A DNA stretch of 39,765 nt, from the NCBI GenBank assembly GCA_025456225.1, contig JALOLB010000017.1:1-39765 (forward strand). The letters run 5' to 3'. The notes under the pieces are model-generated. The model searched no databases. It had not been told where the DNA came from and worked only from the letters and a program-made list of their open reading frames with translations. This document shows positions 1 through 39,765 of this stretch, one piece after another. Positions within the stretch are counted from its first letter, which is position 1; each line of letters starts with the position of its first letter. A program made the position numbers and the translations under genes. The stretch is from Thermoanaerobaculaceae bacterium (GTDB lineage Bacteria; Acidobacteriota; Thermoanaerobaculia; Thermoanaerobaculales; Thermoanaerobaculaceae).

Positions 1-1576
1 CGGCGTCCGCATGCCCGAGGCTGCCGTAGTTGCCGCTGCCCATGCTGATGCCGGACACGCCCGACCCGGTCTGCGACACGCCGCGCACACCGATCCCGCC
101 GCCGGAGAATCCCCTGATCGCCTGACCGCTCGAGGTGTTGGTACCGGAGATGACCGGCGTCGTGACGGTACCGATGATGTTCATGGGGACCTTGACAGCG
201 ATCGCCACATCGCCCGAGGTGCCGCCGCCCTCGAGAGCATAGCCCGCCGTGACCGCGGTGATGTCGCCGCCGGATCCTCCAGGAACCGTCTGCCACGCCG
301 CGCCCCCGGCCGTCACAGTGAGCACCTGCCCGCTGGTGCCGCCCGTGGTGCTGACCTTGGCCGGCGTCACGGCGGCGTTGGCGAGGTCACCGGTGCCGAC
401 CGCCAGCTCCGCGATCTTGGCGGTTGTGACGGCGTTGTCCGCGAGCTGCGTGGTGCCGACCCCGTTGTTGGCGATGGCCAGAGTCACGTCACCCGAGGTG
501 CCGCCGCCGCTCAGGCCGGTCCCCGCGGTGACGGCCGTGATGTCGCCGCCTCCACTTCCGGAGACCGTCTGCCATGCCGCGCCCCCGGCGGTCACGGTCA
601 TCACCTGCCCGCTGGTGCCGCCGGTAGTGCTGATCTTGGCGGTGGTCACGGCACTGTCGGCTAGCTGGGCTGTGCCGACCCCGTCGTTGGCGATGGCCAG
701 TGTCACGTCACCCGAGGTGCCGCCGCCGCTCAGGCCGGTCCCCGCGTTGACGGCCGTGATGTCCCCGCCGCCGGCGCTGCTCTCCGCGAGCAGGTCGTCC
801 CGGAATTGCATTTCGAAGGTGGACGGGTCGTTCGAGCCGTTCGCCACCCCGGAGCCGAACGCAACGACCCGTCCCGACCCGGTCAGCACCTCGACCTCGA
901 GCCGCGCGTTCTCGGTGCTCTGCCCCGCGAACTCCGCCGAGAAGCCATACTGCTTCTGCTCGAACGGCCGCAGGGTGTAGTCCCTGTGGCTGATCTTGGC
1001 GCCCGTGGCGTCGTAGAGGTGCACCCGCACCGTGGCGGAGCCACCGCGCGTTTCCACGAAACCGAAGTTGAAGCGGTAGTCCGACCCGTTGGCCGGAAGG
1101 GTCTGGAACACCCCCAGGACCTGCGCCTTCTGCCCGGTCGCGAGCGCGAACGACGCCGGGATCCCGGCGAAGAACTGACCCACGGAGTCCTTCTCCTCGC
1201 CGACCTGTGAGTAGATGCGCGAGCTGACCAGCAGCCGCTGGCTCGAGCGGATGCGCAGGGCACCGAACACCTCCTTGGCGAACAGTGTCCACACGGCGTT
1301 CTCGAACACCTGCGTGTCGCCGGGCTCGATCATCGTGTTGTACGGCACCACGGCCGAGTTGTCCTTGTCCCGTTCGAGCAGGTAGATCTGGATGTTGGTC
1401 GCGGTGGCGTTCGGGTTGTGCACCCACATCTTGGTGTACCACTGCGAGCCTCCGCTCCCGGGCTTGCGTCCCACCGAGGGGAGGAAGACGTCGGTACCCG
1501 CGAACCCGGCCAGGGTGACCGAGGCCAGGGTGGCGGCGACGAGCGCAATGACGACGAGCTTTCCAATCTGACGCAT
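1..1576 (-). CDS. Secreted repeat protein, 3' end beyond the window
   Basis: The frame is open from ATG 1576 to the window edge (525 codons). AAGGAG lies about 8 nt upstream, and the start opens a signal peptide ([20 protein letters not shown]). Residues about 25-265 resemble the module found at the C termini of the proteins at 9968 and 20156: a [10 protein letters not shown] segment, then an SRIYSQ segment, then YRFNFGFVE. From residue about 270 follow three copies (starting near 270, 343 and 436) of a unit containing [20 protein letters not shown], then [12 protein letters not shown], then [20 protein letters not shown]. Such units are known from tail-fibre-like and adhesin-like surface proteins. 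The DNA of the copies is almost identical, so they are recently duplicated or homogenised. The end of the visible part ([19 protein letters not shown]) looks like a further repeat type. Function is unknown; a cell-surface or extracellular role is inferred. Confidence 0.85.
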
Positions 1577-1649
1577 GGGTGTGGCTCCTTCCTTGGTGCC
1601 TTCGGCCCTCGTGTGGGCCCGGGTGGTCGTCCTGGTTGCCTTGCCAGTC

Positions 1650-1678
1650 AATCTATGTCGCTGGCGGGGAACCTGCAA
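1650..1678 (-). promoter_or_regulatory. Candidate sigma70 promoter for the repeat protein
   Basis: On the minus strand TTGCAG (1678-1673) and TAGATT (1655-1650) are separated by 17 nt, each matching the consensus at 4 of 6 positions. The predicted start lies about 70 nt upstream of ATG 1576. This is seen by eye only and untested. Confidence 0.35.
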
Positions 1679-1749
1679 ACGCCGACGATCGAACCGCGAC
1701 AGGTAGGTCATGTCGCGCCAGTCGGTTCCACGGTCGCTCGCAGCCACTC

Positions 1750-1778
1750 TTGACAGGCCGTCTGGTGTGACCTAGTGT
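1750..1778 (+). promoter_or_regulatory. Promoter of the GntR-ABC operon
   Basis: An exact TTGACA (1750-1755) is followed after 17 nt by TAGTGT (1773-1778). A perfect -35 box is rare in DNA this GC-rich. The start of transcription would fall inside the inverted repeat at 1775-1796, so a repressor bound there would block initiation. Confidence 0.6.
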
Positions 1779-1796
1779 ATTACAGCAGTGATACAC
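1775..1796. promoter_or_regulatory. Inverted-repeat operator, likely for the GntR regulator
   Basis: A 22-bp imperfect palindrome: the outer arms GTGTAT and ATACAC pair exactly and most inner positions are symmetric too. It overlaps the -10 box and the predicted start point of the operon whose first gene is a GntR-family repressor. Short GntR/YtrA regulators generally bind such repeats in front of their own operon, so autoregulation is likely. Confidence 0.6.
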
Positions 1797-1830
1797 CACC
1801 ATGTGGGTGGGGAAGGGGACAGGCCGAGCG

Positions 1831-2235
1831 ATGGCGTCCATGATCGAGATCAACACCGCCGACGCTGCCCCCATTTGGAGGCAGATCGAGGAGCGGGTGC
1901 GGCGGCTGGTGCAGGCCGGCACGCTCGCGCCTGGCTGCCCCGTGCCGTCGGTGCGCGACCTGGCCCGCACGCTGCGCATCAACCCGGCCACGGCAGCCAA
2001 GGCCTACCAGCGTCTCACCGAGGCCGGGGTGCTGCAGGTCCGGCGCGGCGAGGGCACGTTCGTGGCCGACCAGCCGCCATCCATGGCCGCGGCCGAGCGC
2101 GACCGCGCGCTGCGGGACGGCGCCCACCGCTACGCCGCAACCGCCCTTGCCGTCGGTGCCAGCGAGCACGAGGCCGCTGCGGAGCTGCAGGCCGCGTGGG
2201 CCTCGCTCGCACCTGCCCAGGAGGTGATCCCATGA
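1831..2235 (+). CDS. GntR-family (YtrA-type) transcriptional regulator
   Basis: About 134 residues from ATG 1831; ATG 1840 is an alternative, and GGAAGGGGA lies upstream of both. The start at 1801 would put the ribosome site inside the gene. An N-terminal winged helix-turn-helix reads PIWRQIEERVRRLVQAG, then GCPVPSVRDLARTLRINPAT, then KAYQRLTEAGVLQ and RRGEGTFVA, the classic GntR signature. The C-terminal part is a short helical tail, not the large effector domain of FadR or HutC types, which fits the YtrA subfamily. Members of that group usually repress an ABC transporter encoded directly downstream, and here the stop overlaps the ATPase start (ATGA). The ligand is unknown; cell-envelope stress would be a guess. 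Confidence 0.9.
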   Translation: MASMIEINTADAAPIWRQIEERVRRLVQAGTLAPGCPVPSVRDLARTLRINPATAAKAYQRLTEAGVLQVRRGEGTFVADQPPSMAAAERDRALRDGAHRYAATALAVGASEHEAAAELQAAWASLAPAQEVIP

Positions 2236-3164
2236 CCGACCATGCGTCGATCTCGTCCTCGGTGGCGGGCTTCGACCGCGTCACCGTGCGCTACGGCCCG
2301 CTCCTGGCGGCCGACGCCGTGACCCTGAGCGTGCCGCGGGGCTGCGTCTACGCCCTTCTCGGCCGCAACGGGGCGGGGAAGTCCTCGCTCGTGCGCTGCC
2401 TGCTGGGCCAGCAGAAGCCGACGGCCGGGACAGCGCTGCTGTTCGGCAAGGACGCCTGGCGCACCCGCCGGAGCGCCATGCAGCGCGTGGGCGTCGTGCC
2501 CGAGGAGCCCGACGTGCCGCCCGCGATGACGGCGGCGCAGACGGTGGCGTTCTGCAGCCGCCTGTACGAGCGGTGGGACGGTACGGGCGTCGCCGAGAGG
2601 CTCCGCCGCTTCGACGTCCCGACGCGGGTGCCGGTCGGGCGGCTCTCCAAGGGCCAGAAGGGGCAGCTCGCCCTGGCGCTCGCCCTCGGCCCCCAGCCGG
2701 ACCTGCTGGTGCTGGACGACCCGACCCTCGGCCTCGACGTGGTGGCGCGCAAGGACTTCTACGAGGAGCTGGTGGGCGACCTCGCGGATCGAGGCACCAC
2801 GGTCTTCATCACCACTCATGACCTGGCCGGGGTGGAGGGGATCGCCGAGCGGGTGGGCATGCTCCGGCACGGCACGCTGGTGCTGGACGAGGACATGGAG
2901 GCGCTCAAGGCGCGCTTCCGCCGCATCCGCTTCGGACGCCGCCCGGCGGCGCAGCCGGCCGCGGACGAGGCGCTGGGCGCACTCGGCGCCGTGCGGGTCG
3001 CTGGCGGCGACTGGGGGTTCGAGGCGGTGGTGGAGCGCTTCGGCGAGGAGCCATACGAGCGGTTCACGTCCGAGGGCGGCGTGGTTGACCCCGAGGCCCG
3101 GGCGATGAGCCTGGAGGAGATCTTCATCGCCGTCTGCGGCGAGGAGCGGGGAGGTGCGTCATGA
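2232..3164 (+). CDS. ABC transporter ATP-binding protein (YtrB-like)
   Basis: 310 residues, with ATG overlapping the regulator's stop. Walker A is GRNGAGKS (about residues 44-51). The signature region is degenerate (RLSKGQKGQLALALAL, about 138-153) and Walker B is LLVLDDPTLGLD, followed by the switch His in FITTHD. Asp replaces the usual catalytic Glu after the Walker B Asp (LDDP rather than LDEP), as seen in several YtrB/CcmA-like ATPases; whether turnover is affected is not known. The C-terminal tail of about 80 residues resembles a regulatory domain. It forms an operon with the regulator before it and the membrane protein at 3161, which it overlaps by 4 nt, and should power that permease at the inner face of the membrane. 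Confidence 0.93.
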   Translation: MTDHASISSSVAGFDRVTVRYGPLLAADAVTLSVPRGCVYALLGRNGAGKSSLVRCLLGQQKPTAGTALLFGKDAWRTRRSAMQRVGVVPEEPDVPPAMTAAQTVAFCSRLYERWDGTGVAERLRRFDVPTRVPVGRLSKGQKGQLALALALGPQPDLLVLDDPTLGLDVVARKDFYEELVGDLADRGTTVFITTHDLAGVEGIAERVGMLRHGTLVLDEDMEALKARFRRIRFGRRPAAQPAADEALGALGAVRVAGGDWGFEAVVERFGEEPYERFTSEGGVVDPEARAMSLEEIFIAVCGEERGGAS

Positions 3165-5107
3165 GGGGCTTCCTGGCGGTCGCGCAGCGCGAGGTGGTCG
3201 AGCGCCGCATGTGGCTCGTGGCTGCGGTGGTGGCCGGGCTGATCCCTCTTGCGGGCCATCTCCTGCCTTGGGTGAGCGCCGACAACGCTGTGGATGCTCG
3301 CGTCACCCTGGCGCTGGTCCTCGCGTCGTCGCTGTTGGTGGCAGGATCGCTCCTGCTGGGCATCTCGATGATCGGCACCGAACTCGGGGAACGTCGGCTG
3401 GGGTTCCATTTCGCGCGGCCGCTCAGCGCCGCGGCGATCTGGTGGGGCAAACTGACGGCGTCATTCCTGGTGGTCATGCTGGTTGGCGTGCTGGTTCTGC
3501 TGCCTACGGCTCTAGTGAGCGGGCGGGAATTGCCAGGCCGGAACGCTGACGATGGCCCCCTACTTGCGGGTCTTGTCGCCGTCTTCGTGCTCCTCGTGCT
3601 GCTGGTCGGCCACGCCTTGAGCGTTGCGGGGCGATCTCGATCGTGGTTGCTCACCTCTGACCTTGTGGCCGCGCTCCTGATTGGTGCCATCGTCTGGGCC
3701 GTTGCCATGCGGTTCTGGTTCGCGGACTCGGCAACGCTCTTCACAAGGCTGGTGGAATCCACGGCCTTTGCCGTCCTGGTGGGGCTGGCAGTGGCCGGCT
3801 GGGTCCAGGTGGCAGTGGGGCGTACCGATGCGCGGCGCGGCCACCGGGCGCTATCGGCCACCCTCTGGGGCACCCTCGGGGTTTTCGCGCTCGCCATCGT
3901 GGGCTACGCCGCCTGGGTGTTTTCGGCCACGCCGTCCTCGCTCGGGCGGCTGTCGGAGGTCATGACGGCGCCGGGTGGTTCCTGGACGCTGGTGTCAGGG
4001 TCCTCGGCAGGACGCGGGGACTTCGCGCCCACGTTCCTGCTCGACACCCAGAGCGGCCGGTGGCTGCGCTTCGAGGTCAGGGCTCGATGGTGGGTCGCAC
4101 CGATGTTCTCGGCCGACGGCCGCACCGCGGTGTGGCTGCAGCAGACCGAGGGCGGTCGGCGGGATCAGCAGCAGGTGCTCGTCGCCGACCTCTCGGCCTC
4201 CCAGCCGCGCGCAGTCGCCACGTCGCTTGTCCTGTCCGAGGACGCGTGGCAGGTGCGGCTGTCCCGAAGTGGTCGGCGTCTCGCGGTGATCGGGGAAAAG
4301 AACCTCAGCGTTTACTCGCTCCCGGACGGGGGGCTCGTGCGGGCCGTGCGCGTCGACGTGGGGTCCGGCCGGGTGGGGCTTCGGTTCCTGGGCGAGGATG
4401 AGCTGGTGTACGGCGTCTGGGCGAAGGGGGACTGGTTGAACCCGGTCGACGTGGTTCTCCGTAGGCTCGATATTCCCTCGGGGCGCCTCGAAGAGAGCGG
4501 GAAGCTCAACGGAGCACGCTATCGCGACTTCGTGGTACTGCCGGGGGATCCAAGGGGTGAGCTGCTCCTGGCATTCCACCCCAGGGAGGAGGGTCTGGAG
4601 CTGGTGCTGCATGACGCGCGGACAGGCGCCGCCAGGGCGAGCCTGCTGTCGCAACCCGACAAGCCCCTGGCCCGGGCGGCATTCCTCTTCGACGGGCGCA
4701 TCGTCGTCGGCGAGAGTCCTGCAGTGACCGGTGGGCCAGCTCGGGTCCACCTCTTCGATCGCGAAGGGCGGGTAGTCAGGACAATCGCGCTCGAGACGGA
4801 CGAGCTCGGCAGGATTGGGAGCGAGGTTGCGCCCGGTGTGTCGACAGTGTCCCTCGGCAGAGACGAGTACTGGGGAGGGCGCAATGGCCATGCGGTCCTT
4901 GTGAACGTTGACCAGGGCAGCATCCAGAACCTGCCGGAGGGGTACCTGCCGGTCCCGGTCTCGGGATGGTGGTCACCAGGACGGGTGCCGGCGGAGCCCG
5001 GCGGCGCCTGCGCTCGTCTCTTTCGCAGCCCGGAGGGGGCGCTCGTCCGCTACGAGCCGACCACCGGTGGCTTCACGACGATCCTCGCCACCCGCTGGCC
5101 CTCCTAG
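3161..5107 (+). CDS. ABC permease fused to an extracytoplasmic propeller-like domain
   Basis: 648 residues, ATG overlapping the ATPase stop. Residues 1-260 hold about six hydrophobic segments (for example VAAVVAGLIPLAGHLLPWV, then VTLALVLASSLLVAGSLLL, then FLVVMLVGVLVLLPTALV, ending with LGVFALAIVGYAAWVF). They resemble an ABC-2/YtrC-type permease, with the typical RPLSAAAIWWGKL stretch. From about 275 to the end there is a soluble region of repeated beta-rich blocks with short motifs such as SADGRTAVWLQQ, SRSGRRLAVIGEK and FLGEDELVYGVW, like a WD40/TolB-type propeller. Such a domain on an ABC permease is unusual and may sense or bind an external ligand. Partner: the ATPase at 2232. The substrate cannot be read from the sequence. 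Confidence 0.85.
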   Translation: MRGFLAVAQREVVERRMWLVAAVVAGLIPLAGHLLPWVSADNAVDARVTLALVLASSLLVAGSLLLGISMIGTELGERRLGFHFARPLSAAAIWWGKLTASFLVVMLVGVLVLLPTALVSGRELPGRNADDGPLLAGLVAVFVLLVLLVGHALSVAGRSRSWLLTSDLVAALLIGAIVWAVAMRFWFADSATLFTRLVESTAFAVLVGLAVAGWVQVAVGRTDARRGHRALSATLWGTLGVFALAIVGYAAWVFSATPSSLGRLSEVMTAPGGSWTLVSGSSAGRGDFAPTFLLDTQSGRWLRFEVRARWWVAPMFSADGRTAVWLQQTEGGRRDQQQVLVADLSASQPRAVATSLVLSEDAWQVRLSRSGRRLAVIGEKNLSVYSLPDGGLVRAVRVDVGSGRVGLRFLGEDELVYGVWAKGDWLNPVDVVLRRLDIPSGRLEESGKLNGARYRDFVVLPGDPRGELLLAFHPREEGLELVLHDARTGAARASLLSQPDKPLARAAFLFDGRIVVGESPAVTGGPARVHLFDREGRVVRTIALETDELGRIGSEVAPGVSTVSLGRDEYWGGRNGHAVLVNVDQGSIQNLPEGYLPVPVSGWWSPGRVPAEPGGACARLFRSPEGALVRYEPTTGGFTTILATRWPS

Positions 5108-5160
5108 CCGCAGCGAGGTGGTCGCGGAGGTGCCGGCACCGCCGGGCGGGTGGGGGAACC

Positions 5161-5216
5161 TCTCAACTCTCGACTCTCAACTCTCGACCTTCGACTCTCG
5201 ACCTTCGACCTTCGAC
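5161..5216. repeat. Eight 7-bp tandem repeats (TCTCAAC/TCTCGAC/CTTCGAC)
   Basis: Eight back-to-back heptamers alternate TCTCAAC, TCTCGAC and CTTCGAC between the two ABC operons. No hairpin or ribosome site is formed. It is one of several unrelated heptamer families in the gaps of this window. Confidence 0.9.
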
Positions 5217-5274
5217 CGCGTGGGTGGTGGCAGGGGGTGCAACCAACCGCCCGCCTGCGCGTATCCTCGGCGCA

Positions 5275-6186
5275 ATGAAACCACTTCTTGTCACTTCGGC
5301 GCAGAAGTCGTTCGGGGAGACCATCGCTCTGGCCGGCGTGTCGCTCGAGCTGGGCCCGGGTGAGCTGCTCGCCCTGCTCGGTCCCAACGGGGCGGGCAAG
5401 ACGACGCTCGTGCGGGCGATCGCGGGGCGCGTGCGGCTGGACGCAGGCGCCATCGAGCTGGGCGGCCGCCCGGCCGAGGCGCCGGGGGCGCGGGACGCCC
5501 TGGGGGTCGTGCCCCAGGAGGTGGCGCTCTACCCCATGCTCACGGCGCGCGAGAACCTGGAGACGTTCGGCCGCCTGCAGGGGCTCGCCGGGGCTGCCCT
5601 GCGTGAGTCGGTCGGGTGGGCGCTCGGCTGGAGCGGTCTGGAGGGACGCGCCGGCGACCTCGTCAGGACGTTCTCGGGGGGGATGAAGCGGCGGCTCAAC
5701 ATCGCCTGCGGCGTGCTGCACCGGCCGCGCGTCGTGCTCCTGGACGAGCCGACGGTCGGCGTGGACCCCCAGAGCCGCGAGCGCATCTACGAGATGCTGA
5801 CCGAGCTGCGCCGGGACGGAGCGTCGCTCCTGCTCACCACCCACCAGCTCGACGAGGCGGAGTCGCGCTGCGACCGGGTGGTGATCATCGACCACGGCAC
5901 GGTGGTGGGCGAGGGGACGGTCGGGGAGCTGATCGGGCGCCTGTTCGGCGGCCGGCGGACCGTCACCCTCACCCTCGACCGGGTCCCGGACGCTGCCGTG
6001 GCCGGTCTCGAGCTGGAGGCCGGCAGCCGCGCCGGCCGGGTGCTGCTGGACGACCCGGTGGAGGAGCTCCCGGCGCTGCTCGCCAGGGTGCGGGCGGCCG
6101 GCTACGACGTGGAGGACCTGGCGCTGCACCGGCCGGGGCTCGGGGCGGCGTTCCTGGCGCTCACCGGAAGGGAGCTGCGCGAATGA
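5275..6186 (+). CDS. ABC transporter ATP-binding protein (drug/ABC-2 exporter type)
   Basis: 303 residues from ATG 5275. Walker A is GPNGAGKTT (about 38-46), the Q loop is VVPQE, the signature is [12 protein letters not shown], Walker B is [16 protein letters not shown], and the switch is TTHQLDEAE. All catalytic residues are present, including the Glu after Walker B that the ATPase at 2232 lacks. The C-terminal 80 residues are the accessory domain usual in DrrA/NatA-like exporters. The permease at 6183 overlaps its stop by 4 nt (ATGA), so the two are translated together and form one exporter. No clear ribosome site is visible ahead of 5275. The transported compound is unknown. Confidence 0.93.
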
Positions 6187-7466
6187 TCGGGACCATCATG
6201 CGGGTGAGCCTGCTACACCTGCGCCGCGACCGCGTGGTGCAGGCGATGACGTTCCTGCTGCCCATTGCCTTCTTCTCGATCTTTGCCATGGTCTTCGGCG
6301 GACGGGGTGGCGGCGGCGCCTCCGTGCGCGTGGACGTGGGTGTGGTGGACGAGGACGGCTCCGAGGTTTCGACGCGGCTGCTGGGAGCGCTCGAGCAGGA
6401 GAAGGGGCTGAAGGTCAGCCGGACCCTCAAGACCAGGACCGGGGAGCAGCCCCTCGACCGGGAACGCGCCCGCAAGCTGGTGCAGGGCGGGCAGCTCGAC
6501 GTGGCGGTGGTGGTGCCGAAGGGGTTCGGGAAGGGCTTTCCCGGTTTCGCGCCGGGCGCGCCCGAGGTCGAGCTGCTGGCCGATCCATCCAACCCGATCG
6601 CCCCGCAGATGGTGCTGGGTCTGCTGCAGAAGGTCGGCATGACGGCGATGGCCGACCTGTTTGCCCGGGGCAGCATGGACGCCTTCGAGCGCTACGCCGG
6701 GCCGCTCACCCCGCAGCAGCGGCAGGCGGTCGACCAGTGGGAGCAGGGGCTCAAACCCCAGGCGGAGCCGGGAGCCCCGGGTGGCGGCGGTGCCTCCGAG
6801 GCGATGGCGGGCGGGCTCGTGCGCACGAAGGTGGTGGACGTCATCCGGGAGCAGGCGCCGCGCACCGGCATCATCGCCTTCTACGCCGCCGGGGTGGGCG
6901 TCATGTTCCTGCTGTTCATGGCTTCCGGGGCTGGGGGTGCACTGCTGGAGGAGGCCGAGGCCGGGACGCTCGAGCGGCTGCTCACCACGCGGCTCGGCAT
7001 GGGCCGGCTGCTGGCCGCCAAGTGGCTGTTCCTCACGGCGCTGGGGTTCGTCCAGGTGACGGTGATGTTCCTCTGGGGGGCGCTGGTGTTCGGGCTCGAC
7101 CTGTGGAGCCACCTCGGCGGCTTCGCAGTGATGACCACGGTGACGGCCGCCGCTGCCTCGGGGTTCGGGCTCGTGCTGGCGACCCTCTGCCGCAGCCGCC
7201 AGCAGCTCGGCGGGCTCTCGACCATCGTCATCCTCATCATGTCGGCGGTGGGCGGCTCGATGTTCCCGCGCTTCCTGATGTCCGAGACGATGCAGAAGGC
7301 GGGCCTGCTGACCTTCAACGGCTGGGCGCTCGACGGCTACCTCAAGGTGTTCTGGCGCAACGCCCCGCTCGTCGACCTGTGGCCCCAGGTCCTGGTTCTG
7401 AGCGCACTTGCGGTGGTCTTCATGGGCGCCGCCCGCCTCCTCGCCCGCCGCTGGGAGTGCGCCTGA
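6183..7466 (+). CDS. ABC-2 type permease
   Basis: 427 residues. One hydrophobic segment near the N terminus (FLLPIAFFSIFAMVFGG, about 21-37) is followed by a large soluble stretch to about 230 and then about five membrane segments, including FYAAGVGVMFLLFMASGAGG, WLFLTALGFVQVTVMFLWGA and STIVILIMSAVGGSMFP. This 1 + 5 layout with a big extracytoplasmic loop is that of the ABC2_membrane_3 family (YhhJ/NatB-like). The conserved EEAEAGTLERLLTTRL segment after the second membrane helix is the family's coupling motif. It pairs with the ATPase at 5275 as an exporter or membrane-remodelling system. Confidence 0.92.
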   Translation: MIGTIMRVSLLHLRRDRVVQAMTFLLPIAFFSIFAMVFGGRGGGGASVRVDVGVVDEDGSEVSTRLLGALEQEKGLKVSRTLKTRTGEQPLDRERARKLVQGGQLDVAVVVPKGFGKGFPGFAPGAPEVELLADPSNPIAPQMVLGLLQKVGMTAMADLFARGSMDAFERYAGPLTPQQRQAVDQWEQGLKPQAEPGAPGGGGASEAMAGGLVRTKVVDVIREQAPRTGIIAFYAAGVGVMFLLFMASGAGGALLEEAEAGTLERLLTTRLGMGRLLAAKWLFLTALGFVQVTVMFLWGALVFGLDLWSHLGGFAVMTTVTAAAASGFGLVLATLCRSRQQLGGLSTIVILIMSAVGGSMFPRFLMSETMQKAGLLTFNGWALDGYLKVFWRNAPLVDLWPQVLVLSALAVVFMGAARLLARRWECA

Positions 7467-7486
7467 CCCCCACCCGCCCGTCACGT

Positions 7487-7857
7487 AGGGATCGGACCGC
7501 GGGCCTCCAGGCCCGCTCCTCCGTCTCCCGGAGCGGGGCTGGAGCCCCGCGATCCCTCGGCCGCCCGCGAGTCAGAAACGCTGACGAAGCGAGCGACTGC
7601 GCAGGGATGGGACCGCGGGCCTCCAGGCCCGCTCCCGGATGGGGGACGGGAGGCAGTGGTCCAGTCCCGCCCACCCTGCGGGGCTGGAGCCCCGCGATCC
7701 CTCGGCCGCCCGCGAGTCAGAAACGCTGACGAAGCGAGGGAACGCGCAGGGATGGGACCGCGGGCCTCCAGGCCCGCTCCCGGATGGGGGACGGGAGGCA
7801 GAGGCGAGTCCCGCCCACCCTGCGGGGCTGGAGCCCCGCGATCCCTCGGCCGCCCGG
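7487..7857. repeat. Three palindromic intergenic repeat units (BIME-like)
   Basis: Units begin at 7487, 7603 and 7748, giving 116- and 145-bp spacing. Each opens with AGGGAT, carries the hairpin GCGGGCCTCCAGGCCCGC, then a variable middle, then the hairpin CGGGGCTGGAGCCCCG, and closes with CGATCCCTCGGCCGCCC, the inverse of the opening. Units 1 and 2 are followed by TCAGAAACGCTGACGAAGCG, which unit 3 lacks. The whole unit can fold as one long stem. No transposase is present. Small reading frames through it on both strands are consequences of the repeat, not genes. Confidence 0.9.
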
Positions 7858-7943
7858 CCAAAGGTGAAGGCTGAGCTGCCGCCCAGGCTCTCGTCGGGCG
7901 AATGAAGTGGTTGTGGACCTGAGGGCCATGGGCGTCGGGGTGT

Positions 7944-7971
7944 AGAAGGAAGGGGGGCCAGCCGGCCCCCC
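7944..7971 (-). terminator. Rho-independent terminator of the slipin gene
   Basis: On the minus strand, 7 nt after the stop at 7978, an 8-bp G/C stem (GGGGGGCC with GGCCCCCC, 4-nt loop) is followed by TTCCTTCT. Confidence 0.7.
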
Positions 7972-7977
7972 TGGTTG

Positions 7978-9084
7978 TCACAGCAGCTTCATGATGCGGT
8001 CGGCGAGGCCGGACTCGGACAGCACGACCTCCAGCTTCGCCTTCTCCGCCACCTTCTCCAGGACCTCCAGCTCCTTCAGCCGCATCAGGGTCGGGTTCGA
8101 CTCCAGGATGCGCGCGGTGTTGAGCTGGGAGCGCATGGCCGCGGTCTCCTCGCGCCGGGTGATGAGCGCGGCCTCGGCTGCCTTGCGTGCCTCGGTGACA
8201 CGGTTCAGCAGGTCCTTCATCTCGCCCGGCAGGATGATGTCGCGGATGCCGACGCCGTCCACCCGCAGGCCGAGCGCCTGGACACGCTCGCGGACCAGAC
8301 CCACGAGCTGGGCCGCCACGCCCTCGCGGTCGGCCAGCAGGGAGTCCAGCTCGCGGGTGCCGATGACCTCGCGCAGGGCGAGCTGCGCCTGGCGGTACAG
8401 CGCCTGCACGTGGTCGTCCACCTGCGACGCGGCGGCCACCGGGTCGACCACCCGGAAGGTCACGACGGCGTTCAGCCGCAGGGTGACCTTGTCGGCGGTC
8501 ATGATCTCCTGACCGGCGACGTCAGCCACCTGCTCGCGCAGGTCGATGTGGCCGACCCTGACCTTGCCGGCGTCCCGCCAGAAAGCGTAGGCGCCCGGGC
8601 GCAGGGTGTCCCACAGGCGGCCGTCCACGTACAGCAGGCCGATGCGGCCCTCGTCGACGGTCACGGCCTCGAGGCACGATGCCACGCCCGGCTGGGCCAG
8701 GATCATGGACAGGGCCTCGTGCTCGAAGCGCACCGCCCGGGCGTCCATGACCTCCACCTTGACCTCGTGGAAGACCGTCCACAGCACGTTGAGGCCCGGC
8801 TTGCAGATGCCCGCGAAGCGGCCGTCCACCCACACCAGCGCCCGCTCGTGCTGCTTGAGGTCCACCACCTGCGCCTCGGCGCCGAGGGCGCCGGAGCGGG
8901 CAATCACCTCGAGGTCGGCGTGCTGCAGGAACACCTGGCGCACCGACACCACGTCCACCCGCACCTTCCACAGCGGGTCGACCAGGATGTGACGACCCGG
9001 GCGCAGCACGCCCACGAACTCGCGGTCGCGGAAGTACAGGCCGCGCTCCTGCGCGCGGATCTTGATCAGTCGAACTCGTGCCAT
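7978..9084 (-). CDS. Slipin-type SPFH/band-7 protein
   Basis: 368 residues from ATG 9084, with GGGAGGTG about 5 nt upstream; the open frame further upstream runs through the tRNA-like sequence and is not coding. The SPFH domain lies at about 185-305 (ADKVTLRLNAVVTFRVVDPV, then ALYRQAQLALREVIGTRELD, then DGVGIRDIILPGEMKDLL). A helical, coiled-coil-prone tail follows, rich in E, A and R. Before the SPFH domain are three related segments of about 70 residues (RGLYFRDREFVGVLRPGRH; RALVWVDGRFAGICKPGLN; IGLLYVDGRLWDTLRPGAY), so the N-terminal half looks like an internal triplication. No N-terminal membrane helix is visible, unlike classical slipins. SPFH proteins organise membrane microdomains or protease partners; no partner is encoded next to it. 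Confidence 0.9.
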   Translation of the reverse strand: MARVRLIKIRAQERGLYFRDREFVGVLRPGRHILVDPLWKVRVDVVSVRQVFLQHADLEVIARSGALGAEAQVVDLKQHERALVWVDGRFAGICKPGLNVLWTVFHEVKVEVMDARAVRFEHEALSMILAQPGVASCLEAVTVDEGRIGLLYVDGRLWDTLRPGAYAFWRDAGKVRVGHIDLREQVADVAGQEIMTADKVTLRLNAVVTFRVVDPVAAASQVDDHVQALYRQAQLALREVIGTRELDSLLADREGVAAQLVGLVRERVQALGLRVDGVGIRDIILPGEMKDLLNRVTEARKAAEAALITRREETAAMRSQLNTARILESNPTLMRLKELEVLEKVAEKAKLEVVLSESGLADRIMKLL

Positions 9085-9370
9085 CGTCCACCTCCCTGCC
9101 GATCGATGCCGGACCTCCGGGGAGCGGAGCGTCAGCCCCCGCCACACCTCCGACGCGGAGCCACGCCCGGTCCGCCACCGGCCAGGCTCTTCTTCGCCAC
9201 GGCCACCGCCCGACCTCCCGGTGACGAAGGAGCGACCCGCCTGCCTGACGGCCCTGTCGGCGCGCTGCAAAGCGCCATCGCGTGCTGCCGGTCGCAGCGG
9301 CGAGCCGCCGCGCCGGCCGGTGGGGGAGCCTCCGCTCCCCGGAGACCGAACGGATGCAACCACTCGAGTG
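9085..9370. other. Gap between slipin gene and tRNA-like sequence
   Basis: No gene seen. The only structure noticed is a GC-only hairpin at 9323-9340 (GGGGAGC/GCTCCCC, 4-nt loop) without a T-run. A slipin promoter could not be recognised. Confidence 0.5.
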
Positions 9371-9441
9371 CTGTGGGGCGGGAGTCGAACCCGCGACATT
9401 GAGCTTCCAAGGCTCATGCTCTACCAGTGAGCTACCCTTGC
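9371..9441 (-). tRNA. Degenerate tRNA-like sequence, anticodon UGG; probable tRNA pseudogene
   Basis: The minus strand reads as a cloverleaf of 71 nt: D arm GCTC-ACTGGTA-GAGC, anticodon arm TGAGC-CTTGGAA-GCTCA, T arm GCGGG-TTCGACT-CCCGC, all stems perfect. The loop places TGG at the anticodon (plus 9409-9407), which would be proline. Position 37 is A, where proline tRNAs normally have G, and the D and anticodon arms look like tRNA-Gly(UCC) apart from two central bases. The acceptor stem fails: 5' GCAAGGG faces 3' CCCACAG, so only three pairs form, and no CCA is encoded. A scanner may call it tRNA-Pro; I read it as a decayed or recombined tRNA, but a functional odd tRNA cannot be excluded. Confidence 0.6.
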
Positions 9442-9616
9442 GGTTCTGATCCGCCGTGTCGAAGCCGTGCGCGGAACGCCCGTGCCCGACCCGGGTGGGC
9501 GCCGCCGGCCGGCATGATCAGCTTCGTCTGATGCCTCCTTTCCAGGCATCGTCCAGGGCCGCTCGCCCCGCCCCCGCCGGCCCGTGCGGTCCTTCCGCTC
9601 TCCGGACCGGCGGGGG

Positions 9617-9648
9617 AAAAAGAAATCCGGGGGCCGAAGCCCCCGGAT
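9617..9648 (-). terminator. Rho-independent terminator of the small RNA
   Basis: On the minus strand a perfect 10-bp stem, ATCCGGGGGC with GCCCCCGGAT around a TTCG loop, is followed by TTTCTTTTT. TTCG is the most stable tetraloop type, and this is the clearest terminator in the window. Confidence 0.85.
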
Positions 9649-9826
9649 CGAGAAGACATCGCATGTCCTCGACGCTATGGGGGCGAGCCAAGCCAGTCGT
9701 TGCCCTGTCCGAGGCACGGCCGCTCGAAACGGCTGCCGCCGCCGAATGCCGTCCTCGTACCGGGCGAATGTTGTGTTGACGCCGTGCTCCTCACCAAGCC
9801 TCCCAACGACCTCTGCGCAGAGGAAG
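9617..9826 (-). ncRNA. Candidate structured small RNA, 6S-like in size and shape
   Basis: About 210 nt bounded by a consensus promoter upstream and an intrinsic terminator downstream, on the minus strand, with no protein frame of its own. From the 5' end the RNA can form: a 14-nt palindrome CCTCTGCGCAGAGG; a long hairpin closed by GTCGTTG/CAACGAC, then an internal bubble of about 10-12 nt per side, then GCACGGC/GCCGTGC; a 10-bp hairpin TCGAG-GACAT/ATGTC-TT-CTCGA; then the terminator. A long stem broken by a large bubble is the hallmark of 6S RNA, which mimics open promoter DNA. No SRP, tmRNA, RNase P or known riboswitch core was recognised. A leader or attenuator of the genes further down (tRNA-like sequence, slipin) is the other option. 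Confidence 0.55.
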
Positions 9827-9831
9827 CGGGG

Positions 9832-9860
9832 ACCCTACACCCGGCAGGGTCGGCTGTCAA
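9832..9860 (-). promoter_or_regulatory. Consensus promoter of the small RNA
   Basis: TTGACA (9860-9855), 17 nt, TAGGGT (9837-9832) on the minus strand. Transcription would begin near 9825. A perfect -35 box with ideal spacing suggests strong constitutive expression. A weaker plus-strand pair (TTCTCA 9922, TACATT 9945, 17 nt apart) faces the protease gene. Confidence 0.65.
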
Positions 9861-9967
9861 GCCCCGCATGTCGGGTGCGGCAGTGCTCGGTGCGGAAGTC
9901 CTGCCAGGTGACGACGGTTACTTCTCACGGCGGGCCGGCGGGTCTACATTGTGGAAGGGGGTTTGTG

Positions 9968-12900
9968 GTGCCGCAGCGCAGGTGGGTTCTCGGGCTGGCG
10001 ACGGCCATGGCGGCGTGTGTGGCCATGAGCGTGAGCGGCGCGTCGATTGCCCCGCCGCGGCACCTGGGTGAGCTGGCGCGGCGCGCCGACGTCGTGGTGC
10101 TGGCGCGGGCCGGGGCCAGCCAGGCGAGCCGTCGTGGGTCGCTCATCTTCACCACCACCCGTTTCGAGCCGCTCGACGTGTTGGCGGCGCCGGAGCCGCT
10201 GACCGACCGGCTCGAGGTCGAGACACCGGGCGGTGAGATCGGGGACGAGGGGTGGATGGTCGCCGGTTCGCCACGGTTCCAGGCGGGTGGCGTCTACCTG
10301 CTCTTCCTGAGCGCCAGGCGAGAAGGCTCGTGGCAGACGACCATGCTCAGCTATGGCGTGCTGCAACGGACGAGCGGCCGCTCGGGCCGCGCGCTCCTGG
10401 TGCCGCTCGGGGAGCAGGCCGGCCTCGACGCGATCGCGAGGCCCGACGGCATCGTGCCGGAGCTGCCTGCGCCCTACCGGGAGACTGAGCTCCTGGCCCA
10501 TCTACGCGGCGTGCTGCGGGGGACCACGGGCTGGAGTGCCCGCGACGTGTTGGCGCCGCTCGAGGAGATCCCCATGGTGGCGCAGGCCCCGCCCTCGGGC
10601 TGCACCTATCTCTCGCCCTACCCGATTCGCTGGCCGTTCAACACCTCGAGCTCGCCAGGTACGGTGCGGTTCAAGGCCGAGGCCACTGGAGACCTCTCGC
10701 GTGGGGGCGGAGGGTTCACCGAGGTCCAGGGGGCGATCGCCGACTGGGACGGGGTCCCCAGCTCGAGCCTCCAGATGGCGTACGGTGGCACCGAGAGCTA
10801 CAACGTGGCCTGCACCGCGGGCGACTGGGATCCCGTGGCCTATGGGAAGAACATCGTGGTCTTCAACGACCCGTGCAGCGACATGACGGACCTCAGCGGC
10901 TGCGCCGGGGTCCTCGGGTTCGGCGGTCCCTACTACAACGGCAGCCACACCTTCGACGGGTCGAGCTGGCGCACCATCGTCAGCGCCTTCATCATCCTCA
11001 ACAACGGCCTGACCACGAGCTGCTACCCGTCCACGACCTACAAGCTGATCATCGAGCACGAGATGGGCCATGACCTCGGCTTCGACCACTTCCCCTGGAC
11101 CGATGCCCTGATGTACGAGTGGTGCTGCAACTCCCTCAGCGCCAACGACCGGATGTGCGCCCAGTACACGTACCCCTCGACGGGCTCGACCCCCACGCCC
11201 ACCCGCACCGCCACCTCCTCGCCGGGCCCCACCCCTTCTGCCACAGCGACTCGCACCCGCACCGCCACCTTCACACCGTCGCCGACCGCGACCCGAACCT
11301 TCACTCCGGGCGCCACGGCGACCGCGACGCCGACGCCCACCGCCACCCGGACGCCGACCCCGGTGATCACCCCGACGCCGACCCGCACGCCGGTCCACAC
11401 GCCGACCCGCACGCCCACCGTGACGGTGCCGGTGGCGTCGTTTGAGTACGCGCCGGCCGGCCCTCTGGTGGGTCGCAGCGTGCAGTTCACCGACACTTCG
11501 AGTGGGGCGACGAGCTGGCTGTGGAGCTTCGGGGACGGGTGGTCTTCGAACCTGCAGCACCCGACCCACGCCTACGCCCGCGCCGGCTCGTTCACCGTCG
11601 AGCTGGCGGCGACCAACGCGGGCGGCACCTCGCGCGCCAGCCGGGCAGTGACAGTGCGCGAGGCGGAGGAGCCGCGCACCGTCGCGGTGGTCGCCCACCT
11701 GGCTGGGGTAGGTGGCACGCCCTGGCGCTCCGACGTCGCCCTGGCCAACCCCTCCGACGCGGCGCTCGGGCTGCAGCTCGTGTTCACGGCCTCGGGATCC
11801 CTGACATCCCTGACCCGCGACCTGACCCTGCAGCCGCGCGAGAGCCGGTTGCTGGCGGACCTCGTGGCGACGCTCTTCGGGGCCGGCGACACGCGGGGAG
11901 GGCTGCGCGTTGTGCCGCCCCAGGAAGGCCCGGCACCGGCCGTGTCGGCGCGGACCTACGCCGTCGAGGCGAGCGGCAACCTGGGGCAGGGTGTGCCCGG
12001 TCTCGTGGCGCCGGCGGCGGGCATGTACTACGTCCCGGGACTGTACTCCGACAGCTCCTACCGGACCAACGTGGGGGTGACGGCCGACACCCTGGGGGTC
12101 TGGGCCAACATCCGGCTCTACCGCGGGACGACGGGGCAGGTCGGCAGCACGACGAGGGGGATCAGCCCCCGCGACCAGCAGCAGTGGTCGCTGGACGCGC
12201 TGTTCGGGGGCCAGGCCCAGCCGGGCGTACCCATGACCGTCGGCTTCGCCCTCGACCAGGCCGCCATGCCCTACGCCTCCCTGGTGGATCAGGCGTCGCG
12301 GGACTCGGTGTTCCTCATCGGTGACGCGCCGGCCGAGGAGTGGCTGGTGCCGGTGGTGGCCCACAACCCGGGGCTGGAGGGGACGTTCTGGCGCACCGAC
12401 GTGGGCGCGTTCAACCCGGGTTCCACCGCGATCACGGTGAACCTGGAGTACCTCCCCCAGGGTCTCGACAACTCGGAGGGAGGGCTCGTCTCGGCTCCGG
12501 TGATGCTGCAGCCCTACACCACCCTGGTGGTGGGCGACGTGGCGGGCTCGCTCTTCGGTGTGACCAACGGCAAGGGGGCGCTGCTCGTGAGCTCGACGAG
12601 TCCCCTGGTTGTGAGCTCCCGCACCTACACCAACCGCAGTGGGGGCGGCACCTACGGCCACGGTGGCCCGCCGGTGCAGCCCCGGGCGCTGGTCGCCACC
12701 CCGCGCACCATCGCCGGGGTGCGGCAGACCGACGGCTACCGCAGCAATGTCGGCCTGGTCACCGGCAGCCGCGGCGTGACCGTGACGCTGCGCCTGCGCG
12801 GGGACGACGGCGCCGTGCTCGGCACCCGCTCGGGCCTCCACGTGCCACCGCGCAGCCTGGTGCAGCTCGGCCTGACCGCACTCTTCCCGGGTGTGCCCCT

Positions 12901-13009
12901 GCCCGACCCGGTCGGGGCGATCGACCTGCTCCCGGACGGTCCGCTGCTCGCCTACCTCTCGGTCGTGGATGGGTCGAGCCAGGACCCGGTGCTCGTCCTC
13001 GCACCGTGA
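9968..13009 (+). CDS. Secreted metzincin metalloprotease with PKD domain and tandem C-terminal modules
   Basis: 1013 residues from GTG 9968, chosen for GGAAGGGG 7 nt upstream and the signal peptide it opens (WVLGLATAMAACVAMSVSGA); GTG 9965 is possible, and the frame further upstream crosses the small-RNA locus. Residues 364-374 are HEMGHDLGFDH, the metzincin zinc motif HExxHxxGxxH, followed by a Met-turn-like ALMYEW, so it should be a matrixin-like protease. Then come a Thr-Pro linker (about 405-488), a PKD domain (about 488-561, with SWLWSFGDG), and two copies of a roughly 215-residue module (about 570-785 and 790-1013) marked by VPVVAHNPGLEGTFWRTDVG, SRTYT, YRTNVG and YASLVD. The module recurs in the protein at 20156. 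It probably acts outside the cell or at its surface; the substrate is unknown. Confidence 0.92.
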   Translation: MPQRRWVLGLATAMAACVAMSVSGASIAPPRHLGELARRADVVVLARAGASQASRRGSLIFTTTRFEPLDVLAAPEPLTDRLEVETPGGEIGDEGWMVAGSPRFQAGGVYLLFLSARREGSWQTTMLSYGVLQRTSGRSGRALLVPLGEQAGLDAIARPDGIVPELPAPYRETELLAHLRGVLRGTTGWSARDVLAPLEEIPMVAQAPPSGCTYLSPYPIRWPFNTSSSPGTVRFKAEATGDLSRGGGGFTEVQGAIADWDGVPSSSLQMAYGGTESYNVACTAGDWDPVAYGKNIVVFNDPCSDMTDLSGCAGVLGFGGPYYNGSHTFDGSSWRTIVSAFIILNNGLTTSCYPSTTYKLIIEHEMGHDLGFDHFPWTDALMYEWCCNSLSANDRMCAQYTYPSTGSTPTPTRTATSSPGPTPSATATRTRTATFTPSPTATRTFTPGATATATPTPTATRTPTPVITPTPTRTPVHTPTRTPTVTVPVASFEYAPAGPLVGRSVQFTDTSSGATSWLWSFGDGWSSNLQHPTHAYARAGSFTVELAATNAGGTSRASRAVTVREAEEPRTVAVVAHLAGVGGTPWRSDVALANPSDAALGLQLVFTASGSLTSLTRDLTLQPRESRLLADLVATLFGAGDTRGGLRVVPPQEGPAPAVSARTYAVEASGNLGQGVPGLVAPAAGMYYVPGLYSDSSYRTNVGVTADTLGVWANIRLYRGTTGQVGSTTRGISPRDQQQWSLDALFGGQAQPGVPMTVGFALDQAAMPYASLVDQASRDSVFLIGDAPAEEWLVPVVAHNPGLEGTFWRTDVGAFNPGSTAITVNLEYLPQGLDNSEGGLVSAPVMLQPYTTLVVGDVAGSLFGVTNGKGALLVSSTSPLVVSSRTYTNRSGGGTYGHGGPPVQPRALVATPRTIAGVRQTDGYRSNVGLVTGSRGVTVTLRLRGDDGAVLGTRSGLHVPPRSLVQLGLTALFPGVPLPDPVGAIDLLPDGPLLAYLSVVDGSSQDPVLVLAP

Positions 13010-13014
13010 AGACA

Positions 13015-13183
13015 GGCCTCAGACCTCAGGCCTCAGACCTCAGGAAAGACAGGCCTCAGACCTCAGGCCTCAGGGAAGACAGGCCTCAGGCCTCAGACCT
13101 CAGGAAAGACTGACCTCAGGCCTCAGACCTCAGGCACTGCAAGACAAGACTGAGGGGGGTGGGGGAGCTGAGGCCTGAGGCCG
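13015..13183. repeat. CCTCAGG heptamer array with inverted end
   Basis: Runs of GCCTCAG/ACCTCAG heptamers are separated by 7-nt spacers such as GAAAGAC, then a core (13133-13166, beginning GGCACTGCAAGACAAGAC) and an inverted stretch CTGAGGCCTGAGGC. Much of the array can fold back on itself. The same core in the opposite orientation lies at 16641-16674, so the two copies bracket the four genes between. Confidence 0.9.
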
Positions 13184-13296
13184 GGTGGCTGGGTGGGTGG
13201 AGAACCTGAGGCCTTTCTTGGGTGTGGGTGGTATCGTTGAGCCCGGCTCCAACAGCAGGCGCACACACCGGGTGGGGTGGGGGACAGGGGGACACG

Positions 13297-14208
13297 ATGG
13301 TCAAGAAGGGCAAGCAGGCGGACACAACGAGCGAGCAGGCGAAGGCCAACCACGAGGCGCGCCTGGCCGAGGCCGGGGACTTTCCCCTCGAGGAGAAGGG
13401 CTCCCGCGTCGACAAGCGGTTCTTCGAGAAGGAGCTGCGGAAGCTGCAGTTCGAGCTCGTGAAGTGGCAGTACTGGGTGAAGGAGCAGGGGCTCCGGGTG
13501 ATGATTGTCTTCGAGGGCCGCGACGCGGCCGGCAAGGGCGGCCTCATCAAGCGCATCACCGAGTCATTGAACCCCCGCGGCCTGCGCCTCGTCGCCCTCG
13601 GCACCCCGTCCGACGTGGAGGCCACCCAGTGGTACTTCCAGCGCTATGTGCGGCACCTGCCGTCAGCGGGGGAGATCGTGATCTTCGACCGCTCCTGGTA
13701 CAACCGCGCCGGCGTGGAGCGGGTCATGGGGTTCTGCTCCGACCGGGAGTACTGGGAGTTCCTCCACTCCTGCCCGGAGTTCGAGCGCATGCTCGTGCGC
13801 TCGGGGATCATCCTGGTCAAGTACTGGCTCTCGGTCTCCGACGCCGAGCAGGAGGTGCGATTCCAGAGCCGCTCCAAGGACCCGACGCGGCGGTGGAAGC
13901 TCTCCCCCATGGACCTCAAGTCGCGGGAGCGCTGGGTCGAGTACTCCAAGGCCAAGGACATGATGCTGCAGTACACGGACATCGAGGAGGCGCCCTGGTA
14001 CCAGCTCGAGTCCGACGACAAGCGCCTGGCGCGGCTCAACGGCATCCGCCACCTGCTGGGGCTGATCCCCTACAAGAACGTCATCCCGGGGCCGATCAAG
14101 CTGGCCCCCCGCGCCGCCCCGGACGAGCACTACGTGCGCCCGCCACGCCGCGTGGAGCACATCGTGCCCAACTACTTCGCCAAGAAGGTCAAGGCCAAGG
14201 AGAAGTAG
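13297..14208 (+). CDS. ppk2: Polyphosphate kinase 2 family protein
   Basis: 303 residues from ATG 13297, with AGGGGG upstream. The P-loop is EGRDAAGKGG (about residues 73-82), Walker B is FDRSWYNRAGVERVMG (about 129-144), and the lid carries RFQSRSKDPTRRWKLSPMDL; these are the conserved PPK2 motifs. The enzyme moves phosphate between polyphosphate and nucleotides, and this single-domain, roughly 300-residue form is a class I-like PPK2, usually favouring nucleotide phosphorylation from polyphosphate. The N-terminal 30 residues are charged and probably disordered. It starts a block of genes on the same strand, but the following genes are membrane and lipid genes, so a shared pathway is not implied. 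Class assignment needs a tree. Confidence 0.93.
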   Translation: MVKKGKQADTTSEQAKANHEARLAEAGDFPLEEKGSRVDKRFFEKELRKLQFELVKWQYWVKEQGLRVMIVFEGRDAAGKGGLIKRITESLNPRGLRLVALGTPSDVEATQWYFQRYVRHLPSAGEIVIFDRSWYNRAGVERVMGFCSDREYWEFLHSCPEFERMLVRSGIILVKYWLSVSDAEQEVRFQSRSKDPTRRWKLSPMDLKSRERWVEYSKAKDMMLQYTDIEEAPWYQLESDDKRLARLNGIRHLLGLIPYKNVIPGPIKLAPRAAPDEHYVRPPRRVEHIVPNYFAKKVKAKEK

Positions 14209-14214
14209 AGGCCC

Positions 14215-15000
14215 GTGCCGATCTTCCGAGTGGGCGGGACGGACGCGGCCGGCGAGCGTTTCGAGCGGCGGCGGTTCGAGGCGGCCGACGAGGCTTCCCT
14301 GCGCACCATGCTCGCCGGGCACGGCGTGAGCGTGGAGAGCGTGCGCCGCGTCGGGCTCACCCGCTGGCCGTTCGTGCGCCACGGGTGGCCCGTGCTGATC
14401 TGGCCGCTGCTGGCGTTCCTCGTGCTGGGGGCGTGCGCGCGGCTTGGGGTCACCGCCTTGGTGCTGTGGGCCGTGCACACCGAGCACCCGCTGTACGAGC
14501 AGTTGGCTCGCCAGGGGCGGCCGGGCGAGGCCGAGGTGAAGTCGGTTCGCACGGACAGGCAGGATCGTTCTTTCGAGTGGGGGTACGCCTTCGAAGCCAC
14601 CGACGGCCAGGTGGTCACGGGTGTGTTGCAGCGGGGGTTCGGGTCGATTCGCGAGCGCCGCTTCGACGTGTCGCTGGTCGGCAGCGAGCCGGCGGTGGGC
14701 CAGCGGTTCCCGGTGACGTTCCTGGGCGCCAGGCCCGCGGTGCACGTGCCGGGCCGGATGGACGCCGGCTCGATCGAGACGCTCGACGCGGCCGTGCGGA
14801 CCGTGCAGTGGCAGGGGGTGCTGGCGCTCGGCGTGGCGCTGGCCTCGATCTGGGGCGTGCGCAACATCCTGCTGCGCCTGGGCTCGAACTATTGGCTCGA
14901 CGACGACGGCACGGTCATCGAGTACGCCGGCCGCCGCCCGGTCACGCTGCGCCTGGACCTCGAACGGGACGCCGAGCCCGAGCCGGAGGACACCGGCTGA
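14215..15000 (+). CDS. Membrane protein with GspF-like N terminus and DUF3592-like middle
   Basis: 261 residues from GTG 14215, six bases after the ppk2 stop; the stop overlaps the next start (TGATG). Residues 1-45 (IFRVGGTDAAGERF, then ADEASLRTMLAGHGVSVESV) look like the N-terminal segment of GspF-family proteins. A membrane segment follows (VLIWPLLAFLVLGACARLGV, about 60-80). Then a beta-rich domain of about 90 residues (GEAEVKSVRTDRQDRSFEWG, then VGQRFPVTFLG) recalls DUF3592, and a second membrane segment lies near 205-220 (VLALGVALASIWGV). No catalytic motif was recognised. Its overlap with the YnbA-like gene suggests co-expression with the phospholipid genes. Confidence 0.8.
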   Translation: MPIFRVGGTDAAGERFERRRFEAADEASLRTMLAGHGVSVESVRRVGLTRWPFVRHGWPVLIWPLLAFLVLGACARLGVTALVLWAVHTEHPLYEQLARQGRPGEAEVKSVRTDRQDRSFEWGYAFEATDGQVVTGVLQRGFGSIRERRFDVSLVGSEPAVGQRFPVTFLGARPAVHVPGRMDAGSIETLDAAVRTVQWQGVLALGVALASIWGVRNILLRLGSNYWLDDDGTVIEYAGRRPVTLRLDLERDAEPEPEDTG

Positions 15001-15623
15001 TGCCGTCGGTCTACGACCTCAAGGCTCGGTTCCAGGCGCTGCTGCGGCCGCTGGTCGGCGGCCTGGCCCGGGCCGGCGTGCGGCCCAACCACATCACGGT
15101 CGGGGCGTTGGTCGGCTCGGTCGCGGTGGGCACCCTGGTCATCCTCGGACGGCAACGGCCGCTCGTGCTGCTGATCCTGCCGGCGTGGCTCTTCCTGCGC
15201 ATGGCGCTGAACGCGCTCGACGGCATGCTGGCCCGCGAGCACGCGATGGCCACGAGGCTGGGCGCGGTGCTCAACGAGATGGGCGACATCGTCTCGGACC
15301 TGTCGCTCTACCTGCCCCTGGCCGCGGTGCGGCCCGAGGCGGCGTGGTCGGCCGTGGCGTTCGCCCTCGGTGCGGTGCTGACCGAGACGAGCGGCATCCT
15401 CGCCCAGGCGCTGGGCGCGAGCCGCCGGTATGACGGCCCCATGGGCAAGAGCGACCGTGCCCTGGTGGTGGGTGCGCTGGGCGTGGCGGCGGTGGTCTGG
15501 CCGCCGAGCCTGGGCTGGTGGAGGTGGGTGCTGGCCGCGGCCGCGGCACTTGCCGTGCTGACCTGCCTCAACCGGCTGCGGGCCGGCCTGGGTGCGCTCC
15601 GGAGCCGGGAGGTGCCGTCGTGA
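15000..15623 (+). CDS. YnbA-like CDP-alcohol phosphatidyltransferase
   Basis: 207 residues, all-membrane, with start and stop both overlapping the neighbouring genes. The CDP-alcohol transferase motif DxxDGxxAR(x8)GxxxDxxxD is present as NALDGMLAREHAMATRLG followed by AVLNEMGD, so the first and third Asp are Asn. From memory, E. coli YnbA has the same NALDGMLARE start and Asn pattern, so the substitution looks like a clade feature rather than decay. Other shared segments are RPNHITVGAL and MGKSDRALVVG. The reaction should join a CDP-activated lipid to an alcohol at the inner membrane, but the alcohol is unknown. The partner is the CdsA paralogue at 15620, overlapping by 4 nt, as in the ynbAB pair. 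Confidence 0.85.
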   Translation: MPSVYDLKARFQALLRPLVGGLARAGVRPNHITVGALVGSVAVGTLVILGRQRPLVLLILPAWLFLRMALNALDGMLAREHAMATRLGAVLNEMGDIVSDLSLYLPLAAVRPEAAWSAVAFALGAVLTETSGILAQALGASRRYDGPMGKSDRALVVGALGVAAVVWPPSLGWWRWVLAAAAALAVLTCLNRLRAGLGALRSREVPS

Positions 15624-16555
15624 CGCTCCCACCCATGACCCCGGTGCTGGTCATGGCGGCCGTGGTGCTGGGGCTGCTGGTGCTGGCGACGCTGGCCGTG
15701 TGGAGCCTCAGGCGGGTCAAGCCGCAGCGCGACTGGGGTGAGCTCGCGGCGCGGGTGCGCTCCTGGTGGGTGATGGCCGGCGTCTTCCTGGGCGCGGTGG
15801 CGGTGCACCCGGCGGTGTCGCTGGTGGCGTTCGCCCTCATGAGCTTCTGGGCGCTCAAGGAGTACGTCACATTGCTGCACACCCGCCCCCAGGACCACAC
15901 GATGCTCTTCCTGGCGTTCCTGGCAGTGCCGGTGCAGTTCTATCTGGTCCACATCAAGTGGTACGGGGTGTTCGTCATCTTCATCCCGGTCTACATGTTC
16001 CTGCTGCTGCCGGTGATGCTGGTGCTGGCCAAGGAGCCCAGGGGGTTCGTGGCCTCCGCCTCCCAGGTGCAGTGGGGGCTCATGGCGTTCGTGTTCGGGC
16101 TGTCCCACCTGGGGTACCTGCTCCAGCTCCCGGCACTGCCCGGGCGGGTCGTGGACGGGCGGGCGCTCGTGCTGTTCGTGGTCTTCGTGGTGGAGCTCTC
16201 CGACGTGCTGCAGTACTGCTGGGGCAAGCTCCTCGGCCGCCACAAGGTGTTGCCCACGATCTCCCCCAACAAGACCTGGGAGGGGCTGGTGGGTGGCGTC
16301 CTCACGGTGGCGGTGCTGGCCCTGCCGCTGCGGTTCCTGACCCCGTTCGAGCCGCTGCAGACGGTGCTCGTGGCGCTCGGCGTCGCGGTCGCCGGGTTCC
16401 TGGGCGGCGCGGTCATGTCGGCGGTCAAGCGCGACTTCGGCGTCAAGGACTTCGGCGCCCTCATCCCCGGCCACGGCGGCATGCTCGACCGCGTTGACTC
16501 CCTGTGCTGGTCCGTCCCGCTCTTCTTCCACTACGTGTACTGGGTGTGCTACTGA
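15620..16555 (+). CDS. YnbB-like phosphatidate cytidylyltransferase paralogue (CdsA family)
   Basis: 311 residues from GTG 15620, overlapping the previous stop (GTGA), with GGGAGGTG 5 nt upstream; ATG 15635 is an alternative. It has about eight membrane segments and the C-terminal CdsA signature, here SAVKRDFGVKDFGALIPGHG followed by GMLDRVDS. KTWEGLVGG, LGRHKVLPTISP and FWALKEYVTL are also family segments, and the last is close to E. coli YnbB. CdsA-type enzymes make CDP-diacylglycerol from CTP and phosphatidic acid at the inner membrane. A dedicated paralogue beside a CDP-alcohol transferase suggests a side branch making an unusual phospholipid rather than the housekeeping enzyme, which is an inference from gene order. 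Confidence 0.88.
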   Translation: MTLPPMTPVLVMAAVVLGLLVLATLAVWSLRRVKPQRDWGELAARVRSWWVMAGVFLGAVAVHPAVSLVAFALMSFWALKEYVTLLHTRPQDHTMLFLAFLAVPVQFYLVHIKWYGVFVIFIPVYMFLLLPVMLVLAKEPRGFVASASQVQWGLMAFVFGLSHLGYLLQLPALPGRVVDGRALVLFVVFVVELSDVLQYCWGKLLGRHKVLPTISPNKTWEGLVGGVLTVAVLALPLRFLTPFEPLQTVLVALGVAVAGFLGGAVMSAVKRDFGVKDFGALIPGHGGMLDRVDSLCWSVPLFFHYVYWVCY

Positions 16556-16572
16556 CCCCCACCCTCCACCAT

Positions 16573-16704
16573 GGCCTCAGGCCTCAGGAACGACAGGCCT
16601 CAGGTTCTCCGGCCGCCCCTCCGCCCGACCTCAGACCTCAGCTCCCCCACCCAAACTGTCCTGCCTTGCAGTGCCTGAGGCCCGAGGCCTGAGGTCTGAG
16701 GCCC
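16573..16704. repeat. CCTCAGG heptamer array, inverted relative to 13015
   Basis: GCCTCAG/ACCTCAG units lie left of a core at 16641-16674 (GCTCCCCCACCC and on to CTTGCAGTGCC), and CTGAGGC units to its right, so left and right arms can pair. The core is the inverse of the one at 13133-13166 with a few changes. No gene lies here, and the start of the acyltransferase at 16731 follows directly. Confidence 0.88.
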
Positions 16705-16730
16705 GGGTGGGCGGGGGGTAGGATGGGCGG

Positions 16731-17354
16731 GTGAGGCGGTTCCTCCAGATCCTGTTCTTCGCGGCGGTGGTGCGGCCGTTCCTGGCGCTGTTCATCGGGC
16801 TGCGGGTGCGGGGGCGGGAGCACCTGCCGGCGGCGGACCCGTTCGTGCTCATCGCCAACCACACCTCGCACCTCGACACCGTGGCGCTGCTGTCGCTGTT
16901 TCCGCTCGGGCGGCTGCATCGCATCCGGCCGGTGGCGGCGGCGGACTACTTCCTGTCGGGGCGGCTGCGGGCATGGCTGTCGACGACGCTGTTCAACATC
17001 CTTCCGGTCGCACGCAGGCACGTCACGAAGACCAACAACCCCCTGGAGACGATGCGCGAGGCGGTGGGTGCTGGCGACTCGCTGATCCTCTTCCCCGAGG
17101 GCACCCGCGGGGGGGGCGGTGAGCCGGGGCGGTTCCTGCCCGGGGTCGCCCACCTCGTCGAGTCCTGTCCCGAGGTGCCGGTCGTGCCGGCATTCCTCGT
17201 CAACCTCGGCCGCTCCCTGCCGAAGGGAACGTTCCTCCCGGTGCCGTTCTTCGCGGAGGTCCGGCTGGGTCCTGCCCTGCACCCGACCGGTACCCGCGAG
17301 GAGATCCTCGTGCAGCTCGAGGTGGCGGTGCAGGCGTTGCGGGAACCGGGCTAG
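16731..17354 (+). CDS. PlsC-type 1-acyl-glycerol-phosphate acyltransferase
   Basis: 207 residues from GTG 16731; the ATG at 16723 hits a stop at once. The HX4D motif is NHTSHLD (about 43-49) and the glycerol-phosphate-binding motif is FPEGTRGGGG (about 122-131), both diagnostic of the family. A hydrophobic N terminus (LQILFFAAVVRPFLALFIGL) anchors it to the membrane. It acylates lysophospholipids or a related acceptor. It stands on the same strand 175 nt after the YnbB-like gene, separated by a repeat array. In E. coli the ynbAB pair is followed by a larger lipid-related gene, so a functional link is plausible. Its stop shares CTAG with the stop of the convergent gene at 17351. Confidence 0.9.
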   Translation: MRRFLQILFFAAVVRPFLALFIGLRVRGREHLPAADPFVLIANHTSHLDTVALLSLFPLGRLHRIRPVAAADYFLSGRLRAWLSTTLFNILPVARRHVTKTNNPLETMREAVGAGDSLILFPEGTRGGGGEPGRFLPGVAHLVESCPEVPVVPAFLVNLGRSLPKGTFLPVPFFAEVRLGPALHPTGTREEILVQLEVAVQALREPG

Positions 17355-18604
17355 CGGCCGCCGCGTTGAGGGTTGGGAGCGACCAGACGCAGGACACCCT
17401 GGCCGAGGTAGTCGCTCACGTGGGTGGTGATCCAGCCTGCGAGGCCGCGAATCGGTGGTTGGGGAGCGGGTGTGCGCGAAACCATGCCCGGCAGGGACCA
17501 GGGGTCCGGGTACGTGTGGGTCAACCGCAGCTCCAGCCCGGCCTGGTCATCGCGAGCAACCTGGATGTCGACCGCGAGCACGCCGTCCGGGTCGGTGAAC
17601 GCCCGCGCTCGAGCGCCAGTGGTGCTGGTCCCGGTGTCAGACGTGGGGACGAGCTCCCCGGGGGCTCCCGAGATCGGCACGCCGCGCGGGTCGCAGTGCA
17701 GGGCCGCCAGTCGGACCGTGGCGCCGGCACGCACGGTGAGGAGATTTCCCGCCACTGGGATGAACCGCTCGTCCCGGGCGAGAGGCGCCAGGCCGAGCAC
17801 TCTGAACCGGAGCTCGTACTCGCCGCGTCCATGGCTCGTGCCGACGACGAGTCGCCACAGACCGCCCTGGGGCAGGAACGCGTCCTTGACTTGCAGCACC
17901 CTCTCGCTGTTACGACCGACATCCCGACCCTTGAAAGTGGGTGGGACCCATCCCTCGGGATGCACGATGTACAGCTCCAGCTCGATGCTGTCGGGGTGGA
18001 GTGGTGACAGGGTGCGATCGACCCGCGAGACCTCAGCTTCGACCAGAGCTCCCTTGCCGGCGACGAAATGGAAGAAGTGGACGTCGGTGAACCGACCCCC
18101 TTCTCTGCGGTTGTCGAGGGTGCGACGGACGGCCTGCCCGGAGACCAGGGGAAACGACACGAGTGGTCGTGGCTCGGCCGACAGGGTGATCGTTCGGACC
18201 CGTGGCTCGACCATGAGCCACGCAGCGGGCTCACGGTACCCGGCGGCCGTCAGGAGCCTCACGGCATAGGCGCCAGCGGGTGTGCCGGGCGGGACCTCGA
18301 ACCAGCCGGCGGTTCCCTCGGGAGTGACGGTGAGGGTTAGCAACGCGGCACCGCGGGAGAACACCTCGGGCCCCGGAGGAGCAGACGGCACCGTCGGCGC
18401 GGCCGGTCCGCTCAGCACACACCTGGCTCCCCGCAGGCCACTGCCGTAGATCACCACCAGCCCGCCAGCCAGCACCCGTCCGGGAGCTATGCCGGCGAAC
18501 GAGGCGCCCAGATTCGTGCTGGAGGCCGCGGTTGCGCTCCCGTCCCGGGCAACCGTGGCCAGGAGGGTCAGCAGGAGCGTGCCAGTCAAGCGCGAGCCTC
18601 GCAT
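17351..18604 (-). CDS. Secreted protein with IPT/TIG-like domain, function unknown
   Basis: 417 residues from ATG 18604, with GAGGAG 9 nt upstream. The signal peptide is MRGSRLTGTLLLTLLATVA. Residues about 35-120 look like an IPT/TIG immunoglobulin-like fold (GIAPGRVLAGGLVVIYGSGL, then VPPGTPAGAYAVRLL). A region at about 135-265 has the pattern of a pre-peptidase C-terminal-like sandwich (VRTITLSAEPRPLVSFPLVS, then YIVHPEGWVPP, then GGLWRLVVGTSHGRGEYELR). The C-terminal 120 residues form a further beta-rich domain. No enzyme motif is seen, so it is probably an extracellular binding protein. Its stop overlaps the convergent acyltransferase stop by 4 nt, and no terminator separates them. Confidence 0.85.
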   Translation of the reverse strand: MRGSRLTGTLLLTLLATVARDGSATAASSTNLGASFAGIAPGRVLAGGLVVIYGSGLRGARCVLSGPAAPTVPSAPPGPEVFSRGAALLTLTVTPEGTAGWFEVPPGTPAGAYAVRLLTAAGYREPAAWLMVEPRVRTITLSAEPRPLVSFPLVSGQAVRRTLDNRREGGRFTDVHFFHFVAGKGALVEAEVSRVDRTLSPLHPDSIELELYIVHPEGWVPPTFKGRDVGRNSERVLQVKDAFLPQGGLWRLVVGTSHGRGEYELRFRVLGLAPLARDERFIPVAGNLLTVRAGATVRLAALHCDPRGVPISGAPGELVPTSDTGTSTTGARARAFTDPDGVLAVDIQVARDDQAGLELRLTHTYPDPWSLPGMVSRTPAPQPPIRGLAGWITTHVSDYLGQGVLRLVAPNPQRGGR

Positions 18605-18723
18605 GGGGTTGGACTCCTCTCGGGAGCGTAGGCCAGATTGACACTGGGCGCCAGCCGGGCGCCTCCGGACGGTGCCTTGGGGCGGTGGCGAGGCGGCTTG
18701 ACGGAGCGGACCGCGGTCTCCCG

Positions 18724-19761
18724 TCAGGCGGTCGAAGGTCCCTCGGGGTGGCCAATACGCAGCACGGCGGCGCCGGTGAGGCGGCCGGCGCGCAGGTCGT
18801 CGAGGGCGCGGTTGGCGTCGGTCAGAGGGTAGACGGTGGTCTCGGTGTGGATGTGGTGGCGGGCGGCGGCGGCCAGCAGATCGAGGCCGTCTGCGCGGGT
18901 GAGGTTGGCGACGGAGCGCAGCACCCGCTCCTCCCACAGGATGCGGTAGGGGAATGCCGGGATGTCGCTCATGTGGATGCCGCCGCACACCACGGTGCCA
19001 CCCTTGACGACGGCGCGCAAGGCGGCCGGCACGAGCGCGCCGACCGGGGCGAAGATGATGGCGGCATCGAGGGGGACGGGCGGGGCCTCGTCGGCGCCGC
19101 CGGCCCAGTCGACGCCCAGGCGACAGGCGAGCTCCTGGGCGGCACGGTCGCCGGGCTTCGTGAAGGCGAGGACCTCCCGCCCCTCGGCGATGGCGAGCTG
19201 GGCGACGATGTGGGCGGCCGCCCCGAAGCCGTACAGGCCGAGGCGGGCGACGCCCTCGCCGGTCATGCGGTACGAGCGGTAGCCGATGAGGCCGGCGCAC
19301 AGCAGCGGCGCCGCAGCGACGTCGTCGTAGCCCTCTGGGATCCTGAAGGCGTAGCGGTGGTCGGCGACGGCGTACTGGGCGTAGCCGCCGTCCCGGGTGT
19401 AGCCGGTGAACAGCGGCCGGTCGCAGAGGTTCTCGCGGCCCGCGCGGCAGGATGGACAGGCCCCGCAGGTGAAGCCGAGCCACGGCACGCCGACGCGGTC
19501 GCCGGGGACCAGGCCGGTGACGCCCGGGCCGAGTGCCGCGACGGTGCCGACGATCTCGTGGCCGGGAACGACCGGCAGCCTCGGGTCGGGCAGCTCCCCG
19601 TCCACGAGGTGCAGGTCCGTGCGGCACACCCCGCAGGCCGAGACGCGCAGGAGGACCTCCCCCGGCCCGGGGCGCGGCACCGGCCGCTCCTCGAGCTCCA
19701 GCAGGCGCCCGGGCTCGCGGAGCACCATGGCGTGCATGCGATCGGGCAGGAGCATCGGCAT
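18724..19761 (-). CDS. Zinc-dependent alcohol dehydrogenase (MDR family)
   Basis: 345 residues. Catalytic-zinc ligands are seen in CGVCRTDLH and GHEIVG. The structural-zinc cluster reads CGACPSCRAGRENLC, and the nucleotide-binding glycine motif is GLYGFGAAAH, slightly different from GxGxxG. Layout and length are those of medium-chain dehydrogenases near AdhP; it would oxidise alcohols or reduce aldehydes with NAD(P). Start choice is uncertain: ATG 19761, 19755 and 19737 are in frame and none has a good ribosome site. TAGAAT sits just before ATG 19761, so a very short or absent leader is possible. Substrate is not predictable. Confidence 0.92.
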   Translation of the reverse strand: MPMLLPDRMHAMVLREPGRLLELEERPVPRPGPGEVLLRVSACGVCRTDLHLVDGELPDPRLPVVPGHEIVGTVAALGPGVTGLVPGDRVGVPWLGFTCGACPSCRAGRENLCDRPLFTGYTRDGGYAQYAVADHRYAFRIPEGYDDVAAAPLLCAGLIGYRSYRMTGEGVARLGLYGFGAAAHIVAQLAIAEGREVLAFTKPGDRAAQELACRLGVDWAGGADEAPPVPLDAAIIFAPVGALVPAALRAVVKGGTVVCGGIHMSDIPAFPYRILWEERVLRSVANLTRADGLDLLAAAARHHIHTETTVYPLTDANRALDDLRAGRLTGAAVLRIGHPEGPSTA

Positions 19762-20155
19762 GTCCCGATTCTAGCGTGCTCCGACCGGTGACTCCTGGCC
19801 TTCGAACCTGGAGTTGGATTTGGACCTGGACCCCGATCGAGATGGGAAGCTCAGGACTCTCCCTGGGTCCACCTGCGCGCTCCGGATGTCACCTGTCATG
19901 CGTGCCACCGGGTCCAAGTCCAGGTCCAGGTTTCTCTCGGTGGCGGCAGGACGAGCGGCAGCGCACGGCTACCCCGCGGGTATATGTCGCTGTGGGCGGT
20001 GCTGCAGGGTGACCTTGGTCACCAACGAAGAGGGGCTGACTGCCGTAGGAAGAGGGGTGGCGCCCGGCGGTGGCGGAATCGGCGCGCTTTGACGTCGATT
20101 ACTACGTGGTAGAGCATGGCGGGGCGCGACGGTCTCGTGGCGCCAGGGAGGCAGC
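19762..20155. other. Divergent intergenic region with inverted hexamer repeats and a palindrome
   Basis: No gene seen. It holds hexamer-like repeats at 19806-19831 (ACCTGG, AGTTGG, ATTTGG, ACCTGG) and their inverse at 19911-19931 (GGTCCA, AGTCCA, GGTCCA), which can pair across about 80 nt. A 7-bp inverted repeat GGTGACC-TT-GGTCACC at 20008-20023 could bind a dimeric regulator of the NHL gene. TTGACG at 20089 may be a -35 box, but no good -10 follows. Confidence 0.6.
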
Positions 20156-23100
20156 ATGCGTCGTAGGGTGGGTGGGTCTCGGATCGCTCCGGTGGTGATT
20201 GGGCTGGTTCTCGCGGCGAGCGGAGCCTGGTCCCAGACGCTCACGATCTCGCACGTGGCTGGCAGCCCGGGGGGGTTCGGCAGCGAGGACGGGTTGGGAG
20301 CCGCGGCTCGTTTCAACAAGCCGGCGGGCCTCGCACGGGACGGGGCCGGCAACCTCTACGTCGCGGACACCGAGAATCACGTCATCCGCAAGGTGGCGGT
20401 CGACGGTGCGGTGACCACCCTGGCCGGCGTGGTTGGTGAAAAGGGCAGCGCCGACGGGATCGGTTCGGCGGCCCGCTTCTCCAGGCCGCGTGGCCTCGCG
20501 GTGGATGGCTCTGGACGGGTCTTCGTGGCCGACACCGGCAACCATGTCGTGCGCCAGATCGACCCGGACGGGCGGGTCACGACCCTGGCGGGTCTGGCCG
20601 GAAGCTCGGGTGCCGTGGATGGGTCGGGGTCGGCCGCCCGGCTCAACGAGCCGAGTGGGGTCGCGGTGGCGCCCGGAGGGCTCGTGCTGATCGCGGACGC
20701 GAAGAACCACGCGATTCGGAGCGTCACACTCCAGGGGCAGGTGGTCACCCTGGCCGGCCTGCTCGGCCGCACGGGCTCGGCAGACGGTACCGGGACGGCG
20801 GCGCGCTTCAACTACCCGACCGGCATCACTGTCGACCCGGCTGGGGTGGCATGGATCGCCGACAACCGCAACTGCACGATCCGCAAGGTGACGACGGACC
20901 TGAGCGTCACGACCTTCGCCGGGTCGCCGGGCGCCCCTGGCTCGACCGACGGGGCGGGGAGTGCGGCCCGTTTCTTCTTCCCGACCGCCCTGAGTGTCTC
21001 GAGCACCGGTCTGTGGGTGGCGGACACGAATGGCAGCACCCTCCGCCGGATCTCCCTTGCCGGCGAGGTGAAGACGGTGGCCGGCCAACCCGGCGTGGCA
21101 GGCAATCAGGACGGGACCGCCAGCGAGGCGCGCTTCTGGTACCCGGCAGGTGTCGTGGCGGACCCGGGCGAGGCGGCAATCTGGGTGGCCGACACGTGGA
21201 ATCACACGATCCGGAGGGTGCTGTCCGATGGACAGACGGTGACCTTCGCCGGATCCCCTGGAGGCAGCGGGCGAGCCGATGGCGTGGGTGCCGCCGCCCG
21301 CTTCGACAACCCGCACGGAGTCTGCTGGGACACGGTCGGCATCTGGGTGACCGACTCCTTCAGCAACACCGTACGGAGAGTCTCCGCCACCGGAACGGTG
21401 ACGACGGTGGCCGGCCAGCCCGGAACACGCGGCTTCTCCGATGGGACCGGGTCGGCTGCGGTCTTCGCGACCCCGCTCGGGATCGCCTCGGTCGCCGCGG
21501 GCGAGGTGGTCGTCGCCGACTCGGAGAACCATGTGATCCGCCGGGTCAAGGCGGATGGCACGGTCACCACCGTGGCCGGCCGCCCGGGGATACGCGGCTC
21601 TGCCGACGGGGCGGCTGTCGAGGCGACCTTCAACTACCCATCCGGCGTGGCGGTGGGGAGCGACGGCAGCATCTGGGTCGCCGACTCATCCAACCACGCG
21701 ATCCGCCGCGTGGCTCCGAACGGCCTGGTTTCCACCGCAGCAGGCGCGGCCCTCGTGTCCGGCGACGCCGACGGCCCGGCCTCGGCGGCGCGGTTCCGCT
21801 CGCCGGGTGGGCTCGCCTTCGACGGCAACGGGAACCTCCTCATCGCCGACACCGGGAACCACACCCTGCGCCGCCTCTCGGCCGCGGGTGAGGTGACCAC
21901 GGTGGCCGGCCTGCCAGGACACCCCGGGGACACCGACGGGGTGGGCAACAGCGCCCGCTTCAACGCCCCCGCCGGCGTGGTGGTCGACGCAGGTGGGCGC
22001 GTCTGGGTGGCGGACACCGGGAACCACACCGTGCGGGTCGTGGCAACCGACGGTCGGGTCAGCACCGCAGCCGGTCTCGGGGACACGCCCGGCAGCACCG
22101 ACGCCACCGGGCGGGTCGCCAGGTTCAACGGGCCAACGGGTGTGGCCGTGACGCCGGACGGCGTGGTCTGGATCGTGGACCGCAACAACCACGCGATCCG
22201 GCGCGGCGACGCGGCGATCGCCGACGTGGCCGTGGTCGACTCGCCGACCGGCAGCGCCGGGGTGCTGCGGCAGCTCGACACGTCTCCCCAGACCGCCACC
22301 GCCTGGCAGTGGTCGATCATCCGTCGCCCGGCGACGTCCGTGGCCACCCTGTCGGCCACCACCGTCCGCAACCCGACCTTCACCCCCGACCGCTCCGAGA
22401 TGTTCGTCTTCCGCCTCGAGGCGAGCAATGCCAACGGGCGCAACGTCAGCACCGTCAGCATCTCCTCGGGCGCCACGGCGCTGCTGTCGGGTGGAGCCAG
22501 CATCTGCGCCGGGGGCTCCTCAACGCTGCAGGTGGTCCTCACCGGCACCCCGCCCTGGCGGGTCGCGTGGTCGGACGGCTTCGTGCAGGATGGCATCGGA
22601 GAAAGCCCCGTCACCCGGACCGTGAGCCCGGGGCAGAGCACGACCTACACCCTGACGGCGGTGTCCGATGCGACCGGCAGCGGCAGCGTCGGCGGCAGCG
22701 CCACGGTGACCGTGGTGAGCCCGCCGTCCGCAGCCATCACGGCCCCGGCGTTCGTGACCCCGAGCACCGGAGGGAACGTGGCGTCGGTGGCCGACGCGGG
22801 GACCGGCGCGACCTACGTGTGGACCATCACCGGCGGCACCATCACGGCCGGTGCGGGCACGAGGTCCATCACCTTCCTGTCGGGCGGCAGCAGCGAGGTG
22901 ACGCTCCAGGTGGTCGTGACCAATGCGACCGGGTGCCCCAGCACCTGCACCAAGAAGATCCCGGTCCGCTACCTCCAGTACTGGGTGCCGGTGGCGGCCC
23001 ATCAACCCGGGGTCGCCGGCAGCCAGTGGCGCACCGACCTCGGCCTGCTCAACCGCGGCAGCGCGTCGGCCACGGTGCACCTGCGGCTCCACAGCACGAC

Positions 23101-24337
23101 CCTGATGGGCCAGACGCTGACGCTGGGGGCGAACGCCCAGGCGATCCTCGTTGACGTCGTCGACCAGTTCGACCACTTCGTCGGGGCGGGCACTCTGGAG
23201 ATCCTGGCGGACCAGCCGCTGATCGTCACCTCCCGTACCTACACCCGGAGCGCCAGCGGGACCTTCGGCCAGAGCTACGACGGCTTCACTCCCGAGCAGG
23301 GGCTGAGCACCGACGGTGTGGCCTACCTGCCGCAGCTCACCGAGAACGCCAGCTATCGCACCAACATCCTCATTGCCAACACCGGCAGGTCGAACGCCCA
23401 GGTTCGCCTCGAGCTGTTCGACAGCGCCGGCACCAAGGTGGGCGAGCCGACTGTCAACGGCGGCGCCCCCATCGAGTCGGGCAAGCGCGTGCAGCTCAAC
23501 ACCCCCTTCAAGACCCTGGGCCAGACGAACCTGGCGGCCGGGTACGCGAAGCTCACCGTGCTGGCCGGGGACGGCGTCATTGCCTATGCCTCGGTGGTCG
23601 ACAACAACGCCGCCTCCAACGACCCCACCTCGGTGCTCATGAAGGGCCAGGTCTTCGGCCTCGCGTCCCAGTGGCTGCCCGTCGTCGCCCACCAGGCGGG
23701 ATCGGGGGGCACGAACTGGCGCACCGACCTCGGGCTGCTCAACCTGAACTCGACGAACGCGCAGGTGACCTTCCACTTCCACGGCAAGACGACCCAGACA
23801 GGCAATCTGGAGGTGCCGGCCGGCAACCAGGTGATCCTGGCCGACGTCGTCGCCCGATTCACCACCGAGAACGACGCCGGGACGCTGGAGGTGTGGGCCG
23901 ACACCCCGCTGATCGTGACCTCCCGCACCTACAACCAGACGGTGACCAAGGGCACCTTCGGGCAGGACTACGACGCATTCCACAGCGAGGCAGGGCTCGT
24001 GGCCGGGGAGTCGGCGTACATCCCGCAGCTCGTGCAGAACTCGTCGTACCGCAGCAACATCCTGGTGGCGAACACCGGAAGCGTGGATGCGGCCGTGAAG
24101 GTGGAGCTGTTCGCCGGCAACGGTGCGAAGCTGGGCGAGTACCTGGTGAACAACGGCGTGCTCGCGCCCGGGCAGCGCAGCCAGAAGGACCAGCCATTCA
24201 AGACGGTGGCCGGGCGCAACGACCTGCTGGCTGCCTACGCCAGGGTGACGGTGCAGACCGGGGAGGGGATCCTGGCTTCGGGCTCGATGGTGGACAACGT
24301 CTCCACCGACCCGACGACGCTGCCGATGCGGCGCTGA
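20156..24337 (+). CDS. Secreted NHL-repeat (12 blades) protein with tandem C-terminal modules
   Basis: 1393 residues from ATG 20156, GGGAGG 5 nt upstream, with a signal peptide (IAPVVIGLVLAASGAWSQ). Residues about 38-685 hold twelve NHL repeats of about 54 residues each, with the pattern ARFNxPxGV, then VADTxNHxIR, then VTTVAG. Twelve blades fit two six-bladed beta-propellers. Next come Ig/PKD-like domains (about 690-940, including AWQWSIIRRPATS and TATYVWTITGG-like stretches). Two copies of the roughly 215-residue module shared with the protease at 9968 end the protein (about 942-1168 and 1172-1393; WVPVAAHQPGVAGSQWRTDL and WLPVVAHQAGSGGTNWRTDL). NHL propellers bind proteins or carbohydrates; no catalytic residue is evident. 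It is likely extracellular or surface-bound. Confidence 0.93.
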   Translation: MRRRVGGSRIAPVVIGLVLAASGAWSQTLTISHVAGSPGGFGSEDGLGAAARFNKPAGLARDGAGNLYVADTENHVIRKVAVDGAVTTLAGVVGEKGSADGIGSAARFSRPRGLAVDGSGRVFVADTGNHVVRQIDPDGRVTTLAGLAGSSGAVDGSGSAARLNEPSGVAVAPGGLVLIADAKNHAIRSVTLQGQVVTLAGLLGRTGSADGTGTAARFNYPTGITVDPAGVAWIADNRNCTIRKVTTDLSVTTFAGSPGAPGSTDGAGSAARFFFPTALSVSSTGLWVADTNGSTLRRISLAGEVKTVAGQPGVAGNQDGTASEARFWYPAGVVADPGEAAIWVADTWNHTIRRVLSDGQTVTFAGSPGGSGRADGVGAAARFDNPHGVCWDTVGIWVTDSFSNTVRRVSATGTVTTVAGQPGTRGFSDGTGSAAVFATPLGIASVAAGEVVVADSENHVIRRVKADGTVTTVAGRPGIRGSADGAAVEATFNYPSGVAVGSDGSIWVADSSNHAIRRVAPNGLVSTAAGAALVSGDADGPASAARFRSPGGLAFDGNGNLLIADTGNHTLRRLSAAGEVTTVAGLPGHPGDTDGVGNSARFNAPAGVVVDAGGRVWVADTGNHTVRVVATDGRVSTAAGLGDTPGSTDATGRVARFNGPTGVAVTPDGVVWIVDRNNHAIRRGDAAIADVAVVDSPTGSAGVLRQLDTSPQTATAWQWSIIRRPATSVATLSATTVRNPTFTPDRSEMFVFRLEASNANGRNVSTVSISSGATALLSGGASICAGGSSTLQVVLTGTPPWRVAWSDGFVQDGIGESPVTRTVSPGQSTTYTLTAVSDATGSGSVGGSATVTVVSPPSAAITAPAFVTPSTGGNVASVADAGTGATYVWTITGGTITAGAGTRSITFLSGGSSEVTLQVVVTNATGCPSTCTKKIPVRYLQYWVPVAAHQPGVAGSQWRTDLGLLNRGSASATVHLRLHSTTLMGQTLTLGANAQAILVDVVDQFDHFVGAGTLEILADQPLIVTSRTYTRSASGTFGQSYDGFTPEQGLSTDGVAYLPQLTENASYRTNILIANTGRSNAQVRLELFDSAGTKVGEPTVNGGAPIESGKRVQLNTPFKTLGQTNLAAGYAKLTVLAGDGVIAYASVVDNNAASNDPTSVLMKGQVFGLASQWLPVVAHQAGSGGTNWRTDLGLLNLNSTNAQVTFHFHGKTTQTGNLEVPAGNQVILADVVARFTTENDAGTLEVWADTPLIVTSRTYNQTVTKGTFGQDYDAFHSEAGLVAGESAYIPQLVQNSSYRSNILVANTGSVDAAVKVELFAGNGAKLGEYLVNNGVLAPGQRSQKDQPFKTVAGRNDLLAAYARVTVQTGEGILASGSMVDNVSTDPTTLPMRR

Positions 24338-24410
24338 GCGCGGTCGCCCGGGCGGCGGTCCTGGCGAACCCGCGGGCGAGGTCCGATATTGGAGGCTGGA
24401 GGGAGGTTCC

Positions 24411-24842
24411 ATGCGAACCACCGCGGTTGTACTCGCATGCTGCCTGCTCGCCGCGCTTGCCGTGGCCCAGGAGCCCGAGACGGGCGCCCCGACGACCACT
24501 CCCCGGACGTTCTCCCTCGACCTCCGGACCTACCCGCTCGGCTCGTACGAGGCGTCCAAGGAGCTTCGACTGGCGGTGTGGGACTCGCCGATGACCCGGC
24601 TCGAGTACGCCGCGGCGCGCGAGATGTACAGGGGGCGCATGGGCGGGATGGCCGGGATCGACACCCCCATCAGCGCGGCCATCCGGATGAGCATCACGCC
24701 CGGCGCGCCGGCCCGCCTCGTCCTGGCCGGGCCGTGGAGCGAGCAGTGGCACGACCTCGAGTGGAAGGACCAGCTTGCCGTCGCCGCCCAGTCGGCTTTC
24801 GTCATCGGCGTCCTCGCCGCCCTCGCACACAACCTGCGCTGA
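24411..24842 (+). CDS. Small exported protein, unknown
   Basis: 143 residues from ATG 24411, with GGGAGG 4 nt upstream. The N terminus is a signal peptide ending near AVAQ (MRTTAVVLACCLLAALAVAQ). The middle (FSLDLRTYPLGSYEASKELR, then YAAAREMYRGRMGGMAG) is soluble, and the C-terminal 20 residues are hydrophobic (AVAAQSAFVIGVLAALAHNL), which could anchor the protein after export. I do not recognise the family. It follows the NHL gene by 73 nt on the same strand and may be co-transcribed. Confidence 0.8.
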   Translation: MRTTAVVLACCLLAALAVAQEPETGAPTTTPRTFSLDLRTYPLGSYEASKELRLAVWDSPMTRLEYAAAREMYRGRMGGMAGIDTPISAAIRMSITPGAPARLVLAGPWSEQWHDLEWKDQLAVAAQSAFVIGVLAALAHNLR

Positions 24843-24908
24843 GCGTGCAGGACACCCCGGAGCGGCCGGCACCGGGGCGTCCCGCCTCGCCCCGTCGGTG
24901 TCGATGAC

Positions 24909-24933
24909 CCTTCCCATTTCTCCGACAGGCTCC
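24909..24933. mobile_element. Isolated 25-bp terminus of the palindromic element
   Basis: An exact inverse copy (25/25) of the left terminus at 32571-32595, flanked by TA on its outer side. The inner sequence does not match the 274-bp element and no second terminus is near, so this is a truncated or very diverged copy in front of the phosphofructokinase gene. Confidence 0.8.
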
Positions 24934-24987
24934 TAGACTCGCCTGAAGGCATGTGAAGCAGGCGGCGCTGGCGAGGAGGGGGAGGCC

Positions 24988-26094
24988 ATGACCAGAGGGA
25001 TCAGGCGCATTGCCATCAACACCGGGGGCGGCGACGCTCCCGGCCTCAACGCGGTCATCCGCGGGGTCGTGCTGTCGGCGCTGCGCCGGGGGTGGCAGGT
25101 GCTCGGGATCCATCGCGGCTACGAGGGTCTGCTGGACACCTCCAAGATCATCCCTCTGACCCGCGAGTCGGTGCGGGGCATCACCCACCTGGGCGGCACC
25201 ATCCTGGGCACCACCAACAAGGGGAACCCGTTCGAGCTGCCCTACCGCAACGCCGACGGCTCGATGGTCGTCGTGGACCGCTCCGACGAGGTGGTTTCCA
25301 ACTTCCACAAGCTCAACATCGACGCCCTGATCGCCATCGGCGGGGACGGCTCGCTCTCGATCGCCCACCGGTTCCACCAGAAGGGGATGCCGGTGGTCGG
25401 GGTGCCCAAGACCATCGACAACGACCTGGCGGGCACCGTCATCACCTTCGGATTCGACACCGCGGTGGGGATCGCCACCGACGCCCTCGACCGTCTCCAC
25501 TCCACCGCCGAGGCGCACGACCGCGTCTTCGTCGTCGAGGTCATGGGTCGGTACGCCGGGTGGATCGCCCTCAACGCCGGGGTCTCGGCGTCCACTGACG
25601 TCATCCTGATCCCGGAGATCCCCTTCGACCTTGAGGTCGTGTGCGACAAGGTGATGGAACGGGAGGGCGAGGGCCGCCGGTTCTCGATCGTCGTCGTGGC
25701 CGAGGGTGCCAGGCCGGCAGGCGGCGAGATGATGACCCGGGGTCCCAAGGAGGCCGGGCGGGAGGTGCGCCTGGGTGGCATCGCCGAGTGGGTCGCCCAG
25801 CAGATCGAGGAGCGCACCGGCAAGGAGACGCGCGCCGTGGTGCTGGGCCACCTGCAGCGCGGCGGGCGCCCGACCACCTTCGACCGGCTGCTCGCCCTGC
25901 GCTTCGGCGCCGCCGCGGTGCGACTCGTGGCTGCCGGGCAGACTGGCGTCATGGTTGCCCTCGACCCACCCGAGGTGCGCGCCGTGCCCCTGTCCGAGGC
26001 GATCGGCCGCTCCCGCACCGTGCCGCTCGACTGCGACACCATCCACACCGCCCGCGAGCTCGGAATCTCCTTCGGCGACGGCTCGGCTGACTGA
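24988..26094 (+). CDS. pfkA: 6-phosphofructokinase, probably ATP-dependent
   Basis: 368 residues from ATG 24988, with GGGGGAGG 3-10 nt upstream. It phosphorylates fructose 6-phosphate in glycolysis. The N-terminal loop is GGGDAPGLNAVIRG (usually GGDAPGMN, here with an extra Gly). IGGDGSLSIA has Gly at the position (E. coli Gly104) where PPi-dependent enzymes have Asp, which argues for ATP. PKTIDNDLAGT has Lys at the E. coli Gly124 position, common in PPi enzymes but also found in ATP-using actinobacterial PFKs. VMGRYAGWIA and LGHLQRGGRPTTFDR complete the fructose-6-phosphate site. The residue combination puts it in the mixed clade whose phosphoryl donor should be tested. It stands alone, with convergent trmFO downstream. 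Confidence 0.93.
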   Translation: MTRGIRRIAINTGGGDAPGLNAVIRGVVLSALRRGWQVLGIHRGYEGLLDTSKIIPLTRESVRGITHLGGTILGTTNKGNPFELPYRNADGSMVVVDRSDEVVSNFHKLNIDALIAIGGDGSLSIAHRFHQKGMPVVGVPKTIDNDLAGTVITFGFDTAVGIATDALDRLHSTAEAHDRVFVVEVMGRYAGWIALNAGVSASTDVILIPEIPFDLEVVCDKVMEREGEGRRFSIVVVAEGARPAGGEMMTRGPKEAGREVRLGGIAEWVAQQIEERTGKETRAVVLGHLQRGGRPTTFDRLLALRFGAAAVRLVAAGQTGVMVALDPPEVRAVPLSEAIGRSRTVPLDCDTIHTARELGISFGDGSAD

Positions 26095-26119
26095 TATCGA
26101 AGCGGCGCTGACGGAGATC

Positions 26120-26331
26120 GGGGTCCGGGGTCCGAGGTCCGGGGTCCGGAAAGGAGTGAGAGAAGCCTCCCGAAAGTGGAGGTGCCGCCCACCATCCACC
26201 AGTCAACGCTCGATTGCAGTCAGGCTCCCGGGTGGAGGTCGGACCCCGGACCCCGGACCCCAACCCTCCCCAGCGACGCTCCGCCCTCTGTCAGCCTCCC
26301 GGGCGGGGGCCGGACCTCGGACCCCGGACCC
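26120..26331. repeat. TCCGGGG heptamer arrays in inverted pairs
   Basis: GGGGTCC-type heptamers (26120-26149, four units with one GAGGTCC), then about 90 nt of core, then inverse units GGACCCC (26241-26261) and again at 26311-26331. Sequence following each inverse array (CAACCCTCCCC, CAACCCCCAGC) is similar. It fills the gap between the convergent pfkA and trmFO and could form a long stem. Confidence 0.9.
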
Positions 26332-26361
26332 CAACCCCCAGCACGGTCGTGACGATCCCAG

Positions 26362-27693
26362 TCAGCAGACGGGGAGGGGGACCGGGAAGGGCAGGGTGGC
26401 GCGCCAGCGGGTGATCTCGTCCAGGGCCGCGGCCCCGGCCACCTTGCGGCGGGTGCCCTTGTCCCGCGGCAACGCCACCGGCGGCTCGGTCATCAGCCCC
26501 CAGGAGATGTTCGAGGGCTGGAAGAGGTGGAGCGGTCGCTCGGTGAGGTGGCGGATGAGGCCGCCGTGTGCGGTCCAGTGAGCCAGAGGCGGCGGCTCGG
26601 CGCCGGCCAGCTCGCAGGCCAGGAAGAGGCCGGCCAGGAGTCCGCACGCGGCCGACTCGACGTAGCCCTCGACCCCGGTGAGCTGGCCGGCCAGCCGGAG
26701 ATCGGGCCTCTCCTTGATGCGCAGGGTGGTGTCCAGATGGCGGGGGGCGCACACGAAGGAGTTGCGGTGCACCATCCCGAACCGCGCGAAGCGGGCGTTG
26801 CCGAGCCCGGGGATGAGGCGGAAGACCTCCCGCTGCGCGCTCACGGTCATGCGCGTCTGGAACCCGACGAGGTTCCAGTGCTCGGCCGCCAGGTCGTCCT
26901 GCCGGAGCTGCACGACGGCGTAGGGACGCCGGCCGGTGCGCGGGTCGTCGAGCCCGACCGACTTCATCGGCCCGTAGCGGAGCGTGTCGAGCCCCCGCTC
27001 GGCCATCACCTCGATGGGGAGACAGCCCTCGAAGTGGGGGATGTCCCGCTCGAACTCGTGGAGCGGCACCTTCTCGGCCTGGCGCAGGGCGACGACGAAG
27101 GCCACGTACTGGTCGTGGTCGAAGGGGGCGTTGAGGTAGTCCGCACCGCCGCCCTTGCCGTAGCGCGAGGCGGCGAAGAGGACTCCCATGTCGAGCGAGT
27201 CCGCCGCCACCACGGGGGCGATGGCGTCGAAGAAGGAGAGCGACCCCTCGCCCAGCAGCTCTTGCAGTGCGGCGTGAAGCGGCGGCGAGGTGAGGGGGCC
27301 GGTGGCCAGGATGGCCGGGCCGTCGGGAAGGGTGGTGGCCTGCTCGCGCACCACCCGGATTCGCGGGTGGCCAGACAGGGCCTCGGCGACGTGCCGCGAG
27401 AACACCTCTCGGTCCACGGCCAGCGCGTCGCCGGCCGGCAGCGCCGCGGCGCGCGCCGCGGCCAGGACCAGGGAGCCCATGGCCTCCATCTCGCGCTTGA
27501 GGAGCCCCACGGCGTTGGACGGGTTGTCCGAGCGCAGGGAGTTGGAGCACACCAGCTCGGCCAGGTCCCCGGTGCGGTGCGCCGGCGTGAGCGTCGCCGG
27601 CCGCATCTCCCAGAGCTCGACGTCCACCCCGGCCGAGGCGAGCTGCCACGCCGCCTCGCACCCGGCGAGCCCCCCACCCACCACCCTTACCAC
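26362..27693 (-). CDS. trmFO: TrmFO, folate/FAD-dependent tRNA m5U54 methyltransferase
   Basis: 443 residues from GTG 27693 (GGAGGG 3 nt upstream); GTG 27684 and 27681 are alternatives. The frame stays open for 82 codons further upstream through heptamer repeats, but homology begins at VVRVVGGGLAGCEAAWQLA, the FAD-binding GxGxxG motif. Other TrmFO motifs are CSNSLRSDNPSNAVGLLKRE and RYGPMKSVGLDDPRT, then FARFGMVHRNSF, and GVEGYVESAACGLLAG. It methylates U54 of the tRNA T loop using methylene-tetrahydrofolate, in place of the SAM-dependent TrmA. It lies downstream of topA and dprA, the same order as in Bacillus. The long translated upstream stretch in the same frame should not be taken as part of the protein. 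Confidence 0.95.
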   Translation of the reverse strand: MVRVVGGGLAGCEAAWQLASAGVDVELWEMRPATLTPAHRTGDLAELVCSNSLRSDNPSNAVGLLKREMEAMGSLVLAAARAAALPAGDALAVDREVFSRHVAEALSGHPRIRVVREQATTLPDGPAILATGPLTSPPLHAALQELLGEGSLSFFDAIAPVVAADSLDMGVLFAASRYGKGGGADYLNAPFDHDQYVAFVVALRQAEKVPLHEFERDIPHFEGCLPIEVMAERGLDTLRYGPMKSVGLDDPRTGRRPYAVVQLRQDDLAAEHWNLVGFQTRMTVSAQREVFRLIPGLGNARFARFGMVHRNSFVCAPRHLDTTLRIKERPDLRLAGQLTGVEGYVESAACGLLAGLFLACELAGAEPPPLAHWTAHGGLIRHLTERPLHLFQPSNISWGLMTEPPVALPRDKGTRRKVAGAAALDEITRWRATLPFPVPLPVC

Positions 27694-27701
27694 CCGCCCT
27701 C

Positions 27702-28056
27702 CAGGGATGGGGGTCGAGAGCAGCTCCCCGGGGCGACGGGATGTTCGGAGGGTTGGGGTCCGGGGTCCGGGGTCCGGGGTCCGGCCCACCCACCCGTCCG
27801 GGATGGGAATCGGGAGCAGCTCGTTGGGCCGACGAGGTGTCTGAGGGGTTGGAGTCCGGGGTCCGGTGTCCGGGGTCTGGGGTGAATGCCCACCGGCCCA
27901 GGGACGGCCCCAACTCTCCCTGCCTGCGAGGTCAAGCACCCAGCCGCGGTCAGCTCCAGTGCGTGGGTTCGGAGCCCGGACCGCGGACCCCGGACCCCAA
28001 CCCCCACCAGCGAGGCCCCGCCCTCAGACAGTTGAGCTGGTCTTCCCCGGACCCCA
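27702..28056. repeat. TCCGGGG heptamer arrays plus a duplicated 95-bp block
   Basis: GGGGTCC heptamers stand at 27755-27782 (four exact units) and 27851-27878 (degenerate), and inverse GGACCCC-type units at 27971-27998 and near 28050. The sequence before each of the first two arrays is a copy of the same block (27702-27754 and 27796-27850, with GGGATGGG, GAGCAGCTC and GACG shared in order), so array and block were duplicated together. No gene is seen between trmFO and topA; the repeats fill the gap. Confidence 0.88.
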
Positions 28057-28080
28057 GCCCTCACCAGCGACTCCACGACT

Positions 28081-30302
28081 TCAGTCACTCTCGGCGGGGA
28101 CGCGGTACGTGCATCCCTCCGTGGCGCAGACCCACTCGGTGCCGCGGCGGACGGTCTTCTTCTCGAGGACGAAGACGGCGCCGCAGGTCGGGCAGGGCCG
28201 CGGCAGCGGCCGGGCGTTGAGGGTGAAGGTACACTTGGGGTACCGGTTGCACCCCCAGAACGGCTTGCCGCGGCGGGAGCGCTTCTCCACCACCTCGCCG
28301 TCGCAACCGTCCTGCGGGCAGCGCACCCCCGATGGGGTGTTGGGGCTCTGGGGGCCCTTGGTGAGGCGGCGGGTGCCCTTGCACTCCGGGTAGCGGGAGC
28401 ACGCCCAGAACGGGCCGAACCGGGAGCGCTTCTGGATCATCCCGGCACCGCACTCGGGGCAGACGGGGGTCTCCTCGGAGGGCTGGACGGCGCCCGGCTC
28501 GCGGGTGGTGCGGCACTCGGGGTAGCGCGAGCAGGCCAGGTACTCGCCGAAGCGGCCGAAGCGCAGGATCATGGGCGAGCCGCAGGTCGGGCAGCGCTCG
28601 GAGGTCTCGACGCCCTGGCGCTTGACCGACTGCATCTCGCTGCCGGCCTTTGCGAGGTCGGCCTGGAAGGCGCCCCAGAACCGGCCCAGGGTCTGCCGCC
28701 AATCCTCCTTGCCCTCGGCGACGGCATCCAGCTCCTCCTCCATGCGCGCCGTGTAGCGCTCGTTGATGAGGTCGGCGAACGAGCCGACCAGGAGCCTGTT
28801 GACGAGCTTGCCGAGCTCCGAGGGGGCGAAGGCGCCCTTCTCCTTGCTGACGTAGTCGCGGTCGGAAATCACCGAGATGATCTGCGCGTAGGTCGAGGGT
28901 CGACCGATGCCGTTCTCCTCCAGCGCCTTGACCAGGGTGGACTCGGTGTAGCGCGGGGGCGGCTGGGTGAACTTCTGGAGGGCGTCGAGCTTCTCCAGGC
29001 GCAGGACCTGGCCCTCGGCGAGGGGCGGCAGCTTGCGGGTCGTCGGCTCCTCGTCCTCGGCGTCCGCGACCTTGCGGGGCGGCGGGGCCTCCTCCTCCTC
29101 GCGGTAGACGCGCAGGTAGCCGGGCTCCACCTCGACCTCGCCCCTGGCCTTGAAGGAGTACCGCCCGGCCTTCACGACGATGTCGGTGACGTCGAACTGG
29201 GCGGGCCGCATCTGCGAGGCGACGAAGCGTTGCCAGATGAGGGTGTAGAGCTTGAGGGCGTCCGGCTCCAGGTGGGAGGCCAGCGACTCCGGCGTGCGGG
29301 TGGGGTCCGACGGGCGGATCGCCTCGTGGGCGTCCTGGGCCTCGGAGCGGTTCTTGAAGTAGTTGGGCTTCTCGGGGAGCAGCTCGGGGCCGAACGCGCC
29401 GGCGATGAAGCCGCGCACCGCCTCGAGGGCGTCGGGCGCGACCCGCACCGAGTCGGTGCGCATGTAGGTGATGAGGCCGACCCGCTCGCCGCCTCCCAGG
29501 TCGACGCCCTCGTAGAGGCGCTGGGCGAGCTGCATGGTCTTGCGCACGGCGAACCGGTACCGCCCGGCGGCTGCCTGCTGGAGCTTGGCCGTCACGAACG
29601 GGGGAGGCGCCTTCTGCTGGCGTCGCCGCCTCGCGACGCTCCCCACCACGAACGGCTGGCCCTCCACCTCGGCCCGGATCGAGGCCGCCGTCTCGCCGTC
29701 GCGGACATGCAGCTTCTTGCCGTCACGCAGGGCCAGGCGGGCGACAAAGGAAGGGGGCTGGTCGGCGGCGAGCAGCGCGTCCAGGTGCCAGTACTCCTCG
29801 GGGACGAAGGCCTCGATCTCGGCCTCGCGGTCGCAGATCATCTTGAGGGCCACGGACTGGACGCGCCCGGCCGACAGCCCGCGCTTGACCTTGTCCCAGA
29901 GCAGGGGCGACAGCTTGTAGCCAACCAGGCGGTCGAGCACCCGCCGGGCCTGCTGGGCGTCCACGAGGTGGGCGTCGATGGGCCGCGGATGGGCGATGGC
30001 CTCCTGCACGGCGCGCCGCGTGATCTCGTGGAAGAGCACGCGGCTGATGGGCTTGCCGGAGTCCCGGAGGAGCTCGGCGAGGTGCCAGCCGCCGCCGCAC
30101 GGATTTCGTTGATGACCTTGCGCTTCGCCGGCATCACCAGGTAGTGGGGAGCGAACCCACCCGCCACGTCGATGCCCAGGTCGTTGCGGGGGAGGTCGCG
30201 CACATGGCCCACCGACGCCATGACGGTGTACCCCTTCCCCAGATAGCGGCCCAGCGTGCGCGCCTTGGCCGGCGACTCGACAATGACGAGGATTCTGCTC
30301 AC
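28081..30302 (-). pseudogene. topA: DNA topoisomerase I, frameshifted with the toprim DxDxE segment missing
   Basis: Start GTG 30302 (GGAGGT upstream). The first frame gives ILVIVESPAKARTLGRYLGK and continues to KRKVINEIRAAA, the N-terminal toprim half with its Glu. The next homologous residues, WHLAELLRDSGKPISRVLFH, are in another frame and start at plus 30087. Compared with E. coli TopA about 19 residues (some 58 nt) are missing, exactly those with the DxDREGEAIA metal-binding motif. From there one frame runs to the stop at 28081: AGRVQSVALKM, active-site Tyr in GLITYMRTDSV, EAIRPSDPT, and four C4 zinc ribbons at the C terminus (CPTCGSPMILRFGRFGEYLA and three more). As written it cannot encode a working enzyme. 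topA is normally essential, so an assembly error is the main alternative. The longest intact frame is 28081-30039 (652 residues). Confidence 0.88.
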
Positions 30303-30521
30303 CTCACCTCCGCCGCGGCACAATAGCAGCTCAACTGTTGACTGGTAACTCTCCGCCTGGGGTCGGGTTGACGGTGGGCTGTCTCCAGGGGAGGACAGCG
30401 CAACCAGTGGGAGAATGCCGTCGTAGTTCGATACGTTCTGAAGGAGCGCGGTTGGCGCGCGTATTGCAACGAAGTCTCAGGGTAAGCGGTCGTCGGATGA
30501 TGGCCGCGGGAGGAACACCTC

Positions 30522-31133
30522 ATGAAGAGCAAGTGGACAGTCGCGCTGCTGACGATCCTTGGTCCCGCCGCCCTGGCCGGCTGCACGTCGGCGACAGCCA
30601 AGGACGAGAAGCCCCTTCCCAAGCAGGCATCCGTCGAGCAGGTGGGCGCCACGGTGGTCAAGTACGCCGGCCCGGACGTCGAGCTGGCGCTCTCCTACCG
30701 TTTCGCCAACATCAACCTGGGCATGGAGTGGCTGCTCGTGGACGTGGCGGTGACAGGAACGAGCCGGGTCTCGGTGGAGCTCCCTCGCGAGAAGATCTCG
30801 CTCCGCACCCCTGACGGCGACATCGTGCCGTTGCCGAAGCAGGAGGAGCTGGGCGACGCCTTCTCGAGCATCCGCGCCGCCAACCTGCGCGCCGATGTGG
30901 CCTCCGAGCCGTTGCGCTACTGGGGCGGCCGGCGTCAGTGCAACCTCAACTTCCTGGTCGAGCCCGGCTCGAACCTGGCGATGCAGTCCATCTGGGTCAA
31001 CGACGAGCGCTGGTGCACGGGTCGGCTGTACTTCCCGCTGGCCAAGAACGTCCAGCCGGGGCGCTACGAGCTGCGCATCGACCTCCCCGAGAGCAAGGTG
31101 CGGGTACCGTTCGTGCTGGGCGCTACGCGGTAG
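30522..31133 (+). CDS. Lipoprotein, function unknown
   Basis: 203 residues from ATG 30522, with GGGAGG 8 nt upstream. The signal peptide ends in a lipobox, PAALAGC (Cys about residue 21). The rest is beta-rich (VELALSYRFANINLGMEWLL, then VSVELPREKISLRTPDGDIV, and a C-terminal YELRIDLPESKVRVPFVL); two Cys (RRQCN and ERWCT) could form a disulfide. I do not recognise the family. It lies between topA and dprA on the opposite strand, interrupting an otherwise conserved order. Its last 11 nt overlap the end of dprA, which is convergent. Confidence 0.88.
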   Translation: MKSKWTVALLTILGPAALAGCTSATAKDEKPLPKQASVEQVGATVVKYAGPDVELALSYRFANINLGMEWLLVDVAVTGTSRVSVELPREKISLRTPDGDIVPLPKQEELGDAFSSIRAANLRADVASEPLRYWGGRRQCNLNFLVEPGSNLAMQSIWVNDERWCTGRLYFPLAKNVQPGRYELRIDLPESKVRVPFVLGATR

Positions 31134-32160
31134 CGGGGCGGTGCTGGCGCCGGAACCTGCCGTCAGGCTCGCGGGCCACCCGGCCCTCCAGCTCGAGCTG
31201 GACCAGCGACTCGAGCACGGCGGCCACCGGCATGCCGGTGGCCGCGGCCAGGTCGTCCACGCTGAGCGTGGTTCCGGGTCGGAACGCCGCCAGGAGCCCC
31301 TGAGCCGGCTCGTCCGGGGCCGCTGGTCGCGCCTCGACGCCAATGACGTCCAGGATGTCCCCGACCGTGAGGGCAGGGGCCGCGCCCGATCGCAGCAGGC
31401 CGTTGGGGCCAGCAGAAAGCGGTGCGAAGACGGAGCCCGGCACCGCCAGCACGTCGCGACCCTCGTCGAGCGCAAGGCGGGCGGTGATCAGGGCGCCCGA
31501 GCGGACGTCCGCCTCCACCACCACGATCGCCTGGGCAAGGCCGGCGATGAGGCGGTTCCTCTCCGGGAAGTGGTGAGCGAGTGGCGGGCTGCCCGGCGGG
31601 TACTCGGAGAGGAGCGCGCCGTGCTCGGCGATCCCGGCAGCGAGCTGATCGTGCTCCGGCGGATAGATGCGGTCTGGCCCGCTGCCCCAGACGGCCGTGG
31701 TGGGTCCTCCGGCCCCCAGCGCGCCACGGTGAGCGGCCGCGTCCACACCCCGGGCCATGCCGGACACGACGTTGACGCCGGCCCGCGCGAGCTCCAGGCC
31801 GAACCACTCGGCCACCTCGCGGCCGTACGCCGACGCCTTGCGGGCACCCACCAGTGCCACGGCGGGCCCGACCGGCAGCGTCCCGCGCACGAAGAGGCCA
31901 AGTGGTGGATCGCCCAGCGCGGCGAGCCGGGGCGGGAAGTCGGGCTCGCGGCTGTCCCACCATCGCCAGCCCAGGCGGTCGAGCGCGGCGAGTGTGGTCC
32001 CGACCCGGGGCAGGGCAGCCTCGGCTGCTGCGGCCCTGGTCGGCTCGACGAGCTCGCCGGTCATCCAGGCCCGGGCCTGGCGACGGCTCTCCCTGGCGCC
32101 GTCAGGGTGCGCCAGGACCCAGGCGAGAGCATGGCGGGAGTTGGCAGTTGGGGCGGTCAT
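31123..32160 (-). CDS. dprA: DNA-processing protein DprA
   Basis: 345 residues from ATG 32160. The Rossmann core carries VALVGARKASAYGREVAEWF, NVVSGMARGVDAAAHRGAL, SEYPPGSPPLAHHFPERNRL, then IVVVEADVRSGALITARLAL and RDVLAVPGSVF, all DprA/Smf motifs. The last 60 residues form a winged-helix domain (VDDLAAATGMPVAAVLESLV). DprA loads RecA on incoming single-stranded DNA in natural transformation. The neighbours fit the dprA-topA-trmFO order of other bacteria, apart from the lipoprotein gene in between. The start lies about 8 nt beyond a TATTAT box, so the mRNA is probably almost leaderless. Confidence 0.95.
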   Translation of the reverse strand: MTAPTANSRHALAWVLAHPDGARESRRQARAWMTGELVEPTRAAAAEAALPRVGTTLAALDRLGWRWWDSREPDFPPRLAALGDPPLGLFVRGTLPVGPAVALVGARKASAYGREVAEWFGLELARAGVNVVSGMARGVDAAAHRGALGAGGPTTAVWGSGPDRIYPPEHDQLAAGIAEHGALLSEYPPGSPPLAHHFPERNRLIAGLAQAIVVVEADVRSGALITARLALDEGRDVLAVPGSVFAPLSAGPNGLLRSGAAPALTVGDILDVIGVEARPAAPDEPAQGLLAAFRPGTTLSVDDLAAATGMPVAAVLESLVQLELEGRVAREPDGRFRRQHRPATA

Positions 32161-32167
32161 GTGTGCC

Positions 32168-32174
32168 TATAATA
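32168..32174. promoter_or_regulatory. Shared -10 region of two divergent genes
   Basis: TATAAT (32168-32173) faces the TPR gene and the inverse reads TATTAT facing dprA. The two starts are only 36 nt apart. No good -35 box is found for either side. Confidence 0.45.
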
Positions 32175-32196
32175 CCGGGATGTTCAAGGGGGCTGT

Positions 32197-32571
32197 ATGC
32201 GCTGGAGCGTGATGGCGGTGGCACTGGCGGTACTGGCCGGTGGCTGCGCGAGCTCGGGATCGGTGGCGAGCGCGGACGTGGAGATTCGCGCCGGGGTCCG
32301 GGCGGCGACCAGGGAGTACTGGCAGGAGGCTCTCTTCCGCTTCCAGCGGGCACAGCAACTGGAACCGGAGAACTCCAAGGTGCTCAACAACATTGCGGTC
32401 TCGCTGGAGGCCCTGGGCCGCTACGAGGAGGCCCTGGGAATGTACAAGAAGGCCCTGGAGAAGTCCCCATCCAACACTGCCGTCAAGCGCAACTACGCGC
32501 GGTTTGCGGAGTTCTACACCAGCCTCGCGCGGGGGGTGAAGCCGAAGGAGAATGGCCGTGCGAAACCTTAG
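32197..32571 (+). CDS. TPR-repeat lipoprotein
   Basis: 124 residues from ATG 32197, with AAGGGGG 5 nt upstream. The signal peptide ends in a lipobox-like VLAGGC (Cys about residue 17). Residues about 40-105 hold two TPR units (EYWQEALFRFQRAQQLEPEN and NNIAVSLEALGRYEEALGMY), a scaffold for protein contacts in the periplasm. The stop TAG at 32569-32571 lies right at the edge of the inserted element. It stands ahead of the periplasmic protein and the protease-barrel fusion, which suggests an envelope assembly unit. Confidence 0.88.
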   Translation: MRWSVMAVALAVLAGGCASSGSVASADVEIRAGVRAATREYWQEALFRFQRAQQLEPENSKVLNNIAVSLEALGRYEEALGMYKKALEKSPSNTAVKRNYARFAEFYTSLARGVKPKENGRAKP

Positions 32572-33520
32572 GAGCCTGTCGGAGAAATGGGAAGGTCCGC
32601 GCGCAGGGGGCTTGCCGGGTGCAGGCAAGGCGCGTGGAGGCACGCGATGTGGGGCATCGAGGCCGACGAGCAACGCCGCATCCACCCGGCAACCCCCCTG
32701 CGCCCTGCGGGTGACGGGCGGCGTGGGGCCATCTGCGGCGTTGTCGCGCCTCGTCGATGAACCCGCATCGCCTTCGGCGCGACGCCTTGCATCTGGCCCC
32801 ACGGCGCCCGTCACGCGGGCCTTCCGCTTTCTCCGACAGGCTCCCACTGCCGGTCTGTGCGTGCTGCTGGCGGCTGCCGCGGTGCAGGCGGGGACCCGCG
32901 AGGTCGAGCTGTCTCTTCCGGTGCGGTCGAAGCTGCAGATCTCGGGTCACGAGCGGCTGTACATCGGGCCCTTCCTCCGCGAGACCCGGGGCGACGAGGC
33001 ACCGGCCGAGCTGAAGTTCGACGTCGCCCAGGAGTTCGAGCGGTTCCTCCGGAAGATGCTGCGCAAGGAGGGCAAGTTCGTCATCCTGCCGGCCATCGAA
33101 GGGGTGCGGCTGCCCACCACGGACTCCCTGCAGCTTTCCAAGGACACCGAGTTCTGGCGCGACCTCGGGACCCGGGCCGGGGCCGACTACGTGGTGGCCG
33201 GGTCCATCGAGTTCACCGTCCAGGACACCACGCAGCCCAAGATCGAGTCCTACGAGTCCCCGGTCGACGGGCGCACCTACTACCGCCAGGTCATGGTGGA
33301 GCAGACCGGGTTCTCCTACGACATCCTGCTCAATGTCTTCGATGCCCGCACCGGGGCGCTCGTCTTCCAGGAGCCGTTCAAGGACACGCAGGAGCGCGAG
33401 GAGCGCAGCTTCGACGAGTTCACCGGCATGTTCGCCAACCTCTACGCCCTCGAGAACAAGCTGGTGGGGGTGTTCGTGCCGCGCACCGTGAAGACCAAGC
33501 GGTTCCTTTTCCTGCCGTGA
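32552..33520 (+). CDS. Periplasmic protein with its signal-peptide region disrupted by an inserted element
   Basis: 322 codons from ATG 32552, overlapping the TPR gene by 20 nt; GTG 32558 is the better start by spacing to GGAG. The first residues (VRNL) are followed by about 92 residues encoded by the palindromic element, then TAGLCVLLAAAAVQAG and the mature domain (TREVELSLPVRSKLQISGHE). Without the element this would be a normal signal peptide of about 22 residues. The frame is open through the element. The mature part (about 220 residues) is alpha/beta, with ADYVVAGSIEFTVQDT and FSYDILLNVFDARTGALVFQ, reminiscent of CsgG/FlgT-like periplasmic folds; the family is not recognised. Export is doubtful unless translation begins inside the element. 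Confidence 0.75.
   Translation: MAVRNLRSLSEKWEGPRAGGLPGAGKARGGTRCGASRPTSNAASTRQPPCALRVTGGVGPSAALSRLVDEPASPSARRLASGPTAPVTRAFRFLRQAPTAGLCVLLAAAAVQAGTREVELSLPVRSKLQISGHERLYIGPFLRETRGDEAPAELKFDVAQEFERFLRKMLRKEGKFVILPAIEGVRLPTTDSLQLSKDTEFWRDLGTRAGADYVVAGSIEFTVQDTTQPKIESYESPVDGRTYYRQVMVEQTGFSYDILLNVFDARTGALVFQEPFKDTQEREERSFDEFTGMFANLYALENKLVGVFVPRTVKTKRFLFLP
32571..32844. mobile_element. 274-bp MITE-like element with 25-bp terminal inverted repeats
   Basis: The left terminus (32571-32595, beginning GGAGCCTGTCGGAGAAA) and right terminus (32820-32844) are inverse copies with two mismatches. Inside, GGCATCGAGG followed by GCAACGCCGCA has an inverse partner near 32725-32760, so most of the element can fold on itself. 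It has no transposase. TA precedes the left end; CA follows the right end, while the isolated terminus at 24909-24933 is followed by TA. This hints at TA-targeting (IS630/mariner-type) mobilisation in trans, which is inference. Confidence 0.8.
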
Positions 33521-33530
33521 CGGGGGTGCC

Positions 33531-36410
33531 ATGAAGCGACTGCTTTCCATCCTGGCTCTCGCCCTGCTGGCGTCGTCGCCTGCCTCGGCGCAGTACTTCG
33601 GCAAGAACAAGGTTCGCTACGACACCTTCCAGTGGATGGTCTATCCCACCCCCCATTTCCGGATCTCCTACTACGACCGGGTCGAGCCGTCGCTCCCGAA
33701 GCTGGCGTCGTTCGCCGAAAGCGCCTACGACGAGCTCGCACGCAAGCTCAACTTCCAGATCACCGAGCCGATCCCGCTCATCGTCTACGCCACCCACGCC
33801 GAGTTCGAGCAGACCAACACCATCGTCGAGTTCATCCCCGAGGGCGTGGGCGCCTTCGCCCTGCCGTCCCGCAACCGCATGGTGCTGCCGGCGGACCTGC
33901 CGGACAAGGAGCTCCAGAAGCTGATCCAGCACGAGCTCACCCACGTCTTTCAGTTCGAGATCCTGTTCCAGGGAAGGCTCGGAAAGGCCCTCACCTCGAG
34001 CCCGCCCCAGTGGTTCATGGAGGGGATGGCATCGTTCTTCGCCGACGACGAGGACGCCCGGGCCAGGGCGATCATGCGCGACGCGACCCTCGGGGACCGG
34101 GTCGCCTCGGTGGCCGAGGGGCCGCGGGGGTATGACGCCTATCGGTACGGCCACATGGTGTTCAAGTTCGTGGAGTCGGAGTGGGGCATGGAGGGCGTGC
34201 GCGATCTCGTGTTCGAGTTCCGCAACAGCCTCTCCGGCTCCGTGGGCAAGGCTGTCAGGCGCGCCTTCGACCTCGAGCTCGAGGAGTTCGACTCCCGCTT
34301 CCGCTCCTGGCTCCGCAAGTTCTATCAGTCCTTCAGCGAGCGGGGCGATCCACGGGAGTTCGGCCAGCTCTTCCGCGTGGAGGCGGCCGGAGGCATGGAG
34401 ACCTACGAGACCTCTCCGGCGGCGTCCCCGTCCGGCGACCTCATTGCCGCGTTCACGACCTACAAGGAGGACGTGGACGTCGTCCTCTTCGGTGTGCCCG
34501 ACCGGAAGCTCTACCGCAACCTGACGCGAGGCAACACGACCCGGTACCAGTACCTCATCGCTCAGATGCTGACCGTGGGCCCGGATCGGGGCCGCGATCT
34601 GGCGTTCTCGCCGGACGGCGACCGCATCGCGGTGTTCGCCCGCCGTGAGCGCGGCCGGGACCTGCTGTTGCTCGACTCGATGAAGGGCTCGATCGTGCGC
34701 CGCCTCCCGATCACCGTCGACCAGGCCATGCAGCCGGCCTTCTCGCCCGACGGCAAGGTGATCGCATTTCATGCATTTGCAGGTGGTCGCGCCGACATCT
34801 ACCTGCTGGACCTCGAGTCCGAGAAGCTCACCAACCTCACCCAGGACGAGGCGTTCGACTCCGATCCGGTCTACACGGCCGACGGCAAGCACATCGTCTT
34901 CTCCTCTCAGGCCGGCGAGAACACCAAGCTCTTCGAGCTGGACCTCGCGAACCCGACGCAGCGCCGACAGCTCACCTTCGGGGGAGGTGACGACGAGGGA
35001 ACCTCGTTCTCGCGCGACGGGAAGCGCCTGTACTTCGCCTCCGACCGCGATCAGGGTGTCATGGACATCTATGCCCTCGACCTCGAGACCCGCGAGCTGA
35101 CGCGCCTCACCTGGGTCATCGGAGCCGCCATCAACCCGGTGGCCATCCCGACCCGGGACGGTGAGCGCGTGGTCTTCCAGGCCTACGCCAAGGGGCGCTG
35201 GGCGCTCTACGTTGCGGACCCCGCTCAGGGCGAGCCAGCCGGGAAGGAGGAGGGGCCCAGGGAGGCTCCGACCCGCGAGCGCTACGAGCCCGCGATCTCG
35301 GTGGCGATCAACAAGGAGAAGGCCGAGCCGGTGAAGCGTCGAAAGCTCGGCGTCGAGGACATGCAGGTGCTGGTCGGCATCAACAACGACAACACCCTGC
35401 TCTCCCAGACGTACATCTCCCTCGCCGACAACTACGGGGACCGGCGGGTCAACCTCATGCTCGCCTCGGTGCAGGGCTACACGACCTTCTCGGCGTCCTA
35501 CCTCGACCTCTCCAGGCGCCTGCAGTGGGGAGCGATGATCTTCGACGATCGCTCGTACTACGTGTACACCGCCAACCAGGTCGAGGGCCGGGTCGAGCAA
35601 GAGCAGGCTGTGCGGCAGACCGGCGCAGCGGCCTTCGCCCAGTACCCGCTCTCGCTCTACCATCGCGTCGAGGGCACAGTCGGCTACATCTCCCAGTCGG
35701 TCTCGTACCCGGTCTTCACGGAGCAGGGGGTGCGGTTCACGTCGATTTCGAACGACATCCCGTGGCTGGGGGTCAGCGCAACAGGTGACACCACGTTCTG
35801 GCAGTACTACGGGCCGCACGGCGGGAGGCGGTTGCAGCTCTCGATCAACAACTCGGTCGACACGCAAAACGGTGGGAGCCTGTCGCGGGACTACATCCTG
35901 GACCTCCGCCAGTACGTGCCCATCTCGCGGCGCAACGAGCTGGCGCTGCGGCTCTACGCGGCCTGGGCCGACGGCAACCAACCGAACCTCTACTACTTCG
36001 GTGGCATCGACACGCTCCGCGGCTACGACTATCGATCCCTCGTCGGCAACCGGGTGGCCTATTTGAACGCCGAGTGGCGCTTCCCCCTCATCGACCACCT
36101 CGTGCTGCCGTGGCTGCATCTGACCTCGGTGCGCGGGCGCTTCTTCATCGATGTCGGCGCCGCCTGGTTCGACCTGCCGGCCTACACGGTGGAGTTCGGG
36201 GGCCAGGAGATCGAGGTGCCGGCCTACAAGCAGGACTTTGACTTCATGGAGGACGGCGTGCTGAAGGATGGCGTGTCCTCCTATGGGTTCGGCTTCTCCC
36301 TCAACCTCTTCGGTCTGCCAGCCCACTGGGACTTTGCCAGGCGCTGGGACTTCAAGAACGCCCTCGACGAAGGCTATCGCACCGAGTTCTGGATCGGCAT
36401 CAAGTACTGA
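33531..36410 (+). CDS. Fusion of zinc metallopeptidase, TolB-like propeller and Omp85-like beta-barrel
   Basis: 959 residues from ATG 33531, 10 nt after the previous stop. The signal peptide is MKRLLSILALALLASSPASA. A gluzincin domain (about 30-290) has H134-E-L-T-H138 and a downstream Glu in WFMEGMASFF (Glu about 164), as in peptidase MA-like enzymes. Next is a TolB/PD40 propeller (about 300-590) with units FSPDGDRIAVFARRE, FSPDGKVIAFHAFAG, YTADGKHIVFSSQAG and FSRDGKRLYFASDRD. The last 360 residues alternate as a beta-barrel with the Omp85 signature GGIDTLRGYDYRS (about 825-837), FFIDVGAAWF, and a C-terminal aromatic (WIGIKY). The barrel would sit in the outer membrane with protease and propeller in the periplasm. 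It may clear or insert other proteins, but this is inferred from domains. It follows the TPR lipoprotein and the periplasmic protein. Confidence 0.92.
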   Translation: MKRLLSILALALLASSPASAQYFGKNKVRYDTFQWMVYPTPHFRISYYDRVEPSLPKLASFAESAYDELARKLNFQITEPIPLIVYATHAEFEQTNTIVEFIPEGVGAFALPSRNRMVLPADLPDKELQKLIQHELTHVFQFEILFQGRLGKALTSSPPQWFMEGMASFFADDEDARARAIMRDATLGDRVASVAEGPRGYDAYRYGHMVFKFVESEWGMEGVRDLVFEFRNSLSGSVGKAVRRAFDLELEEFDSRFRSWLRKFYQSFSERGDPREFGQLFRVEAAGGMETYETSPAASPSGDLIAAFTTYKEDVDVVLFGVPDRKLYRNLTRGNTTRYQYLIAQMLTVGPDRGRDLAFSPDGDRIAVFARRERGRDLLLLDSMKGSIVRRLPITVDQAMQPAFSPDGKVIAFHAFAGGRADIYLLDLESEKLTNLTQDEAFDSDPVYTADGKHIVFSSQAGENTKLFELDLANPTQRRQLTFGGGDDEGTSFSRDGKRLYFASDRDQGVMDIYALDLETRELTRLTWVIGAAINPVAIPTRDGERVVFQAYAKGRWALYVADPAQGEPAGKEEGPREAPTRERYEPAISVAINKEKAEPVKRRKLGVEDMQVLVGINNDNTLLSQTYISLADNYGDRRVNLMLASVQGYTTFSASYLDLSRRLQWGAMIFDDRSYYVYTANQVEGRVEQEQAVRQTGAAAFAQYPLSLYHRVEGTVGYISQSVSYPVFTEQGVRFTSISNDIPWLGVSATGDTTFWQYYGPHGGRRLQLSINNSVDTQNGGSLSRDYILDLRQYVPISRRNELALRLYAAWADGNQPNLYYFGGIDTLRGYDYRSLVGNRVAYLNAEWRFPLIDHLVLPWLHLTSVRGRFFIDVGAAWFDLPAYTVEFGGQEIEVPAYKQDFDFMEDGVLKDGVSSYGFGFSLNLFGLPAHWDFARRWDFKNALDEGYRTEFWIGIKY

Positions 36411-36431
36411 GGGGAGAGGGGAGAGGGGAGA
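36411..36431. repeat. Three exact GGGGAGA heptamers
   Basis: Three copies stand directly after the stop of the fusion protein, followed by GCCCCCCTCCC. The remaining gap to 36491 has no terminator with a T-run. It is the smallest heptamer family in the window. Confidence 0.85.
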
Positions 36432-36491
36432 GCCCCCCTCCCACCCTGGGGACGGGGTCTTGAACCTGGACCGTGGGAGGGCTGAGCTCCC

Positions 36492-37718
36492 TCAGGGTGT
36501 TCTGCGGGGTGGGGCGATGGCGTCGATGGCCGCGAGGGTCTCGGTGGCGAGCCGGGCCTGGAGCTGGCGAAGGGTCTCGGCAGATGGGGGCTGAGCGCCC
36601 CACCCCTGCTCGGCGGCCCGCACGGCGGCAAGGACCCGACCTTCCTGCGCCAGGAGCGGTGCCAGAACCCCGGTGTCCTTGGCGGCGAGAGCCGAAACCT
36701 CGAGATAGCGCTTCTGGTCCCCGCGCCAGGTGGGGTAGAGCCTTGCCCGGACGCGGTCACACGCGGCGTTGAGGGGCGCGGGCTCGGCTCCGGCCGCGAG
36801 CTCGCGGGGGACCGAGGCGGCCTTGACCCACACGGGCGACGCGACGCCGGTGACCGGCTGGCCGAGGATGAACCAGGCGGTGGAGAAAGCCGGATCGCCA
36901 CCCGCCTTGACCCCCGAGATGAGCGTCACCGAGGCCGTGATGTCCCGGTTGATGCTGTCTCCGACCCACGCGAAGCGGGCGGCGGCGGGCGACTGCAGGG
37001 GGAAGGCCCCCGTGTTCGGGTTGGCGACGTCCCGGCTCACCCGTCCGAGCAGCGTCGAGGCGTTGAGTGCGCCAGCGGCCACCAGCTCGTCCACCAGGGC
37101 CGTGGCGCGCTGGCGGCGCAGCAGGCCGGAGCCGGTGTCGGTCGTCCCCGTGTCCGAGTAGTTGGTGCGGATCAGGTATCCCCTGGGCGCGGCCGCCGGG
37201 TCCGTGGCATCGAAGCGCTTGAAGGTCGTGAGGCCGGTCTCGAAGTAGGCGGCCCCGCCCTGGGCGTCGATCACCCCGAAGTTGGCGGTCGTGTCCCGCG
37301 CTCCCTTGAGGTTCGTTTCCCCGAGCAGCCGCTCGAAGTCGGCGAGCGTCGCGCAGGACTGCAGTGCCAGCTTCATGAGCATGCCCTCGGCGGTGGTCTC
37401 GGCATCGTCGAGGTTGTAGGACGCCGAGTTCATGATCGCGAAGCCGGCGCTGTTGACGCCGGCCCAGATCTGCAGGCCGGCGGTGTCCCCCTGGTTGACC
37501 ACGCCGACGTAGGCGTAGCGGCCGTCCTCGCGATAGACGACCTGGTTGTGGAGGTCGTCGGCGTCGCGGTTCTTCCACAGCAGCGGCCGGCCGTCGGCCG
37601 TGGCCGCGCCGGAGATCACGGCCGTCGTGCAGGCGGTGGCGGGCACCGGCACGGTGCCCGCGAGGGCGACAAGCACGACCACGAGCATGACGGACCTGAC
37701 GACTGCGGGCTTGGGCAT
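36492..37718 (-). CDS. Secreted Ntn-hydrolase-like protein (C45/choloylglycine hydrolase-like)
   Basis: 408 residues from ATG 37718, with GGAGAG 5 nt upstream. The signal peptide VMLVVVLVALAGTVPVPATA is followed at once by CTTAVISGAATADGRPLLWK, then NRDADD. In this superfamily a mature N-terminal Cys is the nucleophile, so signal cleavage after ATA would expose it. The Cys-x5-8-GRPLLWKNRD pattern and NYSDTGT are typical of AAT/C45 (acyltransferase, carcinine hydrolase) and bile-salt-hydrolase relatives. It should cleave an amide bond of a small molecule in the periplasm or outside. A lipobox is an alternative reading of the Cys, but position -3 is Ala, not Leu. Substrate is unknown. Confidence 0.83.
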   Translation of the reverse strand: MPKPAVVRSVMLVVVLVALAGTVPVPATACTTAVISGAATADGRPLLWKNRDADDLHNQVVYREDGRYAYVGVVNQGDTAGLQIWAGVNSAGFAIMNSASYNLDDAETTAEGMLMKLALQSCATLADFERLLGETNLKGARDTTANFGVIDAQGGAAYFETGLTTFKRFDATDPAAAPRGYLIRTNYSDTGTTDTGSGLLRRQRATALVDELVAAGALNASTLLGRVSRDVANPNTGAFPLQSPAAARFAWVGDSINRDITASVTLISGVKAGGDPAFSTAWFILGQPVTGVASPVWVKAASVPRELAAGAEPAPLNAACDRVRARLYPTWRGDQKRYLEVSALAAKDTGVLAPLLAQEGRVLAAVRAAEQGWGAQPPSAETLRQLQARLATETLAAIDAIAPPRRTP

Positions 37719-37861
37719 CGGTCTCTCCAGGCGCGGAGTCAGATGGCGGCCGACGGGCGGCAGGCGCATCTGTCGAGCGCTGCGGGGAGCCTACCTCAGG
37801 GGCGCCGCGGATGCCAGAACCCTGCGCCGGCAGGTGTCGGGCCCGGCGCGCCCTGGTCTTC

Positions 37862-38065
37862 CTACCCGGCGTGCTGCCCGGGCCGGCGCCCCACACGTCC
37901 GAGGAGAACATACAGCACCAGACAGACCAGGAAGTCGAGCAGGAGACCGAGGTCGTAGGCGAAGGGGCGGTGGCGGAGAGCCGGCGGGAACTGGGGCTGG
38001 AGGACGAGGAACCAGAGGACGTTTCCGACCACCACGGCGATGAGGGCGCGCACCCAGGCGTTCAT
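37862..38065 (-). CDS. Small two-helix membrane protein
   Basis: 67 residues with two hydrophobic segments (VRALIAVVVGNVLWFLVL and LGLLLDFLVCLVLYVLLG) and a basic tail (RVGRRPGQHAG). No recognisable family, and no strong ribosome site precedes ATG 38065, so the start is uncertain. A real but unknown membrane protein is the best reading. Confidence 0.55.
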   Translation of the reverse strand: MNAWVRALIAVVVGNVLWFLVLQPQFPPALRHRPFAYDLGLLLDFLVCLVLYVLLGRVGRRPGQHAG

Positions 38066-38127
38066 CTGGTCATGAGGGTACTGCGGCGGTGCGGATGTGG
38101 CAACGTCGCCTGGGTGCCGCCGGGGCC

Positions 38128-38156
38128 TTGCTGCCGGGGGTGCCTGTTCCTACAAT
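38128..38156 (+). promoter_or_regulatory. Candidate promoter of the permease gene
   Basis: TTGCTG, 17 nt, TACAAT (5 of 6 in the -10). The leader would be about 98 nt, long enough to carry a regulatory element, but no known riboswitch fold was recognised in it. Confidence 0.5.
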
Positions 38157-38260
38157 GCCCGGGCAGTCCGCCGGCCAGGGCCCTTCCGTGCAGCGTGGCG
38201 ACGTGCTCGTGTCATCAGCGCGGAGGGGCAGGCGCCGGGTTGGGCGGCGAGGAGAGGACG

Positions 38261-39765
38261 ATGAACGAGTCTTCCCGCAAGTACAACTGGTTCGCCATCG
38301 GGGACATCAACGGCTTCTTCGGGTTGATGTTCGACAACCTGACGGTGCTCTCGTTCCTGGCCGGCATCCTGGTCTTCGCCTTCGGCTTCCCGGCCGAGAT
38401 CGTGTACCGGCGGATGTTCCCTGGCACCGCGTTCGGGGTGCTGTTCGGCGACCTGGTGTACACCTGGATGGCGTTCCGCCTCGCCAAGCGGACCGGCAAC
38501 ACGAGGGTGACGGCGATGCCCCTCGGGCTCGACACGCCGTCCACCATCGGCATCGCGCTCGTGGTGCTCGGGCCGGCGTTCGTGTCGCTGAAAGCCCAGG
38601 GCATGCCGGTGCAGGACGCGGCGATGATGACCTGGTACATCGGCATGGCGACCATGGTCATGATCGGCGTCATCAAGCTCGTCCTCTCGTTCTGCGGCGG
38701 CTGGGTGCAGAAGATGGTGCCCCAGGCGGGCCTCCTGGGGTCGCTCGCCGGCATCGGCCTGGCGCTCATCGGCTTCGTGCCGCTCGTCGACATCTTCGGC
38801 CTGCCGCTGGTGGGCATGGTCTCGCTGGGCCTGATCCTCTACAACCTGGTGGCGCGCATCCGGCTGCCCTGGAACCTCCCCGGCGTGCTGGTCGCCATCG
38901 CGGTGGGCACGACGCTGTACTACACCCTCGGGCCGCTCGGACTCGTCGGTGGCACCTACCAGCCGTTGCCGCCGGTCGAGCTGCACTTCGGCCTGCCAAT
39001 GCCGACTCTCCTGTGGATCCAGGGGATCGCCGGCGCCCTCAAGTACCTGCCGATTGCGATCCCCTTCGCTCTCCTCACCGTGGTGGGCGGCATCAACGTC
39101 ACCGAGAGCGCGCGCGTCGCCGGCGACGACTTCAAGACCCGGGACATCCTGCTCACCGAGGCGGTGGCCACGCTGATCGCCGGGATGTGCGGGGGCGTCG
39201 CCCAGTCCACCCCGTACATCGGCCAGCCGGCCTACAAGGGCATGGGGTCGCGGGCCGGGTACACCCTGATCACCGGCCTGTTCGTGGGGCTGGGCGGCAT
39301 CCTGGGGTACGTGGGCTACATCGTGGAGCTGATCCCGCGTGCCGTGCTGGCACCGATCCTCATCTTCGTGGCCCTCGACATCATGGTGCAGGCGACCCTG
39401 GCGTGCCCGCACCGGCATGCCCCGGCGGTGATGTTCTCGTACTTCCCGACCGTGGCGCGGCTGCTCGCCATCAAGCTCTCCACCTTCGTCCCGCTGGCCA
39501 CCATGGGCGTGCTGCTCGCCAAGCCGGGCAAGGAGCTGCCCGAGGTGCTGGTCACGGTCGCCCTGGGCAACGGCTTCATCGTCACGGGCATGCTGTGGGG
39601 CGCTTTCCTGGCCGAGATGATCGACCGGCGGCTGCGCCACGCCTCGCTCTACCTGGGCATCCTCACGGTCTTCACCTTCTTCGGGGTCATCCACTCCTCG
39701 GCGGCGGACGGCAACATGTACCTGCCGTGGCAGATCGCCGACCCGCTGCAGCGGGCGATCCCGTA
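38261..39765 (+). CDS. NCS2/AzgA-like permease, 3' end beyond the window
   Basis: 501 codons from ATG 38261 (GGAGAGG 4 nt upstream) to the edge without a stop. There are about twelve hydrophobic segments (FLAGILVFAFGFPAEIVY, TIGIALVVLGPAFVSL, GLLGSLAGIGLALIGFVPLV, VLAPILIFVALDIMVQATLA and others). The half-helix motif TAMPLGLDTPSTIG and the helix after IQGIAGALKYLPIAIPFALL, with VGGINVTESARVAGDD, resemble the nucleobase-cation symporter-2 layout (xanthine/uracil/AzgA group). The substrate is not certain; some annotations call these simply xanthine/uracil permeases. It stands alone, divergent from the small membrane protein. Confidence 0.88.
   Translation, partial: MNESSRKYNWFAIGDINGFFGLMFDNLTVLSFLAGILVFAFGFPAEIVYRRMFPGTAFGVLFGDLVYTWMAFRLAKRTGNTRVTAMPLGLDTPSTIGIALVVLGPAFVSLKAQGMPVQDAAMMTWYIGMATMVMIGVIKLVLSFCGGWVQKMVPQAGLLGSLAGIGLALIGFVPLVDIFGLPLVGMVSLGLILYNLVARIRLPWNLPGVLVAIAVGTTLYYTLGPLGLVGGTYQPLPPVELHFGLPMPTLLWIQGIAGALKYLPIAIPFALLTVVGGINVTESARVAGDDFKTRDILLTEAVATLIAGMCGGVAQSTPYIGQPAYKGMGSRAGYTLITGLFVGLGGILGYVGYIVELIPRAVLAPILIFVALDIMVQATLACPHRHAPAVMFSYFPTVARLLAIKLSTFVPLATMGVLLAKPGKELPEVLVTVALGNGFIVTGMLWGAFLAEMIDRRLRHASLYLGILTVFTFFGVIHSSAADGNMYLPWQIADPLQRAIP

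Follow-up and report, generated by a model that had tools for sequence, protein, structure and literature searches.

The window, a stretch of 39,765 nucleotides from a Thermoanaerobaculaceae contig, belongs to a MAG (G000; 4.88 Mb in 450 contigs, 82% complete). At the locus studied here, a TPR gene is followed by an envelope gene and a PD40/Omp85-like gene (Table 1). The envelope protein matches the FlgT middle domain and, weakly, LpoB. Its gene is split by a 274-bp palindromic element that is non-autonomous and carries no transposase, and the reading frame (32552/32558-33520) is open right through it. With hyphens marking the element's boundaries, the junction reads CCGTGCGAAACCTTA-GGAGCC...GGCTCC-CACTGCC. 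The stop of the TPR gene, which the initial annotation had placed at the element's edge, is a TAG at exactly 32569-32571, made up of TA from the flank and the first G of the element.

Table 1. Features of the insertion locus and a related solo repeat, in window coordinates.
Feature	Position	Strand	Remarks
Solo terminal repeat of the window-element family	24909..24933	-	CTAG-flanked
TPR lipoprotein-like gene, 124 aa	32197..32571	+	stop at element edge; 72% identical to G001 homologue
AAGGAG Shine-Dalgarno-like site	32545..32550	+	position conserved relative to old start
Envelope protein gene (FlgT_M / LpoB-like), putative ancestral GTG start 32558	32558..33520	+	split by element
Left target dinucleotide TA (of TTAG)	32569..32570	.	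forms TPR stop TAG with element's first G
Full-length palindromic element, probable IS1182-type MITE	32571..32844	.	inverted repeat, copies, fold; ends as on IS1182 elements
Left terminal inverted repeat (17 bp perfect, 31 bp at 90%)	32571..32601	+	
Left internal palindromic arm	32601..32703	.	stem arms 32601-32626 / 32678-32703
Right internal palindromic arm	32708..32817	.	stem arms 32708-32736 / 32789-32817
Right terminal inverted repeat	32814..32844	-	
Right target dinucleotide copy, now CA	32845..32846	.	one substitution from TA; family consensus CC-TAG
Signal-peptide hydrophobic core LCVLLAAAAVQA	32855..32890	+	now residues ~100-111
Downstream MA-peptidase/PD40/Omp85-like envelope protein gene, 959 aa	33531..36410	+	syntenic in G001

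The inverted repeat is real, as the initial annotation of a palindromic MITE-like element had held, and it belongs to a repeat family with further copies in the genome; the annotated figure of 25 bp for the terminal repeats was approximately right, between a perfect 17-bp and a 31-bp stretch. The outer arms (32571-32611 and 32804-32844) are complementary at 83% over 41 nt. As a single strand, the 274 nucleotides are predicted to fold into a terminal stem and two arms at -205 kcal/mol, versus -138 +/- 5 in shuffled sequences (z = -13). We rejected a known structured RNA as the element's identity, as no Rfam family scored above its gathering score for the element and the only match was to an unrelated tRNA in a flank. 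A plasmid search with the element as query gave no match. G000 contains three full-length copies, the window's included, of which the other two are 96% and 92% identical to it. The genome has about 20 end sites of the family, and forms of 47-50 bp that consist of the terminal stem only account for some of them. One such form, of 49 bp, lies between convergent genes (contig C23, 3033-3081), and its two edges constitute both TAG stops. In the window, the solo repeat lies upstream of a phosphofructokinase-like start, with the remainder of the element unrecognisable. Being short, multi-copy, bounded by terminal inverted repeats, devoid of a transposase and matched by an empty orthologous site, the window element displays the traits of a MITE.

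That empty site emerged from a comparison with a same-genus genome (G001) and with family-level homologues of the envelope gene; the named carriers of this gene are MAGs of Thermoanaerobaculaceae and of other Acidobacteria. On both sides, gene order agrees with that of G001 (DprA, TPR, envelope gene, PD40/Omp85), where the operon is uninterrupted and the empty TTAG site reads GCGATGCGAAGCCTTAGGGTTGCG (MRSLRVAVVLAFVAAAGWATTREV; the site is also given as GATGCGAAGCCTTAGGGTTGCG). In the relatives, the TAG of the TPR frame falls within codons for the signal peptide of the following gene. Such ATG/GTG...TAG overlaps are found in ten further family members, whose signal peptides are short and none of which carries the extension. 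The VRNL start, said in the initial annotation to be split from the signal-peptide core, is homologous to MRSL in G001, and when 276 bp are removed and the flanks joined by script, an ordinary signal peptide results (VRNLTAGLCVLLAAAAVQA-G). Judged by this comparison of sites, GTG 32558, with its conserved AAGGAG, is most likely the true start.

The element's 274 bp and a 2-bp TA duplication (equivalently, 272 and 4 bp) add up to 276 bp, or 92 codons. Because of this net length, and because the element has no stop in the strand and frame concerned, the downstream gene stays open, in agreement with the roughly 92 translated residues first proposed. The TPR protein is likewise unchanged, since the element's first base, a G, rebuilds the TAG stop with the preceding TA. 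The earlier statement that excising 274 bp would fuse the two frames was correct arithmetic (274 mod 3 = 1), but the net insertion, as given by the relatives and the flanks, is 276 bp. The duplication is now imperfect: its right copy reads CA, and the base after it is C in the window and G in the relatives. Because the stop was rebuilt on the left, the right copy would have been free to drift, which may explain its decay.

At most of its ends, the repeat family reads CTA-GGAGCC...GGCTCC-TAG. For CTAG targets, duplications of 2 bp and 4 bp are indistinguishable, and both give a net gain of 276 bp; there are also two-sided copies whose flanks differ (CTA with TAA, ATA with TAG, TTA with TAG), and these appear easier to reconcile with a TA duplication of 2 bp than with one of 4 bp. 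CTAG is strongly depleted in the window (7 sites versus 45 expected). Across 129 kb of G000, 15 sites lie outside element edges, none of them inside predicted genes and five at stops. As CTAG is thus nearly absent inside genes, the element inserts in spacers or at the ends of genes. Seven of 16 element edges make up a gene stop, including those of both convergent genes on contig C23. We rejected an enrichment at stops beyond the placement of CTAG itself (7/16 versus 5/15, Fisher p = 0.72); insertion at stops therefore follows target availability.

The open frame through the element is not remarkable. In a Markov-1 simulation of this composition, such a sequence is open with a probability of about 0.48, so that we rejected an exceptional open frame, and in each of the three full-length G000 copies three of the six frames are open. 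The length plus 2 is a multiple of three for the elements of G000, G198 and G353 (274 bp) and is not in other lineages, whose elements measure 272, 273 or 276 bp. A second in-frame case occurs in G001, where a full-length copy (C142:2298-2571) directly precedes LLAPVLMALSLAAAQPAV, the signal core of an amidase-like gene whose G000 orthologue begins MVVTPLFLALTLAVTQPAV without the element. This copy lies between divergent genes, and the old amidase start codon has apparently been replaced. The window and the G001 amidase gene are the two in-frame cases; of the other full-length copies checked, the majority occupy spacers or gene ends.

The termini of the window element, (C/T)TA-GGAGCCTGTCSGAG...CTCSGACAGGCTCC-TA, point to the transposase type that may have moved it. 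About 15 of the 17 terminal bases are common to the element and to IS1182-family insertion sequences; plasmid elements annotated as ISMno8 and other IS1182 carry CTAGGAGCCTGTCCGAGTAA ends. In the Acidobacteriota genome G356, a 1773-bp insertion sequence is bounded by TTA-GGAGCCTGTCCGAGAA...TTCTCGGACAGCCTCC-TAG, and its transposase matches NF033551 transpos_IS1182 at 6e-124. G356 and G128 also contain separate short elements (about 111-125 bp; 111 bp in G356) with the same GGAGCCTGTCSGAG ends, and several element sizes thus appear to use these ends. An IS1182 with matching ends was not found in G000, which is 82% complete, or in G001, and the IS1182-like gene of G000 (contig C208) has other ends. 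By its termini, the window element would be an IS1182-type MITE that targets CTAG/TTAG, with the partner assigned by type. Other transposases fared less well: we rejected an IS630/Tc1-mariner partner, considered for its TA duplication and CTAG, as PF13358 found no match in genomes in which the element is abundant (G000, G001, G086, G198 and G214), and around its matches in other genomes there were no paired ends of the window-element type. The IS5/DDE_Tnp_1 and DDE_5 transposases of G000 and G001 were rejected too, with no matching ends nearby.

We consider this identity, and the following insertion history, highly probable. The ancestral TTAG, as the comparison with relatives shows, was both the TPR stop and codons 4-5 in the signal peptide of the following gene. 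A non-autonomous palindromic transposon with IS1182-family ends would have inserted there, with its length and the TA duplication together preserving the downstream frame and its first G and the TA restoring the TPR stop. Translation from GTG 32558 would then read through the element, and the predicted product consists of MRNL, 92 hydrophilic residues, the old hydrophobic core and the mature domain. Translation most likely still begins at this GTG, because this codon, its Shine-Dalgarno-like site and the TPR-stop overlap are all located ahead of the element or at its edge. With such a product, export may well be reduced, or the core converted to an internal signal or anchor, rather than export being lost outright. 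The locus illustrates how a CTAG-targeting transposon can enter a gene overlap, restore the stop of the first gene with its own first base and extend the signal peptide of the second without a frameshift.

A real but lesser possibility is a knock-out in progress, in which the hydrophilic N-terminus blocks use of the signal core, the protein is retained in the cytoplasm and decay of the gene is to follow. The 92 hydrophilic residues indeed precede a core of modest hydrophobicity (12-residue Kyte-Doolittle mean 2.57), and the decayed target duplication implies that the insertion is not brand new; yet all 320 codons are open, with no stop or frameshift, and the mature part, 82% identical to that of G001, appears to be under purifying selection (dN 0.11, dS 0.70, dN/dS about 0.16, an average mostly over pre-insertion time). 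We regard as unlikely a new start inside the element, at TTG 32741, GTG 32723 or GTG 32711, which would yield an extended signal peptide of 50-60 residues. The three codons are present in frame, and the G001 copy before the amidase signal core offers in-frame ATGs where the old start is apparently lost, but no Shine-Dalgarno-like sequence precedes any of the three in the window, and upstream the conserved AAGGAG and the GTG have both been kept intact. That an assembler joined unrelated contigs through the repeat is very improbable even for a multi-copy element in a fragmented MAG: the genes on both sides are adjacent and in the same order in G001, the TPR-gene overlap recurs in other relatives, and a false join would have to recreate both synteny and frame. 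A conserved N-terminal domain, which the initial annotation had named as the finding that would count against an insertion and to which the open frame alone could lend itself, can be dismissed with near certainty, as the 92-residue extension is in no family-level homologue, nor in the more distant ones inspected, and the element's DNA is found again at non-coding sites and on either strand.

The inserted IS1182-type element belongs to a family that extends across the phylum. Of 396 Acidobacteriota genomes, 22, from many families, contain its 16-base end motif, at as many as 48 end sites in a single genome. In an alignment of sixteen full-length elements, mean column identity is 81%, and the consensus structure comprises 89 pairs with 96% of cells paired. 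Pairs changed on both sides number 35, versus 19 in shuffles, and the signal is lost when the partners are slid. Replication errors that correct palindromes are another potential source of such covariation, so that it does not prove that the fold is used.

In six genomes of the same order and class (G022, G023, G031, G036, G048 and G050; loci L075-L080 and L290-L309), elements of the same length match the core at about 70-79% and carry other terminal repeats. Besides end type A, that of the window element, we distinguished types B (GTGGCCTGTAACAG), C (GAGGTCCGGCCGG), D (GCAGGCTGCTGAAAAA, with a diverged left arm), E (GTGTTCTGTCCGTGAA), F (GTGTAGTGTTTCGC) and G (GTACAGCTCCCCGGAAA), and the same core at the same length occurs with at least five terminal repeats other than that of the window element; many of these elements adjoin (C/T)TA. 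Between types A and B, the core is 77% identical (78% within A), whereas the outer 20 bases are 52% identical (86% within A). The core and outer bases agree at 71% and 43% between A and C, and at 75% and 43% between E and G. G050 alone has four end types. In a set of 17 elements that covers six end types, compensatory changes occur in 67 of 90 consensus pairs and 96% of cells are paired, a partly circular test in that the 90-pair structure was derived from the same alignment.

We tentatively propose, as a possibility short of the probable, that a folded core of about 200 bp is the heritable unit, with interchangeable terminal repeats and a total length kept at about 272-284 bp, and that this core repeatedly took the ends of different CTAG-targeting insertion sequences. 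Such end swapping onto a conserved core is preferred over a gradual divergence in which the ends changed faster than the core. Two stretches from a phage collection have a GCAGGCTGCTGAAAAA end ahead of a reading frame that begins MRGADGQTAALFSYV, which we take to be a transposase-like start; a plasmid search gave no confirmation of this. In viral contigs, no autonomous partner was recognised for end type B, E or F. If the ends are interchangeable, the element would be a structured parasite that exploits several transposases, and not a deletion derivative of a single insertion sequence, and the fold itself would be selected, not only the transposase-binding ends. The question posed by the wider family is why MITEs with different ends have one covarying core and one length.

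None of the papers found in a literature search describes this element family, which is, as far as could be checked, previously unreported. Its nearest precedent is the Rickettsia palindromic elements, small elements of about 150 bp that lie in frame in protein genes and are recurrently intragenic (PMC10969869). The window element resembles them as an in-frame palindromic insertion that is open in the host frame. By contrast, most copies here lie at gene ends or between genes and their ends are those of IS1182; with two in-frame cases rather than recurrent in-frame insertion, we do not count the family among the Rickettsia elements. Members of the IS1182 family (ISMno8-like, the G356 insertion sequence, ISPse1 and IS1272) share terminal repeats near GGAGCCTGTCCGAGWA and CTAG/TTAG flanks with the window element, which differs in lacking a transposase. 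Some members are reported to target palindromes; for ISPse1 of Paracoccus a 4-nt repeat was reported (PMC3281130), and IS1272 was reported to replace stem-loops without target duplication (PMC5678879), whereas most copies of the present family keep CTA and TAG on the two sides. MITEPsy1 of Pseudomonas syringae, thought to derive from ISPsy2, has CTAG or YTAA targets (PMC3189936); it is likewise a small non-autonomous element with CTAG insertion, but measures 100 bp and has terminal repeats (GGAAGGTCTGAAAAAGCC) unrelated to those of the window element. REP or GTAG-tagged palindromes with RAYT transposases are also multi-copy in bacterial genomes (PMC3733652, PMC2817692); the present family differs in its size (272-276 bp) and in the long terminal inverted repeats that it has in common with a DDE insertion sequence.

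The window contains other repeats as well. At 7533-7856, a 145-bp unit is repeated 2.2 times in tandem at 96%, and arrays of CAGACCTCAGGCCTCAG-type repeats occupy 13013-13134. Similar CCTGAGGCCTGAGG arrays flank the IS1182-like gene on contig C208 of G000 (L118).
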